From positions 310,001 to 374,000 of the forward strand of contig NZ_CP083582.1 in the NCBI RefSeq assembly GCF_020091585.1: a stretch of DNA of 64,000 bases. The letters run 5' to 3'. The position numbers and the translations under genes are program-made. Position 1 is the first letter of the stretch. The number at the start of each line of letters is the position of its first letter. Below, one piece after another: positions 1 to 64,000 of this stretch. The DNA is from Kovacikia minuta CCNUW1 (lineage in GTDB: Bacteria; Cyanobacteriota; Cyanobacteriia; Leptolyngbyales; Leptolyngbyaceae). The notes beneath the pieces were generated by a model. It was not told the origin of the DNA. It saw nothing but the letters and a program-made list of their open reading frames with translations, and did no database searches.

Positions 1-1363
1 ATTTTTCGCCATTAGACAGAGAAAAAAGATTCAGTGACAGTAGAGGAACTCCATCGAGAGGGGAGCTTCCCATGACCATAGCCCAACGAGAACAACAAAT
101 CCATCGAGTCAAAGCCGTCAGTTTTCAACCTGAACTGGATGAGGCGTTAGAACAGGCCCTCAGAGAGGCCGTCATCAGTGCCGTCAAAATCACCTTGGAG
201 AGCGCACTGAAAGAGGAACTCAAGGCAGAACTAGCCAAAATGGGAGACGATCGACCTCGACGTTCCGGGTATTTTCAACGGAGACTCGATACCCAGTATG
301 GCCAGGTGAAGGATTTGCGAGTTCCGAAATTACGAGAACGCAACCCAGAACGAGAGTGGCAGATTCTCCAACGTTACCAACGGGGCTTAGGCAACCTGCT
401 CAACTGGTTGTGTTGTTTGTATGTGATGGGACTGTCGTTGAGAGATTTGCAAGAGGCGCTATATTTTCTCATAGGACATGTGCTTTCCCGCAGTGCTGTG
501 AACCAAGTCACCCTCCAGATTCAGCAACACTTAGACACTCGTCGCTTAGCCCCGATTGGCAAAACCCCTGCGATATTAATCGTCGATGGGGTGTGGGTAG
601 AGATTCAATATACCCGAGAAGCGTTTAAGCTAGACCGGGCAGGACATCTGCGACAAAGTCGGCAGGCCGAAGAACGGGTAATTTTGGCAGTTCTAGCCGT
701 CTGGGAGGATGGGTCTTATGAAATCCTGGCATTATGAGATTGCCTCCGACGAAGGAGAAGCAGAGTGGGAGGCCTTGTTTGAGCATTTAATCGCCCGAGG
801 ACTGCAAGCCGATGCGGTGAAATTAGTGGTCAGTGATGGCAGTTTGGGATTGCCCAAGGCGTTGAAAAAGACCTTGCCCCAGGCCCAACAGCAACGCTGT
901 ATCACGCACAAAATCCGAGGGATTGAGCGCTATTTGAGTTATGAGGATTTGCCGAAAACCGATGAGCAGGAACAACCCCTGAAGCGGGAAGATGCCAAAC
1001 GGCAGCGTCGATTTGAAATTGCCTCTGAGGCTTATCAAATCTACAATGCAGAGACTTTGGAGCAGGCAAGGCAACGGTTAGAGCAATTCATCACCAAATG
1101 GGAAACACAAGAACCCAAAGCCATCCAAGTCTTTCAACGCGATCTAGAGTTGACCCTGACTTTCTATCAATTTGCACCAAACCTGCATCGGCATATTCGC
1201 ACCACTAATCATTTGGAGCGGCTATTTCGAGAATTTCGCACCAAGTCAGATGAAATTGGGGCATTCCCGCATGAAACGAGTTGCCTCACTGTCTTTTTCC
1301 TCGTGATTGAGCGTGATCATGCCAAACATGACCGTAAAACCGTGGCGAAAAATTCGTGACACT
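1..1363 (+). mobile_element. IS256/Mutator-type insertion sequence, left end cut by the window
   Basis: The first 11 bases of the window (atttttcgcca) are the exact reverse complement of tggcgaaaaat at 1343-1353, just around the transposase stop codon. These are the terminal inverted repeats. The right repeat probably extends to about 1363, so the matching outer bases of the left end lie just before base 1. The only gene inside is a Mutator-type transposase that is frameshifted. Target-site duplications cannot be checked because the left flank is missing. Confidence 0.75.
72..1359 (+). pseudogene. IS256/Mutator family transposase, frameshifted
   Basis: DDE transposase of the Mutator/IS256 group. 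The catalytic Asp residues are visible in LIVDGVWVEI (first half) and VVSDGSLGL (second half), and the Glu in TTNHLERLFREF. The reading frame runs 72-737, then continues in the next frame to 1359. The break is one extra G at 728-729: removing it joins DGSYEIL to HYEIASDEGEAEW, the expected continuous sequence. No slippery sequence is visible, so this looks like an inactivating +1 insertion or a sequencing error rather than programmed frameshifting. The stop codon lies inside the right terminal repeat. Confidence 0.85.
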
Positions 1364-1398
1364 AACAGAATTGCAAGCACTGTTTGGAGAATAGTTTT

Positions 1399-1467
1399 AA
1401 TACCCAATTAAATAATCTTCGTGGCACATCAATATCCTGTAGGGGCGTTTGGCCAAACGCCCCTACC
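1399..1467. repeat. 69-bp palindromic repeat, copy 1
   Basis: Copy 1 of a dispersed 69-bp repeat; copy 2 is at 9121-9189 with 4 mismatches. Its right part is a perfect 28-bp palindrome (1439-1466) built on aggggcgtttgg and its complement. It lies between the IS256 end and uppS and abuts the run of ccaccta heptamers just before the uppS start codon. Confidence 0.85.
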
Positions 1468-1499
1468 ACCTACCACCTACCACCTACCACCTACCACCT

Positions 1500-2213
1500 A
1501 TGCTCCCAACCTTACCACCTGACCTTGACCGAGATCGCCTCCCCAGTCATGTTGCTGTAATTATGGATGGCAATGGACGTTGGGCACAGCAACGGGGGCT
1601 GCCCCGAGTTGCCGGACATCGGCAGGGGGCGAAGACGTTGAAAGAACTTCTCCATTGCTGCAAAGACTGGGGAATTGGGTCACTGACTGCCTATGCCTTT
1701 TCCACCGAGAACTGGTGCCGACCGACGGAAGAAGTCAATTTTTTGATGCTTCTGTTTGAACGGTTGCTGCGTCAGGAAGTCGCAGAGATGCAGCGGGAAG
1801 GCGTGCGGATCTCGTTTATTGGGGATTTATCGGCATTACCCGATACTTTGCAACGGGAGGTGCGGCGGGCGATCGTCGCTACTGCCAATAATCAAACAGT
1901 CCAGTTCAATCTCGCCGTCAACTACGGCAGTCGGGCTGAACTTACACAGGTTTGTCGCCAAATTGTAGAGAAGGTGCGCCAGGGAAATTTGAATTCCTCA
2001 GAGGTAACTGAAAGCCTGATTGCTCAGTACCTGAATCCGTCAAATCTCCCTGACCCCGATCTTCTGATTCGCACCAGTGGCGAGATCCGCCTGAGCAATT
2101 TCCTGCTGTGGCAACTCGCTTATACCGAACTCTACTTCACCGATACCCTCTGGCCGGATTTTGACCGGGCTGCTTTTCATCAGGCGTTACTGGCGTACCA
2201 GGGGCGCGATTGA
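1500..2213 (+). CDS. uppS: Isoprenyl transferase (undecaprenyl diphosphate synthase), C-terminally shortened
   Basis: Cis-prenyltransferase that condenses isopentenyl diphosphate onto farnesyl diphosphate to make the undecaprenyl carrier for peptidoglycan and polysaccharide synthesis. The substrate-binding signature MDGNGRWA is near the N-terminus, followed by AYAFSTENW and DLLIRTSGE. The ATG at 1500 is chosen because upstream in-frame codons only translate the ccaccta repeat. The end is odd: the family normally finishes with a segment like RDRRFG, but here the frame reads RD, stop (TGA at 2211), then RFG. One CGA-to-TGA change would therefore explain loss of the C-terminal RxG motif, which is important for catalysis in cis-prenyltransferases. 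The gene may be a damaged or second copy. Confidence 0.85.
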
Positions 2214-2249
2214 CGCTTCGGTCGGATTGCTGCCTCAGCTTAAGGACTT

Positions 2250-2894
2250 TTAAGACTCCACCACAGCACTCCAATCATCATTCTCAACCGCTGCTTCTAA
2301 TTTTCGCCGTCGCTCAGTTTCCGGGTCATCCTGGGTGGCGCTTTGCTTCAATTCATCAATCAGGGTGGTATCCGCCATTGCCTTGCGTAACTTGAGCTTC
2401 TTATCTTCGTAGGCATTGCGCTCTGCATCCGTCATGGTTGCCCGTGCTGCTTCGCCCACTGTTTTAGCCCAAGCTCCCTGTCCCGATCGATTCCCAGGCG
2501 GCACCTGCTCCAATGCGGCAAGCCACTCATCCCGCAGTGCTTCCATCGCCTGTCGGGTGGGAAACTTAAACGTCTGCACCCGGATCAAGGCACAGGTTTC
2601 GGTCCCCTGCTGGGCGATGTGCCCCGCCAAAGACTGCTGCACATCCCGTGAGTAGCCAATATACTGGGTCTGGTGGTTGCCGTCTAAAACCGCATAGACC
2701 CCGGCAACCTTAACCCTATTGGTGAGCGATCGCCAATTTTCGACGGGCACCACCTCAGTTCCATCATTGACCACTACCGTTGCTGGAGTCGTGGTGCCAT
2801 GCTCGTCCTCGGAACTGTACAGAAAGCTGTGCAGCCCTTGATGCGCCACCGGAACGTTTTGATCTGCGATCGGGATGTTGTTTTCGGATTCCAC
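2250..2894 (-). CDS. GIY-YIG domain protein
   Basis: A 214-residue protein with a GIY-YIG nuclease-type core at about residues 63-115: GVYAVLD is followed by QYIGYSRDV, with downstream basic residues. The N-terminal 60 residues are acidic and look linker-like; the C-terminal 70 residues are charged and helical. Family members cut or nick DNA, but many cyanobacterial single-domain versions are uncharacterised, so the substrate is unknown. It converges with uppS across a 36-bp gap. Confidence 0.75.
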   Translation of the reverse strand: MESENNIPIADQNVPVAHQGLHSFLYSSEDEHGTTTPATVVVNDGTEVVPVENWRSLTNRVKVAGVYAVLDGNHQTQYIGYSRDVQQSLAGHIAQQGTETCALIRVQTFKFPTRQAMEALRDEWLAALEQVPPGNRSGQGAWAKTVGEAARATMTDAERNAYEDKKLKLRKAMADTTLIDELKQSATQDDPETERRRKLEAAVENDDWSAVVES

Positions 2895-2930
2895 AGGAGT
2901 AAATCTCAGTTGGAGTAGGTCAAAGCTCGA

Positions 2931-3059
2931 CTTAGGAATGGGAATTAAATAAAGTCGGTCGTAGGGGCGGGTTTGACCAAGATCTGCTGACTACGAGTAA
3001 GTCTCTTGGCAAAACCCGCCCGTACAAAATTCGGAGGTTATTTAATCCACGATCCTTAG
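2931..3059. repeat. MITE-like element with central hairpin, copy 1
   Basis: The ends are imperfect inverted repeats of about 22 bp: cttaggaatgggaattaaat on the left matches the complement of the right end at 3035-3059, which reads ctaaggatcgtggattaaat. Inside, 2971-2987 pairs with 3006-3025 as a second inverted repeat built on gtaggggcgggttt. A related element with the same right end occurs at 45201-45357. No coding capacity. Confidence 0.6.
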
Positions 3060-3073
3060 CAAGATCTTACTGT

Positions 3074-3287
3074 GATTTGGGGGGAATGGGGAATGGGGAG
3101 TGGGGAGTAGGGAGTGGGGTAAAGGATAAAGGGTAAAGGGGTTGGAAGCGAAGACGGGAGGACGCGGGGACACAGAGAGAAAAACAGAAGGCAGCCCTCA
3201 GTCCTCAGCTTCAATTCAAAATTCAAAACTCATAATTCATAATTTTCATCCTTCATCCTTCATCCTTTCCCCTGCTCCTTCCCCTAC
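3074..3287. repeat. Compound short-tandem-repeat tract
   Basis: A mosaic of short repeat units fills this gap: ggggagt-type heptamers, aaaggat units, gacgcgg units, tcagtcc units, aattcaaaa units and catcctt units. The same modules recur between many genes in the window and inside several of them. Confidence 0.8.
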
Positions 3288-5920
3288 GCTCCCGTCAACT
3301 GACGGAACCATTCATCTTCCCACATTTCCTCAAAGGCGGGTTCGGTCTTTGCTTCTTCCCGATATTTGGGATTGAGCTTAATTGCTTCCTCCAAATTCTT
3401 TAACGTCGGGTCAAGTTTGCCCTGGAAAGCATAGCAGGCAGCTTTGTTGTAGTAAGCGCTGGCGTAATCGGGTTTCAGTTTCAGGGCACGATCGAAGCAG
3501 GCGATCGCGTCCTTATCCCGTCCTAGCTGCATCAGGGAGTAACCACGCTTATCCTGGGCTTTGTAGGAGTCAGGTTGCAGTCGGATCACTTCATCAAAGG
3601 ATGTAATGGCTTCCTGGTGGCGATCGAGTGCCTGGAGTGCCATGCCACGATTTAACCAGGCGACAGCATTCCCCGGTTGAAATTGCACCGCCCGTTCAAA
3701 GGAATCAAACGCTTCTTTTTGCCGTTGCAACGACCCCAATGCCACCCCTCGGTTGACCCAGGCTTCGGCGTAATCCCGTTTGCTGGCCAGTGCTTTGTCG
3801 TAGGCAGCGATCGCGTCCTTGTACCGTTTCAGCCGTGCCAGCGTTAGCCCCTGACTGAACCAATAGGTCGCATTGTCCGGTTGCAGTTGAATGGCTTTCC
3901 CCAGGGAGGTCAGGGCTGCTTCGTGTTGTTGCAATTTTTGTTGTGCCAACCCACGTTGATACCAGACTTCCCCATTATCCGGTTGCAGTTCGATCAGCTT
4001 ATCGTATTGGGACAGTGCCTCCTCGTAGCGACCAGCGGAGAACAATGCATTTCCGCCGTTGATCAACTCAGCAGGATTGAGGAACAATTCTGGATGCAAA
4101 AACTTCAGCGTCTCAACCTGTTCTGTTAGCCCCTGGACCATCTGGTGAACTTGAATCACCGCTGTCTCTGAAACCGGAGATGCCTTGGCAAGCTGTTGCA
4201 AGATCAGATTCTTTTGTTGTTGGGCAGTGGAGTGAAGTTCGATCAACCGTTTAACAAAAGCGGCTTCTACCTGCTTCACCATGTGCAGCGATGAATTGGA
4301 TTGATCACTGGTTTGCGATCGCAACTGAGCCATTTGATCCGCAAACTCCGCCACAATTTTTTCCAGATTGCTCAAGACCTGAGCCTGTTGCTGCTGAATT
4401 TGAGTTCGAGCTTCTGCCTCAAGCTCCGAGAGTTGGGGCACAAAGTTAGATTTCAACTGCTCCAGGTTTTCCAAAATCGAATCTCGCCGCTGCTCGATCG
4501 TGGATTCCAATTTCGAGAGTTGATCCATTAACTTACGCTCAGACCGGGTAAGATTCTGAATCAGTTGCTCCCGTTGCTGTTGCACCGCCGATCGCATCTC
4601 TGAAGTCTGCGGATCAAACTCCGCCTTGACAGATTCCAGCGCTTGCAAAATAGAGTCCCTTTGCTGTTGGGCAGAAGTTTGCAACTCCATCAATTGGGCG
4701 TTAAACGATCGTTCTGAACCTCTCAGCCGTTCAAGCACCTGCTCCTGCTGTCTTTGGGCATCGGTTTGCAGTCCATTCAATTGAGGCGCAAAATCCGATT
4801 TCAACGCTTCTAAACTGCTGAGAATGGCATCTTTTTGCTGTTGGGCAGTAGATTGGAGCTCCCAGAGTTGGGTATTAAACATCCGTTCCGATTCCCGCAG
4901 CTTTTCTAGCAATTGCACCTGTTGTTTTTTAAGGTCGGATTGCAGCCCACTCAGTTGCGGAGTAAAGTCAGCCTTCAGGGTTTCCAGCCCTTTTAAAACA
5001 GACTCCTTTTGTTGTTGGGCAACACTCTGCATATCCCGGAGTTGGGCATTAAATATGCGTTCTGACTCCCGCAATCTTTCCAGCATCTGCGCCTGTTGCT
5101 TTTGCACATCCGAATGAAGCCCATGCAACTGCGGTGCAAACTCTGCTTTGAGCGTCTCCATAGTTTGCAGAATGGAGTCCTTTTGTTGTTGTGCGCTTGA
5201 CTGAAGTTGTGCCAGTTGCGCCAAATAGTCTAACTCCGATCGATTCAAATTCTGGAACGTGTACTCCTGCCGTTCCTGAACCGATGTTTGCAATTCCGCA
5301 AGCTGCCCAACAAATTCTGACTCTAGTTGCTCCAATCTCTGCTTGACGGTTGTGTGTTGAGATTCCAACTCCGTTAAAATTTCTGATTTTGATACCGCAA
5401 ATTCAGCTACCGTTCCAGCCAGGTCTTCCCGTTTCGTCTCAATTTGCTGTTGAAGCATATCTGCTTCCTGGGCAACGGCATCAGCAGTATCTTCAATCTC
5501 CTGTAGAATAATTTTGGTTTCTTCCCTGGCTTTAATAATTTGGTCTTCCAGGTCATCCAACCCTTCCAACTGTTCCTTTGCTCGCGTTGCCAGTTCTTGA
5601 ATTACCGCTCGACGCATCAACCACAATGCCACGATCGCCCCGCCCGCCAGCAACACCAGCAGTGCTAACAGAATATTGAACAGTGTCACCATCTGGTTCA
5701 AGGTTTGGCTGACTTCCACCGGAGTAGGGGTTGGAGTAGAAGTTGCCTGCGGTTGGGGCGATTCCTTCACTTTCTGACCCGTAGGTGCTTGCGCCAACAA
5801 CAACGCTGCTGCTGCCTGATCTGGCTTGACACCCACAACCCCAACTGACATAAGAAAAACCGAAAGGGCAATACCACTCCGCCGTAGAGTTGCAGCGGCT
5901 TCTTGATTCTTGCGCTTCAT
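3284..5920 (-). CDS. Membrane-anchored coiled-coil and TPR protein
   Basis: About 878 residues. An N-terminal hydrophobic segment (IALSVFLMSVGVVGV) and a Pro/Thr linker precede a clear membrane helix at about residues 81-102. Residues 110-620 are a long coiled coil containing four near-identical 58-residue units (each beginning QQ-K/R-D/E-S-I/V-L). Residues 625-870 form roughly seven TPR units (pattern GRYEEALSQYDKLIELQPDN). The layout suggests a scaffold anchored in the inner membrane with a protein-binding C-terminus; the side of the membrane is not determined. ATG at 5920 has an AAGGA ribosome site; another ATG lies at 5929. No specific function is recognised. Confidence 0.8.
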   Translation of the reverse strand: MKRKNQEAAATLRRSGIALSVFLMSVGVVGVKPDQAAAALLLAQAPTGQKVKESPQPQATSTPTPTPVEVSQTLNQMVTLFNILLALLVLLAGGAIVALWLMRRAVIQELATRAKEQLEGLDDLEDQIIKAREETKIILQEIEDTADAVAQEADMLQQQIETKREDLAGTVAEFAVSKSEILTELESQHTTVKQRLEQLESEFVGQLAELQTSVQERQEYTFQNLNRSELDYLAQLAQLQSSAQQQKDSILQTMETLKAEFAPQLHGLHSDVQKQQAQMLERLRESERIFNAQLRDMQSVAQQQKESVLKGLETLKADFTPQLSGLQSDLKKQQVQLLEKLRESERMFNTQLWELQSTAQQQKDAILSSLEALKSDFAPQLNGLQTDAQRQQEQVLERLRGSERSFNAQLMELQTSAQQQRDSILQALESVKAEFDPQTSEMRSAVQQQREQLIQNLTRSERKLMDQLSKLESTIEQRRDSILENLEQLKSNFVPQLSELEAEARTQIQQQQAQVLSNLEKIVAEFADQMAQLRSQTSDQSNSSLHMVKQVEAAFVKRLIELHSTAQQQKNLILQQLAKASPVSETAVIQVHQMVQGLTEQVETLKFLHPELFLNPAELINGGNALFSAGRYEEALSQYDKLIELQPDNGEVWYQRGLAQQKLQQHEAALTSLGKAIQLQPDNATYWFSQGLTLARLKRYKDAIAAYDKALASKRDYAEAWVNRGVALGSLQRQKEAFDSFERAVQFQPGNAVAWLNRGMALQALDRHQEAITSFDEVIRLQPDSYKAQDKRGYSLMQLGRDKDAIACFDRALKLKPDYASAYYNKAACYAFQGKLDPTLKNLEEAIKLNPKYREEAKTEPAFEEMWEDEWFRQLTGA
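4493..5188 (-). repeat. Four in-gene repeats of 174 bp (58 residues)
   Basis: Within the coiled-coil gene, four consecutive units of 174 bp encode 58-residue segments that align without gaps. Each unit contains a form of LKAEFAPQL and of RLRESER. The units differ by many substitutions, so the array is old enough to have diverged but keeps exact length. Confidence 0.75.
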
Positions 5921-6001
5921 CAGGAGCATCCTTATTTGTCAGTGGATTAGGTCAATCATCCCATTCTTAGAGTAGCCAAAATGGGTAGTAGGTGGTACCC
6001 C

Positions 6002-6502
6002 TCACTTCCCCCCGGTAAACGGTGTTCCCCAAAATTCCCAGTTTTCCTTATTAAAGGGCGATCGCCACTTCAAGATCAACGCCGACTCTAACTGCTGGCG
6101 ATCGCGGGTGTTGGTAGGTGCCTGAGACCAGAAACCAATGTTTACCGTAACAGGTAGACTATGGGGACGGTGGGCAGCTACATAGTTCAAAATATAGCGC
6201 TTACAGTCATGTTCTCCTTTCCAGCGCTGATTCGATTTCACTGTTTCGCCCACGTACAGCAAAATCGGCAGTTCATAATCCACCACAAAGTACAGCGCTG
6301 AAACCCCCTCATCATTGGCCTTCCAGCGCCAAAATTCCGTATTTTGTTGAGGTAGGGTAAAAGGATCGATCCGATCGCCAATCTCATCAGGGGTTGGCAG
6401 CACATCAAACAACGTACCTTGTTGAATGGATGGGCTAACGCTAACCTGCTGCTGAAACTGAAAAATCCGCTGTTTCCAATCCTGTAAGGCATCCCGACTC
6501 AT
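6002..6502 (-). CDS. GIY-YIG nuclease family protein
   Basis: A second GIY-YIG protein, unrelated in detail to the one at 2250-2894. The core is ALYFVVDYELPILLYVGET, followed by KRWKGEHDCKRYI-like residues and a C-terminal ALILKWRSPFNKENWEFWG block that is well conserved in cyanobacterial relatives as I recall them. Role unknown; nuclease activity is inferred only from the fold. The ATG at 6502 (MSRDALQDW) matches the usual start of relatives; a TTG at 6589 with a better GGAG site would add 29 residues. Confidence 0.8.
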   Translation of the reverse strand: MSRDALQDWKQRIFQFQQQVSVSPSIQQGTLFDVLPTPDEIGDRIDPFTLPQQNTEFWRWKANDEGVSALYFVVDYELPILLYVGETVKSNQRWKGEHDCKRYILNYVAAHRPHSLPVTVNIGFWSQAPTNTRDRQQLESALILKWRSPFNKENWEFWGTPFTGGK

Positions 6503-6711
6503 CCTGGAGTCGGTTCGCCTGTCAGGACAATAGCAGCCTTGGAGTTCTGCCGCCGAGAAGAGATTTTTTTGTTCGCTACCAGTTTTCAAGAGAAAGCTCC
6601 GGTCAGGACTAGAACCGGATCACGATAACATAGACAACGCCAAGTGGCGCAGGACAAGACACCAATGATTGGCTACTCGTAAGCCTTACTCCGATGACGA
6701 ACGCAATAATA

Positions 6712-6900
6712 TCAACTTAATTTCCCTCGTGCAATCAGGCGTTGACGAACTTCTGAAAGGGTGTCTCTTGGCTCATCCTGTCGTGACTCAGCAAGTAAGA
6801 GATCGTAAATGTCTTTCCAAAGTTCACCATGTTGTTCAAGGTCTATGACCACAGCAGTTTTCTGACCTTGCTCATCAACCAAAAACTGAATGCCCTGCAT
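6712..6900 (-). CDS. Small antitoxin-like protein without a visible toxin gene
   Basis: A 62-residue acidic protein beginning MQGIQFLVDEQGQKTAVVID, the style of small Phd/RelB-type antitoxins common in cyanobacteria, in which a short strand-rich N-terminus precedes a helical, charged C-terminus (EVRQRLIARGKLS). Such genes normally sit directly upstream of a ParE/RelE-type toxin. Here the 120 bp downstream contain no complete toxin frame, so this is either a solitary antitoxin or the remnant of a lost pair. Antitoxin assignment rests on sequence style only. Confidence 0.55.
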   Translation of the reverse strand: MQGIQFLVDEQGQKTAVVIDLEQHGELWKDIYDLLLAESRQDEPRDTLSEVRQRLIARGKLS

Positions 6901-7040
6901 TCTCTTCTATATCTTCCAAAGACAATATCTAAAGTGTAAGCGATGTTTATTGGGGAAGGGGCGATCGCGGACTTGCAGAGAAGGAGCGATCGCCCTAAGC
7001 CTTGATATGGATTACCTGGGTTGTCCGGTAAACGTCAAGT

Positions 7041-8276
7041 TCACCGGAAATCGGTGACACTGGTGATCAGAGGATGGGTCTTGCGCTCGGTGTGGGGCTT
7101 GCCCTCGATCCGGAGGGTACTGGGTGGGTTGGAGCCTGGGTCGAGTAAACCCACGAACCGATATTGGTCAATCACGAACGGCAGACTGTTGGCAGTCGTG
7201 TTATCAGGTCCATCGGACAGTTGAAAGTGCAAGTGGGGGGCAGTCGAGTTCCCAGAGTTGCCCAGCTTACCAAGGAACTGTCCGGTTTTGACCCGATCGC
7301 CAACCCGTACCTTGATGCTACCTGTCTGGAGGTGGGCGTAGGTTGCCCAGATGCCGGGTTGAATCTGTACGACTACAGAGTTGCCCACAAAGTCAAGCGG
7401 CTTCTTGACGTTCTTCACAGTCTGGTTGGGTGTCTCCTCCGGCATGTCGTCTCGGACAGCGATCACAGTCCCATTGGCAACGGAGCTAACATTGGCACCG
7501 AAGGCGAAATACTGCTCGTTCCTCGTGCCGTCACCACTAAAGTCCTGGTTGTCTTGCAGCCGAATCCAATCGATCGCAAATATTTCGGGCTTGACGTAGC
7601 GGGCACCGCCAGCAATGAGTCGAGAAAAGCGATGAGGCGATGATGCGTCGTCGCAGCATCCGCTGGCGTTGAACCAACCATTACCACTCAGGGGTGAGGC
7701 GATTACGATCGCCTGGAAGGGGTTGACCACAAGCTCAGGACCTTGAATCTCCAGGCTACCAATCAGAGCTTTGATATGGTCGGGGGTGTTGGGAGGAAAG
7801 TCATAGGTGATCCGATGAGTGACTCGCTGAGGCACCTTGTCGGGCGGTACGATAACGTCAATCAAGGTCGCTAGGGTTCCGGATGCTGGGATCTGATTCG
7901 TTGGCGTTGGAGACAGCAATGGCTGAGTCACCGCCTTAAGGGAATCGCCGGAGAGTTCGAGAAGCTGCTGACCCTTCTCGGTGCTGACCTCGATCGAAGT
8001 CAGCGTGATTGGCGAGGGGAGCAAGTTAGTGAAAAGCAGGTCGTACTCTAGATGTTCCTTACCGTCGCTGCCCAACACACGCAACGGTCGATTGGTTGCT
8101 GACACGATGATCGCCGTCGTCGTTTTTGAGGTCGGCGGGTCGGCGGCGGCAGCACTGAGACTAAACCTGTTGTCCGGCTTGAGCGTGCATAATAGCAGCA
8201 CGACCAAAAATGCAGCGATCCCAACAAGACCTGTATGCCTCCGTGTGATTTGAATCTGGTTTTTCACTTTCAACAT
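7041..8276 (-). CDS. M23 family metallopeptidase, membrane anchored
   Basis: A 411-residue protein with an N-terminal signal-anchor (VGIAAFLVVLLLCTL). Residues 40-200 are a beta-rich extracytoplasmic region. The LytM/M23 zinc-peptidase domain covers about residues 205-370: an upstream His (SPHRFSRL) and Asp (FAIDW) come first, then the signature HLHFQLSD. GNSVVVQIQPGIWATYAHLQ and VGDRVKTGQFLGKLGNSGNS are the usual supporting strands. Members cleave peptidoglycan cross-bridges or act on other cell-surface peptides. The gene stands alone, with 140 bp to the antitoxin-like ORF downstream. Confidence 0.85.
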   Translation of the reverse strand: MLKVKNQIQITRRHTGLVGIAAFLVVLLLCTLKPDNRFSLSAAAADPPTSKTTTAIIVSATNRPLRVLGSDGKEHLEYDLLFTNLLPSPITLTSIEVSTEKGQQLLELSGDSLKAVTQPLLSPTPTNQIPASGTLATLIDVIVPPDKVPQRVTHRITYDFPPNTPDHIKALIGSLEIQGPELVVNPFQAIVIASPLSGNGWFNASGCCDDASSPHRFSRLIAGGARYVKPEIFAIDWIRLQDNQDFSGDGTRNEQYFAFGANVSSVANGTVIAVRDDMPEETPNQTVKNVKKPLDFVGNSVVVQIQPGIWATYAHLQTGSIKVRVGDRVKTGQFLGKLGNSGNSTAPHLHFQLSDGPDNTTANSLPFVIDQYRFVGLLDPGSNPPSTLRIEGKPHTERKTHPLITSVTDFR

Positions 8277-8715
8277 GACTGATTGAGTCCTTCAACGATT
8301 TCAGTAGATGGTCAAGGTCTTTATCTCAACGGTCTGATAGTTGGACTGAAGGGCTAATCATCCTGTTTGCAAGTGAGCCAAACCAAATTTAAGGCATTGG
8401 GTGAACGCCATATTATCGTGTGTTGAAGGTGGAAATCGGTAAAACAACGCCGGATTTTATCCCGACAGGCTAAGGAGTTAGTAAACCAGATTTTGGGTTA
8501 CTGTTATCAACAATATTCTTTAAAGAAATTGAAGATGTGATAACAAAATGAGAAGAACTCCTAGACAAAAACGATCGCATCAAAAAGTTTTCAGTTGAGC
8601 CAATGGCAAGAAAGCCAGTTTTTGAAATTGCTGTAAGGTCCCAGCCAATCAGGAACGGCAAGCCCTTGGTTCAGAATCAAAGAAACACCCTTTTAAGATG
8701 TTTCTTAAAAGTCAT
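8277..8715. other. Intergenic stretch, no convincing gene
   Basis: No credible coding frame. The fragment around 8440-8540 reads RILSRQAKELVNQILGYC on the + strand, which might be an old transposase scrap but is too short to assign. A perfect 8-bp hairpin (cttttaag / cttaaaag) sits at about 8691-8712, downstream of the small ORF on the minus strand. Confidence 0.4.
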
Positions 8716-8931
8716 TTAAAAAACCAGATTTTTCACTGCTTCGTTAACTGCCGCTTCATCGATCTGCATCGGCACTATCAGACGCTTGTGAGGTTCCGGT
8801 TCAGTTGGCTTACGGGAATAAAACATACTAATTCGATATGCCATTACAGCAGAAATTGATGGACATACGGCAATACTGGCTAAGCTAATTGTCCAGGCGA
8901 TCGCAGAATCTCCAAACAAATCAATATTCAT
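8716..8931 (-). CDS. Small membrane protein, hypothetical
   Basis: About 71 residues starting MNIDLFGDSAIAW, with one hydrophobic helix (TISLASIAVCPSISAVMAY) followed by a basic, Pro-rich cytoplasmic-type tail. An AAAGG ribosome site lies 8-12 bases before the ATG at 8931. Nothing more specific is recognised, and a chance frame cannot be excluded. Confidence 0.45.
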   Translation of the reverse strand: MNIDLFGDSAIAWTISLASIAVCPSISAVMAYRISMFYSRKPTEPEPHKRLIVPMQIDEAAVNEAVKNLVF

Positions 8932-9120
8932 CACCAGATACCTTTACAACCAATAGGGGCTGTTCATACTTTGGCAAAGGTGAATCCAGTTTGATAATCC
9001 CCTCAGGGGTACCTTTCTCTGACACTCAATTTTGGAAAACTTGAACGCCACTATAGAAACCGGGTTTCTTCTGACAAACTACGCAAATGCTGTGGTAGCT
9101 TTCCAAGAAACCTGGCTGCT

Positions 9121-9189
9121 AATACCAAATTAAATAGTCTTCGTGGCACATCAACATCCTGTAAGGGCGTTTGGCCAAACGCCCCTACC
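9121..9189. repeat. 69-bp palindromic repeat, copy 2
   Basis: Matches 1399-1467 at 65 of 69 positions, in the same orientation. The palindromic half differs by one base from a perfect 28-bp palindrome. Confidence 0.85.
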
Positions 9190-9221
9190 CGATCGATCGC
9201 GTTTTCAATTCAAATTGGTAT

Positions 9222-9256
9222 CAGATCCCCAACTTTTCCAAAAAGTTGGGGATCTG
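9222..9256. repeat. Strong hairpin repeat
   Basis: Perfect 15-bp stem (cagatccccaacttt and its complement) with a 5-base loop. It lies 20 bp past the stop codon of the SDR gene on the minus strand and could stop or protect that transcript, though no T-run follows. Confidence 0.7.
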
Positions 9257-9275
9257 GGAAGTGTTTAGCCCTGAC

Positions 9276-10100
9276 TCAACGGGAGATTGCTCCAGCTTCC
9301 CTCAGCTCTGGGTAAGGCTTCCGCTGATTTCTAGGTAGGGGCGCTGCCAACAGCAGAATTTTCTCCATTACCCAGGGAGCAATCCGGTTACACCAGACTG
9401 CCAGGTGGCTTTGCCAACCCACCAGTATTTCATTCGATCCCTTTGCCAGGCCCGCCACAAGTGCCTGGGCAACCCGTTGGGGAGTAATGGGAACAATCCA
9501 GCGAAACCATTGCAGATTCCGCACCATATCTGTATCGGTTAGGGATGGCAACAATGCCACCACCTTGACGTTGTGTGCTGCCAATTCTCCTCTCAGGGCT
9601 TGGGAGAAACCAAGAATGGCAAACTTCGTGGCTGAATAGGTCGCCATTGTGGGAGCTGCCAATTTACCCATTAAGCTGGATACATTGACGATCGCCCCTT
9701 CCTGTTGGGCAACCATGCGGCGGGCAATTAGGCGGGTAATCGTATACATCCCAATCAGGTTAGTGGCAAGCTCCTCCTGTACCTGAGGCAGGCGCGTTTG
9801 CAGAAAGGGAGCCTGATGGGCAACACCCGCACAGTTGACCAGAATATGAATCGGACCGTGATCCCGCCATGCTTGAGCGATCGCAATACTGACTGCAACA
9901 GGCTGACCCAGGTCAATTGCCAGCGTGACCACTTCCACACCCAGCGATTCAACTTCTTCAGCCACTTCCGCCAGTCTTTGGCGATCGCGGGCAACCAGAA
10001 GTAACCGCTGTGCGCCCTGTTTTGCAAATTCCAGGGCGATCGCCCGCCCAATTCCACGGGAAGCCCCCGTAATCAGTGCTGTTTTTCCTTGAATATTCAT
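9276..10100 (-). CDS. SDR family NAD(P)-dependent oxidoreductase
   Basis: Classical short-chain dehydrogenase of 274 residues. The Rossmann cofactor motif TGASRGIG is at residues 11-18, NCAGVAH corresponds to NNAG, and the catalytic set is Ser in VSSLMGK plus Tyr and Lys in YSATK. The C-terminus is hydrophobic and basic, as in membrane-associated members. The substrate cannot be inferred. ATG at 10100 is chosen because GGAGG lies 7-11 bases upstream; longer frames have no support. Confidence 0.9.
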   Translation of the reverse strand: MNIQGKTALITGASRGIGRAIALEFAKQGAQRLLLVARDRQRLAEVAEEVESLGVEVVTLAIDLGQPVAVSIAIAQAWRDHGPIHILVNCAGVAHQAPFLQTRLPQVQEELATNLIGMYTITRLIARRMVAQQEGAIVNVSSLMGKLAAPTMATYSATKFAILGFSQALRGELAAHNVKVVALLPSLTDTDMVRNLQWFRWIVPITPQRVAQALVAGLAKGSNEILVGWQSHLAVWCNRIAPWVMEKILLLAAPLPRNQRKPYPELREAGAISR

Positions 10101-10725
10101 TGAGATCCTCCAGATCAGAGGTCTCACCACATGCAGCCAACACCAGGTGATCAAATCTAGCAAATCAGACCTGGCACAGAGATTTCGCGATTCGACTCGC
10201 AACTCCTAACTTCAGACCAACTGGCTTTTATCTGTGAAAGTTGCGCCTTCCAGTCCTTCGTCAAAATTGCACGTCTAAAATCCGGTTGGCACAGCGTGAG
10301 ACACAAAATAATTCGTAGCAAAGAAATCAGTTGGCTTTATGATTGAAACCGATTCAGTGTTTGGCGTTGATGGGGTAGGCAATCCCATCAGCATCGTAAT
10401 GAGTAGAAACTTTTACCCAACAGGGGTTTCAACAGAACTGAGTTGCATTTGCTGAGTGGCAACCTTAGCAATTCACTACTGCACAACCCCAAAGGGAATT
10501 TGCGCATCAGTGAACTGGTGAAGCATCAGCAGCGATTAAAAACATGGAATGATACCTCCCAGAGGGGTGACTGAAAACGTATAAGCACACCCTAGCAGCG
10601 GGATCAACTACCTGCAACATTTATTAGTGAAAAAGTGGGATTGTTACATTCGTATGTAAATTTCTCAGAATTTCAGAAACCGATGAGATTTTGCCGTAGC
10701 CTTTATTCCCTTCCAGGCAAGCCTT
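10101..10725. other. Intergenic stretch, nothing recognised
   Basis: About 620 bp with stop codons in all frames and no repeat module of the kinds seen elsewhere. Divergent or 5' regulatory sequence for the SDR gene probably lies near 10101-10250. No RNA gene is recognised. Confidence 0.4.
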
Positions 10726-10911
10726 TTAAGTCCAAGCATCTCCATAATCGCTACAGGCAATATGAGAAAAATTGATTGTAAGCTCGATTGTCCCATTTGA
10801 GGTAACAGGAAGTTTACAATTCCAGTCATCCCTCAATTTAGTCATGCCCATAAATAAAGCTGGGCAGACTTCCTGGTTGGTTAAGAGTTGGGTAAATTCA
10901 TCAACCGTCAT
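10726..10911 (-). CDS. Hypothetical 61-residue ORF
   Basis: Starts MTVDEFTQLLTNQEVCPALF and has no transmembrane segment or recognised motif. AGAAGG precedes the ATG but at a very short distance. It is included because it is an uninterrupted frame in an otherwise stop-rich region. Low confidence that it is translated. Confidence 0.3.
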   Translation of the reverse strand: MTVDEFTQLLTNQEVCPALFMGMTKLRDDWNCKLPVTSNGTIELTINFSHIACSDYGDAWT

Positions 10912-11005
10912 AGCCTTCTGGAGTCTTTAGGGATTCACAGTTAAATAATGCTTATCTCCATTAGAACAAAGACGCATCGGAAACGGTTGTAATTTTGCGA
11001 AGATT

Positions 11006-11035
11006 TTGTTACATTGTTTTACATAAAGTTACAAT
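11006..11035 (+). promoter_or_regulatory. Candidate sigma-70-type promoter
   Basis: TTGTTA at 11006-11011 and TACAAT at 11030-11035 are separated by 18 bases, and lie 19 bases before the ATG of the 51-residue ORF. A reasonable match to a housekeeping promoter. Confidence 0.4.
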
Positions 11036-11054
11036 AAAACCATAAAAACCAACT

Positions 11055-11210
11055 ATGCGAACAATCCATAACAGAAGGGTTGATAACAGCCGTGCAATTG
11101 CAGTTTCTCTTGCCGATTCAGCCCCAGACCAACAGCAATCCCTCTGGATGCAGATTTTTCTGACAGTTTCTATAGGTAGTGTGCTGTTGGCTGCTTTAGC
11201 CGTGAATTAA
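11055..11210 (+). CDS. 51-residue single-pass membrane protein, hypothetical
   Basis: Starts MRTIHNRRVDNSRAIAVSLA and ends with a hydrophobic helix (IFLTVSIGSVLLAALAV) followed by Asn-stop. A promoter-like sequence lies just upstream (11006-11035) and an intrinsic terminator downstream (11277-11306), so the ORF sits in a complete small transcription unit. That makes it more likely real than other short frames here. No family is recognised. Confidence 0.45.
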   Translation: MRTIHNRRVDNSRAIAVSLADSAPDQQQSLWMQIFLTVSIGSVLLAALAVN

Positions 11211-11276
11211 AGTCAACAAGTTTCCTCCCTACTTCTGAACAACGTTTTTAAGCTGTCTAGCAAACGCTTCTCCCTT

Positions 11277-11306
11277 CTCCCAGCTAAGTGACTGGGAGTT
11301 TTTTTT
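11277..11306 (+). terminator. Intrinsic terminator
   Basis: Perfect 7-bp stem ctcccag/ctgggag with an 8-base loop, followed by eight T residues. It ends the + strand transcript of the 51-residue ORF, before the M23 gene. Confidence 0.75.
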
Positions 11307-11424
11307 AGGGAAATTCTTAATTAGTCTTTTTGATCGATTGCGTAACATTACTGTCGTCAGAAGGTGGTGTGGGGAAATAGCGTTAGTTTGTTCGTTTCCA
11401 ACACACTTCTCCAACACACTGACG

Positions 11425-11952
11425 ATGAAACTTTTCCTGATAATCGCTTTCCTGACGAGTTCAGCAGTTGCCTTAGCGAGTCATTCTGCCCTCTCATTAA
11501 CTTCAGAACTCAAACTCCAGCCCACTGAACAACCTCAGAGCAACCCTCCAGGCTATATTTATCCGGTAAATGGGGTCATCTCTTCTGGTTATGGTTGGCA
11601 CTGGGGTAGGATGCACACGGGAATTGATATTGCTGGATCTATTGGAACCCCCATTGCAGCAGCGGCGACGGGTATCGTTCAGTTTGCTGGGTGGAAAAAC
11701 AACGGCTATGGCAATCTGGTGGAAATTCAACATCCTGATGGCAACGTGACCCGCTATGCCCATAACAACCGTATCCTGGTCCATAAAGGTGAGCGGGTAC
11801 ACCAGGGACAACTAATTGCTGAAATGGGTAGTACTGGCTATTCCACAGGTCCTCATTGCCATTTCGAGTTGCTTCTACCCGCACAGGGGGCGGTTAATCC
11901 ATTGTTCTTTTTAGCCAAAGTAGATTCTAAGGGTACACCCTCTGGTCAATAA
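11425..11952 (+). CDS. Secreted M23 family peptidoglycan endopeptidase
   Basis: A 175-residue exported protein. The ATG at 11425 begins a good signal peptide (MKLFLIIAFLTSSAVALA). The mature part is almost entirely an M23 domain: zinc ligands are HTGIDIA and HCHFEL, with GNLVEIQHPDGNVTRYAHN between them. Compared with the M23 protein at 7041-8276 it lacks the long N-terminal region, and its first motif is the canonical HxxxD. It probably trims peptidoglycan in the periplasm. Confidence 0.88.
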   Translation: MKLFLIIAFLTSSAVALASHSALSLTSELKLQPTEQPQSNPPGYIYPVNGVISSGYGWHWGRMHTGIDIAGSIGTPIAAAATGIVQFAGWKNNGYGNLVEIQHPDGNVTRYAHNNRILVHKGERVHQGQLIAEMGSTGYSTGPHCHFELLLPAQGAVNPLFFLAKVDSKGTPSGQ

Positions 11953-12133
11953 TTTTAAGCAGATGAAAATTTAGACTCCTTGCCAGCGATCGCAGAGTTT
12001 TGACAGTTAGCAGTTAGGGAATTGCCATCAAATAATGTACCAGCTGTAGGATGGGTTAGGCGTTAGCCGTTACCCATCGCAGGGATTTTATTTTCGCGCC
12101 AAGCCCTTATCAGTGAAGAGTGAACAGTAACTA

Positions 12134-13256
12134 AGTAGGAGGGTGAAATTAAGTGTAAGATAAAGCGTTCGCTAAAATCGCCTATCATGCCCGCCCCTTT
12201 ACGCATTCATTTGACCGCTGAGGAAGACCGAACCTTAACAGAACTGCGACTGGCTCAGAACCTGCCCCAGCGCACTCGTGACCGCGCCCACATGTTGCGG
12301 CTGAACGCTCAGGGATGGAACGTGCCAGCGATTGCGGACGTGTTCGAGTGCCATCCTCATACGGTCAGAGCGACGCTGCGACGCTGGGAAGAAAAGGGTT
12401 TAGGTGGACTCTGGGAAGCTCCAGGACGGGGTGCAAAACCAAAGTGGCACGCCTCAGACTTGGACTATCTGACAGAGTGTTTGGAGCACGAACCCCGAAC
12501 CTACAACAGTTTGCAATTAGCCAAAAAGCTGAAACAAGAGCGCTCCGTCGATTTAAGTAGTGACCGACTCCGCCGACTCCTCAAAAAAAAAACTACCGAT
12601 GGAAACGCACCCGACAGAGTCATCGTAAAAAACAAGACCCCCTGCAAAAGGCGCGCAAGCAGGCAGACTTAGAGACCTTAGAGCTAGCCGCACAAGCGGG
12701 GCACATTGAACTCAAGTATCTCGATGAAGCAGGGTTCTGCCTCTGGAGCCCAGTCAGCTACAGCTATAGTCGGGTGGGCGTACAAAAACGGATGGAACAA
12801 ACACTCAAGCGCTATGGCAACCGGATTAGCATTTTGGGTCTGTGGCAACCGGGAGAGCGGTTTGAGTATGCCTTAGTGCAAGGCGGATTCAAGGGCAAAA
12901 GCTACATTAAGGTGATGGATTGGATGGCAGACAAAGCCGCTCAAACCTTGGCACAAACAGGTCGCATCACAGTAGTGGTGCAGGATAATGGCTCTCTCCA
13001 TACCAGTCAACTGGTGCCGGCAACAGTGGTCACGGTGGCAGGAGCAAGGATTATTCTTTTTCTTTTTGCCGCCCTACTGTTCAGAGATGAATCCGATTGA
13101 AACCCAGTGGCATCAACTGAAATGTCATGAGATTGCAGGACAGATGTTTGATAACGAGTACGATTTAGCAATGGCTGTCATGAATGGAATGACAGCTCGT
13201 AGCCAAGCAGGTGATTATGCACTGGAGCGTTTTATATTTAATTGCACCTAGCTACT
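12134..13256 (+). mobile_element. IS630-type insertion sequence with TA target duplication
   Basis: The left end agtaggagggtgaaatta and the complement of the right end agtagctaggtgcaatta match well. Each end is flanked directly by TA (12132-12133 and 13257-13258), as expected for the TA-duplicating IS630/Tc1 group. The single transposase gene fills the element and is broken. Confidence 0.8.
12187..13251 (+). pseudogene. IS630 family transposase, two frame breaks
   Basis: The N-terminal part has a helix-turn-helix (AIADVFECHPHTVRATLRRW) and a C-terminal DDE domain follows: [16 protein letters not shown] and [11 protein letters not shown]. The frame changes twice. At 12583-12592 a run of ten A residues moves the frame by -1, which could be programmed slippage as known for some IS630 members. 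At 13017-13018 an extra C moves it by +1 and has no slippery context, so the element is probably inactive unless the sequence is wrong. Confidence 0.85.
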
Positions 13257-13324
13257 TAGCAACCAGCCAATCATTGATATCCCCCACTTGTTACCTGCCC
13301 CCCGACACCTGCTAATCTGTCGCT

Positions 13325-14299
13325 ATGGCTGAAAAACAATCCCCATCCAGAGAAACTCTGTTGCAAAAACCTGGGATCTTGTGGACCAGGACAAAAGCAC
13401 AAACTGCCCATGCCCTTCAGTGTGGTGCCCTACAACCCATTCCCACCCGGTATGAATTTGTTGAGCAGGATGGGGTAAGTTTCTTTGTGCGGATTGCGGA
13501 TCTTGCCCTCAAGGATCAAGATCGAAAGCGGCAGGATGCCTTCGCTGTTTCAGGGAAAGAGCAGAATCCATTCTTGCCCTACGACGAGAACCTGTTTGTA
13601 ACAGACATTTCGGACACTCACGTTTGTCTGTTGAACAAGTTTAATGTGGTGGACTATCACTTATTAATCATTACTCGCGCCTTTGAGGAGCAGGAAAGTT
13701 TGTTAACTCTGCCAGATTTTGAGGCGATGTGGGCATGCCTGAATGAGGTAGAAGGGCTGGTCTTTTACAATTCTGGTGAACCTGCGGGTGCCAGCCAGCG
13801 CCACAAACACTTGCAGCTCGTTCCCTTTCCCCTGGCTCCAGGTGTGCTAAAAATTCCGCTGGAGCCTGTATTGGAAACTGCCAGATCCCCCAATTCGGTT
13901 GAAACAATCCCAATCTTTCCGTTCAAGCATGCTCTGATTTGGTTTGCATCCCCACCTCCAGAGTCACCCCTGAGAAGTGCGAAATTAACCCTTGATAACT
14001 ACTACAGGCTGTTGCATGCAGTCGATTTACATCCCCCAGGAGACATCAGTCCCAGCTGGCAACCCTCTCCTTATAACCTGCTGATTACGCGGGAATGGAT
14101 GCTAATGGTGCCGCGATCGCAGTCCCACTTTGAAGGTATCCCAGTTAATTCCCTGGGATTTGTGGGCGCACTCCTGGTTCGCAATCAGCCCCAGTTGCAA
14201 TTTCTTAAAGAGGGGGGACCCCTTTGGATTTTGCAGAATGTTGCCGTAATGGGGGAATGGGATGGGGAGAAGAGTGTTGAATTAAGAACTGAGAATTGA
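13325..14299 (+). CDS. ATP adenylyltransferase (Ap4A phosphorylase) family protein
   Basis: A 324-residue protein of the HIT-like ATP adenylyltransferase group, which converts diadenosine tetraphosphate and phosphate to ATP and ADP. The central region NKFNVVDYHLLIITRAFEEQ is followed by the nucleotidyl-transfer motif SQRHKHLQLVP, whose His-Lys-His-Leu-Gln arrangement carries the active-site His. A C-terminal domain contains PSPYNLLITREWMLMVPRS. It starts 73 bp after the IS630 transposase and is not disrupted by it. It may control alarmone levels under stress. Confidence 0.85.
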   Translation: MAEKQSPSRETLLQKPGILWTRTKAQTAHALQCGALQPIPTRYEFVEQDGVSFFVRIADLALKDQDRKRQDAFAVSGKEQNPFLPYDENLFVTDISDTHVCLLNKFNVVDYHLLIITRAFEEQESLLTLPDFEAMWACLNEVEGLVFYNSGEPAGASQRHKHLQLVPFPLAPGVLKIPLEPVLETARSPNSVETIPIFPFKHALIWFASPPPESPLRSAKLTLDNYYRLLHAVDLHPPGDISPSWQPSPYNLLITREWMLMVPRSQSHFEGIPVNSLGFVGALLVRNQPQLQFLKEGGPLWILQNVAVMGEWDGEKSVELRTEN

Positions 14300-14344
14300 G
14301 AATTATAAATTGATTCTGACTCCCCATTCCCTACTCCCCACTCC

Positions 14345-15514
14345 CTACTCCCTATTTTCCCTCGCGGGTAATGGTTCCGGTTTCACCTTCACCGTTTGAG
14401 TTTGTCCGTTGCGGTTCACGGTTATTTCTAGCGTATTTCCCAGGGTGGTGGCTTCTACCTGCTGTTGCACCTGACGAGAGGTTTGAACGGCTGTACCGTT
14501 AATCCCTGCAATCAAGTCTCCTGGACGCAGACCCGCACGAGCCGCGGGGGCATTACGCTGAACAGCAATAATGACGACACCTTTATCTTGAGTAATTTTG
14601 AGTCCAGCATCACTCTGGTTAATTTGATCGCGGATTTCAGGTGTTAGCTCAGCCATCTGAATCCCCAGGTAGGGATGTTCTGCTTTACCTTTAGTGACGA
14701 GTTGTTCTGCGACTCGCTGGGCAGTGTTGATTGGAATCGCAAACCCAATCCCCTGTGCCCCTTGAATAATTGCCGAGTTGATGCCAATGACTTCTCCGGC
14801 AGAGTTGATCAACGGTCCACCGGAATTTCCGGGATTGATGGCAGCATCGGTTTGAATAAAGTCAACCCGTTCTGCGGCGGAAACTCCGACATCTGCTGCC
14901 GATCGCCCTGTCGCGCTAATAATTCCATCGGTAACTGTGTTGCTAAGCCCCAGGGGGTTGCCGATCGCGATCGCCGCCTGCCCTGGCAATAAATTATCCG
15001 AGTTGCCTAATTTAACCGTGGGCAACCCGTTTGCATCAATCTTTACCACTGCCAAATCCGTGGTTGGATCGGTACCCATGACGGTGCCCTTAAACTGGCG
15101 TCCATCTTTTAAGACAACAGAGACATTATCTGCGCCTTGAACCACATGGGCATTGGTCAAAATCCGCCCATCTGAAGTGGTGATAAATCCAGAACCAGTG
15201 CCCTTCTGAACACGCTGGCGGGAAGGAGCCTGATCCCCAAAAAATTGCTCAAACAGGGAGTCTCCCCCTGATTGCCCAACCGTGCGGGAGGAATCAATTC
15301 GAACAACGGCTGGACCGACTCGTTGAACAATTTGAGCCACGTAGTCCAGATCGTTTAATTTGGGAGAGGGCAGGGGTGATGGGGGAGCAGATGTAAGCGC
15401 AACGGGCTGTTCGGTTGCATTATCGTTGCTTTTGATGGCAGCACACCCAGCACTGCTCCCAATTAATAACAAAGCCAGGCAGAAAAAGGGCTGTTTGAAT
15501 GGACTTTTCATCAT
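14345..15514 (-). CDS. HtrA/Deg-type serine protease, probable lipoprotein
   Basis: A 389-residue trypsin-like protease with one PDZ domain. A lipobox (GSSAGC) ends the signal peptide at about Cys24. The catalytic triad is His in NAHVV, Asp in TTDLAVVKID and Ser in GNSGGP; the PDZ domain spans about residues 285-375 (AGLRPGDLIAGINGT). It matches the cyanobacterial HhoA/HhoB/HtrA group that degrades damaged proteins in the envelope and periplasm. The ATG is only 9 bases after the stop of the dual-OB gene, so it is probably the last gene of that cluster and may be translationally coupled. Confidence 0.9.
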   Translation of the reverse strand: MMKSPFKQPFFCLALLLIGSSAGCAAIKSNDNATEQPVALTSAPPSPLPSPKLNDLDYVAQIVQRVGPAVVRIDSSRTVGQSGGDSLFEQFFGDQAPSRQRVQKGTGSGFITTSDGRILTNAHVVQGADNVSVVLKDGRQFKGTVMGTDPTTDLAVVKIDANGLPTVKLGNSDNLLPGQAAIAIGNPLGLSNTVTDGIISATGRSAADVGVSAAERVDFIQTDAAINPGNSGGPLINSAGEVIGINSAIIQGAQGIGFAIPINTAQRVAEQLVTKGKAEHPYLGIQMAELTPEIRDQINQSDAGLKITQDKGVVIIAVQRNAPAARAGLRPGDLIAGINGTAVQTSRQVQQQVEATTLGNTLEITVNRNGQTQTVKVKPEPLPARENRE

Positions 15515-15523
15515 TTTGGATTC

Positions 15524-16384
15524 CTACGGAGCGCCTATCGCAATTATGGTCGCGAAATGGCGTGAAGGGGTTGGCAGCGATTGGAGATAGTTCAAACAAT
15601 GGGTGATTTCAGAGACTGTTAACTGCTTTCGCGATCGCTTCTGATAATACCGCTGTAAGTGTTCTCGTCCTTGCTCGATGCTCCAACCTAATCTCTTCAC
15701 TTCAACCAAAATCAGGTCGATTCCGGATAACTCAATTACCCCTGCAATCAATTTCCAGCAAGGGGCATCTGCTTGCCAGACGTCAGAAGAACAAAAGGGC
15801 AGACTCAGGCTAACGGTGACAAGACAGGGATTTTGCGGACGATAGCCAGCTTCCAGCCGTTCCACAAAGGCAGGATCAGTGATACTCAGTTCAGTCAGAT
15901 GATATCCCATGTCAGTCAAGATATTTCCCATCCACTTGCAACGACCGGTTACTTTTACCGTTCTTTTGACTGAGAATTCCTTAACATAGTTCAATTGCAA
16001 CGTGTATCGTTCTGGAAAAGGTAGGGAGCACAGGTAGGGAACTGTAACGTTTCGCCCGCAATTGTGAAGAATGGGGCGATCGCTGTTGCAGTAGGGCAAA
16101 AGATCGGTTGGCTGCACCTGCCCCAACCGTCGCCATTCACCGGGAAGAATCGAACGGTTTTCCTGTTCAAAGTTCCAGTGGGCAGGCGCGGTATTTGCTA
16201 ACGGAATCTCCAAAAAATCCAGCAACTCAGGTTCTCTGCCCTCAACTGTACGCACATACCAGGGAACTCGCCCATCACTCAAATCTGAGACAGGACGAAT
16301 CCATTTACCTGTAGTCAGCTCAATTCCTGCAATGCAGCGCTCGCCCCGCTTCCAGGAGTTGGCGAGGCAAATAATTTGAGTCAT
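15524..16384 (-). CDS. Probable dual-OB-fold domain protein
   Basis: A 286-residue soluble protein starting MTQIICLANSWKRGERCIAG, with GKWIRPVS next, features I associate with the dual OB-fold family. OB folds commonly bind nucleic acids, but no catalytic motif is visible here. The second half contains LVTVSLSLPF and a helical C-terminus ending in SEITHCLNYLQSLP. It lies between two DUF488 genes (115 bp upstream, same strand) and the HtrA-type protease (9 bp downstream). That arrangement suggests a joint role in nucleic-acid or stress processing; this is inference. Confidence 0.6.
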   Translation of the reverse strand: MTQIICLANSWKRGERCIAGIELTTGKWIRPVSDLSDGRVPWYVRTVEGREPELLDFLEIPLANTAPAHWNFEQENRSILPGEWRRLGQVQPTDLLPYCNSDRPILHNCGRNVTVPYLCSLPFPERYTLQLNYVKEFSVKRTVKVTGRCKWMGNILTDMGYHLTELSITDPAFVERLEAGYRPQNPCLVTVSLSLPFCSSDVWQADAPCWKLIAGVIELSGIDLILVEVKRLGWSIEQGREHLQRYYQKRSRKQLTVSEITHCLNYLQSLPTPSRHFATIIAIGAP

Positions 16385-16499
16385 TTTGCGTTGGAAAAAT
16401 GATTGCGGTGGAAGCCAGGAGGCAGGAGGCAGGGGGCAGGGAAAGGATAAAAATCATCTCCTCATCCCATCAACCCATGACCTTCTCACCCCTAACCCT

Positions 16500-16946
16500 T
16501 CATAAATGGGTTACCTCTAGATTTCCCAACTTTTGGCTGAAATACTCGGCGACGAGGCGGCGATGGCAATGATGGGGTTTCGCTTCGCTACAGAGGAGGC
16601 AACCACCCTCTAAAAGTTCGGGTGAAATCTTGGTTTCGATCTGACGATCGCGGATCAACTGCAAAAACTTGCGTTCGTAGGTTTCCCAATCTCCCTTTTG
16701 CTTTTTGTAGGCATCCAAAATTTCCTGAGTTGGTGCCAGATCTAGAATGTGAATGTATTCAATCCTGCCGATTTTATTGAGGAAATATTTTAGATCATTC
16801 CGTTTGGCGAATCCGGCAAGTTGGGAAACATTATTCAACCGGGTATCGATCACCCGCTTGACGCCAGCATCGAGTAAAGTTTCAAAAAATTGTTGAGCGG
16901 TTTTCTGGGTAAACCCAATGGTAAAAAGATTAGCTGACCTGCTCAT
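16500..16946 (-). CDS. DUF488 family protein (shorter paralogue)
   Basis: 148 residues. The N-terminus LFTIGFTQKTAQQFFETLL and the C-terminal motif LCSEAKPHHCHRRLVAEY are the two hallmarks of DUF488. The conserved Cys-x-Glu and Cys-His-Arg residues suggest a thiol- or metal-dependent site, but no activity is established. The start codon at 16946 overlaps the end of the upstream DUF488 gene by 17 bp, so the two are probably co-translated. The proteins are diverged paralogues and could form a heterodimer. Confidence 0.85.
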   Translation of the reverse strand: MSRSANLFTIGFTQKTAQQFFETLLDAGVKRVIDTRLNNVSQLAGFAKRNDLKYFLNKIGRIEYIHILDLAPTQEILDAYKKQKGDWETYERKFLQLIRDRQIETKISPELLEGGCLLCSEAKPHHCHRRLVAEYFSQKLGNLEVTHL

Positions 16947-17589
16947 AAGGGGTGGCTGGTTTTTCTATGTAGGCAATGCGATCGCCCTGCCTCTGATAGG
17001 CTTCACGCAGTGCTTGTTCGCTTGAAAATAGGGTTCCCAATTTGGGTGAAAGCGTCTCATCAAATAGAGAAAGTTGCTCTTGAACAAGCGGTTCTGGCAG
17101 TTTCAAACTATGCATCTCTAACAGCCGTTCTTCTAAATGAATATGGGATTCCAAACCGCCATCCCTGAGGATATGGTGAATCTCTAAATTAAACGGACGT
17201 AGATGTTGGCAAACCAGAATTGCGCGATGGCAGGTAATCGGATCTTTCTCGGCACACATCAGCGCAATTTTTTGAGTGGCAGATCCCCTAACAAGGCGCT
17301 GAATCCCTTCCGCAAAAGGTTGCGTTTCTGCGATCTTTTCGTACACCGCTTTTCCATTCAGATAGCAATTGGCATCTTCTGCTCTGGCTCCCAGTTCCCG
17401 CCCTAGAAAAACGTAGCGGATTCCCCCATCCTGAAGCGCTGCTCTGAGGGGAGATTGGTTGAACTGGGGCACATAGCGACTGTAGGGATGCGATCGTACA
17501 TCTGCCAGCGCAGTCACCCCATGCTGGTGCAATAACGCAATAAATGTCTCAATTTCGTGATTTGAGTGCCCGATGGTAAAAAGTTCCAT
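16930..17589 (-). CDS. DUF488 family protein (longer paralogue)
   Basis: 219 residues, first gene of the cluster. It starts MELFTIGHSNHEIETFIALL, then LADVRSHPYSR and the C-terminal signature LMCAEKDPITCHRAIL. The DUF488 fold is about 150 residues; the remaining 70 C-terminal residues (LFDETLSP onward) are an extension absent from the neighbouring paralogue. The family has no agreed function; conserved Cys and His residues hint at a catalytic or metal site. It shares an operon with the shorter DUF488 gene, the dual-OB protein and possibly the HtrA-type protease. Confidence 0.88.
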   Translation of the reverse strand: MELFTIGHSNHEIETFIALLHQHGVTALADVRSHPYSRYVPQFNQSPLRAALQDGGIRYVFLGRELGARAEDANCYLNGKAVYEKIAETQPFAEGIQRLVRGSATQKIALMCAEKDPITCHRAILVCQHLRPFNLEIHHILRDGGLESHIHLEERLLEMHSLKLPEPLVQEQLSLFDETLSPKLGTLFSSEQALREAYQRQGDRIAYIEKPATPYEQVS

Positions 17590-17746
17590 GCCCCAAAAGC
17601 AGCTAGTCTGCTGTCATTATGGCATTCCTGGAGGGAAAAGGTAGAGAGGGACGGGAGTTGAGAGCTGAAAATTGAAAATTAAAAGGTGCGGGCTGAGGAT
17701 TGAGAACATCCTGCACTCAGATTTCCGGTTTCAGAGAAAGCGTCCC

Positions 17747-17995
17747 CTACTCTTTGCGAATGGGAACTTGTTGTTGGACGGCTTCTAGAAATGCATTGGT
17801 ACGGAACCAATACAAACCCAATAACAATCCTGCAACGAGCAATTGCACCCAGGCAGGAGTGCAGGTCAAGCCCCAGATTAAACTAATTAACCCTGCCAAC
17901 AAAGCGGCGATCGCATACACCTGTTCAAACTTCCAGAGATATCTCGCGGCTATCCATGCTGTCGCTGTAAATGCAATCAAGTAGAACCCATGCAT
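17747..17995 (-). CDS. Small three-helix membrane protein, hypothetical
   Basis: 82 residues starting MHGFYLIAFTATAWIAARYL, with three hydrophobic segments (FYLIAFTATAWIAARYLW, VYAIAALLAGLISLIWGL, WVQLLVAGLLLGLYWF) and a short charged tail. A GGAG site 9 bases before the ATG at 17995 decides this start over one at 18046. Family not recognised; probably an inner or thylakoid membrane protein. Confidence 0.7.
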   Translation of the reverse strand: MHGFYLIAFTATAWIAARYLWKFEQVYAIAALLAGLISLIWGLTCTPAWVQLLVAGLLLGLYWFRTNAFLEAVQQQVPIRKE

Positions 17996-18361
17996 AACTG
18001 TCTCTCCTGAAAGGGCTGATGGAATCGTTTCGCAGGCAGGACTCATTCAAGATACTGGTACAACACCTAAGCGTATTGTCAATCGATGAAAATCTCAACA
18101 ATCAATCATCAACAATTAATTACGAATGATGAATCATCTGCATCTGCATTAACAAGATTAAATAATGCAGGATTTTCTTACCTCAAAAAGTGATGGAAAT
18201 GCTACGGAGTCATGACCCTGAACACCTGCAATCTGTGAACGATCGCACAATCAACGTTGATGGAGATCAACGGGGATTCTGACTGGGATCACAATTGGCA
18301 GTCGGCGGAAGTCAGGAGATAGCAGTAATTCTCTATTCTTAATTCTCTATTCTTAATTCCA

Positions 18362-19522
18362 TCAATAGTCCACGCCTCGCTTCAAGTCCACACCTTTTTC
18401 GGCATAATGTTTGTGGCAAATCATTTCAGAATGGATGGTTGCAAGATCAAAATAGGCAGGGGGATTTTTGCAACGACCAGTGATGATGATTTCGGTGTCA
18501 CGGGGTTTACGCAGAAGTGCCTGAACGATCGGTTCTTCGGGGAGAAGTTCTAAATCGACCGTGGGGTTGAGTTCATCCAGAATGATGGTTTTATAGAGAC
18601 CAGAAGCGATCGCTGCCCGCGCAATTTCCCAACCCCGTTCTGCTTCAACGTAATCTAATTCCTGCTGCTGTCCTCGCCAAACGATCGCATCCCGACCACA
18701 GCGCTGATGATCGACCAGATTGGGGTAGCTTTGGCGCAGGGCAGCGATCGCCGCATCCTCGGTATAGCCAGAACCCCCCTTGAGCCATTGCATAATCAGC
18801 ACCCGATGGGACTTATCATGGCTGATGCCACGACCGATCGCCTGAAGCGCTTTCCCTAATGCACTGGTAGACTTACCCTTGCCAGATCCGGTGTAAATTT
18901 CGATGCCTGCGATCCCCTGGTCTTGGGCGATGGAATGATAGTGGGGACGCATCTCCGAGTGCAGATCGGCAATATCTAATAGAGGTTGGGGTGCTGCCCG
19001 TCCTGTCGCGATAATTTCCATCTGCTCTGGCTTGCGCTTCAGCGTGGCAACCACCTCTTCCACGGGCAATAAGCCCAAATCTAAAACGGGATTCAGTTCA
19101 TCCAGCACAACAACGGAATAGAGTCCAGAGGCGATCGCACCCTTGGCAACATCCCATCCACGCTGCGCCTCCATCTGATCGAAACGGCTAATGTTGTCGG
19201 GTCCAAAAAATTCTGCCCTCCCTGTACGCACCTGGTCTATTAGATGGGGAAAACCAAGCTGCAATGCTTCAATGGCAGCATCCTCGTCGTAGGTGCGTCC
19301 CGGTCCCTTCAAAAAGCGCAACAATAAGACACGCGTTTGCCAGTCCGAATGAATGCCCAACCCAATCGATCGCAACACCACCCCTAGCGCTGCCTGGGAT
19401 TTACCTTTGCCCGCCCCATCGTAGACATGGATCTGACCGGTGATGCGCTCAGACCGGGTGACCGCAGTGCGAATTCCAACCCCTGGTCGTACCATAGACC
19501 TAACTGCTTGCTGTTGCTTCAT
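18362..19522 (-). CDS. Tandem-duplicated corrinoid adenosyltransferase-like P-loop protein
   Basis: 386 residues made of two copies of a CobA/BtuR-type domain. The first (about residues 28-195) has Walker A GAGKGKS after GQIHVYD; the second (about 200-375) has GSGKGKS after AGIEIYT. Both carry the matching VVLDELNP / IILDELNP acidic motif and an IATGRAAP / IITGRCKN motif. The single-domain enzyme adenosylates cob(I)alamin or cobyrinic acid diamide. The fused tandem form may fold as an intramolecular dimer. cobM lies 3 kb away on the same strand, which fits a cobalamin role. Confidence 0.75.
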   Translation of the reverse strand: MKQQQAVRSMVRPGVGIRTAVTRSERITGQIHVYDGAGKGKSQAALGVVLRSIGLGIHSDWQTRVLLLRFLKGPGRTYDEDAAIEALQLGFPHLIDQVRTGRAEFFGPDNISRFDQMEAQRGWDVAKGAIASGLYSVVVLDELNPVLDLGLLPVEEVVATLKRKPEQMEIIATGRAAPQPLLDIADLHSEMRPHYHSIAQDQGIAGIEIYTGSGKGKSTSALGKALQAIGRGISHDKSHRVLIMQWLKGGSGYTEDAAIAALRQSYPNLVDHQRCGRDAIVWRGQQQELDYVEAERGWEIARAAIASGLYKTIILDELNPTVDLELLPEEPIVQALLRKPRDTEIIITGRCKNPPAYFDLATIHSEMICHKHYAEKGVDLKRGVDY

Positions 19523-20208
19523 CTTAGCGAAACTGACTCGGAACCTTTACTCTCGATTGAAGTGTACGCTATATCTGGCGTTTTAGAAAAACTGACCTTA
19601 GCACTTTAGAAAAAAATGGCAACGAGAAACCAGGTTTTTTATGAAAAATGTTGGATGATTGGAGCCATTTGTTTGAAAGCAACTGGGTTTTGAGATGGGG
19701 CGTTCTCTACCCAGTGGGAAACGTTTCTTTAGCTTCAGATACATCCCTTACTACAACCAGAGGGCTGAGAGGATGTTTGAAAAGGTATGGACTGTAAGAT
19801 GCAACACTCAGAGATCCCCCCTAACCCCCCTTTTAAAGGCTACGGTGTACACACAAGTCGATCGCTGATTCGTTTTCCGAAAACCTGATCCTCCACAACC
19901 TTGATTTCTCGTTGCCGGTTCTCAATAAGCCGAGATTATTGAGATTTCAGCCAATTTCCAAAGTTGAGGCAGAGCAAGGGTTTCAGGACTTGTGTTCACA
20001 GATTTCCGACTTGTGTGTACACGGTAGCCTTTTAAAGGGGGGAAACAGGCTTAAAGTCCCCCTGATTAAGGGGGACTTAGGAGGATCGCATCTTTGCTAC
20101 CGACAGTAGGACTTTTCAAACACCCTCTGAAACCCAATTTCTGAGATTTGATAACCCATACTCCAGTTATGGTAAGTTTTGGTTGTATAAAAATAATAAC
20201 TTCGGACC
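19523..20208. other. Intergenic stretch with a nested mobile repeat
   Basis: Divergent region between the adenosyltransferase-like gene and the multicopper oxidase gene. Most of it is explained by the 192-bp MITE at 19838-20029 and the hairpin repeat it sits in (about 19812-20096). The 110 bp before 20209 probably hold the oxidase promoter. No gene seen. Confidence 0.6.
19838..20029. mobile_element. 192-bp MITE with 23-bp terminal repeats and 7-bp target duplication
   Basis: The left end ggctacggtgtacacacaag (to 19860) and the complement of the right end (20007-20029) agree at 22 of 23 positions. The bases directly outside are ttttaaa on both sides (19831-19837 and 20030-20036), a 7-bp target duplication. 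No transposase is encoded, so it must be moved in trans. It sits in the loop of an older repeat made of gatcccccctaacccccc and ggggggaaacagg. Confidence 0.85.
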
Positions 20209-21358
20209 ATGAGGTTTTCACTCCTGTCTGGTTTGACGCGAAGATCGCTGTTTGGAGCTGGATTTTTAGGAACTGGAGCTTTATTTGGCAGCCTTCTACC
20301 AAAAGCGATTGCGGCACAGAAGCCCAAGGCTCCCGGTCGCCCACTACCCGATAGTACAGGAACATCGGCTCCCCTTGTCATGCATGGTGGTAGTACAACC
20401 ATTGGGGATGTGGATCACGATCGGAATGGGTTTGACCCGCGTGCCATCCTGACTGACTGGGACGCAGGCACGGTTTCAAAACTACCCGATGGGCAAACAT
20501 TACGGGAATATAAAATTACTGTAGAAGAACGGGAAATTGAGATTGCACCGGGTGTTTCCTACCCCGCCCTGGACCTATAACGGTCGGGTTCCCGGTCCAA
20601 CCATTCGCGTCACAGAGGGCGATCGGGTTCGGATTCACTTTTCCAACCAGGGCACCCATCCCCACACCATTCACTTTCATGGCATTCACTCGGTTCGTCA
20701 GGATGGCATTCCAGGCATGCTGGAAGCATTTCCCGGTCAGGAAGTGGTTTATGAATTTGATGCTAAACCTTTTGGCTGCCATCTGTACCATTGCCATTCC
20801 GCCCCATTTAAGCGGCATTTGCATAAAGGACTCTATGGGGCGTTCATTATTGATCCACGTCCAAAACGGTCTCCCAAGTCGAAACGTTACCCAAAGCGGA
20901 AGCAGTATTCAGACGAGGAAAAGGTTGCTCGGTCCCGACTTTTGGGAAGCCCAGAAAATACCCAATGGCAAGAATTTGTCATGGTGATGAATGCGTTTGA
21001 TACTAACTTTGATGAAGAGAACGAGTTCTACGCTATCAATACCGCTCCCCACGAATTTATGAAGCGTCCTATTCGGGTTGAGCGCGATCGCCCTGTGCGA
21101 ATTTATCTCATCAATGTCACTGAATTTGATCTGATTAACTCTCTGCACCTGCACGCCAACTTTTTTAACTATTACGACCAGGGCACCACCCTGACACCAA
21201 CCTTACGGACCGTCGATACCGTCATGCTTTGCCAGGGGCAGCGGGGTATTTTAGAATTTTCTTACCAGAAGCATGAACCAGGGGTGTATATGTTTCATGC
21301 CCATCAGTCAGAATTTGTCGAACTGGGCTGGATGAGTGCATTTGAGGTCGTGGCATGA
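20209..21358 (+). pseudogene. Two-domain multicopper oxidase, frameshifted
   Basis: An exported cupredoxin-type oxidase with a Tat-like N-terminus (TRRSLFGAGFLGTGALFG). Copper-ligand motifs are HTIHFHG, HLYHCHS, LHLHANFF and FHAHQSE. The only ligand-type Cys is in the first domain (HCH); the last motif is HAH without Cys. That matches two-domain oxidases or nitrite-reductase-like proteins rather than three-domain laccases. The frame breaks at 20567-20569, where an extra C turns PAWTYNG into a stop; without it one continuous protein of about 380 residues results. The stop overlaps the start of the ZIP gene (ATGA), so the pair is an operon. Confidence 0.8.
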
Positions 21359-22509
21359 AACGAGCAGGGTCGTGGGTAGTTTTGCCGCTTGTGGCTTTAA
21401 TCCTGGCGATCGGGATCTTCCTGGGTAGTCAATCCCTTGCCCCCCCTGGCGTTTTGGCTCCTCCCCTGGAAAAGTTGACGGTTGAACAAACCGTGCTGGA
21501 TGACCAGAGTATTTGGCTCCTGGTCAGAGCTAGAGGAACAGAACCCGTGCAGATTGCGCAGGTTCAGGTTGACGGGTCCTACTGGGAGTTTCGCCAGGAA
21601 CCCGCTGGCTCATTACCTCGATTGGCTACTGCCTGGCTTCGTCTCCACTACCCCTGGGTCAGCAATGAAACCCATCACATTATATTGGTTACAAATACTG
21701 GAGCCACCTTTGAGCATACGATTGACGCTGCACAACCAACCCCCCAACCCTCGCTCCAGCGCTTGCCTTACTATTCTTGGTTAGGGCTGTGTGTAGGGAT
21801 CTTGCCCGTAGCCCTGGGAATGCTTTTCTATCCCTATCTGAGAACGGTGAGTGGGCAGGGAATGAAATTTTTACTGGCGTTAACTCTGGGAATGCTGGCA
21901 TTTCTTCTGATAAACCTATGGGAGGAAGGGCTGAAGGTGGCGAACAAAGCAGCAACCCCATTTTTAGCCGGAAATGTCGTCTGGCTAGTTGCGGGTTTTG
22001 TTTTCCTAATCCTGCTGCTCGTTGAGCGGCGAACCAATAACCCATCCCAGGGAACCTCACCCGCAACCAAGCTGGCGCTGAATACTGGGTTACACAACCT
22101 GGGAGGAGGGCTGGCGATCGGAACCTCCTTTGCCTCAGGAGAAGCCCCTTTAGGCTCCCTTTTAATGATTGGTTTCGCTCTGCATAACATCAACAAGGGA
22201 ATCGGGATTGCTACACCACTCGCAGAGTCGTACCCTAAACCCATTCCCTTGCTAAAACTCATTGCCCTGGCAGGTTTGCCCGCTGTTCTGGGTACCTGGA
22301 TTGGAGCATTTGCCTTCTCTTCCCAATGGGTCGCCCTGTTTTTCGGCATTGGAGTGGGAGTGATCCTGAAAGTTATGGTAGAAGTTGGCTCATACCTGAT
22401 GCAGACGGCTCAGAAATTAGGAGGAACCTGGCTCTCCCAAACCAGTCTTGCTGGGTTCTGCCTGGGTCTGGTTGTGATGTATGGCATGGCACTTCTGGTT
22501 AACGTGTAA
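21355..22509 (+). CDS. ZIP family metal transporter with N-terminal extracytoplasmic domain
   Basis: 384 residues. A first membrane helix (LVALILAIGIFLGSQ) leads into about 110 residues of beta-rich sequence outside the membrane, then a ZIP permease domain with about eight helices from residue 140. ZIP helices four and five normally carry HNxxEG and HExxEG-type metal ligands. Here they read GLHNLGGGLAIG and ALHNINKGIG, so Gly and Lys replace acidic residues. Transport of divalent metal is the family role, but the altered site leaves substrate and activity uncertain. It is coupled by a 4-base overlap to the multicopper oxidase. Confidence 0.8.
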   Translation: MKRAGSWVVLPLVALILAIGIFLGSQSLAPPGVLAPPLEKLTVEQTVLDDQSIWLLVRARGTEPVQIAQVQVDGSYWEFRQEPAGSLPRLATAWLRLHYPWVSNETHHIILVTNTGATFEHTIDAAQPTPQPSLQRLPYYSWLGLCVGILPVALGMLFYPYLRTVSGQGMKFLLALTLGMLAFLLINLWEEGLKVANKAATPFLAGNVVWLVAGFVFLILLLVERRTNNPSQGTSPATKLALNTGLHNLGGGLAIGTSFASGEAPLGSLLMIGFALHNINKGIGIATPLAESYPKPIPLLKLIALAGLPAVLGTWIGAFAFSSQWVALFFGIGVGVILKVMVEVGSYLMQTAQKLGGTWLSQTSLAGFCLGLVVMYGMALLVNV

Positions 22510-22514
22510 CAAAA

Positions 22515-22540
22515 CAAAAACCCGCCATTTGGTGGCGGGT
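22515..22540 (-). terminator. Intrinsic terminator for cobM
   Basis: Hairpin acccgcca/tggcgggt (22520-22540) followed on the minus strand by a T-run (complement of 22515-22519 and beyond). It lies between the convergent ZIP and cobM genes and can serve cobM, possibly both. Confidence 0.65.
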
Positions 22541-22624
22541 CGGGTGTACCTATGAGTGCTTCGTAGAATAACAACAAATCGGAACCGGGGCACTCCGGAT
22601 AGAAAACAAATTTTCTGTGTTGAT

Positions 22625-23476
22625 TCAATGAGACCGACGGAAAAGATGGGCATGAGCAGGATTATAGAGCTGCGATCGCGCCCGTACCAAATTGGGCAGC
22701 CAATCTGATTCTTCTGAAGTGCTTTGACGGGTAATTTCTGCGGGTACCGTTGTCGCCGCCAGAGCTGGACTGATCAAATACAGCGTCGTCCGAGTCAAAT
22801 TTTCTTGCTTTGTTACTGACGCCATCCGTTCTAGCGGCACCAGCCAAATTTTTTCGTCTTCCCAACTGAGGCGGTAACAAATTGCAACTGGAGTGGTTGC
22901 CGGATAATGCTGTAGTAGTCTTGCCTGTGCCTTCTCCACATGACGCGCACTCAAATAAAGACAGAGGCTTGCCTGATGCGCCGCCAGGGTTGCCAGTTCC
23001 TCTGCCTGCGGAACTTCTGTCCGTCCGCTGACTCGCGTCAAAATGATGGTTTGAACCAGACCTGGAACCGTCAACTCAACCCGAAGCTTCGCCGCTGCTG
23101 CCTGATAAACGCTAATCCCCGGCACAACCTCAAACGGAATACCAGCCTCAACCAGCGTCTGCATTTGCTCCTGAACCGCTCCATAGAGACTGGGATCACC
23201 CGAATGGAGACGCACCACGGAATGCCCTGCCCGCACCCGCTCAACCAGCAGGGAAAGGATTTCCTCCAGGGTTTTGTCCGCGGTAGGGATCAGCTCAGCC
23301 TGCGATCGCACCCCTTGCAAAATCTGTTCTGGTACTAAAGAATCGGCGAACAAAATCACATCCGCCTGCGCCAGTAGCCGTTGTGCCTTAACTGTCAGCA
23401 ACTCAGGGTCCCCTGGACCCGCACCTACAATGTAAACAGCAGCAGGAAGGGAAGGGAGATCCGATGGGCAGTTCAT
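22625..23476 (-). CDS. cobM: Precorrin-4 C11-methyltransferase
   Basis: 283 residues of the tetrapyrrole methylase family, transferring a methyl from S-adenosylmethionine to C11 of precorrin-4 in cobalamin synthesis. AAVYIVGAGPGDPELLTVK is the N-terminal SAM signature, followed by VVRLHSGDPSLYGAV and FEVVPGISVYQAAAA. These residues distinguish cobM/cbiF from cysG-like enzymes. It is complete and single-copy here, with a terminator downstream. Together with the adenosyltransferase-like protein at 18362-19522 it implies cobalamin or pseudocobalamin synthesis. Confidence 0.92.
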   Translation of the reverse strand: MNCPSDLPSLPAAVYIVGAGPGDPELLTVKAQRLLAQADVILFADSLVPEQILQGVRSQAELIPTADKTLEEILSLLVERVRAGHSVVRLHSGDPSLYGAVQEQMQTLVEAGIPFEVVPGISVYQAAAAKLRVELTVPGLVQTIILTRVSGRTEVPQAEELATLAAHQASLCLYLSARHVEKAQARLLQHYPATTPVAICYRLSWEDEKIWLVPLERMASVTKQENLTRTTLYLISPALAATTVPAEITRQSTSEESDWLPNLVRARSQLYNPAHAHLFRRSH

Positions 23477-23499
23477 GGGAAAAAGAAGAAAGTAAAGGG

Positions 23500-23635
23500 G
23501 AGTCCTATTTGGGAAAGGAAAGAGGAGAGGGGGAGAGAAGGAAGAAGGGGATGGGGAAGGGGGAAAAGACTATCTCTTCTACATCCCCTAACTCCTAACT
23601 CCTAACCCCTAATTCCTAACTCCTCACTCCCAAAA
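23500..23635. repeat. Compound short-repeat tract upstream of cobM
   Basis: Purine-rich ggaaagg/ggggaag modules followed by repeated taactcc heptamers (aactcctaactcctaac). Non-coding. Confidence 0.75.
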
Positions 23636-23712
23636 GCAAATACTGGTTTCAAATTTTCCGGATGGTTCTCCGTACAGTAGAAGTATGGAATGGTAGATGC
23701 ACCCTGATTTAG

Positions 23713-23741
23713 CCCTGGAGGTTTCCTCCAGGGTCTTTTTT
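23713..23741 (+). terminator. Intrinsic terminator on the + strand without an upstream gene
   Basis: Perfect 9-bp stem ccctggagg/cctccaggg with loop ttt, followed by tcttttttat. It overlaps the lgt stop codon region but has the T-run on the opposite strand. No + strand gene precedes it, so it may end a small RNA. Confidence 0.7.
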
Positions 23742-24642
23742 ATGGCACCCTATCCGACTGGGATGGGGTACTTGAGGGAGAATCTGATTCCTGAGGTTGG
23801 ACAACATCTGGAAGATAGCGACGTAACCTGTAAAGCCAAACCAAACCCAGCACACCGATCGTAATTCCAACTAAACTGACGACCTGAGCAATTCGCAGCG
23901 GTCCTAACATCAAACTATCGGTGCGTAATCCTTCAATCCAGAAACGACCACAACTATACAGGGCAAGATAGACCAGAAACAGCGTACCTGGCTTGAGCTG
24001 GAATTTGCCCTTTTGTCCCCCCGAAAACAGCCCGATCAACACACCAAATACCATCAAGTCCCAGAGTGACTCGTAGAGAAAGGTCGGGTGAAAATAGGAA
24101 AACCCTTCGTATCCTGGTGGGCGACGTTCTGGCGGAATATACAATTTCCAGGGAAGGTCAGTCGGACGCCCAAATGCTTCTGAGTTAAAAAAGTTTCCCC
24201 ACCGTCCGATCGCCTGTCCCAAAATCAGAGACGGAGCCACCAGATCTGTCAATTGCCAGAAGGGAATTCGTCGGACACGGGCAAAAATTAAAGCTGCAAC
24301 GAGTCCCCCCAAAATTGCCCCATGAATTGCAATGCCACCTTTCCAAATGGCAATAATTTGATCAGGACGCTGGGCATATTCCTGCCATTGAAACAACACG
24401 TAATAAAGCCTTGCCGAGGGAATTGCTGCAACCACCAGCCAGATGGCAAGATCACTGATAATTTCAGGATCAAAATTCCGCTGTTTCGCTAGGGACCGAG
24501 ATAACGTAACACCAATTAACACCGCCGAAGCGATCAGAAAACCATACCAGCGAACCAGGATTGGGCCCCATTCAAACAAAATCGGACCAGGAGACGCGAA
24601 TTGAACCGCCAGGGGTAAATCACCAAGAAACAGCATGGGCAA
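23740..24642 (-). CDS. lgt: Prolipoprotein diacylglyceryl transferase
   Basis: 300 residues, seven membrane helices. It transfers diacylglycerol from phosphatidylglycerol to the lipobox Cys of prolipoproteins, the first step of lipoprotein maturation. The family signature is [13 protein letters not shown], with [16 protein letters not shown] before it and [13 protein letters not shown] after it. Length and topology are normal. Clients encoded in this window probably include the lipobox protease at 14345-15514. Confidence 0.93.
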
Positions 24643-25072
24643 ATTAGAATGAGCAAATCAAAACATGACAACGCCACAAGTACAAGCGCTCTATATTATC
24701 AGTGGTTGATCTATAGTGACCATACCACGACAGTTTGAACGAATCGTGAATCAACAAAGGACAAGCGAACGTGTTGATTGGTTAATGGGTAATGGGTGTA
24801 TCTGCAATGACCCATTGCCCTTTATCACCCACTCCATACTCCTTAAAGTTTAGACTTACGTAAACCCTGCGGGTTTGAACCAGGTATCAAGCATCGCGAT
24901 CAGCAGAGTAGCTTAAACCTCCGAAGTTCTGGTTAAGACACGTAAGCCCAAAAAGTTTGCAAATAAATTTCTCTAAACTCTGAGAACAGGTTAGGGTTGG
25001 GAATCCTAAAAATAAGTCCGCAGGTAATTGGTTGCTTTCACCCCACTGCGATCGCCCAAGAATAAGAGGCTT
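24643..25072. other. Divergent intergenic region
   Basis: Holds the promoter regions of lgt (minus) and the repeat-built protein (plus). A partly palindromic module (taatgggtaatgggtgta ... tgacccattgccc) lies at about 24783-24822. No gene or RNA recognised. Confidence 0.45.
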
Positions 25073-26881
25073 ATGATTCAGGTTCCCCTTCCTTCGGTTG
25101 GTTCATCCCCAGCAGGGCATAAACACACTGAACTGGTGCATTCAGATTACCCGCCGTTTCACTTGGCACCGCTTAGCCAAACCGTTCTTCAAATACCCGA
25201 TCCCTCCTTTCTGAACCATCCCACCGCTGCTTCTGCCCTTTTTCAACCAACTGTTGAGGCAATGCAGCAACTTGTTGCCCTGATCCATACCTTACAGTTG
25301 GCAACGCCTTCGTCCCACGAGCTTGCGTCCCCTGAATCGTTCAATCTCCCGCTTAGCCCCGATCTCCTGATGCCCTACGTCAGTGAGGAAGCATATGAGG
25401 TTGCGGAAGCTTTGCAGCAGGAAAAGGAGCCAGGGGTCAGGAGTCAGGAGTTGGGAGTTGGGGGAGATGGGGAAGATTGCTTGACTTCCCCATCTTCCCT
25501 ATTGTCCCCATCCTCCCCGTCCCCCTATCCTCTTCAGTCCTCACTTCTGACGATCGAAGCGCTGACTTCCTATCTGCTCTGGTCAGTGGTTCGTAGTTCC
25601 TACATCACCATGCAGTTGATTGAGGGCGTCCGCGCTCAGCAGCAGGTAGATGAAACCTGGACACCCGGAATGGTTCGGTTGGCAATCCTACTAATTGTTA
25701 AAACTCCTGAATTGGATACGTGCTTTGACCTGGCAACAGGTTGCCGCCCCCAATCCCTGCTTGCTGAGGACGAAGTTTTGCGATTGGATGATCATGGGTG
25801 GTTCGCAGGACGATCGCCCAGCCTGCCCCATCAATTGGGCGATCGCGTTGAAAACCAACTCCAGGTACTGCTCCAACAAATTCAAGCCACAAATCCTTTT
25901 ATCGCCCCATTGCTGGAAGGGTTATCCCTGCCCCTCCTGCAACCGGGGCAGAACTGGCAAATGGCTGAAATCCGACTCCAGTTGGGGTTTGAGTTTACCG
26001 TTGGGGAAGCAGAATCGATGACTTACCAGACTTCCTACATCCAATCTGACCTGGTTGAAGCTGAATTGCTAGAAGAGACCGCGATCGCGGAAACCAGTTC
26101 CCAGATCTTTTCAGTTGTTGCCCCTGCTTCCCAGGTATCTGTCGTAGAACTGCCTTGCCAACCGTTTAGTACATCAACCCTGGTGCGCCTGAGCGACCCA
26201 GAAACGCTGGAGCGTTATAGCCAAACCCTGACCCATCAGCACACTCTCAGGGCGATCGCCTCCCTGCAACAAAGCCAATTACCCAATGACCCCCATGAGC
26301 ACCTGCTCCACATCATCACTAAAGCCGATGAGATCGTCCACGGCACCCATCCAATCAGTGCCTCAGGAATTTATCTTCAGCAGCCAATCCGGTTAATGCA
26401 GGAGTTGATGCCCAAACTGCTATGGCAAATTACCCGCAGTTCCTATGAAGTGATGCAACTCATGGGAGGGGTTGAAGTATCTATTCTGCAACCGGGGTTC
26501 CACTGGCAACAAGGCACCCTTCGATTACTGCCAGCTTTATGGTTTCAGGCATCTAGCGTTAATTGTGCGATCGACCTTGCGACAGGAAGAGTTGTTCTGT
26601 CTCCAAATGAGTTTTTGCCACCTGAAACTGTTTGCCAAATCAAAATTTCTCCAGCATCCAAAATTCCTCTTCAACCGAGCCAGTTCCAGCATCCCCTTCT
26701 GGTTGAGGAACTACTCTCCTTAATCAAGCAACAAATTTACAAAGCCACACCTGAAATTTACCTGTGGATGGATGGAACTCCAGTAGAATGGCTCCAAGGT
26801 AGACAAGATTGGAAAGAGGGAACCCTACACCTCAAATTGGGTCTGGAGTTCATGCCTGATGTACACCTATGCCTTTCTTAA
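25073..26881 (+). CDS. Unknown protein built from four related repeats, upstream of gvpL/F
   Basis: About 602 residues, no recognised family. Two long modules each contain a pair of related units. The first of each pair carries RSSYITMQLIEGV or RSSYEVMQLMGGV and ends CFDLATG or CAIDLATG. The second of each pair carries LLQPGQNWQMAEIRLQLGFEF or the like (WKEGTLHLKLGLEF). All four share a PGxxWxxGxxRL core. A low-complexity segment encoded by a repeat tract (25427-25554) interrupts the first module. The stop overlaps the GvpL/F start by 23 bp, so the two are co-translated. ATG at 25073 has a GAGG site; a TTG at 25028 is the alternative. Confidence 0.7.
   Translation: MIQVPLPSVGSSPAGHKHTELVHSDYPPFHLAPLSQTVLQIPDPSFLNHPTAASALFQPTVEAMQQLVALIHTLQLATPSSHELASPESFNLPLSPDLLMPYVSEEAYEVAEALQQEKEPGVRSQELGVGGDGEDCLTSPSSLLSPSSPSPYPLQSSLLTIEALTSYLLWSVVRSSYITMQLIEGVRAQQQVDETWTPGMVRLAILLIVKTPELDTCFDLATGCRPQSLLAEDEVLRLDDHGWFAGRSPSLPHQLGDRVENQLQVLLQQIQATNPFIAPLLEGLSLPLLQPGQNWQMAEIRLQLGFEFTVGEAESMTYQTSYIQSDLVEAELLEETAIAETSSQIFSVVAPASQVSVVELPCQPFSTSTLVRLSDPETLERYSQTLTHQHTLRAIASLQQSQLPNDPHEHLLHIITKADEIVHGTHPISASGIYLQQPIRLMQELMPKLLWQITRSSYEVMQLMGGVEVSILQPGFHWQQGTLRLLPALWFQASSVNCAIDLATGRVVLSPNEFLPPETVCQIKISPASKIPLQPSQFQHPLLVEELLSLIKQQIYKATPEIYLWMDGTPVEWLQGRQDWKEGTLHLKLGLEFMPDVHLCLS
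25427..25554. repeat. Repeat tract inserted in frame in the 602-residue protein
   Basis: Contains caggagt heptamers, then a gatggggaag / cttccccatc inverted pair and ccccatc/ccccgtc units. It encodes about 42 residues of low complexity (for example SPSSLLSPSSPSPYPLQSS) and keeps the frame open. Confidence 0.75.
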
Positions 26882-27530
26882 AACCCCTGCTGAGCCGCTG
26901 GAACTCCCAATTGGAATAGAGAATCCAGTGCAAGTGGTTAATCAGAATGGAATTGCTGCGGTGGTTGAGCCAGATTTGATTTTGGATGGGCTGAGAGATG
27001 ATACAGCTTTGATGCAGGCCGTACTGTCCCACGATCGGGTAATTCGCGAGCTATTTTTGCAAACAACCATCCTGCCACTACGGTTTGGTACCAGTTTTAT
27101 TTCTTTACAGGGGTTGCTAACCCATTTGGATGCAAATCAGCCAACCTATTTAGAAAAACTGACTCAATTTGAAGGAAAAGCCGAATACCCGCTTAAATTT
27201 ATTCCCCTGAGTTTACCGGAAATCCCAATCTCATCTGAGATGAAGGGAAAAGAATACTTCCTGGCAAAGAAAAACCAGTACCAAACCCAGTTAGAACATC
27301 AAAAACAGCAGCAAGATGAGGTTAATGCCACTCTTCGCATGATTGCCCAAGCCTATTCCCAATTTGTTACCAGTGAAGCCCAATCTGAGGTTGAAACCAT
27401 CTACCTACTCAGCGATCGCCAGAAAGAATCTCAGCTTCATCAAGCTTTTCGAATCTGGCAGGAGCAGTGCCCTAGCTGGCAAATGACGTTAGGAGAAGCC
27501 CTACCTCCCTATCATTTTCTGTCAGACTAG
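26859..27530 (+). CDS. GvpL/GvpF family gas-vesicle-type protein
   Basis: 223 residues. The start MYTYAFLKTP, the segment LPLRFGTSF and the C-terminal half with LSDRQKESQLHQAF identify the GvpL/F family, accessory proteins of gas vesicle assembly that contact GvpA. No gvpA or other gvp gene is visible in the window. The only partner is the unknown repeat protein that overlaps it. Lone GvpL/F genes occur in cyanobacteria without gas vesicles, so its role here is uncertain. Confidence 0.85.
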   Translation: MYTYAFLKTPAEPLELPIGIENPVQVVNQNGIAAVVEPDLILDGLRDDTALMQAVLSHDRVIRELFLQTTILPLRFGTSFISLQGLLTHLDANQPTYLEKLTQFEGKAEYPLKFIPLSLPEIPISSEMKGKEYFLAKKNQYQTQLEHQKQQQDEVNATLRMIAQAYSQFVTSEAQSEVETIYLLSDRQKESQLHQAFRIWQEQCPSWQMTLGEALPPYHFLSD

Positions 27531-27592
27531 CAGAAAAAACCTCTTATTTCCTGAAATCCCCACCAGCCTGAAAATAGAACCTAAATCAAGCC

Positions 27593-28042
27593 CTAAACAA
27601 CCAGGGGCTGCCTTGAGACATCACGAACTCGTTTAGAAAGCCTTAACTCAGTTCCCTGCGAGTTCCATTGAACCTGGTCAAAGATTTGATGGAGGATATA
27701 CATTCCACGCCCACATTCTCTCTCATCGCAGGGCAATTGCCTACTCTGACCAATCTCACAATCATGGCTGGGTCTAAACCCACCTCCCTGATCCGAGATA
27801 ATCCACCAATAATGATTCGCTACTGAAGAAAATCGAACCAAAACCGTCTTACTGGGGTCTAAATTATTACCGTGCTTAGCAGCGTTAACAAGTGCTTCCT
27901 GAAGCCCCAACCGAACCTCCGCTCTCCAACCGGGGGGGATTTCAGCGAGCAAAAGATCCAAAATTGGGATCAAATATAGGGTGGAAGCAAAACTAATCGT
28001 ATTCCAATGGCGTCTAACGGGACGAGACGAGACAGCAATCAC
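27593..28042 (-). CDS. Anti-sigma-factor type histidine-kinase-like ATPase
   Basis: 149 residues containing only a GHKL ATP-binding domain. N-box is EALVNAAKHGN, G1 is DQGGGF and G2 is GRGMYIL, the spacing seen in RsbW/SpoIIAB-like anti-sigma or switch kinases. There is no phosphoacceptor or sensor domain. Partners (anti-sigma antagonist, phosphatase) are not nearby. It probably controls a stress or motility switch by binding a partner in an ATP-dependent way. Confidence 0.85.
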   Translation of the reverse strand: MIAVSSRPVRRHWNTISFASTLYLIPILDLLLAEIPPGWRAEVRLGLQEALVNAAKHGNNLDPSKTVLVRFSSVANHYWWIISDQGGGFRPSHDCEIGQSRQLPCDERECGRGMYILHQIFDQVQWNSQGTELRLSKRVRDVSRQPLVV

Positions 28043-28474
28043 TCAAAGAACCCCGTAGCTTTCAAATGGATCAACTTCGAACAAAAACAAGCAATTATAA
28101 AGAGGGAAGCCCCATCAGCATGATTAAAATGTCTAGAAAGACATACCCTGACCTATCCTAGAAGGACTTTAATACACGACTCGCAATTTATTGCCTGGCT
28201 TTGTTTAAATCCCATCCTTTCACTAAAAATAAATTAGACTTTGAAAACAGTTTGTTAATTTGATGATTGTCCACTCGGCAGTCGCCTACAAAGTTCACTG
28301 CATCAAAAAAAGCAAAATAGAACAGGTATGCACACGAGTTGGACGCAACTACTGACGCATCCCTCTATAGCTATACTATCAAAGTACTTTTGAAAAAACA
28401 TCTTTGATACGAATTTTCAATCGTTGCAGTGGCTTCTTATCCTAATTTTTACAGGTTGATTAAGGGAAAACACT
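28043..28474. other. Intergenic stretch, nothing recognised
   Basis: AT-rich, about 430 bp between two minus-strand genes. It should hold the promoter of the anti-sigma-type gene (near 28043-28150). No coding frame, repeat module or RNA hairpin is convincing. Confidence 0.4.
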
Positions 28475-29104
28475 TTAGAAAAGTTGTTCCATATACCGAA
28501 AATCTTTTTCGACTTCTGCCCACAGCGATCGATTATGCGGATCTGTACGGAGTGCCTTCTTCAAATAAATCCTGGCTTTATCCAGCTGACGTTCCTGAAT
28601 CAGGTGCCGACCCCAACGCTGGTAAACGATCGCCTGCCACTGCACCACCTCAGGATCTTGAGGAATGCGGCGGGCTAACCCTTCAATCAGGGCAATCGCC
28701 CTGGGGAACCGATGTTCCCTGAGCAACTGCTGTAACTGTTGATAGGAGCTTGACTTAAGCTGTTGTTCAACCGGGGACAGGTCAGGATTAAATTGAATCG
28801 GGTCAGACTTGCGTGTTATTTTTACCCCCGTTGCCTTGGGTGCGGCGCTGGGAGGAGGTGCTTCAACCGATGAATTCCGGGTGGTCTTCGTTTGCTCTGT
28901 TTGCCCATTTCCAGAACCTGCCCCAGCAGCTAAAAGAAACTTATACGCTTCAGTCACCGCGATAAATCTTTCTTTCGCCTGCTGGTCGCCCGGATTTACG
29001 TCCGGATGGTACTGTCTCGCCAAACGCCGATAAGCTGCTTTGATTTCATCAAAAGATGCCCCAGACTTCAATCTCAATAATCGATAACAATCTGCAAGGT
29101 TCAT
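28475..29104 (-). CDS. J-domain (DnaJ-like) protein with C-terminal TPR-like region
   Basis: 209 residues. The J domain occupies residues 1-65 with the HPD motif in RQYHPDVNPGDQQAKERF. A low-complexity Ser/Thr/Pro linker follows, then a helical region (VEQQLKSSSYQQLQQLLREH to LKKALRTDPHNRSLW) that reads like two or three TPR units. It lacks the Gly/Phe and zinc-finger regions of true DnaJ, so it is a specialised co-chaperone that delivers bound partners to DnaK. Confidence 0.88.
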   Translation of the reverse strand: MNLADCYRLLRLKSGASFDEIKAAYRRLARQYHPDVNPGDQQAKERFIAVTEAYKFLLAAGAGSGNGQTEQTKTTRNSSVEAPPPSAAPKATGVKITRKSDPIQFNPDLSPVEQQLKSSSYQQLQQLLREHRFPRAIALIEGLARRIPQDPEVVQWQAIVYQRWGRHLIQERQLDKARIYLKKALRTDPHNRSLWAEVEKDFRYMEQLF

Positions 29105-29396
29105 TCAGAGAGAAATGGCAGAGTTAACAATAATTTTGCCACTGCCGGAAGAAAAATTATCAGCTACCAGCGGTCAGCTATCAGCTGAAGATCCTTATAA
29201 GTACTATTTGCATCCTAAAGGATCTCGCCAGATGAAAGCAAATTTAGAAGGGCAATCTGGAGCATAAAGTGGGTTCCAGGCAGAAAGTATGGTCGTGCCT
29301 GAGCGAGAAAATCAATTTTAGAAGCCAGAAGAGGAGCGTTCTGACCCCTAGCTTCTGGCTTTTCCTTCTTCCAATAAGAGCTGACGGCTCAAGCCT

Positions 29397-29996
29397 CTAA
29401 GAGGTCGGTGCCATCTCAATGACGCTATCAATTAAGCCGTAGTCCTTTGCTTCCTGAGCTGACATGAAGAAGTCGCGATCAGTGTCCCGCTCAATCTTTT
29501 CAAGGGGTTGCTCGGTCATTTTTGCCATGATCTCGTTGAGCTGTTTGCGCACTCGCAGGATCTCGGCAGCCTCAATCTGAATATCCGTTGCCTGACCACG
29601 CGTTCCCCCCAGGGGTTGGTGAATCATGATGCGGGCGTGGGGCAGGGCAAGCCGTTTGCCTTTGCTACCAGCGGATAACAAAAAAGCACCCATTGACGCA
29701 GCCAGTCCCACGCAAATGGTTACCACCTCTGACTTAATGTGTTGAATGGTGTCATAAATTGCCATTCCCGCTGTGACCGAACCACCTGGCGAATTGATGT
29801 AAAGATAGATCGGCTTTGAGGAGTCGTCGGAATCGAGATAGAGCAGATAGGCGACGATCGCATTGGCGATTCCATCATCAACTTCTTCTGCCAGAAAAAT
29901 AATGCGCTCCCGAAATAGCCGCTCGTAGATGCTAATCCACTGCTCGTAGGGGCTACCGGGAAGGCGGTAGGGAACACTGGGAATACCAATGGGCAT
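29397..29996 (-). CDS. clpP: ClpP protease subunit, catalytically complete
   Basis: 199 residues. The catalytic Ser is in [14 protein letters not shown], His in MIHQPLGG and Asp in the DTDRDFF segment. The glycine-rich oxyanion loop [15 protein letters not shown] is intact. With ClpC/ClpX ATPases it forms the barrel that degrades unfolded proteins in the cytoplasm. It is the last of three clpP-type genes in a row, separated from the middle one by about 200 bp of short repeats. Confidence 0.92.
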
Positions 29997-30002
29997 GGGA
30001 GG

Positions 30003-30193
30003 ACTCCTTGTTTGAAGGATAAAGGATAAGGGATGAAGGATAAAAGAGAGGGGGATAAAAGGGTAGAAGGTGATGAGGTGATGGGAGGGGGGGAGGGGGA
30101 GAATGGGGGGAGGGGGTAGAAGACTGGGGGATAAGGAGATAATTTTTATCTTTTATCCTTTATCCTTTCCCTAGCACCTACCACCTACCACCT
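30003..30193. repeat. Compound short-repeat tract between clpP genes
   Basis: Units of aaggata, ggggag, atccttt and ccaccta fill the whole gap. The tract occurs between two genes that probably share a transcript. Confidence 0.8.
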
Positions 30194-30194
30194 G

Positions 30195-30860
30195 TCACCT
30201 AGCCGCGATCGCGGTTGGCAATTCCTTTGTACTGGACAGAACATGATCCACAAGTCCGTATTCTTTTGCTTCCTCTGGGGTCATATAGAACATCCGATCA
30301 GTATCTTTATGGATTCTTTCGATCGGTTGTCCGGTATTTTTAGCAAAGATATCAAGTAGCAAAGCTCGTTTAGAAAGGACTTCTTCAGCATTGATTTGAA
30401 TATCCGTTGCTTGCCCTTGAGTGCCAATTCGGGGATGATGGAGCGCAATCATTGCGTGCGGGAGACTGGCTCGCTTGCCTTTGGTTCCCGATGAGAGCAA
30501 CAGTGCAGCCATACTAATGGCTTGCCCCAAACAGATTGTGACAATTTCTGATTTGATGTGCTGCATCGTATCGTAAATTGCCAGTGTGGCTGAAATTGCC
30601 ATCATGCCAACGGATTCGTTCGCCATGCCAGCAGAGACTGGATCGCCAAGCGAATTGATGTACAGGTAAATTGGCTTGTTCTGATCTTCCGAGTCTAAAT
30701 ACAGCATGGCTGAAATCAAAGAGTTCGCCAAACCCATTGAGACGGGTTGATTCAGAAAAATGATCCGTTCCTGGCTCAGGCGAGTATAGATGCTGATCCA
30801 TTGCCAGTAGGGACTGCCAGGAACGTTGTAGGGAACGCGGAGAATCTCATCAACAGACAT
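30195..30860 (-). CDS. ClpP-like subunit with an insertion in the oxyanion loop
   Basis: 221 residues, clearly ClpP family. Ser ([14 protein letters not shown]) and His (IALHHPRIG) are present. The usual [14 protein letters not shown] is replaced by [20 protein letters not shown] and then [11 protein letters not shown], a 13-residue insertion that also removes one of the two loop glycines. Such a subunit may have low or altered activity and may serve mainly to shape a mixed ring. It is flanked by clpR upstream and a standard clpP downstream. Confidence 0.85.
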
Positions 30861-30977
30861 AAGGGTAAGAGAGTTATGAATTACGAATTATGAATTACGA
30901 ACTACGAGTTTGTAGGAATTGAGAGGTTGGTTTCTTGATGGTCAATTCCTAGTTCTCAATTCTTAATTCTGAATTCC

Positions 30978-31670
30978 CTAAGCAATGGCTGGAATGGGTT
31001 TGGGTAGATCTTTGGTGCTTTCGAGGACACGATCGATCAGCCCATATTCCTTGGCTTGATCTGGCGTGAGATAGAACATGCGATCGGTATCTTTGGCAAT
31101 TTTTTCGGCCAGTTGTCCGGTATTTCTGGAAAGAATATCGAGCATTGCGGCTTTATTTTCCAGCACCTCTTTGGCTCGAATCTGAATATCCGTCGCCTGA
31201 CTGCGACCCATGCCAACACGCGGTTGATTAAGAACGATCGTTGCATGGGGCAGGCTGGCTCGAAAGCCTTTTGTGCCCGCAGAAAGGATCATGGCAGCAG
31301 TGCCCATTGCCTGACCCAGGCAGATCGTATGGACCGGAGGTTTGATGTAGTTAATCGTGTCGCAAATGGCGAAGGCTTCCGTATCTTGACCGATCGCATC
31401 TCCGGTATACCAGGAAGTTCCTGTGGAGTTGATATAGAAAAAGATGGGTTTTTCTGGGTCGGCAAACTGCAAATACAGGAGTTGGGCAATAATCAGCTTC
31501 GTGACATCGACCCCAAGCTGGCGCTTAAAATCATCCGAGGAAACGAGGGGCAATCCCAAATAAATGATCCGTTCCTTCAACAATAGGGAAGGAAGGTCGG
31601 GGGGTGGGGTTCGGTAGAAGGAATCTCCACCATAGTAAGGAGATTGAACAGCTTTAATCGATGAACTCAT
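30978..31670 (-). CDS. clpR: ClpR, non-catalytic Clp subunit
   Basis: 230 residues. The region that holds the catalytic Ser reads GQAMGTAAMILSAG, and the His position reads IVLNQPRVG, so two triad residues are missing. This identifies ClpR, the inactive subunit that shares a ring with ClpP in cyanobacteria and chloroplasts. The N-terminus YYGGDSFYRTPPPDLPSLLL is typical. First gene of the three-gene cluster, divergent from the VWA gene. Confidence 0.88.
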   Translation of the reverse strand: MSSSIKAVQSPYYGGDSFYRTPPPDLPSLLLKERIIYLGLPLVSSDDFKRQLGVDVTKLIIAQLLYLQFADPEKPIFFYINSTGTSWYTGDAIGQDTEAFAICDTINYIKPPVHTICLGQAMGTAAMILSAGTKGFRASLPHATIVLNQPRVGMGRSQATDIQIRAKEVLENKAAMLDILSRNTGQLAEKIAKDTDRMFYLTPDQAKEYGLIDRVLESTKDLPKPIPAIA

Positions 31671-32007
31671 AGTGTATTGCCTGAGACCGTTGCACTGTTT
31701 TTACATAGTAGCGTGAGAGTTATCGGAACTGCGTACAATGTCAGGTACGGCAATCCCTCCGGATGGCGAAAGGTGAACCTGTTCAGCATCCGTTTCGCCG
31801 CTTCCATCCCACCCCCTATTTTGAACGGTCACACAAAAATTTGGAATCAGAAATTTTAAGGTCAAAATTGTAGTTGCAATTTGTACATCCCACTTCATAA
31901 CCCCACTTCCAATTCAAAATTTCTCCTCAGCATTTCGCCCCCCTCACGCTCAATTCAAAACTCACAGTTCAAAACTCTTTCCCCATCCCCTATCCCCCTC
32001 CCCCACT
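31671..32007. other. Divergent promoter region of clpR and the VWA gene
   Basis: A tacaat hexamer near 31735 is a candidate -10 element. The right half (31900-32000) is made of aattcaaaa and ccccatcccc repeat modules. No gene seen. Confidence 0.45.
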
Positions 32008-33246
32008 ATGAAAGTCGGTTTGCAACCTGCCCTCAGTGATGCCAATGTTGATGCAGCTCAGCCCACCAGTCAACGGCAACTCGCCATTTCAATCTCCGCG
32101 ATCGCAGAGGAGATGAGCCGAAATGTGCCGCTCAACCTGTGCCTGATTCTGGATCACAGTGGCTCGATGGGGGGACGTGCTCTGGAAACCGTGAAGCAGG
32201 CAGCCCAACGGATTGTGGATCGGCTCTCACCGGACGATCGCCTGTCAATTGTGGCGTTTGACCATAAGGCAAAGGTGCTGGTGCCCAATCAGATGATCGA
32301 CAATCCTGCCAGTGTCAAGTTGCAAATCAATCAAATCAAAGCGGGGGGCGGAACGGCGATCGACGAAGGGTTACGGCTGGGAATTGAGGAACTGGCAAAG
32401 GCAAAGAAAGATACGATCTCCCAGGCATTTCTGTTAACCGATGGCGAAAATGAACACGGCGACAACGATCGCTGTTTGAAGCTGTCTAAGCTGGCGGCAG
32501 ACTATAACCTGACTGTGAATACCCTCGGTTTTGGGGATGCCTGGAACCAGGACGTTTTGGAAACAATTGCCGATGCAGGTGGGGGCAGCCTTTCCTTTAT
32601 TCAAAATCCAGAACAAGCCGTAGACGAGTTTGCCCGCCTGTTTACCCGGATTCAATCCGTCGGGTTGACCAATGCCTACCTGTTGTTAACCCTGATGCCC
32701 CATATTCGACTGGCGGAAATGAAACCACTGGCGCAGGTTTCGCCAGATACGATCGAACTTTCCGTGATGCAGGAAGCTGGACATTATGTTGTGCGCCTGG
32801 GGGATTTGATGGTGGATAGCGCCAGAGTTGTCCTGGCGAATCTATACCTGAATAGTTTGCCCGTCGGTCTTCAATCGGTTGCCCAAGTGCAGGTTCGCTA
32901 CGATGACCCTGCCTACGCCAGGGAAGGATTACTAACAGAAAAAATTCCGGTTTCCGCCAATTTTATGTCTCCCTACCAGCCTGCCCCCGATCCCCAGGTG
33001 CAGCAACACATCCTGGCATTGGCAAAATACCGCCAAACCCAGATTGCCGAAACAAAACTCCAACAGGGCGATCGCACGGGTGCCGCCACAATGCTGCAAA
33101 TGGCAGCTAAAACTGCACTCCAGATGGGCGACCAGGGTGCTGCTACCGTATTGCAACAAAACGCGACCCGATTGCAAACAGGGGAGAATTTGTCGGAAGC
33201 CGATCGCAAGAAAACCCGCATTGTCTCGAAAACGACACTGACTTGA
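32008..33246 (+). CDS. VWA domain protein
   Basis: 412 residues. The MIDAS metal site is complete: DHSGSMGG (DxSxS), GGGTAIDEG (Thr) and LTDGENEHGD (Asp). No signal peptide or membrane helix is present, so it is cytosolic. The C-terminal half is beta-rich followed by a helical tail (AAKTALQMGDQGAATVLQQN). Cytoplasmic VWA proteins often act as scaffolds with AAA ATPases or chaperones, but no such partner lies beside it apart from the divergent clp cluster. Function unknown. Confidence 0.85.
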   Translation: MKVGLQPALSDANVDAAQPTSQRQLAISISAIAEEMSRNVPLNLCLILDHSGSMGGRALETVKQAAQRIVDRLSPDDRLSIVAFDHKAKVLVPNQMIDNPASVKLQINQIKAGGGTAIDEGLRLGIEELAKAKKDTISQAFLLTDGENEHGDNDRCLKLSKLAADYNLTVNTLGFGDAWNQDVLETIADAGGGSLSFIQNPEQAVDEFARLFTRIQSVGLTNAYLLLTLMPHIRLAEMKPLAQVSPDTIELSVMQEAGHYVVRLGDLMVDSARVVLANLYLNSLPVGLQSVAQVQVRYDDPAYAREGLLTEKIPVSANFMSPYQPAPDPQVQQHILALAKYRQTQIAETKLQQGDRTGAATMLQMAAKTALQMGDQGAATVLQQNATRLQTGENLSEADRKKTRIVSKTTLT

Positions 33247-33331
33247 GAGTAAGGATTACGGAAATGAGAATTACACAGGTAAGTTTTACACGCAAGGTAT
33301 CGCCCACGTGAATAGATTGATACTGTGACCT

Positions 33332-34414
33332 CTACGCCATTGCCGAGGATGCCTTCGGTCGAGCGAAAATCATCCGTCCTGCTGAGGTTTGTAGGGCACT
33401 GGTTACCACTACCTGCAACTCACCGCCTACGTAGCTGCGACCATCCTCCACGACGACCATCGTACCGTCATCCAGGTAGCCAACCCCCTGAGCGGGTTCT
33501 TTCCCTTCCTTGAGGATTTTGAGATCGATACTGTCACCAGGGAGGTAACTGGGTCGGACTGCCTGAGTCAGGTCATTAATATTTAGAACAGGCACCTTCT
33601 GGAGACTGGCAACCTTATTCAGGTTGAAGTCATTGGTGAGCAATGTACCATTGATTTCCTGAGCCAGCCGCACCAATTTGGCATCGACAGTAGGCACATC
33701 GTCATAGTCAGCGGGATGGATCAGGATACGATCGGGATAGGCTTCCTTCATCCGATTGAGGATGTCCAATCCTCGCCGTCCTCGGACACGTTTTTGATCG
33801 TTGGAGGCATCTGCCACCTGCTGCAACTCCGCTAACACAAACTGCGGCACCAGGATCTGTCCTTCCAGGAACCCCGTATTGACTAGATTTTCGATTCGTC
33901 CATCAATAATGCAACTGGTATCTAGAACTTTAGCGGATACAGGTTTAAGCGTACCTTCTGCCAGCAGTAAGGTTTCAACGGTATGGGGATTGATCAGGCG
34001 CAATAACGCCCGTCCATGCACATCTGCCAGAGTAATTCCAGAGAAGGCAAACATGACACTACCCACGATCGCCGCCAGGGGCTTAATGAAAGAGAATTCC
34101 GTTGGAATTGGCAGCAGGAAGATTGGAGCCAGGAGCAAGTTTGCCACCAGTAAGCCAATGACTAAACCCACAGCACGGCTTAGCAGGATATCAGCTGGCA
34201 TGGTGCGGAATTGCCGCTCTAAACGCCGATAGCTGGTTTGAACCACTAACCCTACAGCCAATCCGATGAGCGCACCGAAACCCGCACTCACCCAGCGCAG
34301 ACCAACCTCGTTAGTGACCTGCTGTAAAGCGCTGCTGGGTAGCTCTTCAATGCCATGAAAACCAATCCCCGCCCCTGCTAGGATAAATGAAATGATAATG
34401 ATTGCGTCAAGCAT
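33332..34414 (-). CDS. Membrane PIN/TRAM domain protein
   Basis: 360 residues. Four membrane helices occupy residues 1-150. A PIN nuclease-type domain follows with acidic residues in VLDTSCIIDGRI, LAELQQVAD, TVDAKLV and LLTNDFNLNKVA. A TRAM RNA-binding domain closes it (KEPAQGVGYLDDGTMVVVED). This matches the YacL-like family of bacteria, probable membrane-bound RNases. Its start is about 50 bp from the divergent hemW start. Confidence 0.88.
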   Translation of the reverse strand: MLDAIIIISFILAGAGIGFHGIEELPSSALQQVTNEVGLRWVSAGFGALIGLAVGLVVQTSYRRLERQFRTMPADILLSRAVGLVIGLLVANLLLAPIFLLPIPTEFSFIKPLAAIVGSVMFAFSGITLADVHGRALLRLINPHTVETLLLAEGTLKPVSAKVLDTSCIIDGRIENLVNTGFLEGQILVPQFVLAELQQVADASNDQKRVRGRRGLDILNRMKEAYPDRILIHPADYDDVPTVDAKLVRLAQEINGTLLTNDFNLNKVASLQKVPVLNINDLTQAVRPSYLPGDSIDLKILKEGKEPAQGVGYLDDGTMVVVEDGRSYVGGELQVVVTSALQTSAGRMIFARPKASSAMA

Positions 34415-34608
34415 AATTCAGGTTGTTGGGGGGACATGCCCTCATTATACTCTTCGTCTTGGAAATGCTTTTGGCTAAACCGTACTCTGGTAAGACACCT
34501 GGCTCTTTTGAACGCGTGACTTCCGCCTATATCCACATCCCCTTCTGTCGCAGACGGTGTTATTACTGTGATTTTCCGATTGCGGTGGTGGGGGATAAGC
34601 CTTTGAGG

Positions 34609-34683
<75 letters not shown>

Positions 34684-35507
34684 GGGAGACTTCTGATGTG
34701 AGGGATCGCATCAACGGCAGTAATTCGGGAACGATCGCCCATTATATTGATGTTCTTTGCCAGGAAATTTGTCTGACTCCTGCAAGGGGAACGTCCCTTA
34801 AAACAGTTTTCTTTGGAGGTGGCACCCCTTCATTGCTGGCAGTAGAGCAATTGGAGCGAATCTTGGAGATACTGGATCAGCAATTTGGGATTGCGATCGG
34901 TGCAGAGATTTCGATGGAAATTGACCCGGGCACATTTGACCAGCTGCAACTTGAGGGTTATCGCAAGGCAGGGGTGAACCGGGTGAGTTTGGGTGTTCAG
35001 GCATTTCAGCCAGAACTGTTGCAAGCCTGTGGGCGATCGCATACTGTCCCAGAAGTGTATCAGGCGATCGAGCAAATTCATCAGGCTGGCTTTGAGAACT
35101 TTAGTCTGGATCTGATCTCTGGTTTACCCCATCAAACCCTGGAACATTGGCAGGAATCCCTGGAAAAGGCGATTGCCCTTGTTCCCACCCATCTCTCCTG
35201 TTATGACCTGACCGTTGAAGCCGGAACTCCCTTTAGTCGTCAGTTTAAGCCGGGGTTAGCGCCCCTACCCTCAGACGAAATAACAGCGGATATGTACCGT
35301 ATGGCCCAGCAAACGCTGACCGCCGCAGGATACGACCATTACGAAATTTCCAACTATGCCAGACCGGGCTATCAGTGTCAGCATAATCGGGTCTACTGGG
35401 AAAACCGCCCGTTCTACGGATTTGGTATGGGGGCAACCAGTTATTTGGGGGGCGATCGGGTTTCCCGTCCACGAAAGACACAGGAGTACTATGGATGGGT
35501 GGAGGAA

Positions 35508-35648
35508 AGGCAGAAGGCAGAAGGCAGGAGGCAGAGGGCAGAAGAGGACGCGGGGACGCGGGGACGCGGGGACGCGGAGAATTTAATTCAAAATTCAAAA
35601 CTTAAAACTCAAAACTCAAAACTTAAAACTCAAAACTCTCCCCCATCC
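35508..35648. repeat. In-frame compound repeat tract inside hemW
   Basis: aggcaga units, then four gacgcgg heptamers, then alternating aacttaaaactcaaaactcA-type units. It encodes about 45 low-complexity residues between YYGWVEE and LLLDTLMLGLRLAEG, which are adjacent in ordinary HemW proteins apart from a short loop. Confidence 0.85.
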
Positions 35649-35971
35649 CCCGATCTTCTACTAGACACACTTATGCTGGGGTTGCGGCTCGCTGAAGGAT
35701 TGAATTTAGCACCATTGCAGGCACAGTTTGGGGAAGAGATAGTGAAACAGATTTTGGTGTGCTTGCAGCCTTATATCCAGAAAGGATGGGTCGAAATCAC
35801 TTCAGATTCGGGTTTTGGCGGATTGAGTCCAGAAGCTTTTCCAGACAAAGGACAATTGAGGTTGACTGACCCAGAAGGGTTTTTGTTTTCAAATGTCATC
35901 CTGGTTTCCCTATTCGACGAGTTGGGCTAGAAGCGCCATCTCACCTGAAACCTGACACCTACAACCATGCC

Positions 35972-37441
35972 CTAAATTCCAAACAGCGTTTGCAACCTTT
36001 TGCGAATTCGAATGAGGGGAGTTTCCTCAGAAAATCCGGTCAAAATTCCCATTTGCAGCAGGGTTTGTTGGCGTTCCATGAGTTTTTGGGCAATTTGGTC
36101 GGCTAATCCCTGATGTTCTTGCAGCAGGCGTTTGAGGTCGTTGCGCTCAATCACAAATAAAACGCTGTCTTCCAAGGTTCTGACCGTTGCCGATCGTGGA
36201 ATCCCCATCAGTAAGGACATTTCCCCAAAAAACTCCCCTTCATTGAGGGTGGCAATGTACTGCTCAACCCGTTTCGAGAAGATTTCTACTGAGCCTCTGA
36301 GAATAATGTAAAACGCTTCTCCAGGGGTGCCTTCCTCACACACGATCTGGTCTGCTGGAAATAATTGGCGATACCCGTACTCGATCAATTGCAACAGTTC
36401 GACTTCGGTACAATCCTGAAAGTATGAAATCCGGCGCAATAAATCGCGCAGGGTCATATTATTGGAAGCAATGGGAATCGATCGCTTGGGTTCTGGCAAG
36501 GGCAGTTCTGGTGGAGAAGCTTTGCCATTCCCTGACTCAATGCTGCCGTTTTGCTGAAGTAAAGGTTTAATTTCACCCAGATTGCGAATATGCAAATCTC
36601 TTTGCGGAAAGGGCACTTCAATCCCTCTCAGCCCTAGCTCGCGCTCAATTGCAAAGTATAAGTTACTTTTGATGGGTTCACTTTCGGCAGGTTGATTAAT
36701 CCACACCAGCAGTTCAAAGTTCAAGGCACTGTCTCCAAATCCCCGGAACCAGACACGGGGGGATGGGTCATTTAGAACCTTAGAATCTTGCCGTGCTGCT
36801 TTTAACAACGCTTCAGAAACCAGTAGCGTATCGCTGCCGTAGGCAATTCCAACGGGAATGTGAAGCCGACAGCGGGGATCGCGGTAACTCCAGTTGACCA
36901 CGTTATTTTCCACAAACCGGATGTTGGGTACGATCACAAACACACCGTCCTGGGTGCGAACGGTGGTTGAGCGAATCGAAATGTTTTCAACTGTACCCAG
37001 CAGGTTGTCCACTTCAATAAAGTCCCCGACTCGAATCGGTTGCTCGACCAGCAAGGTCAAACCGCTGATAAAATTGCTGGCTAGATTTTGTAGCCCAAAC
37101 CCGATCCCAATCCCCAGGACGCCTGCAAACAGGGTTAGTGAGCTTAAGTTAACGCCCGCCGTTTGGAGAACGATGATCAACCCCAAAACCGTGAGCAGGT
37201 ATTGAATCAGGGCTGCGGCAACTTCACGGGTACCACGATCGAGGCCAATCCGAATCAGCACTCCCCGTTTCAGCCAATTGCTCATAAACCGGGAAGCCCA
37301 GAAGACCGCAAAGATCACCAGAAGCAGCGTCACAAGTAGGCTGAGGGAGTACTGCTTATTGCCAATCTCAAACATGGGAGTGGCAAAGAAGCTAGATAAC
37401 TCTGAGAAAATTTCCTGAATTTTGCTGATAAGCCAGTTCAT
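35972..37441 (-). CDS. MscS-type mechanosensitive channel with cyclic-nucleotide-binding domain
   Basis: 489 residues. Membrane helices: SLSLLVTLLLVIFAVFWASR, YLLTVLGLIIVLQTAG and the pore helix LFAGVLGIGIGFGLQNLASN. The MscS beta domain follows (VGDFIEVDNLLGTVENISIR). Residues about 335-460 are a cNMP-binding domain with the phosphate-binding cassette GEFFGEMSLLMGIPRSATVR. The fusion suggests an ion channel gated or tuned by cAMP or cGMP, as described for some cyanobacterial MscS homologues. Convergent with hemW. Confidence 0.9.
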   Translation of the reverse strand: MNWLISKIQEIFSELSSFFATPMFEIGNKQYSLSLLVTLLLVIFAVFWASRFMSNWLKRGVLIRIGLDRGTREVAAALIQYLLTVLGLIIVLQTAGVNLSSLTLFAGVLGIGIGFGLQNLASNFISGLTLLVEQPIRVGDFIEVDNLLGTVENISIRSTTVRTQDGVFVIVPNIRFVENNVVNWSYRDPRCRLHIPVGIAYGSDTLLVSEALLKAARQDSKVLNDPSPRVWFRGFGDSALNFELLVWINQPAESEPIKSNLYFAIERELGLRGIEVPFPQRDLHIRNLGEIKPLLQQNGSIESGNGKASPPELPLPEPKRSIPIASNNMTLRDLLRRISYFQDCTEVELLQLIEYGYRQLFPADQIVCEEGTPGEAFYIILRGSVEIFSKRVEQYIATLNEGEFFGEMSLLMGIPRSATVRTLEDSVLFVIERNDLKRLLQEHQGLADQIAQKLMERQQTLLQMGILTGFSEETPLIRIRKRLQTLFGI

Positions 37442-37724
37442 GGGTGAGGCAGTAGGGGTGACACCAAAAGTCGGGGATCTGGAAACTGATAGGTGAGTTC
37501 TTTCTATGATTCAAGCATTGAATGAAAGTTACCAGGGAACCTTCTCTAAGGAATTGAAGCAAATTCGCGATCGCCATCCTAATATTCTTCTAATAACCTA
37601 TTTCCAACCAGTCATTTTTAGCATAGGATTGGCTAACCCAAGGGTTAGGTGTTTCTCTCAAGCAATGGTGTGAAATGGGGATCATGAAGCAAACCCAACG
37701 ATTCAGCAGCGACTCGACCAACTC

Positions 37725-37955
37725 GTGCGAATATCCATGCATCAGGAGGAAAAACTTGAGATTGTGACTGACCAGGTAGGGCGTCTGACGGAAGGGCTAA
37801 CTGAAATCAAACTCCTGATTCAACAGCAGGCGAAAACCACCCGACAACAAGCGCAGAACATCGATCGCCTTTCCCGCATTGTGGAACGTCAGGCAGAAAC
37901 CGCCGATCGCCTTGCAATAGCCGTCGATCGTCTAATTCAAGATCGCCAGAGTTAA
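37725..37955 (+). CDS. Small coiled-coil protein, hypothetical
   Basis: About 72-76 residues. The whole sequence is amphipathic helix with heptad-like spacing (LTEGLTEIKLLIQQQ, IDRLSRIVERQAETADRLA). GTG at 37725 or ATG at 37737 (MHQEEKLEIVTDQ) could start it. Similar short coiled-coil ORFs are common in cyanobacteria and have no known role. Confidence 0.55.
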   Translation: MRISMHQEEKLEIVTDQVGRLTEGLTEIKLLIQQQAKTTRQQAQNIDRLSRIVERQAETADRLAIAVDRLIQDRQS

Positions 37956-38119
37956 ACACAGAATTTTCTACTCAAGCCAAAAGCCCCGAAGTCTTGATAG
38001 TCTTCTAAAACCACCAAGTCTCCGGGACTCACTCAAATTGAAGATTGGAGAAGAGGATTCAGGATTAAAGATTAGTCAGGGACGCTGAACCTACAATCTA
38101 AAATCTGCTGTCTGAAATC

Positions 38120-38836
38120 CTAGTCGGCTGTTGCCAGTTCGGTTGCACCACGGTTGCGACGGCGAGTGAGAGAGTTAAACAGCATTTGACCGATCGCCCG
38201 AATCAGACTACCTTCCAGTTCCTTAAACATCTTCATGTTCAATCCGAAGGCATCGTTTGCTTCATCTACGATCCGATCCGCTGTTACCTCATCTACGGGC
38301 AAATCGTTCATTGCCTGACGATAGGTATTCTTGAACGCCTTCTCATCCGAAATGGTTTTGAATTCGTAGAAAGCGGTTCCTTGACCATCGGTCAGATTCA
38401 TCCCGGTTTGGGCAATCTTCTTCAAAATTTGACCACCCGATAGGTCACCCAGATAGCGGGTATAGGAATGGGCAACCAGCAGTTCAGGGGCAGTATTGGA
38501 AACTTCCCGGATGCGATCGACATACTCGGTCGCTGCCGCCGAAGGAGCCACCTCATTCCGCCAGTTGGAACCGTAATAGTAGGTCAAATCTTTTTCTAAA
38601 GACTCTTTGCGGTTCAGTTCAGGAAAATAAATTTTGGAAACGATGGGATGATGCTTGTGCTTCTCCATCTCCTCTTCCATCGCACTGTAAACAAAATACA
38701 GATTCGATACCAGAGTTCGGTAGGAGGTTTTCTCAACCGTTCCTTTCAAAAAACACGCTACAAAACCAGTGTTTTCAGCCATCGTGTGGGATTTTTTGGT
38801 CCCTTCGCGCAGCTTGGTCGCTAAATTACTGCTCAT
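38120..38836 (-). CDS. ho1: Heme oxygenase
   Basis: 238 residues. It opens heme to biliverdin, releasing iron and CO, the first step towards phycobilin chromophores. The proximal heme His is in GTKKSHTMAENTGFV near the N-terminus, and the distal helix glycines are in YTRYLGDLSGGQIL. Biliverdin is the precursor of phycocyanobilin for light harvesting and phytochromes. Length and motifs are standard, so it should be functional. Confidence 0.95.
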   Translation of the reverse strand: MSSNLATKLREGTKKSHTMAENTGFVACFLKGTVEKTSYRTLVSNLYFVYSAMEEEMEKHKHHPIVSKIYFPELNRKESLEKDLTYYYGSNWRNEVAPSAAATEYVDRIREVSNTAPELLVAHSYTRYLGDLSGGQILKKIAQTGMNLTDGQGTAFYEFKTISDEKAFKNTYRQAMNDLPVDEVTADRIVDEANDAFGLNMKMFKELEGSLIRAIGQMLFNSLTRRRNRGATELATAD

Positions 38837-39171
38837 GCTAAATCTCTCAACCTATCGTTAACTTGCAGGTGTATCTATGATCCGACTTGCAAAAACCACC
38901 TAAATTGTTACGTTAGACCGATTCGATGAGCGTTTTTGTTAAAAATTCTGAAGAACGGGCAACCAAACCGCATTTTTTCGGTTGATGGAGATTTTGCAAC
39001 TGAAAGCGCTGGTTCTTGAATAGCCTGAGAAACCTACGATTGCTCAGGTCGAGATTCCACTGACCATGAACTTTGCATGAGAAAAAGATTTACGATTTGT
39101 AATCTTTTTCTTATACGAAACCGATTGATCAAGGGCAATATTTCGATAGCCCCATGCCAGGGCTGCTGCCC
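38837..39171. other. Gap between ndhM and ho1
   Basis: Contains the ndhM terminator hairpin (39081-39110) and, closer to 38837, the ho1 promoter region. No gene seen. Confidence 0.5.
39081..39110 (-). terminator. Intrinsic terminator downstream of ndhM
   Basis: Perfect 10-bp stem gaaaaagatt/aatctttttc with a 10-base loop and T-rich flanks on both strands. It is placed about 60 bp past the ndhM stop. Confidence 0.6.
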
Positions 39172-39516
39172 CTAACTGGGCATCTCAGCCTCAATGCGGG
39201 GTAACCCCATGCTGTAGTTGAGAACCCGACAATTGAGGTTATAGGAAATTTCACCTTTTTGTAGGAGCGATCGCACAAAATGTTCTAAATCTGAACCAAT
39301 CCGACGGAGATTATATTCAGTCAACTCTGCTCCGCCGTAACCTTCCACCAGTTCATCAAATTTGCGATAAACCCGCTGAATAGCATCTTCACTCCAGTTG
39401 AACTCATTATCCGGGTCAACATCGAGAGTTAACACATTATCACTGGGAACGAGTTCATTATTTTCGACCACAGCAGTAAAAATATGAATGTGGCGAGTGG
39501 TGGACTTTAGCAACAT
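39172..39516 (-). CDS. ndhM: NAD(P)H-quinone oxidoreductase subunit M
   Basis: 114 residues. NdhM is a cyanobacteria/chloroplast-specific hydrophilic subunit of NDH-1, which drives cyclic electron flow and respiration in thylakoids. Matching segments are [27 protein letters not shown] and the C-terminal [20 protein letters not shown] at 39516 has a GGAG site 10 bases upstream; an upstream start at 39591 would add 25 residues not seen in the family. Single gene, no ndh neighbours, as usual. Confidence 0.92.
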
Positions 39517-40131
39517 GAAGTGAACTCCGCTAGGCTGAATGCGCTCAATCGGTTTGACCTTTCTATTGTAAGGGTGGATCGGTGCACACACTAGATCCGG
39601 TGGTTAGACTCATCATCTAAATTTCTCTATACAAGTCCCTGAGCCATTCCGGACTTTCTGGGATCAGTGGGTCAGGTTCGCCCTTGATAACCAGCAATCT
39701 TGCTGAGCAGGAGCCAGGAGTCAGAAGCTTGAAAATTAGCGATTTTGGAAGTAATCAGCAAGGATTTTGGTTTCCTCCGCTGAAAACTGGCAAAATCATT
39801 AATGGAATCAAAGATAATGACACCACACGCTTAGTTCTGGATGAGAAAAAGATTGTTTCGAGACAGCAATTAACTTTTGTAAGGGTGCTTCAGGTGGTTA
39901 GGTAATCATATTGATCTGTAAAACTCACAGCTATCACAGCGAAGTCTTCCTGAATGGACTCTAGAGTGTGCATTGACGAAGGTAGGTCTGGTTTTTATAA
40001 CAACGGTTGCAACCATTTTCGTCCTGTCTTTCGTTGTAGACAAAAGCTTGGTTGAAAATTCTGTTGACCTCATCAAAGCCTCTAGAATCAGGAAAGCCTG
40101 TGCAGGCAATTTATATCTTCGGGGGCCGCCT
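39517..40131. other. Divergent intergenic region before coaE
   Basis: Holds promoters for ndhM (minus) and coaE (plus). Two open stretches (39684-39905 and the extension of coaE back to 39973) have no family match and no good ribosome site. A tccctgagccattccgga-like segment at about 39635-39655 is weakly palindromic. Nothing else recognised. Confidence 0.4.
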
Positions 40132-40791
40132 ATGGACGCTCGTAGCAATCAAGCTCAGAAGTTTCAGCGCATTATTGGCTTAACAGGTGGGATTGGGATG
40201 GGCAAAACAGCGATTTCGGAATACCTGACGACTGCTCATCGCCTGCCCGTTCTGGATGCGGACGTTTATGCCAGAGAAGCGGTTGAACCGGGTTCACCCA
40301 TTTTGGAGGCAATTGTCGAGCGGTATGGGTCGGGCATTCTCCTACCGGATGGAAGCCTGAACCGTCAACGTTTAGGCGATATTGTTTTCCGTAGCCCTTC
40401 AGAGCGCTTATGGCTAGAACAGCAAATTCATCCCTATGTGCGCGATCGCTTGATGGCGGCTATTCACACCCCACCCCTCAACGATCCCCAACGCACCCCC
40501 ATTGTAGTCATGGTAATTCCGCTCCTATTTGAAGCTCGCATGACGGATCTGGTGACAGAAACCTGGGTTGTGTGCTGTTCTCCAGAACAACAGTTGGATC
40601 GCTTGATGCGGCGCGATCGCCTGAGCCTCAAACAAGCTCACATCAGAATCAGGAGCCAGATGGAAATTCAGAAGAAAGCGGATCGGGCGGATGTTGTCCT
40701 CGACAACTCCTCAACCCTGGAATATCTCTTCAAACAAGTCGATCTTGAACTAGCACAGCAACCCAAAAGGCTTACCGTGCCACACGCCTAA
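40132..40791 (+). CDS. coaE: Dephospho-CoA kinase
   Basis: 219 residues. It phosphorylates dephospho-CoA, the last step of coenzyme A synthesis. The P-loop is GLTGGIGMGKTAIS, followed by LDADVYAREAV, the substrate-binding Asp segment, and VVMVIPLLFEA. A lid region (MRRDRLSLKQAHIRIRSQM) follows. ATG at 40132 fits the family start; the frame stays open back to 39973 but that part is unrelated. Only 28 bp separate it from the downstream YbjN-like gene, so they are probably co-transcribed. Confidence 0.9.
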   Translation: MDARSNQAQKFQRIIGLTGGIGMGKTAISEYLTTAHRLPVLDADVYAREAVEPGSPILEAIVERYGSGILLPDGSLNRQRLGDIVFRSPSERLWLEQQIHPYVRDRLMAAIHTPPLNDPQRTPIVVMVIPLLFEARMTDLVTETWVVCCSPEQQLDRLMRRDRLSLKQAHIRIRSQMEIQKKADRADVVLDNSSTLEYLFKQVDLELAQQPKRLTVPHA

Positions 40792-40819
40792 TCCACCCGA
40801 TCGCATCAATACTTTAACT

Positions 40820-41416
40820 ATGGGCGCAACGCTGCAACAAATCGCTGGGTATCTAAACAAGAAAGGCTGGAAGTATCGTTTAGATGAAGAGCAAAGCCGC
40901 ATCTTAACCGGAGTCCGGGCAGATAACCTGGAGGATTTTCTGATTGTAATTCAGCTGGATGAAGAGGGAGAATTTTTTGAGTTGTTTGCCCCTCGCGTCC
41001 TTTCTGGCGTTAAAGATCATCCCCACAAAGCCGCTATCTTACAAACTATGCTCTGCATTTCGTGGGAAACCAAAATGCTGCAATGGGAATATGACCCCTC
41101 CGATGGAGAAATCCGAGCCATTATCGAGTTTCCCCTAGAAGACTCCACCCTCACTGAACGACAATTTAACCGCTGTCTTTATAGCTTGATTGAACTGGTG
41201 GACGAAATTGCCCTCCCCCGCTTGAGAGCCGTTATGGAAACCGGAGAAGACCCTGGTGACATTACCGAAGGCGAACGGCTCCTGCTCAAGCTCCAGGTGG
41301 AGTCTCCCGGTCTGCTGAGTGCCCTGGAGCGTGCCATGGAAGCCCGCAAGCGACGGGGAAGACTGCCACTGCTGGATGAGGGGAAAGATCAGGAAGATGA
41401 GAGGGATGAGGGATAA
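40820..41416 (+). CDS. YbjN-domain-type protein
   Basis: 198 residues. The body (residues 1-170) resembles YbjN domain proteins of cyanobacteria, with LNKKGWKYRLDEEQSRILTG and FPLEDSTLTERQFNRCL. These are compact chaperone-like folds of unclear function. The last 15 residues (EGKDQEDERDEG) translate the start of a gatgagg repeat tract, so the natural C-terminus may have been replaced. It follows coaE by 28 bp. Confidence 0.75.
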   Translation: MGATLQQIAGYLNKKGWKYRLDEEQSRILTGVRADNLEDFLIVIQLDEEGEFFELFAPRVLSGVKDHPHKAAILQTMLCISWETKMLQWEYDPSDGEIRAIIEFPLEDSTLTERQFNRCLYSLIELVDEIALPRLRAVMETGEDPGDITEGERLLLKLQVESPGLLSALERAMEARKRRGRLPLLDEGKDQEDERDEG

Positions 41417-41612
41417 GGGATGTGGGATGGGGGATGAGGGATGAGGGATGAAGGAGAAGGCAGAGGGCAGAGGGCAGAGGGCAGAAGAGGACACGGGGAC
41501 ACGCGGACACGGGGACACGCGGAATTTAATTCATAATTTAGAACTTAGAACTTAGAACTCAAAACTTTTCTTCCCCACACCCCACACCCCACACTCCCCT
41601 CTCCCTCTCACC
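41400..41612. repeat. Compound short-repeat tract after the YbjN-like gene
   Basis: Units of gatgagg/gatgggg, ggcagag, gacacgg/gacacgc, aacttag and ccccacacc in succession. It extends into the end of the YbjN-like gene and up to the stop of rsgA. Confidence 0.8.
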
Positions 41613-42681
41613 ACCTATCCCGATCGCGATTTCGGCTTTTTAGCGCTTTGTGAATCTTCTTCCAGCGCTCCTTTTCAGCCAGGTTTGCCCGTTGATCCTG
41701 CTGGCGGGCAAGGTGGTTAAGCTCCCGTTGCAGTTTCTGATAATTCAAAAATCGGGAATCATCCAGGGTTCCTTCCTCCAATGCCTGTCGAATAGCGCAA
41801 CCGGGTTCATTTGCATGTTGACAGTTACGAAAGCGGCATGCCCCCGCCAGCGCTTCAATATCGGCAAAGGTTTCCTGTAAACTCTCCGCTCCAGACCAAA
41901 CCTGAATTTCCCGCATACCGGGCGTATCCATAATCAAGCCACCGGAGGGAAGCAGAATGAGTTCGCGGTGGGTGGTGGTATGTCTGCCCCGACTGTCATT
42001 CTGTCGAACTGATTGCACTACCTGAATTTCCTCTCCCTTCAACTGGTTAGTGATGGTGGATTTGCCAACACCAGAAGATCCAAGCAGGGCAACAGTTTGA
42101 CCAGAGTGGAGGTAGGGATGAAGGGCATCCAACCCCTGTCGATTAGCAGCACTGAGTGTCACGATCGGAACCCCTGGGGCGATCGCTTCTACTGCTGTGA
42201 TTTGTTCATGGAGGCGATCGGACAAATCCACCTTATTCAAAACAATGACTGGATTAGCCCCACTTTCCCAGGTTAGAAGCAAATAGCGTTCAATTCGGCG
42301 TGGGTTAAAATCCTGATCCAACCCTGACACCAAAAAGATCGTGTCAACATTGGTTGCCACCACTTGTTCTTCCGTTTTGCCTCCCGCTATCTTGCGAGAA
42401 AATTTGCTCTTGCGGGGCAGAACCGCGTGAATGGTCACCCAATTTTCAGCTTCCCCAGTTCGGATCACGACCCAATCCCCAACCGCCGGAAAGTCTTGTG
42501 CTCCCGTAACTCGATGCCGAAAGTTGCCCGTTACTTCTGCTGACACTTCCCCCCATTCTGTATAGAGAATGTAGGAGTTTCTATGGGCGATCGCGACCCT
42601 TCCAACCCTAAATCCTTGTTGACAATAGCCTTCAAAGCTGTGAGCAAAAAAGTTGCTCCAGCCGAGCGCATTCAAATTCAT
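41608..42681 (-). CDS. rsgA: Small ribosomal subunit biogenesis GTPase RsgA
   Basis: 357 residues. A circularly permuted GTPase that checks 30S subunit maturation. The order of motifs is permuted: G4 NKVDL comes before G1 GSSGVGKST and G3 DTPGM. An N-terminal OB fold ([15 protein letters not shown] onward) and a C-terminal zinc motif ([14 protein letters not shown]) are present. The tail is Lys/Arg-rich. All expected domains are present. Confidence 0.93.
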
Positions 42682-43127
42682 GGATGATTCCTCTATGTGT
42701 GCTTGTTCGGTTTCAGCCCACAGTGGTTAGCTTTTGAGATGCAGAGCAATCGGAAGTTACCCGCCAACAGCTGATAGCAAGCCACTGATAGCTGATAGCT
42801 TGACCACACAAGACTCACAGAGAAGATTTAATCTTTCACGTCAAGCAAAGGAAGGGCTGCATGAAACTCTCTGCGCCTTGTGTTTGGTGAAGCTGAACGG
42901 TCACAATGACCCGGATGATTTGCAGCTCAGTCATCGTTCTTCCTCCTTAGCGCACTACAAAGAGTGACAACAGCACTACAACAGGGAATTCCAGAAGAAA
43001 GGGGTCAGGGAAAGGATAAAGGATAAATATCGGCTGCCTCACTCCCTCATCTTCCTCACCTCCTCCATCACCCTATTACCCATCGCCTCCTCATACCCCA
43101 TCACCTCTTTTGCTTTCCCCTCAATCC
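42682..43127. other. Intergenic stretch upstream of rsgA
   Basis: A gctgatagc repeat (around 42770-42802) and a compound tract of cctcatc and catcacc units (43000-43127) are the only structure. The rsgA promoter must lie near 42690-42760. No gene seen. Confidence 0.5.
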
Positions 43128-43727
43128 TCACAACCTAACCGCCCCTGCCTGACAGTCCCTCAGCCATGTGCGGATTGCCTGGGCAGTTAGGCTCTGGCTG
43201 CTATCCTGGGGGGCGGTAACTGGCTGGTTGCCTGCGGGATAGGAGCCGAAGCGAGAATACATGAGGGCAATTTGCCAGCCTTCCGGAGTTTGAGACAGAA
43301 ACAGCCAGTGGTAGTTTTGCAACTCTGCCATTTGCTGCCCCAGATACTGCCGTTCCAGCATGGTAAAGAAGATTTGGTGGAGGTGGGGATCGAGGGGATT
43401 GGCATATTCGCTAGAAACGGTGGGCAGCGGCATAAAGTCAGGCTGGCTGGCGGCGATCGCATAACTGATCCCGCCCGGACGCTGCCCCAGCGTTCGTAAG
43501 TAGGCGCGGTTTACATAGCTCGGCAGGTCCTTTAGCATTGCTTTCGTTAACGTTTCCACATCCCCAGGGCAGGTCACACGTGGACGGATAAATTGAGGCT
43601 GGGTTACTTGCTCAGACCGGACGGGCGGACTATCTGCCCTTGCCATTGAATCAACAGGATATATCAGGAAACTGGCGACTGCTCCCCCCAATAAACTCCC
43701 CCTAAACCAACCCCTAAACCTCATCAT
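43128..43727 (-). CDS. Exported hypothetical protein
   Basis: 199 residues with a hydrophobic N-terminal segment (LLGGAVASFLIYPVDSMA) likely acting as a signal peptide. The mature region has CPGDVETLTKAMLKDLPSYV, two Cys residues and a C-terminal WLRDCQAGAV that could form a disulfide. It probably belongs to a cyanobacterial family of unknown function. It begins 21 bp after the pyrF stop on the same strand, so they may be co-transcribed. Confidence 0.7.
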   Translation of the reverse strand: MMRFRGWFRGSLLGGAVASFLIYPVDSMARADSPPVRSEQVTQPQFIRPRVTCPGDVETLTKAMLKDLPSYVNRAYLRTLGQRPGGISYAIAASQPDFMPLPTVSSEYANPLDPHLHQIFFTMLERQYLGQQMAELQNYHWLFLSQTPEGWQIALMYSRFGSYPAGNQPVTAPQDSSQSLTAQAIRTWLRDCQAGAVRL

Positions 43728-43748
43728 TCAAAATTCATCATTCAAAAT

Positions 43749-44477
43749 TTATACCTCCCCCCTGCCCCCTTCCAACTCCTCGCAGATCCGCTCAAATGCA
43801 GCAACCGGATTCTCTGCGGCAGTAATCGGGCGTCCAATCACCAGGTAATCTGCCCCGGCTTTAAGGGCAGCAGCAGGGGTCACTGTGCGTCGCTGATCGC
43901 CTGACTCTGCCCAGGTGGGACGCACACCAGGACAAACCAACAAAAAATTATCACCACAAGTTTGCCGTAGATGCTCCACCTCCTGTGGCGAACAAACGGC
44001 TCCAGGAAGCCCACTTTCCTTAGCTAACAGTGCCATGTGGAGGACATACTCTGGCAGTTCCAGGGGAATTTTGAGGTCAAAAGCCAGGGTACGGGCATTT
44101 AAGCTGGTTAGCAGCGTAATTGCCAGCAGGTTGGGAGTTGGATTACCAGCAGCGATCGCGCCTTCCTGGGCAGCAAGTTGTCCCGCTTTGAGCGCATCTT
44201 TCCCCGCTGTTGCATGGAGGGTTAGCAAGTCTACCCCATATCCACCGACAGCACGGCAAGCCCCCGCCATAGTGTTTGGAATGTCGTGAAGTTTTAGATC
44301 AAGGAAGATCTTTTTCTGTCTGGATTTGAGTTCAGTAAGAATGCCTGGACCGCTGCTAACAAAAAGTTCCAGTCCCACTTTCCAAAAGGTGACCTGGGGC
44401 AGGCGATCGAGAAGAGCCATTGCCTCCGGCTGACTCGACACATCCAATGGAACAATAATGCGGTCAGATATAGCCAC
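43749..44477 (-). CDS. pyrF: Orotidine 5'-phosphate decarboxylase
   Basis: 242 residues, TIM barrel. It decarboxylates orotidine monophosphate to UMP, the last step of pyrimidine synthesis. The catalytic DxKxxD motif is in [12 protein letters not shown]. Phosphate-binding residues are in [10 protein letters not shown] and [10 protein letters not shown]. Length and motif order are standard. Confidence 0.94.
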
Positions 44478-44594
44478 GCTTAGAGCAGCCCCCTGGGTTA
44501 ACTTTGACCTCCCCAGTTTACAACTCGATTTGCTGCCAATACGCCCGGTTTAGAGTTTTCTCATTGGTGGTGCCCTGAAGGGAAAGAGCGTGAA

Positions 44595-44631
44595 AGGGTG
44601 GGAGCGTGCGAAATGCTCACGCTCCCACCCT
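44595..44631. repeat. 14-bp perfect hairpin
   Basis: Stem agggtgggagcgtg and its complement with a 9-base loop. It lies between the DUF7219 and pyrF genes, with no T-run on either side. Confidence 0.65.
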
Positions 44632-44702
44632 CACTCTCCTAATCTTTGCCCTTTGCTCAATCGGACTCCTTTCTCCCTCTGACCCTAGCCCCTCTCAACC
44701 TG

Positions 44703-44957
44703 CTATGGCTCAGAGCCTTCCTGACTAGAAGGCTGATCGCCGATACCCAGCTGCTTTTTACTCCGTTTTAGCTCTTTCCACAAAGCTTTAATTTCTCGGT
44801 AAGACTCTTCTGGGGAAATTTTTCCACCAGTCTCCAGGCAGCAGATATAGTTAACCCGCTGGGAAAATTCTTGCAAATTGGCGTTAAAAAGCAAGTTTTC
44901 TGGTTTGACCTGACCCCGATAGCGCGATCGTGGATAGAAAAAATCAGCTCGGTTCAT
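44703..44957 (-). CDS. DUF7219-like small conserved cyanobacterial protein
   Basis: 84 residues. It begins MNRADFFYPRSRYRGQ and continues PENLLFNANLQEFSQRVNY, a pattern I recall as conserved in cyanobacteria (DUF7219). KISPEESYREIKALWKELKR forms a helical second half. No catalytic or membrane features. Function unknown. Confidence 0.7.
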   Translation of the reverse strand: MNRADFFYPRSRYRGQVKPENLLFNANLQEFSQRVNYICCLETGGKISPEESYREIKALWKELKRSKKQLGIGDQPSSQEGSEP

Positions 44958-45200
44958 CTTAAAAATCCCCCTATCTTAAAGGTCTGGCTGAAGCGTGCAA
45001 AGAGAAGAGGCAAAGCTATGGTGATAGCACATCGACTATGAAGCGACTGCATAGACTATAGCACCCAGTCTTAACCTAACGTTAACCTTGCCGTCGATCC
45101 ATATAACTTCTTTATTAAAACTTAAACAATCCTACCTGCGACTGAGATAGATACTGATATGAGTCAAGTGTAGGTGTTTAGCCCTGCGTACTTTTATGGA

Positions 45201-45357
45201 TTTAGGATTACGAATTGATTAAGGTGTAATTCCTTGGGTAGGAGCATGGCATTCGGCAAAAAGCCTTTACCATTGTTCCATGAGATCTCTACCGAATGCC
45301 GCGCCCGTACAGGTAAAGGGTTACAGTTGATCAGGTTATTGAATTCACGATCCTTAG
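45201..45357. repeat. MITE-like element with central hairpin, copy 2
   Basis: The right end (45334-45357) matches the right end of the element at 2931-3059 (gaattcacgatccttag versus taatccacgatccttag). The left end is a diverged inverted copy. A central imperfect hairpin pairs 45238-45256 with 45292-45310 (gcattcgg/ccgaatgc). Confidence 0.55.
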
Positions 45358-45437
45358 CCGCCACAGGAGCAGGAACCTGTTTCAAATTCACAATACTTCT
45401 TACATCAAATCGGGTTCTATAGTGCTCCTAAATGGAT

Positions 45438-45472
45438 TGTGAGACAGGATGCCAATGGCATCCTGTCTCACA
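45438..45472. repeat. Perfect 17-bp hairpin
   Basis: Arms tgtgagacaggatgcca and its exact complement separated by a single base. Not followed by a T-run, so more likely a repeat or RNA-stability element than a terminator. Confidence 0.75.
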
Positions 45473-45577
45473 AAGCCGCTCCATCTCACAACTGATTTAA
45501 GACTGCTATATAGGGAAAATTGGGCATAAATTTAAGCACATTACATTAAGACGTGTTTATAAATGGGTCAAGTTCTC

Positions 45578-45583
45578 TATAAT
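45578..45583 (+). promoter_or_regulatory. -10 element candidate for the M16 gene
   Basis: Consensus TATAAT 41 bases before the TTG start of the M16 peptidase gene. A weak -35 (gtttat) lies 17 bases before it. Confidence 0.4.
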
Positions 45584-45624
45584 TTTTCTAAGACACAACC
45601 CCATAAACGCAGGAATCCACCCTT

Positions 45625-46932
45625 TTGAGTTTAGCCAGCGTATCCGCAGTTCTCCCTCCACTTCAATTTCCAGCAAATCTGGTTCGGCTGGACAATGGGC
45701 TAACGATCATCCACCAGCATGTTCCTGCTACACCCGTTGTTGCGGTTGATGTATGGGTTAAGGCAGGGTCGATCGCGGAACCGAACGAGTGGTCCGGGAT
45801 GGCTCATTTTTTGGAGCATATGATCTTTAAGGGAACGGATCAACTATGCCCTGGTGCCTTTGATCTGGCGATTGAAAGTCGGGGTGGCCTTACTAACGCT
45901 GCCACCAGTCATGACTACGCCCACTACTTCATCACAACTGCGGCTCAACACCTGGAAGAAGCCCTACCCTACCTGGCGGAGTTGTTGCTAAATGCAGCGA
46001 TTCCAGAGGAAGAATTTGTCCGGGAGCGGCAGGTTGTTTTAGAGGAAATTCATCAGGCTTATGACAATCCAGATTGGGTTGCATTTCAGGCACTGACAGA
46101 AAGTGTTTACCAACGCCACCCCTATGGGCGTCCCATCCTGGGCATAGAAGAAACGCTCATGCCGCTTCAGCCTGAGGAAATGCGCCAGTTTCACCGGGCA
46201 TACTACCAGCCTGAAAATATGGCAGTGGTGATTGTTGGAGATGTCACCCAGGACGCTGCGATTGATCTTCTCGATCGTACCTTTCAGCCGTTCCTGAAGC
46301 GGCTTGACTGTGCTTCTTACGAGCCAGAAGCAGAACCTCCGATTACAGATATTCGCCGCCAGGAACTCTGGCTTCCCCGCCTGGAACAGGCACGGCTGAT
46401 GATGGCATGGCTGGGACCTGGAATTGACTCTCCTTTACATGGAATCGATGAGCAATTACAGGATGCCTACGGATTGGATGTGTTGTCAGTTCTCCTGGCG
46501 GAGGGGCGCACCTCTCGTCTGGTGCGGGAATTGCGGGAAGAGCGGGAGCTGGTGCAGGCGGTTAGCAGTGGCTTTTCGCTCCAGAAAGAATCTGGTTTGT
46601 TCACCATCACTGCCTGGTTAGATCCAGCCAATTTGGAACGGGTGGAAGCGATTATTTGCGATCGGCTTTCCCACCTGGCAGAAGTTCCCGTTTCAGATGC
46701 AGAACTCGCCCGTTGCAAACGCCTTCTCTGCAACGACTATGCCTTCTCCACTGAAACCCCCAGTCAACTTGCCGGGCTTTACGGCTACTACGCTATTCTC
46801 GCCCGTCCTGAAATTGCCGTAACCTACCCCCAGCGCATTCAAGCCGTTCAAGCTAGCGACCTACAACGCCTTGCTAGCCACTATCTCTCCCCCTGCCACT
46901 ATGCAGCAACTGTGGTCAGACCACTGGAGTGA
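45625..46932 (+). CDS. M16 family zinc peptidase, catalytic subunit
   Basis: 435 residues. The inverted zinc motif HFLEHMIFKGT (HxxEH) marks a catalytic M16 peptidase; the distal Glu is in QVVLEEIHQAYDN. A C-terminal M16 domain follows (GIDEQLQDAYGLDVLSVLLA). The translation start is probably TTG at 45625 (LSLASVSAV), with AGGA 10 bases upstream. The next gene is a non-catalytic M16 homologue, so the two should form a heterodimer, as with mitochondrial processing peptidase. It may degrade peptides in the cytosol or periplasm; no clear signal peptide is seen. Confidence 0.9.
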   Translation: MSLASVSAVLPPLQFPANLVRLDNGLTIIHQHVPATPVVAVDVWVKAGSIAEPNEWSGMAHFLEHMIFKGTDQLCPGAFDLAIESRGGLTNAATSHDYAHYFITTAAQHLEEALPYLAELLLNAAIPEEEFVRERQVVLEEIHQAYDNPDWVAFQALTESVYQRHPYGRPILGIEETLMPLQPEEMRQFHRAYYQPENMAVVIVGDVTQDAAIDLLDRTFQPFLKRLDCASYEPEAEPPITDIRRQELWLPRLEQARLMMAWLGPGIDSPLHGIDEQLQDAYGLDVLSVLLAEGRTSRLVRELREERELVQAVSSGFSLQKESGLFTITAWLDPANLERVEAIICDRLSHLAEVPVSDAELARCKRLLCNDYAFSTETPSQLAGLYGYYAILARPEIAVTYPQRIQAVQASDLQRLASHYLSPCHYAATVVRPLE

Positions 46933-46934
46933 AG

Positions 46935-47082
46935 GGATGAGGGATGGGGGATGAGGGATGAGGAAAGTAGGGTGATGGGGTGATGAGAATAGCGCACAGT
47001 ACGATGGAGAAGTGAATTGGGTAAGAAAACAGTTTTTATCCTTTATCCTTTATCCTTTCCCTACCACCTACCACCTACTAAC
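46935..47082. repeat. Compound short-repeat tract between the M16 genes
   Basis: gatgagg/gatgggg units, then tatcctt and ccaccta units. The last ones translate in frame into the start of the next gene if the upstream start is used. Confidence 0.75.
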
Positions 47083-47083
47083 T

Positions 47084-48496
47084 GTGAATCTCAACTCAAC
47101 CTATTCCCCCCAGATCCGAACTGTCCTGGACAATGGCTTGGTGGTTTTGGTGTGGGAAAATCCCGCAGCAGATATTATTGCAGCTCGGATTTTTGTCCGG
47201 GCAGGGAGCCGTTGGGAAACACCTCAACAAGCTGGATTGTCTAATCTAGTTGCCGCAGTTCTAACAAAAGGAACCGAGCAGTTTTCTTCCTACGAGATTG
47301 CCGATCGAGTTGAGTCTGTTGGTGCAAGCCTGAGCGCAGATGCTGCAACTGATTATTTCTTGCTCAGCCTTAAAACAGTTTCGTCGGATTTTGAGGAAAT
47401 TCTGCAACTGGCAGGGGAACTGTTGCGATCGCCCAGTTTTCCGATTCAGGAAATTGAGTTAGAGCGCCGCCTCGTTCTGCAAGCAATTCGGTCTCAACAG
47501 GAACAGCCTTTTACCGTTGCCTTTGATCAATTGCGGCAGGGGATGTATCGAGATCATCCCTACGCCCTTTCCGGTCTGGGCACTGAAGATAGCATCGCTC
47601 AGCTCACCCAGGAAGATTTTTTTCGCTATCACCAAACCCACTTCCGCCCGGACAACATGGTGATTAGCTTATCGGGTCGGGTAGATTCTGAATCGGCTAT
47701 TGCGCTGATCAACCAGGTGTTTGGCGATTGGCAAGCTCCTGACACCCCCCTCACCTCCCTCACCTTGCCCGTCATTACTTCTGAGCCAACCCGCATCGCG
47801 ATCGCCCAGGAGACTCAACAGTCTATCGTAATGCTGGGTTATTTAGCGCCAGCAGTGGGAAGTAGGGAAGAGAGGGCAGAGGGCAGAGGGCAGAGGGCAG
47901 AAGGTAGCACTCAGTCCTCAGTCCTCAGTCCTCAGTCCTCAGTTTCAATTCAAAACTCTCACCCTACACCCCACACCCCACACCCCACACCCCCTTTCCA
48001 GGACTACGCCGCCCTCAAACTGCTCAATAGCTACCTGGGTAACGGTTTGTCCAGTCGTTTATTTGTGGAACTGCGGGAGAAACGGGGACTGGCCTATGAA
48101 GTGTCGGCTTTTTATCCCACCAGGCTTGATCCAGCTCAGTTTGTAGTTTATATGGGCACGGCTCCAGACAATACCGAGATCGCCCTGGAGGGGTTGCAAA
48201 CAGAAGTCGATCGACTCAGAACTGAACAACTTACGCCGGAGGAACTTCAATCTGCAAAAAACAAGATATTAGGGCAGTATGCCCTGGGGAAACAAACCAA
48301 TTCCCAAATCGCTCAAATCTTTGGTTGGTACGAAACCCTCGGTTTGGGCATCGATTTTGACCGTTATTTTCAAGAACAGATTGCAGCCGTCACCCTGGAA
48401 CTGGCTCAGGAAGCGGCCTTTCGATATCTAACCGAACCTTACGCCGTACTATTGGGTCCTGAGGTAGCTGTCAAGGGGTTGGCAAACCTCTGTTAA
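47084..48496 (+). CDS. M16 family peptidase homologue, non-catalytic subunit
   Basis: About 470 residues. It has the M16 fold (QIRTVLDNGLVVLVWENP, FRPDNMVISLSGRVD, GNGLSSRLFVELREKRGLAY) but the position of HxxEH reads LSNLVAAVLTKGT, so the zinc site is absent. It is the usual regulatory partner of the catalytic M16 protein 150 bp upstream. A repeat tract at 47862-47998 adds about 45 low-complexity residues in frame between the two halves. GTG at 47084 avoids translating the upstream repeat tract; a start at 47012 is possible. Confidence 0.85.
   Translation: MNLNSTYSPQIRTVLDNGLVVLVWENPAADIIAARIFVRAGSRWETPQQAGLSNLVAAVLTKGTEQFSSYEIADRVESVGASLSADAATDYFLLSLKTVSSDFEEILQLAGELLRSPSFPIQEIELERRLVLQAIRSQQEQPFTVAFDQLRQGMYRDHPYALSGLGTEDSIAQLTQEDFFRYHQTHFRPDNMVISLSGRVDSESAIALINQVFGDWQAPDTPLTSLTLPVITSEPTRIAIAQETQQSIVMLGYLAPAVGSREERAEGRGQRAEGSTQSSVLSPQSSVSIQNSHPTPHTPHPTPPFQDYAALKLLNSYLGNGLSSRLFVELREKRGLAYEVSAFYPTRLDPAQFVVYMGTAPDNTEIALEGLQTEVDRLRTEQLTPEELQSAKNKILGQYALGKQTNSQIAQIFGWYETLGLGIDFDRYFQEQIAAVTLELAQEAAFRYLTEPYAVLLGPEVAVKGLANLC
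47862..47998. repeat. In-frame compound repeat tract in the second M16 gene
   Basis: ggcagag heptamers (three or more), tcagtcc heptamers (four), aattcaaaa and accccac heptamers (four). The frame stays open across the tract. Confidence 0.85.
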
Positions 48497-48631
48497 AATT
48501 ACGGGTTTATCCGTAAACTAACCCCCCATAAAGCTAGAAAAAATACCGAGTACTTCAGCAGGCGAAAGCGCTAATCTGTAGTACCACGAGAGATATCTAC
48601 TCCTGGGACCGCTTGTAGAGGTGTCACAGCT

Positions 48632-49855
48632 ATGCTTGAAGAATTAGTCTATACTTGGCAACAATCAAAACAAGGGGTAACGGAACCAGGAATCCAGCCA
48701 GCCACCCCAATCGAGGCACGAATGATGCATAATCAGCCTGAGTCCTCAAGCAACCCACCAGAAAACAGTCATTTTGGAGCGAACCTTTCAGACCCCTCAG
48801 CTTCACGTGAAACGGTTTTCCCTCCAGCCTCTGAGGGATTAGGGGATGAGTTATCTGAGCCGATTACCCTATCTCCTGAAAAACTTGACCTGGAAGAACC
48901 CAAAATCTCCGCCGATCGCCTCTTAAACCAGGGATGGAAGCATCTTCAAGCAGACCAATTTGAGCCTGCTGTGAAAGCGCTACAGAAAGCTTATTCCCTT
49001 TATAAAGAGGTTGAAGATGAATACGGACAGGGCAGGGCACTCAGCAGTTTAGGCACAACTTACTACAATCTGAGGCATTATCTTAAAGCGGTAGAATATT
49101 CTCAGAAAGCATTGGAAATTGCCCAAACACGGCAGGATCGTAGCAGCAGTGTCAAGATTTTGGGCGTTCTAGGAAATGCTTACCGTCACTTAAAGGAGCA
49201 GGCAAAGGCAATTGAGTTTCAGCAACAAAGCCTTGCGATCGCCCAGGAAATTGAAGATCTCCGTGGTGAAATGGCAGCCCTCAACAATCTTGGGCTGGCA
49301 CATAAAGCGCTTGGCGATCCTGAGACAGCGATTCGCTATGAAGAACGGGGATTAGAAATTGCCACTCGCCTTGGAGATGAGCAGGTTCGAGAGCAAATCC
49401 TTAAGAATCTAGGGAATGCCTGCTATGCGCTGGGAGATTACACAAGAGCCATTGATTACTACCGACAACGTCTTGCCCTGACTCAGAAAGAGGATAATGC
49501 TCGCACCCAGGGGCAGATTTTGAGGAGCTTAGGAAATGCCTGCTACGCCCTGGGAGATTACCAGCAGGCAATTGAATACAACCGTCAATGGCTTGACCTC
49601 TCCCGCGAACTTTCTGACAACCGCAGTGTGGAGCAGGCGCTTGGCAGTATGGGTTTTGCCTACGATGCAATGGGTAACTATCCCCAGGCGATCGACTGCT
49701 ACGAACAACGCCTCCGCCTTGCCCGCACCATGAAAGATCAGCGGCTAGAAGACCAGGTTTTGGGCAATCTCAAAGTTGCTTACTATGCGCTTGGAGATTT
49801 TGCCAAAGCCTCCGAATATGCCGAGCAACGGGAAGCATTTTTGCATTTGAACTAG
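48632..49855 (+). CDS. TPR repeat protein
   Basis: 407 residues. The N-terminal 100 residues are Pro/Ser-rich and probably unstructured. From about residue 105, seven 40-residue TPR units of the LGN/Rapsyn type follow (for example LGNACYALGDYTRAIDYYRQ and LGNACYALGDYQQAIEYNRQ). Such repeats bind peptides or partner proteins. No membrane anchor or catalytic domain. Its partner is not apparent from the neighbours. Confidence 0.85.
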   Translation: MLEELVYTWQQSKQGVTEPGIQPATPIEARMMHNQPESSSNPPENSHFGANLSDPSASRETVFPPASEGLGDELSEPITLSPEKLDLEEPKISADRLLNQGWKHLQADQFEPAVKALQKAYSLYKEVEDEYGQGRALSSLGTTYYNLRHYLKAVEYSQKALEIAQTRQDRSSSVKILGVLGNAYRHLKEQAKAIEFQQQSLAIAQEIEDLRGEMAALNNLGLAHKALGDPETAIRYEERGLEIATRLGDEQVREQILKNLGNACYALGDYTRAIDYYRQRLALTQKEDNARTQGQILRSLGNACYALGDYQQAIEYNRQWLDLSRELSDNRSVEQALGSMGFAYDAMGNYPQAIDCYEQRLRLARTMKDQRLEDQVLGNLKVAYYALGDFAKASEYAEQREAFLHLN

Positions 49856-49953
49856 GTAGCATCTGTCTGGCAGGAATTCTGAATTTTCCCATTCCTATCT
49901 CCCTTCTCTCCCGCAGCTTTCCTGTCTCCCCAGGCACTTTGTCCTTCTCGCTG

Positions 49954-50541
49954 CTACGCCCTGCTGCGATCGTTCCACTTCCAGATACAACTGGAAATGA
50001 GATTGGTGGCAACGTGGGCAATGATGGGCACCAACAGGTTACCAGTCACAACGGCACTGGCTCCCAGAGCCATCCCAACTACAGTTGCCCAGACAACATA
50101 GGGCCACTGCTTTAGATTACTCAGGTGTAAGACTCCAAAGCAAAGACTAGAGAAAATTACCCCAGTTGTATCCATGCCAAAAGTAGGCAGCATAACGCCT
50201 CTAAACAGCAGCTCTTCGCTTAACCCTGGGAGCAATCCTAACCAGATCACATCCAACCAGATTAGAGGTTTGAGGACAAGCTCCAGGTAATAATCCGCAC
50301 TTTGGCGATAAGCGAACCAGGTATAGTAGACCGCAGAACTGGCAATTGTGATTGCGCCCCCTAACCCTAACCCTATCAGGACTGATTTCCCTGACCATTT
50401 CAACGACAGAAGAGAGGCTTCACCAAACTGCATCCAAAGCTTGGTAATGAGGAGCAATACAACCGCAGTTACCCCCATTGCGATCAGGACCTGGGTGCGG
50501 CTGAGTGGTTCAAATTCAGGAGTTTCGGGAAGTTCTGCCAC
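49954..50541 (-). CDS. CPBP family intramembrane metalloprotease
   Basis: 195 residues with about five membrane helices. The abortive-infection/CPBP motifs are present: SEELLFRGVML (EExxxR), CFGVLHLSN (FxxxH) and IIAHVATNLISS (HxxxN). These place the zinc-binding Glu and His residues within the membrane, as in Rce1-type proteases. Substrates are unknown. The CPBP family includes members involved in bacteriocin self-immunity and protein maturation, but nothing beside it points to either. Confidence 0.85.
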   Translation of the reverse strand: MAELPETPEFEPLSRTQVLIAMGVTAVVLLLITKLWMQFGEASLLSLKWSGKSVLIGLGLGGAITIASSAVYYTWFAYRQSADYYLELVLKPLIWLDVIWLGLLPGLSEELLFRGVMLPTFGMDTTGVIFSSLCFGVLHLSNLKQWPYVVWATVVGMALGASAVVTGNLLVPIIAHVATNLISSCIWKWNDRSRA

Positions 50542-50591
50542 GGAATCAGTCGGAGGAAGTTGAAATGAGCAGCTTCATTAGAGTCTAACTG

Positions 50592-51672
50592 CTAATCTGA
50601 CCAATCTTTCAAGCAACCTAAGGAAGGAATTGCAGGTTTTAAAGCAGCCGCACTGATACCAGCCCGATGGGCAACCAGATAACCTAACGCTTCTAAGTAA
50701 GAATTGACCTGAATTGCGGAGATACCGAGAGCCTCTGAAGCAACCTGCATTGTTGTCGTATTGTCTTGAACAGCAATCAGTTGAGTTTGGATTTGGCTAA
50801 AGCTCAATATGCTACTCCCACCGCTGGCGGTTGCAGGTATTACCACAGCATCGACCTGATCAGCCCATATATCCGTCGATCGCAGTTTGTAGGTGGGATC
50901 AGACAGGACAACAAACTGAGGCGCACGGCTCAAACCAACCCAACACACAAGGCAAAAAGGTATAGCCCAACTCCTCAGCTGCCGATCGGGGCGCGACCTG
51001 GGCATCCAGCGGCAAAGGGGACAATGCCGGGGCATGGGCACAGGGAATCTGAAAGGTGCGTACTACCAGATGGCTGATGACTGCTTCTGCCCCAGCCAGA
51101 GGATCAACCCCTTCTCCCTGGCGGTAGTGCTGGAGCGCTTCACTATCCAGATCATCGGGGAACCGGGCAACCACTGCGATCGCCTCCGCCCCTGCCTGGT
51201 TAATTGACCTTTCCACTGCCCGCAGCAAGCTATCTGAATTTTGAATGGTTCCCCAGGTGGCACCCGAAGCTGCCGTTTTTAGGCTGACGTTCAGGGGAGC
51301 ATCTGTAACAACGTAATCGGTCAGGTTCAAACCCAGGGTTGCTCTGGTGGCATCTGCCGCTTGAATCTGCCGCAATTGCAAATCGGGTTCAATGCCCTGG
51401 TCTAACACCAAGCCCACACGATTTTGATGCACAGGACGCAATCCCCACTGCCCAGCGGCAAACTGATCCAAGCCATAGCCCTCAACATACAGGGCATTAG
51501 GCACATTCCAATAAAGTTGTGCTCCATTCAGAACATTGGGATGGGTAATCAGCCGATCGGCAACCTGAGCGATTGCCCGTGCTACGGGTAACCCATCACC
51601 GGCACAGCCCCCGATCGCCGCTCCTATTCCCGTTGGAATGATCAAAACCACAGTGTACGGACGATTAAGCAT
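50592..51672 (-). pseudogene. DUF3326 family protein, frameshifted
   Basis: Original product about 360 residues. Frame one starts MLNRPYTVVLIIPTGIGAAI and ends near 50899; the other continues VGLSRAPQFVVLSDPTYKLR to LGCLKDWSD. One extra G on the coding strand (plus-strand CCC at 50939-50941) breaks FLPCVL-VGLSRAPQF. Removing it restores the expected continuous protein. DUF3326 is a cyanobacteria-wide family of unknown function. Whether the break is real or a sequencing error cannot be decided here. Confidence 0.8.
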
Positions 51673-51805
51673 CGGTTCTCAGTTGAATGAAGTGCAATGT
51701 TCTAGTTTTGTTCATTGGGCATTGGGCATGGATCGTTGATTGTTAGAGACGAGTCCCTAACCCCTGCCCCCTTTTATCCTTCATCCTTTATCCTTTCCCT
51801 ACCAC

Positions 51806-52720
51806 CTACCTCACCCCCCACCGTCTCCGCCAGCTGGAGGTGGACTCCAGACAGGAATGGTTCTGTTCCTTCTGGTGCCGTTCCAAAATCAGCTGCGGTG
51901 GATCACACAGGGTAGGGTCTCGATAGGGGACAGCGGCACGGGTTCGCAGGTGTTCTTGCTCCATCTGAGATAAGGGATGCAGCAGTTCAGAATGGAATGC
52001 GGCAACCGTTCCCTGGGACCACTCATGGGGTAAATGAACTTCTCCCAGGGGAATGGTGCCAATGCATAAGCCGACTTCTAATAAAGCCGATCGCACGGAA
52101 GCTGAACGGGAATAGGTGGTTAATTTCCCCATTGGAGCTAAACAGCGGGATATGAACCTGAAAAATTCTACGGTCCACAATTGAGGGCAGCGACGGGGTG
52201 AGAATGGATCTAAAAAAATCGCGTCTGCCTGAAATCCTGAGTGACAAAGGTGCTGGATCGTCTGACGGGCATCACCCATTAGAAGCGTTGCGTCTAGGCG
52301 GGGAGTGGTGTAGCGGTGGGTTGTGGCAATTGATCGCAAAGCATCCTGTACAGGGTTCGACCAGCCCTTGAGCAGGTCGGGAGCGATCGCCGCTCTGGGA
52401 ATTGTTGCATCCAATTCCAAGCCAACAATTTCAACAAAACACCCAGGATTTTCTACCCAAAGGGTTTCCAGGGCAGCAGCCGTGTTGTATCCCAGGCCGT
52501 AACAAACATCCAATAGTTTGACAGATTTTTGCTGCGATCGCTGTTTCAGATCGGTTGCCTGGGCAAATTTCTGAAATGCTTCCTGTCTCGCACCATAGCG
52601 GCTGTGGAAGGTTTCACCAAATTCTTCTGAAAAGAAGGTAAAGGAACCATCATCAGTAAGCTGGGGAGTCCAGGAGGGGAAGGAAGACATCGGAGAGGGG
52701 GAGAAAGAGGAGGTCAGCAA
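51806..52720 (-). CDS. MnmD-type tRNA wobble-uridine methyltransferase
   Basis: 304 residues. It matches the methyltransferase half of MnmC, which completes 5-methylaminomethyl-2-thiouridine at position 34 of tRNA. Motifs: FGETFHSRYGARQEAF, the SAM-binding LLDVCYGLGYNTAAAL, VGLELDATIPR and the catalytic-type AIFLDPFSPRRCPQLW. The FAD-dependent MnmC half is absent, as in many bacteria. The C-terminal 60 residues are divergent. Confidence 0.87.
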   Translation of the reverse strand: MLTSSFSPSPMSSFPSWTPQLTDDGSFTFFSEEFGETFHSRYGARQEAFQKFAQATDLKQRSQQKSVKLLDVCYGLGYNTAAALETLWVENPGCFVEIVGLELDATIPRAAIAPDLLKGWSNPVQDALRSIATTHRYTTPRLDATLLMGDARQTIQHLCHSGFQADAIFLDPFSPRRCPQLWTVEFFRFISRCLAPMGKLTTYSRSASVRSALLEVGLCIGTIPLGEVHLPHEWSQGTVAAFHSELLHPLSQMEQEHLRTRAAVPYRDPTLCDPPQLILERHQKEQNHSCLESTSSWRRRWGVR

Positions 52721-52800
52721 AGGGGTTCCGAATCAAAACTTAAACTTTTGTAAATATTGCCATTTAAGGGCAAATCTGTAAAAATGGATACAGAAACGAA

Positions 52801-52932
52801 TCGTTCATCTTCTTTTCCGGCTGCTCCTACATAAAGGTTGGGTTAGCCAGATAATTTGAAGAAGACGGAAGTAGGGAGTCATCCCGAAGGAACGCGCCTC
52901 AAATCTCAACAGATGACTATTAGGAGGCGAAA
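52801..52932 (+). promoter_or_regulatory. Glutamine riboswitch (glnA / downstream-peptide type) with ribosome-site-sequestering hairpin
   Basis: P1: cgttc (52802-52806) pairs with gaacg (52890-52894). P2: tcttctt (52808-52814) pairs with aagaaga (52859-52865). P3: ggga (52874-52877) pairs with tccc (52882-52885). Between P2 and P3 lies cggaagtag and after P3 cgaaggaacgcgcc; both are signature segments of this riboswitch class. Downstream, cgcctc (52895-52900) is complementary to gaggcg (52924-52929), which overlaps the aggagg ribosome site 6-11 bases before the DUF4278 start. Glutamine binding would then alter translation. Class assigned from memory of the consensus. Confidence 0.75.
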
Positions 52933-53379
52933 ATGAAACTCTCTTATCGCGGTGTTAGCTACGAATCTAATCCCTCTACTGACCTTACATTCTCTGCGCC
53001 CGTTGTTGATCTGAATTATCGCGGTGCAACCTACCGTTTGAATCAGACTGCTAAAACCGAAGCACTGAATGCAATTTTGAAGTATCGAGGAGTAGCTTAT
53101 CATCCCCAACCTGCGGTTCAGAATGCCCCCGCTTCTGCACAACCAGTGCCAGAAGCTGTGGCTCAAAACCCAGTTCAAGACACAATTCAGGAAAAAGCCC
53201 GTCACCTGATGATGAACCATCATCGGACAGTAAAAAATCGTCAGCAGGTACTGTTGAGCCGTTCTGCTGCTGAAGTTGGGCTAACCGCGAATCTGTCAAG
53301 TTATTGGAATCATATTCAAGGTAAAATTCATCCTTCTTTCTGGGCGACTTACGATCGCAGCCACACGAGTCTCAGTTGA
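52933..53379 (+). CDS. DUF4278 protein with three YRG repeats, riboswitch-controlled
   Basis: 148 residues. The N-terminal half has three copies of the DUF4278 unit: LSYRGVSY, LNYRGATY and LKYRGVAY. The C-terminal half is helical with HHRTVKNRQQVLLSRSAAE. As I recall, the Synechocystis DUF4278 protein PirA binds the PII protein and tunes arginine synthesis, so a similar nitrogen-control role is possible here. The 5' region carries a glutamine-riboswitch-like structure, which fits. An AGGAGG site lies 6 bases before ATG. Confidence 0.8.
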   Translation: MKLSYRGVSYESNPSTDLTFSAPVVDLNYRGATYRLNQTAKTEALNAILKYRGVAYHPQPAVQNAPASAQPVPEAVAQNPVQDTIQEKARHLMMNHHRTVKNRQQVLLSRSAAEVGLTANLSSYWNHIQGKIHPSFWATYDRSHTSLS

Positions 53380-53523
53380 GTAGGGAGTAGGAGATAGGGG
53401 ATAGGGGATGAATGAGGAGTTTGGATCTCCCTTTAATTTTTAATTCTAACCTCCCCTATCTCCCTCCCCTTCTGCCCTTCGCCTTAAAATACATCCTTTC
53501 TTTAGCTTTGACGCTTTCCCCCA

Positions 53524-53952
53524 TCACTGCAAGTTCAGTGTAAAGGCTGTGGTATCTTTTCCTGTATCCAGTTCACGGAAATTTTCCCAGCGAGATCGCA
53601 AGCCGTTACATTGTTTGTCGGCATCTGTGAATGCGAATCCTTCACTGGAAATGCAGAAGGGGTGTTTTCCGCCCCAAGTGTAGTTGTTATCGGTTGTGGC
53701 GTAGTAGTAGTAGTAGCGATTGGTCAGATTGCGGTTGAGCAGGGTGCCACATTCCCCTTCTTTGAGCGTTAGCCAACCCTCACTTCTCCAGGCATTTTTA
53801 CCGGCTGGATAGGCAATGGCGATCACAGCGGTGCCGCGTTCACCCTTGTTACAAACTTTTAGACCTGACCCGGATGAATTGGCAAATGCTAAATTTGTCG
53901 CGATTCCTGCAACCAGCGCAGTTAAACCAATCAATCCATAGAGCTTGCCCAT
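53524..53952 (-). CDS. DUF1036-type exported protein
   Basis: About 142 residues. ATG at 53952 (MGKLYGLIGLTALVAGIATN) with a GGAG site begins a signal peptide cut near AFANS. The mature part LKVCNKGERGTAVIAIAYP and GWLTLKEGECGTLL matches the DUF1036 fold, with Cys residues suggesting a disulfide. Function unknown; some members are linked to sporulation or surface structures. Confidence 0.75.
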   Translation of the reverse strand: MGKLYGLIGLTALVAGIATNLAFANSSGSGLKVCNKGERGTAVIAIAYPAGKNAWRSEGWLTLKEGECGTLLNRNLTNRYYYYYATTDNNYTWGGKHPFCISSEGFAFTDADKQCNGLRSRWENFRELDTGKDTTAFTLNLQ

Positions 53953-54008
53953 TGTTCTCTCCAGCAAAATCAATCCAGACCAGGTTTTTCAGACGGGAAA
54001 GATTGCCT

Positions 54009-54885
54009 CTACAAAAAATCGACCGTCAGGTTGAAGACCGTTTCCAGGCTGGCTCCAGGATCAAGATAAAGCAAGCGATCGCCCGTATTTAGGGCATTGC
54101 GGGGCGCAGTCCAGGGTTCCAGGCAGTAAAAGTCTTTACCCTTAACAGTCCAAAAAACCAGCGTTCCGAAGGAATTACTGTAATTTAGTGTGAGCCGCAA
54201 CGATTGGCTTTTATCTAACACGGTGGCAAATTGACTGGTAACGCCAATAAAGGCAACGTCAATTTCATCCTGTCCAAAGTCGAACGAGTTTGTAAACGGA
54301 TGAACGGTTTTTGTGCGTTGATCCTGAAAACTACTGGCCGGGATGTCGAATTCAAGCTGGGTTTTGTCTGTCACTTGAAAATAGGGGTGAAACCCCACGG
54401 AGAAAGGCATAGGCACATCGGAGTGATTGGTGTAGCGCTGATGGGTTGCCAGGGTGCCGTTGTGCAGCGTGTAGGTAAAAGCCAGCTGAAAATCGAAGGG
54501 ATAAACCACCCGGGTTCGTTCCATTGCTGTTAAGAACCAGGGTTAAACTAACCCGATCTTGAGTTACCTGCTCCGTCACTTCCCAGGCTAAATCCCGTGC
54601 AAACCCATGCTGTTTGAGCGTGTAAGTTTGCCCGTTGTAGGTATAGGTGTTGTCTGGCAAGTTCCCACAAATGGGAAACAGGATAGGAATGCCCCCCCGC
54701 ACTGATAGGGCTGGATCGGCGAATCGTTCTGCATCCAGATAAAGAATGTCTTTACCGTGAACCTGCCAGCGGGTGACAATTCCTCCCCGCTCTGGAACAA
54801 TTTCCAGAATCGAGTTGGTTTCCTGATCGGAGAGAATATAGGTTGTGTAACGGTCGTGTTGGGTGGCGATCTCAAACATCGTCAT
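54009..54885 (-). pseudogene. Aldose 1-epimerase family protein, frameshifted
   Basis: Full product about 292 residues. N-terminal part: EIVPERGGIVTRWQVHGKDI and GIPILFPICGNLPDN. C-terminal part: FSVGFHPYFQV and DFYCLEPWTAPRNALN, the catalytic His and Glu regions of galactose-mutarotase-like folds. The frames join at 54521-54522, where one extra G on the coding strand changes LVLNS-NERTRVVYPF. It starts 3 bp after the CapA stop, so the two are coupled. Confidence 0.8.
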
Positions 54886-54888
54886 TCC

Positions 54889-57672
54889 TTACCAGATAGC
54901 GGTAGCCAGGAGCGAGCCATGAGAGATTAGCGTTGCTCCAACCTGTCCTGAGGTAGACCAGTCCGAACGAGTTTCTGGTCTACTGGAACCGACCCAATCA
55001 GAGGAATAGGCAAGTTGGGCAAGCGCAACCCGTTCTTCATCTTGCTCGCTGTATTGTTTTCCTGAGGAAGTCACAGACTCCTCGACGGGGGAGGAGGGTT
55101 GCTCGGCTGGGGGTATGGTTTGCGCTGGGTCAGCAGGACCCCCAACAGCGGGAGCAGGGGCATCAATGCCGTCAAACGGATTAGGGGTGGAAGTATCCGA
55201 TGGGGTAGAAAAATCGATCGGGGAGCTTCCTGGATCGGTAGGGTTAGGGGTCGTTGCTGTGTTCTCCTGGCTAGAGGAGTCACCACCAGGAACTTCTGCC
55301 TCCTCCTGGTTGTACTGTTCCTCTGGATTTAAAGTGTTGCTGGAACCAGGAGGAGGAACTTCAGTAGCCACTCCATCATTTGCAGGAATGCCCATATCCC
55401 CAGAAGGTGCAGGTGTAAGGGTGGGATCGGCAGGGGAAGTGGAAGCACCTGGGTCACCGGGGGAAACCCCAACGTTGCCACTCTCCCCAGAGGGGTTGGG
55501 TGCAACCCCAGGATTCGCCGTATCCGTTGACCGATTGGGATCGGTTGGAAGATTGGGGTTTGAAAGATTGGGATCGGTTGACAGATTCGGATCGGTTGGG
55601 AGATTAGGGGTAGTTGACAGATTTGGATCGGTCTGTGGAATCCCTGCATCAGCGGGGACAACGGGTTCGCCTGAAGGGGCGGTGGGATCGGTTGAAAGGG
55701 TGGGATCGGTTGCGGGGGGACTCGAATCAGCAGGCTGTGTCGGTGTAACGGCAGGATTGGTTGTATCTGTTGAAACGCTCGGAGCTGGCGTCGGTACCGC
55801 CGTATCTGCGGACGGGGTAGATGGCGTCGAGGGAGCCGCCATGTCAGCAGGTATAGAGGGCTGCGGTGAAGGAGCCATTGGATCGGTTGGAGCATCCCCT
55901 GGAGCTATGGGAGATGGGAAGGGATTGGCGGCATCCGATGGAACGGGCGTAGGAGTGGGAGCGACAGCATCCGTTGGAATCGAAGGTGAGGGAGTAGGAG
56001 CGGCAGCATCCGCTGGAATCGAAGGTGAGGGAGTGGGAGCGGCGGCATCCGCTGGAATCGAGGGCGTCTCTGGTGTTGCAGGGGTCGGTTCAAGTTTGGG
56101 GGAGGAGCGGGCATCCAGGATTGCAGGCGATCGCATCGGCTCTTTGAAGCTGCTCGATAGATCCTCAATTTGCGTCAAAATTTGGGTTGCCTGACTGCCA
56201 CTCGCCATCCTGGGCTGATACCCCCGCACCTCAACGGGCAGAAATTCCGCCTTCATTTGCTTGTCTTTCAGAGATACTTTCAGAACAGCGGTGTCGTAAT
56301 CACTGGTGGAGTTGCCACCGAAGATGAAATTACCCAACGAGTAGGCGATCGGACGCCCCTTATAGATTTCCGCACCTTGTAGAACGTGGGGGTGGTGTCC
56401 AACGACCAGATCAGCTCCTTGGTCAACGGTGAAGTGTGCCAAATCGATCTGCCACTCAGCAGGATGGGTTGCCAGTTCCTCTCCCCAGTGAAAGTTCACA
56501 ACAATCCAATCGACCTGATCGCGGATGGATTTAATATCGGCAGCAATCCGGGCTTGATCGGCATAGTTGGTACCAGCAGTGCTTTTACCTGCCGCATGCA
56601 AATCTGCACCGTAATACCCCAGATAAGCAACCCGCTGTCCCTTCACTTCCACAATATCCGGACGGCGAGCTTCCTTCTCATCCCGCCCTGCGCCTAAGTG
56701 TAAAATCCCTTCCTTGTCGAGGGTGTCCATTGTTTCTACCAGACCAGGTTGTTCGTAGTCCATTGCATGGTTGTTGGCTAGCGTTACCAGGTCTACTCCA
56801 CCCTTCGTTAGAGCCTTGACCGATTCAGGGTCTGCTTTAAAGTTAAACTGCTTCCCTTGCAATGGAATTGAGGCTTTTGTCAGAGGCGCTTCCAGATTGA
56901 CCATTGCCAGATCCGCTTTGCGGTACTCATCCATCGCCTCAAAGGCGTGATCATAGTTTTTGCCCACGGTGTCAGCAAAGGAGTCTCCTAACGCCACATC
57001 CCCCGAAAACATGAGTGTGACCGTCGGGTCGTTGGGATCAATCACCTTGTCGTGCTTCACTACTGGCACCGCTTCCAGGGCTGCCTGAACCGTATCGGGT
57101 CGAGATGGCTGATTTTCTCCAGGCTGGGTACTACCTGCTTTTTGAGAGGAAGCAACCGCACTGGTTTGTTCCACAGGTGCCTTAGAAAATCCCAGCACAC
57201 AGCCAAAGGCGAAGGCAAACAGAGGTGCACCGCTAACCAGGAGCGATCGCAACGTCTTCAATTGAGTTTTGCGGTGGGCTGTCTGTCTAACCTGGGCGCG
57301 AAGTTCCTGATCTTGCTGCTGACGTTGGCGGCGGGCAGGGGAGGTGACCCGAACTGCCTGTTCCCAAAGAATTTGAGGTTCATCTGCATAACAGGCTGCA
57401 ATCCGGGCACCTTCAATCACCGCAGAATTGAGCTGCCAGATCCGATGGCAGATAAAGCGCACCAGATAATCGCGCCACTGCTCTGGCAATTCCCTCTGTT
57501 CTAAAGCGGGCAACTCAACCAGAATTTTCAAACAGCCAGGGCGGATAGCCCCCACATGGGTTTGAATGCCATAGGGCGACAGCGATTGATTAATCCAGTG
57601 GGCGATCGCCTGAAAATTGCCCGCCTGCGCCAAATGCATAATCGATGGAGATAATTCGTCTGAGTAAACCAT
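54889..57672 (-). CDS. CapA-type metallophosphatase-like protein with long Pro/Thr/Asp tail
   Basis: 927 residues. Residues 1-140 form a cytosolic domain. A membrane helix (SLLVSGAPLFAFAFGCVLGF) is at about 145-165. The CapA/PgsA domain, residues 218-475, has LMFSGDVALGDSF, NLEAPLTKASIP, TLANNHAMDYEQ and HWGEELATHPAEWQ, so the metal-binding Asp/Asn/His residues are present. CapA proteins are linked to poly-gamma-glutamate synthesis, but the exact activity is debated. From residue 545 to 860 the chain is almost only Pro, Ser, Thr, Asp and Ala (units such as IPADAAAPTPSPS), probably an extended wall-spanning stalk. Co-directional with the epimerase gene. Confidence 0.85.
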   Translation of the reverse strand: MVYSDELSPSIMHLAQAGNFQAIAHWINQSLSPYGIQTHVGAIRPGCLKILVELPALEQRELPEQWRDYLVRFICHRIWQLNSAVIEGARIAACYADEPQILWEQAVRVTSPARRQRQQQDQELRAQVRQTAHRKTQLKTLRSLLVSGAPLFAFAFGCVLGFSKAPVEQTSAVASSQKAGSTQPGENQPSRPDTVQAALEAVPVVKHDKVIDPNDPTVTLMFSGDVALGDSFADTVGKNYDHAFEAMDEYRKADLAMVNLEAPLTKASIPLQGKQFNFKADPESVKALTKGGVDLVTLANNHAMDYEQPGLVETMDTLDKEGILHLGAGRDEKEARRPDIVEVKGQRVAYLGYYGADLHAAGKSTAGTNYADQARIAADIKSIRDQVDWIVVNFHWGEELATHPAEWQIDLAHFTVDQGADLVVGHHPHVLQGAEIYKGRPIAYSLGNFIFGGNSTSDYDTAVLKVSLKDKQMKAEFLPVEVRGYQPRMASGSQATQILTQIEDLSSSFKEPMRSPAILDARSSPKLEPTPATPETPSIPADAAAPTPSPSIPADAAAPTPSPSIPTDAVAPTPTPVPSDAANPFPSPIAPGDAPTDPMAPSPQPSIPADMAAPSTPSTPSADTAVPTPAPSVSTDTTNPAVTPTQPADSSPPATDPTLSTDPTAPSGEPVVPADAGIPQTDPNLSTTPNLPTDPNLSTDPNLSNPNLPTDPNRSTDTANPGVAPNPSGESGNVGVSPGDPGASTSPADPTLTPAPSGDMGIPANDGVATEVPPPGSSNTLNPEEQYNQEEAEVPGGDSSSQENTATTPNPTDPGSSPIDFSTPSDTSTPNPFDGIDAPAPAVGGPADPAQTIPPAEQPSSPVEESVTSSGKQYSEQDEERVALAQLAYSSDWVGSSRPETRSDWSTSGQVGATLISHGSLLATAIW
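55100..56060 (-). repeat. Degenerate repeats encoding the Pro/Ser/Thr/Asp-rich stalk
   Basis: About 960 bp of related short units: gatccgaatctgtc-like (DPNLSTDP) and gcggcatccgctgg-like (PADAAAP). Both types are imperfectly tandem, so length variation by recombination is plausible. Confidence 0.65.
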
Positions 57673-58092
57673 CGTGATTAATCCTCACTATCCGCCGCAC
57701 TCACAATTCAATCCAAGTCACACTCCCTTAAACCACAGACGAGCCAACTTGCAAATTAATTTTGAACGGAATTAATTATTTTCTAGACAAGAAAATAGAC
57801 CTTATCCTCAGAACCCCAAAATTTTCTGGGCTTACTAGTTCATTAATACTCCATCATTTTCTAGTTTTTTGAAAAAGTCCAGCTAAATTGAAAAGTTTCT
57901 TTGAAGGGAGGGGGGAGGGGGAAGGGAAAAGGGGGAAGGGCGAAGGGAGGCAGGAGGTAAAAGGGGGCATTCAGTTCTCAGTCCTCTGCATTGGCTCAAA
58001 ATTCAAAACTTAAAACTCTAAACTCCTCCGCCTTTTGCATCCCCGCTCGATTAATTGCAGAATGGAGGCAGTCCAATATTTGAGCGACTGAT
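57673..58092. other. Divergent intergenic region
   Basis: Holds promoters for the CapA gene (minus) and tldD (plus), a short hairpin tattttct/aagaaaata near 57777-57797, and a compound repeat tract (gggaagg and aattcaaaactta units) at 57900-58025. No gene seen. Confidence 0.5.
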
Positions 58093-59493
58093 ATGGTTAC
58101 TTTGCCTCCCAACATTAAAGATTTGCTGGCTGAGCTGATTGATCGCTACCGCTCCCAGATTGATTACCTGGCAATTCGGATTGAGGCGGCGGAAGGGGCA
58201 GACATCTTGCTTCGGGGGAATCGGGTCGAAACGCTGAGCGAAGGGATTTCGATCGGGGGGCATGTAAGAGCCTGTCACAAAGGTGGGTGGGGGTTTGCCA
58301 GTTTCAACCAGCTTGCGACCCTGGCCGATCGCATTGAGGAAGCAATTTCGGCTGCCCGTCTGGTGGGGGATGAAGAAACCTTACTGGCAGCGATTACGCC
58401 AATCCAGGATATCTGTGTTCTGCCCCTCACCGGAACCGACCCGCGTCAAGTTTCTCTGGCTGACAAAAAAGCCCTTTGCCAACACTATGGAGAAATTCTT
58501 CGGAGTGTCAGCCCCCAGATCGCCACTACTTCAGTTCGGTATGGTGATAGCGCTCAGCGGGTGATTCTCGCTACTTCCGAGGGCACCTTGCTAGAGCAGT
58601 CCTGGGTGGATATGGAAATGCGCTTTGCGGCGACCGCTCGTAATGGGGAAACAGTTCAGACTGGACGGGAAACCAACGGTTCCCGCAAGGCTTACGAAGA
58701 TCTGGTAGGGTTGGACGCTCAGGTTCGCAGTGCTGCCGAGCGGGCGGTTGAGTCCCTCTCGCTGCCGCCTGTCAGAGGAAATACCTATACTGTTGTGATC
58801 GATCCCATCCTCTCTGGGTTGTTTGTTCACGAAGCCTTTGGTCACCTCTCAGAAGCCGATATGGCATACGAAAATCCTGATCTACTGGAGGTGATGAGTA
58901 TCGGGCGTAGATTTGGTCCTTCAGACTTGCAGATTTTTGATGGGGCGGCTCCTGCTGGGCATCGGGGCAGCTACTTCTACGACGACGAAGGAACACCTGC
59001 CACCACCACCCATTTAATTCAAGATGGGGTGCTGGTCGGGCGGCTCCATTCCCGTGAAACAGCCGGAAAGTTGGGGGAAGCTGTCACCGGCAATGCCCGC
59101 TGCCTCAACTACCACTATCCCCCCATTGTTCGTATGACCAATACCTGGATTGAGCGGGGAAAAACTCCAGTCAAGGATCTGTTTAACGATATTCAGGAAG
59201 GCGTCTATGCCCGCAACTGGCTGGGTGGCATGACCAATGGTGAAATGTTTACCTTTACTGCCGGAGAAGCCTGGATGATCCGTAATGGAGAGATCGCTGA
59301 ACCCGTGAGGGATGTCACCCTTTCAGGCAATGCCTTCAAAACGCTGGCAGACATTGAGGCGATCGGTGACGACTTTTTCTGGGATGAATCTGGCGGTTGT
59401 GGTAAGGGAGGGCAGAGCGGCTTACCCGTTGGCTGCGGAGGACCGAGTTTGCGCATCCGCAATGTGGTCGTAGGAGGAGAGGCAGTGGAGTAG
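58093..59493 (+). CDS. tldD: TldD family metalloprotease
   Basis: 466 residues. The metal-binding motif is VHEAFGHLSEADM (HExxxH), with the downstream GCGKGGQSGLPVGCGGPSL segment that carries Cys/Gly residues typical of TldD. TldD works with TldE (PmbA) as a heterodimer that cuts unfolded peptides, for example modified peptide precursors. The TldE gene is not in the window. The TldD active-site half is complete. Confidence 0.9.
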   Translation: MVTLPPNIKDLLAELIDRYRSQIDYLAIRIEAAEGADILLRGNRVETLSEGISIGGHVRACHKGGWGFASFNQLATLADRIEEAISAARLVGDEETLLAAITPIQDICVLPLTGTDPRQVSLADKKALCQHYGEILRSVSPQIATTSVRYGDSAQRVILATSEGTLLEQSWVDMEMRFAATARNGETVQTGRETNGSRKAYEDLVGLDAQVRSAAERAVESLSLPPVRGNTYTVVIDPILSGLFVHEAFGHLSEADMAYENPDLLEVMSIGRRFGPSDLQIFDGAAPAGHRGSYFYDDEGTPATTTHLIQDGVLVGRLHSRETAGKLGEAVTGNARCLNYHYPPIVRMTNTWIERGKTPVKDLFNDIQEGVYARNWLGGMTNGEMFTFTAGEAWMIRNGEIAEPVRDVTLSGNAFKTLADIEAIGDDFFWDESGGCGKGGQSGLPVGCGGPSLRIRNVVVGGEAVE

Positions 59494-59504
59494 GGAGAGC
59501 AAGT

Positions 59505-59620
59505 GTCAGGGGTTAGGTGTCAGGAGCCAGAAGGAGGGAAAGACACGGGGGCACGCGGACACAAACTACTCGGCTCTCAGCTTCAACTCAAACGCAAAAC
59601 TCAAAACTTAAAACTCAGAA
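59505..59620. repeat. Compound short-repeat tract after tldD
   Basis: gtcaggag, gacacgg and aactcaaaac units, ending against the stop of the O-antigen-ligase gene. Confidence 0.7.
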
Positions 59621-61122
59621 TTTCTCTCCACCCTACTGCTTGGGTGGTATACCATCCCGCAAATAGCCGCCAGGAGTAGCCAACCGATCAGATTAATTCG
59701 AACATCAAACAACGTGATGTCTAGCAGATTGAAGAGAGCGCAGCCCAAAAATGCTGTCAGGTAGGTGAAGAAGATGAGGCGATCGGGGAATTGAGACGCG
59801 GGGACGGGGAGATCCGGGGACACGGGGACGGTTGTCCAGGAATGTAAGAGCTGGCTTCCCTTAAAAACGACCCAACCCACCAGTCCAATAAATAGGAGGG
59901 TTGCTGGTAAACCCGTTTCCGCCGCTAACATCAGGGGTAGGTTGTGGGGATGCCCAATGAACAGATGCATTTGTTCTTGATAAAGGACGCTGAAGTTTCT
60001 GAGTCCCCAACCTGTCCAGGGATGCTGTTGGACGAGAGATGCAGCAAATTTCCACTGGGTTGTGCGCAGGGTTGCGACAGGGCGATCGGGATAAAGCTGA
60101 TCGGTTAGCCTGACCCAGAAAAAAGCCGGAACAATTGCCCGTAACCACTCCCGTACAGGAGAGGGGGCAAACGCTGCACCTAGAACAGCCCCGGCAATTG
60201 TCATTACCCCTGCCACAAGCCAGCGCCAACCCAAATAAACCGCAAACGCAAACATTGCAAGCACCGAAATTGCCCAGACGTTACGGGAGTCGGTCAAAAT
60301 CAGGGCGATCGCATTACCCAGAAGGGCGATCGTGAGAAAAATAGAGCGCAACAGGAGGGGGAATAAAATTTTGAATTTTGAATTTTGAATTGGGGAGTAG
60401 GGAGTGGGGAGTGGGGAGTGGGGAGTGGGGAATGGATTTTCTCCCCCATCTTCTGTATTTCTCCTATCACCTGACACCTGACACCTGACACCTTTTGTTG
60501 CTTTCTGCCTCCCACCCGCTGCCCGCTGCCTTCCTATAACTGCCTCAATCCACAATCCCAGACTCAGAATAAACGTAACTCCCAAATAACTGGCCAGGAC
60601 ATTGGCATAGAAGAAAATTGACGCCATCCGACCAGGGGGATTTCCGGTTGGGTCAATTTGCCAGTCCACAATGCTGCCCAAAAGCTGAACATGACCAGCC
60701 CAGCCGCCAAATTTTTGCCCGAACCCAATGACGACCACTGGAACAGATGTAATGACCAGAATCCAGGCAAGTCGCCTGAGTTGAGCTGGAGTTTGAATTA
60801 ATTCACCTAAGGCAGCAAAGATAATAAAAAAGGGCAGGAAATTTGCCAATCCCAGGAAAGCATCGGCTTTTTGGTAGGCAAGCGCTGCACTTAGCACCAT
60901 CAAAACCGCAACGATCGCAAACCCTCGATTGACAGGTCGGCGAGCAATCCTTCTAAACAGTTGCTGAAACAGAATCAGGGAAATGAGTGAAATTGCCACA
61001 CTTCCCAGCAAAGAACTGAATGGGATCACCAGCAGCGCTACCTGGAAACCATCCCAATAGGTCTGTAGCCGGGGATCAGGATGGCGGTGATAGGGAATCA
61101 GGGTTTTAACAACTCGTTTCAT
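59608..61122 (-). CDS. O-antigen ligase / IctB-like polytopic membrane protein
   Basis: 504 residues, about ten membrane helices. The conserved loop GWGLRNFSVLYQEQMHLF and GHPHNLPLMLAAETG matches the Wzy_C/O-antigen-ligase family, whose periplasmic loop carries essential Arg and His residues. In cyanobacteria the same family includes IctB-like proteins. The likely role is joining polysaccharide to a lipid or protein carrier. A repeat tract at 60366-60525 encodes about 50 extra low-complexity residues between two helices. Confidence 0.82.
   Translation of the reverse strand: MKRVVKTLIPYHRHPDPRLQTYWDGFQVALLVIPFSSLLGSVAISLISLILFQQLFRRIARRPVNRGFAIVAVLMVLSAALAYQKADAFLGLANFLPFFIIFAALGELIQTPAQLRRLAWILVITSVPVVVIGFGQKFGGWAGHVQLLGSIVDWQIDPTGNPPGRMASIFFYANVLASYLGVTFILSLGLWIEAVIGRQRAAGGRQKATKGVRCQVSGDRRNTEDGGENPFPTPHSPLPTPYSPIQNSKFKILFPLLLRSIFLTIALLGNAIALILTDSRNVWAISVLAMFAFAVYLGWRWLVAGVMTIAGAVLGAAFAPSPVREWLRAIVPAFFWVRLTDQLYPDRPVATLRTTQWKFAASLVQQHPWTGWGLRNFSVLYQEQMHLFIGHPHNLPLMLAAETGLPATLLFIGLVGWVVFKGSQLLHSWTTVPVSPDLPVPASQFPDRLIFFTYLTAFLGCALFNLLDITLFDVRINLIGWLLLAAICGMVYHPSSRVERNSEF
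60366..60525. repeat. In-frame compound repeat tract in the O-antigen ligase-like gene
   Basis: Units of ttttgaa, gagtggg/ggggagt heptamers, ctgacac and cccgctgc. The frame remains open, and the insert falls in a loop between membrane helices (encoded residues such as GGRQKATKGVRCQVSG). Confidence 0.85.
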
Positions 61123-61162
61123 TCAAGTCCCTACACCCCACACCCTACACCCCACACCCCCT

Positions 61163-62002
61163 CTACGCCAGTTCAAAGCATTCAGCACGAGTTAAGCGAA
61201 TTTGTGCCAGGGCATAGATGATCGGAATAATCCGACCATAGTTAGTGGCGATCGCCCGCCAGCCCAGGTCAGCAAAGAACCATGCCCAGAGTGCTGGCCC
61301 CAGTACGGCAAAAACTCCCCGAACCGCCGTATAACGTGCCGCCGTTAATGCCATTCCGCGGCGGGCAGCTTGCGCCATCACCTGGGTTTGAACCTGGGCG
61401 GCTGCCGCGCCCCCCGCAATCACAACCTGTTGAGCGACCTGATAGGTCGCAAAGTGAATCGCAAACTGACGGGCAATTTGCTGCAATAGAATGGGACGCA
61501 GAATGGAGCTAATCGCAAAGGCACTGCTTCCCTTGACCAACAATCCCATCGGATCGTGCTGAAGTGCTGTGGGTAATTGGGGTAACACTTGGGAATGGGT
61601 GAGCGATCGCTTCAACTGCACTCTTAATGCTCCCTGTTCAGCCACAGGTAATTCTTTCCATGCCCGTGCCAGCAAATTAAGAAAGACTTCTGCTTCCAGG
61701 TCAACAGTAGACATCGACCGTTGATAGGGCAGTTTGAGATAGCGACAAACCTGAATCAAAATCTGACGATAGGAGAGGCGATCGGTTTGACGACTAAGAA
61801 CGGTCATCCCATCGGCTGCCAAAAACCGAAACCGCTGCTCAATCATATCCAGCCAATCCTGCCGTCCCTGACTCTGCACATCCAGAGGGTCAGGTGTATG
61901 CACATAATCGAGCGGATTAAACTTACGGCGGAAAAGAATCTCTGTCAAATCCCGCAATTCTTCTTCCGTCGCCAATTCCAGCGCGGTCCTTAGTTCATCC
62001 AC
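61163..62002 (-). CDS. YaaW/UPF0174-like protein
   Basis: 279 residues. The N-terminal half is helical (MDELRTALELATEEELRDLT, EILFRRKFNPLDY) and the C-terminal half is hydrophobic and Ala-rich (ALWAWFFADLGWRAIATNYG), possibly with two membrane-associated helices. It resembles the YaaW/UPF0174 group, which has no known role. Divergent from the FAD-enzyme gene with an 82-bp gap. Confidence 0.65.
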   Translation of the reverse strand: MDELRTALELATEEELRDLTEILFRRKFNPLDYVHTPDPLDVQSQGRQDWLDMIEQRFRFLAADGMTVLSRQTDRLSYRQILIQVCRYLKLPYQRSMSTVDLEAEVFLNLLARAWKELPVAEQGALRVQLKRSLTHSQVLPQLPTALQHDPMGLLVKGSSAFAISSILRPILLQQIARQFAIHFATYQVAQQVVIAGGAAAAQVQTQVMAQAARRGMALTAARYTAVRGVFAVLGPALWAWFFADLGWRAIATNYGRIIPIIYALAQIRLTRAECFELA

Positions 62003-62084
62003 CGCTTACGCCTCCGCTGCTGTAGATTACAATGCTGGGACTATTCTACCTAAACTAGGACGAAGGTGAAGGGACGATCGAACC

Positions 62085-63173
62085 ATGAGTGAATCTTCTT
62101 CCCAGTTTGACATCGCTGTGATTGGGGCGGGAATGGCAGGGCTAACCTGTGCTCGACAACTTCAGGAAACAGGTTATCGGGTCATTGTCCTGGAAAAATC
62201 CCGCGGTATTGGTGGACGCATGGCAACCCGTAGATTACAGGGCACCTTTGCCGATCATGGGGCGTGTTATCTTACGCCCAAGGGCGATCGCTTCCGAAAC
62301 CTGATCCATCAATTGATTCAGGCAGGCGTTCTGCACATTTGGACAGATACCGTTGATGAAATGGGAGCAGACGGCAATCTGCGTCTGCCAGCGCCTGACA
62401 ATCGCTATCCCCGTTATGTAGCTCCTAAGGGCATGACTGCGATCGCCAAATTCCTGGCAACAGATCTGGAGATTCGCCTGAACCAGCGCGTTCATACACT
62501 GGAACTGACCGAGAATCACCTTTGGCGGCTGGTTGGGGAGATGACCCATTCAGCCCTTCAGGATCACCAACCCTTCACTGATGTGTTTGCTAAAGCAGTT
62601 GTCCTGGCGGTTCCTGCTCCCCAAGCAGGGATGTTGCTGCAATCCTTGCCGGAAACTGTTCTTGATTCAGCCTTTATTGATCGATTGAACTCAATTTCGT
62701 TTGCCCCCTGTTTAAGCGCGATCGCAGGGTACGCTCCAGCCCAAGCTCAAGATTGGTTGACGGGCTATCCCCATTTGCGTGCTGTAACCTTCTCCCTTCA
62801 TCCTGCGATCGCCTGGCTCGGCTTGGACAGCAGTAAACGCACAGAACCGTCTCCGCCAGTGGTGGTAGTTCAAAGTACAGCATCCTTTGCTACCCGCTAT
62901 CTGGAGGCGATCGACCTTCAGCCTGCGGGATACCAACTTCTCCAACAAGCTGCCGCCCAGTTGCCGTTTTCCTGGTTAGCAAATCCAGATTGGCTTCAAG
63001 TTCACCGCTGGCGTTATGCTTTTGCCCAGCACCCCCTATCCGAAACCTGCCTACCCGCCCCAACCCCAATTCCGCTGGTCTGTGCAGGAGACTGGTGTGG
63101 TGGCATGAAAGTGGAAGATGCTTTTCTATCCGGTTTGGCAGCAGCAGCCCACCTGAATAAAGCTCAAAACTAA
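62085..63173 (+). CDS. FAD-dependent NAD(P)-binding oxidoreductase (renalase/amine oxidase-like)
   Basis: 362 residues. The N-terminal dinucleotide-binding motif is DIAVIGAGMAGLTCARQL, followed by IVLEKSRGIGGRMATRR, typical of flavin amine oxidase/renalase relatives. The C-terminus VCAGDWCGGMKVEDAFLSGL is the second FAD-contact motif. The substrate is unknown. An intrinsic terminator directly follows (63175-63207). Confidence 0.87.
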   Translation: MSESSSQFDIAVIGAGMAGLTCARQLQETGYRVIVLEKSRGIGGRMATRRLQGTFADHGACYLTPKGDRFRNLIHQLIQAGVLHIWTDTVDEMGADGNLRLPAPDNRYPRYVAPKGMTAIAKFLATDLEIRLNQRVHTLELTENHLWRLVGEMTHSALQDHQPFTDVFAKAVVLAVPAPQAGMLLQSLPETVLDSAFIDRLNSISFAPCLSAIAGYAPAQAQDWLTGYPHLRAVTFSLHPAIAWLGLDSSKRTEPSPPVVVVQSTASFATRYLEAIDLQPAGYQLLQQAAAQLPFSWLANPDWLQVHRWRYAFAQHPLSETCLPAPTPIPLVCAGDWCGGMKVEDAFLSGLAAAAHLNKAQN

Positions 63174-63174
63174 A

Positions 63175-63207
63175 CTCCCCAAAACAGTCAGTTTCAGGGA
63201 GCTTTTT
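63175..63207 (+). terminator. Intrinsic terminator
   Basis: Imperfect 11-bp stem ctccccaaaac/gtttcagggag (two mismatches) with loop agtca, followed by ctttttgg. It begins right after the stop of the FAD-enzyme gene. Confidence 0.7.
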
Positions 63208-63232
63208 GGATGAATGAAGAGAAACAATCGCG

Positions 63233-63418
63233 TTAATCCGCAGCTCCCTCGCTGCTCCGACCTGCCCCATCTTGATCGCCCTCAGCATCCTCTGCACGGT
63301 TGCCGCCATCATAGCGCCTTCTACCCATGCGACCTGTGTTAGCTTTCTTACGGAACTTACGTGCATACGCCTGGTTACGGAGCGCTTTTTCTTTCTTTTG
63401 GTTGCGGCGTTTAGCCAT
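63233..63418 (-). CDS. Small basic cyanobacterial protein, hypothetical
   Basis: 61 residues starting MAKRRNQKKEKALRNQAYAR and continuing KFRKKANTGRMGRR. The first 36 residues are highly basic and would suit RNA or ribosome binding; the C-terminal part is acidic and Gly-rich. ATG at 63418 has AGGGG upstream. I do not recognise a named family. Confidence 0.65.
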   Translation of the reverse strand: MAKRRNQKKEKALRNQAYARKFRKKANTGRMGRRRYDGGNRAEDAEGDQDGAGRSSEGAAD

Positions 63419-63548
63419 GTTTACCCCTTGATAGAACAACCGACTGAGCGAGGAACGGAAATTCTCACTTCAAAAGCCAGCTTGATACCCAAGCTGACCC
63501 CACGAGAATCCGCAGAATTTGGTGAGAAGTTTACTTTAACATAATCCT

Positions 63549-64000
63549 TCATTCCTTCACCAACTCCCCCGCCCATGCCATCGCCTCTTCTGCGGTTACA
63601 ATTTTTCCCTCTGCCCTGGCTAACTGAATCGCTGCCAGCAGTTGACCGATGCGTGGACCGGGGGACAGATTCAACCCTGCCATTAAATCCTGCCCACTGA
63701 GTAGGGGGATAGGATGGGCAACCGGATCATCAGGGTTAAGGAACCGCTGAACCAGGGGGATCATTGCCTCCATTGGTGTTCCCGCTGCGATCGCCAGCAC
63801 CACAACGGCTGGAAAAGTAGCCCCCACGCTCTGGAAGAATTCATACTGTTGCCGCAACGATAGAACGAGTGCCTCACAGACGGATTCCGGCTGGAGGGAC
63901 GGGCATTTGGGGGAAGAATTGCCAGCAGGGCAAATTTGGGGCAGGAATTTGAGGATGGTACTGACTGCTTGAATTTCATTGCGGCTATACTTCAAGCGCC
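63549..64000 (-). CDS. C-terminal part of a CCA tRNA nucleotidyltransferase-like protein (5' end outside window)
   Basis: Only the last 150 or so residues are here; the frame runs off the right edge. The C-terminal segment LLSGQDLMAGLNLSPGPRIG and QLLAAIQLARAEGKI is the tail seen in cyanobacterial CCA-adding/poly(A)-polymerase-like enzymes. The nucleotidyltransferase head (GxGxxDxD region) would be upstream, outside the window. No start codon is claimed. Confidence 0.7.
   Translation of the reverse strand, partial: RLKYSRNEIQAVSTILKFLPQICPAGNSSPKCPSLQPESVCEALVLSLRQQYEFFQSVGATFPAVVVLAIAAGTPMEAMIPLVQRFLNPDDPVAHPIPLLSGQDLMAGLNLSPGPRIGQLLAAIQLARAEGKIVTAEEAMAWAGELVKE

Follow-up and report, generated by a model that had tools for sequence, protein, structure and literature searches.

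The window analysed here is a stretch of 64,000 nucleotides (C1:310001-374000) from an 8.56 Mb genome in three contigs, whose relatives are Leptolyngbyaceae-type cyanobacteria. It contains two forward-strand genes that share 23 bp (26859-26881). The first encodes a 602-residue protein built from repeats and the second a protein of the GvpL/F family, and the overlap between them was confirmed as the sequence-only reading had described it. The open frame that contains the repeat gene starts at a TTG at position 25028. Upstream of the pair, on the opposite strand, lie two genes that we take from their sequence to be cobM-like and lgt-like, and the gene downstream of the pair is convergent. An Rfam scan of 24500-27700 returned zero matches, and in a promoter and terminator scan at the locus the real sequence scored no better than shuffles. 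The features at the locus are as follows.

25073..26881, + strand: repeat-protein gene, 602 aa; MazG-half N-terminus and four KGK-related units
25241..25456, + strand: first half of a MazG domain, residues 57-128; helix pair, EExxE/D kept, second half absent
25541..25750, + strand: unit A1, residues 157-226; helix-helix-strands with a DLATG end, AlphaFold2 pLDDT ~84-93
25838..26008, + strand: unit B1, residues 256-312; KGK-like
26051..26077, + strand: linker motif LVEAELLEE, residues 327-335; short and acidic
26384..26596, + strand: unit A2, residues 438-508
26693..26863, + strand: unit B2, residues 541-597; matched best by Pfam KGK (PF08872) over residues 564-596
26859..27530, + strand: GvpL/F ORF, assigned below as gvpW, 223 aa; second GvpL/F paralogue

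The GvpL/F protein matches PF06386 over residues 1-221 with 113 bits against a cut-off of 23.6. In the genome-level search the gene scored 111.8 bits versus 222.3 for the gvpF of the same genome. Most PF06386-carrying genomes of the phylum sample have one strong match (~180-238 bits) and one weak match (~73-142 bits), and the window gene belongs with the weak ones. In those canonical clusters that were inspected, the strong gene is gvpF; gvpG, a gvpV-type gene and the weak PF06386 gene come after it in that order, with gvpV on the opposite strand between gvpG and gvpW. In Anabaena, the genes downstream of gvpG are called gvpV and gvpW in PMC7204071, which also reports a GvpF structure. A tree of 76 GvpL/F proteins placed the window gene in a 51-row clade with the genes at the canonical gvpW position, separate from a 25-row GvpF clade that includes the GvpF of its own genome (support 100/100); of this analysis the topology is used and not the group statistics of the labelled rows, as the labelling rule had tagged seven GvpF rows as W. 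The AlphaFold2 model (pLDDT 89.9) has the two alpha+beta domains of GvpF, and Foldseek matched it to the GvpF structures 4qsg and 6l5d at E 9e-9 each, with TM 0.72-0.75 on the query. A PDB sequence search with the single protein found nothing; a nine-row GvpL/F profile found 4qsg at E 0.0003.

Because of these profile scores, the tree and the predicted structure, we identify the window protein as GvpW, which is the second GvpL/F paralogue that the gas-vesicle gene sets of cyanobacteria contain. The window gene does not follow gvpG and gvpV in a gvp cluster, and since the position of gvpW varies across the whole order, we treated it as context and not as a defining feature. Compared with the GvpW of Anabaena and Microcystis (PMC7204071), it shares PF06386, a length of 223 aa, the GvpF fold and the clade, but differs in lying outside a gvp cluster and in being paired with a repeat gene. 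PMC5259702 describes one Planktothrix strain without gvpW whose aerotopes looked normal.

Turning to the repeat protein, an alignment of 22 family members gave the order of its parts. The N-terminal region is followed by the first A-B pair and then by a linker bearing the acidic motif (14 of the 22 have an LVEAELLEE-like motif, by a loose pattern); a helical stretch leads on to the second A-B pair. Profile-profile comparison of the unit sub-alignments matched A1 with A2 at E 4.6e-32 (score 150) and B1 with B2 at E 2.4e-21 (score 92). Three of the four comparisons between A and B units gave E 9e-10 to 6e-11, and for the fourth, A1 with B1, E was 5.7e-6 (score 29.8). Controls with shuffled columns, which covered four of the six unit pairs, scored at most 16.8 compared with the observed 29.8-150, so by profile comparison all four units are mutually related. 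This supports the two A-B pairs with internal repeats of the sequence-only reading. Its two LATG-ended units also exist, but they are the two A units and not separate elements.

The repeat protein as a whole matches the KGK family (PF08872) with 42.5 bits at a cut-off of 25.6, as do 21 of the 22 family members at E ≤ 0.01. A hairpin of the PGxxWxxGxxRL type is common to the repeat units and KGK proteins. The similarity of the B units to single KGK proteins exceeds that of shuffled controls, and the A units show it only weakly. KGK proteins are usually ~120 aa long (PMC5827413), and the one in the same genome has 137 aa, whereas the repeat protein has four related units. The same paper calls KGK an enigmatic, possible protein-protein interaction domain encoded beside a clade of dynamin-like proteins. 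AlphaFold2 predicted one plan for all four units, two helices and a hairpin, at pLDDT ~84-93. The mean pLDDT of the model is a middling 65, with most of residues 1-155 below 60. Searches with this model returned no fold match in support of a binding role: the best Foldseek E was 0.35, and VIA-align gave Z ≤ 5.4, with rows mainly on the helices at 373-438 and the units barely covered. Divergence of the repeat gene was highest at third codon positions, then first, then second, in all four pairs compared, and the gene thus appears to evolve as under purifying selection.

The N-terminal region aligns with MazG. Pfam MazG scored the window protein at 19.5 bits, under its cut-off of 22; the 22-member family profile matched residues 6-53 of E. 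coli MazG (3crc) at E 7.7e-8. NCBIfam MazG models were matched over their first ~40-56 positions only, and YabN and the longer NCBIfam MazG models were matched over the corresponding stretch. The family had been taken as unknown, which is only partly right in view of this N-terminus and the KGK-matching B units. A complete MazG enzyme domain has an EExxE and a downstream ExxD motif. In the repeat protein the first helix pair of this NTP pyrophosphohydrolase is the part that aligns; the second half, which would complete the active site, is absent, and KGK units are fused on instead. The repeat protein would therefore be non-enzymatic, MazG activity probably having been lost. A separate MazG-like frame occurs in the same genome at C1:4440751.

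The remaining gas-vesicle genes of this genome were found far from the window. All three matches to PF00741 (gvpA-type) in the genome are at 5.77 Mb, and the profile search found no gvpA-type gene inside the 64-kb window, in agreement with the earlier statement that no gvpA is nearby. At 5.77 Mb there are gvpA, gvpN, gvpJ and a gvpK whose C-terminal part is gvpA-like, together with what we presume from its position to be gvpC. The genes gvpF and gvpG lie at 1.14 Mb, a gvpV relative at 6.75 Mb, and gvpW with the repeat gene at 0.336-0.337 Mb. The gvp set is thus complete but scattered over the chromosome, which explains the 'lone' GvpL/F gene: lone in the window, it belongs to a genome whose three further gvp sites carry gvpA, N, J, K, F, G and V. 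The genome search that the sequence-only reading had proposed as a check accordingly found a gvpA cluster elsewhere, at 5.77 Mb. At that site the probable GvpC (L009:7666-8670) and GvpN (L009:8775-10109) share a winged-helix-like C-terminal piece; Pfam TrmB scores the former at 22.8 bits, under the cut-off, and gvp-cluster ORFs of many other loci have similar ends.

Two relations to other Gvp proteins were considered and rejected. GvpV of cyanobacteria is likewise a gas-vesicle accessory and is encoded near gvpW in some genomes, but it is a coiled-coil-like protein of ~105 residues, unrelated in sequence to the repeat protein and separately present in this genome; the repeat protein is therefore not an enlarged GvpV. 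The name GvpV is supported by a primer printed in PMC13274054, which reads as the YKMVTE stretch of that family. Nor does the repeat protein substitute for GvpG or GvpV, as 18 of the 19 genomes of the order with the repeat gene, this one included, have both a GvpG scoring over the cut-off and a strong match to GvpV; the one that departs on both counts (G036) is a fragmented draft.

The distribution of the repeat protein falls within that of gvpA. Within the order sample the full protein is encoded in 19 of 42 genomes, comprising 19/34 with gvpA versus 0/8 without (Fisher 0.004, uncorrected for phylogeny). The phylum sample of 386 genomes yielded 12-13/56 with gvpA versus 0/330 without (Fisher 3e-11 to 3e-12, likewise uncorrected), where the count comprises 12 full-length or near-full proteins and one partial (G268; the A1-B1 part only, in a 227-aa frame). 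Scoring in this sample took up to three candidates per genome, with places listed down to E 3.6e-12, and among the matches listed most of the 246 matching genomes match the MazG part only. PF06386 is found in 56/386 genomes and gvpA in 56/386, and these are the identical genomes. A related repeat protein is encoded at named loci of, among others, Pantanalinema, Tildeniella, Stenomitos, Lyngbya and Leptolyngbya. In both samples the repeat protein occurs only with gvpA, as would be expected of a gas-vesicle accessory gene, and its association with gas vesicles is well supported. The pair itself very probably belongs to gas-vesicle biogenesis. As 15/34 gvpA genomes of the order and ~43/56 of the phylum have no repeat protein, gas vesicles do not in general depend on it.

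This patchiness among gas-vesicle makers would suit a regulator better than a core part. The repeat protein might be a regulator or environmental sensor of gas-vesicle production that keeps GvpW inactive until needed, with its MazG relic reading nucleotides; the EExxE/D of MazG is kept in 21 of the 22 family members, by a loose pattern. We regard this as unlikely. With only the first half of MazG present and a low-confidence model in that region, nucleotide binding is doubtful, and domain searches found no DNA-binding or signalling domain in the repeat protein.

It is more improbable still that the pair serves a structure other than a gas vesicle, with the repeat protein recruiting GvpL/F to another shell or membrane. 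The distance of the pair from gvpA, the occurrence of KGK proteins beside dynamin-like membrane proteins (PMC5827413) and two genomes (G017 and G030) that keep gvpW- and gvpV-type genes without gvpA would be in keeping with such a role. However, the absence of the repeat protein from every gvpA-less genome of both samples speaks against it, the repeat gene is missing from those two genomes as well, and distance means little in a genome that has gvpF/gvpG and the gvpV family at scattered places too. The gvpW- and gvpV-type genes of G017 and G030, in which no gvpA match was found, are either remnants or a second use of GvpW and GvpV.

Gene order among relatives links the repeat gene to gvpW. In 14 of the 19 order genomes it immediately precedes gvpW, both being on one strand (G000, G002, G003, G004, G024, G025, G032 and G033-G039). 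Three others (G012, G013 and G028) have it ~2 kb from gvpW and divergent, with lgt- and cobM-like genes between the two in G028, and in G015 and G040 it is elsewhere, not beside gvpW. Outside the order the two are adjacent and collinear in 6/11 genomes (G294, G301, G325, G254, G049 and G068) and not adjacent in 5/11 (G169, G052, G252, G210 and G268), the last having only part of the repeat gene and lacking a second GvpL/F. A run of three genes on one strand, gvpV relative, repeat gene and gvpW, is found in G032, where ~420 bp separate the gvpV relative from the repeat gene. Stop-to-start distances in the 14 collinear pairs of the order are -23 in the window, -1 in six that belong to one genus, and +2 to +195 in seven. 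Conservation of the overlap had been proposed as a check, and it is the adjacency that is conserved; overlap is seen in 7/14 collinear pairs, six of them from that one genus. The sequence-only reading was to be abandoned if a gvpA cluster of normal composition lay elsewhere and the overlap was not conserved; the cluster exists, and the overlap is only partly conserved. It is improbable that the repeat gene does something unrelated and just happens to neighbour a displaced gvpW: the genes are unlinked or the second GvpL/F is missing in 7/30 genomes, but adjacency recurs in several family-level groups (f1, f4, f8, f11, f23 and f29) and the repeat gene is confined to gvpA genomes even where it is apart from gvpW.

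The repeat gene also appears to go with a gvpW displaced from gvpF, which we treat as a lead. In the phylum sample, 10 of the 20 genomes with gvpW apart from gvpF have the repeat gene, versus 2 of the 34 with gvpW near gvpF (Fisher 0.0003, from sorting by hand, uncorrected for phylogeny and with G197 and G268, which have no second GvpL/F, dropped).

To our knowledge, it is not yet understood how gas vesicles are nucleated and assembled, nor why two GvpL/F proteins should be needed. Our preferred reading, to which we give a probability of roughly 0.6, is that the pair is an outlying part of the gvp set in which the repeat protein acts as a non-enzymatic KGK-repeat adaptor working with GvpW in vesicle assembly. 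The repeat protein would be made together with GvpW, its KGK units would bind GvpW and perhaps other Gvp proteins, and it would hold or deliver these during vesicle nucleation or assembly; the MazG half may serve as a helical docking or oligomerisation piece, not as an enzyme. We infer this adaptor or scaffold mechanism, with its co-translation and physical binding, from the architecture of the protein, the linkage to gvpW and the role suggested for KGK. Of the sequence-only reading, a scaffold or adaptor role agrees with these results, and the two genes do form a conserved pair. Recruitment of GvpL/F to another shell or membrane structure is not supported, given the full gvp set elsewhere in the genome and the gvpA-only occurrence.

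Our literature search found no paper linking KGK or MazG to gas-vesicle assembly, and the repeat protein is apparently undescribed in print. A bolder extension, which we put forward tentatively and consider somewhat less probable than its negation, is that it represents a class of gas-vesicle assembly factor not described before, in which half of a housekeeping MazG is joined to four KGK-type units. It would form a translational pair with GvpW and take over the ordering of assembly in those cyanobacteria where the gvp cluster broke up. If so, and considering its link with dynamin-like proteins, KGK would be an adaptor domain of general use in machines that remodel protein shells and membranes. 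A gvpA-confined protein repeatedly linked to one GvpL/F gene offers a handle on GvpW, and the KGK domain gains a candidate process besides the dynamin-like link. The repeat protein is also a possible added part for gas-vesicle expression systems used in ultrasound imaging.

Several minor observations were made at related loci. In G019, G020 and G027 (L108, L109 and L114) an lpxB-like gene, not the repeat gene, precedes gvpW, with a 32-bp overlap in two of them. The repeat gene of G068 (L123:1519-3038, - strand) is broken up into two ORFs, 378 and 128 aa long, that overlap by 4 bp, the second being the A2-B2 pair alone. In G165 an AAA-ATPase-like gene of 611 aa (L136:1795-3630, - strand) separates gvpF from gvpW, and G301 has two gvpW-type genes (contigs C148 and C206), one beside gvpF and the other beside the repeat gene. 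Within the window, a multicopper-oxidase-like gene at 20209-21358 (+ strand) is found in two frames, 20209-20580 and 20537-21358, and looks like a single gene with a frameshift near 20560, from sequencing error or decay. Three consecutive ClpP-like genes of 199, 221 and 230 aa occupy 29397-31670 on the - strand.
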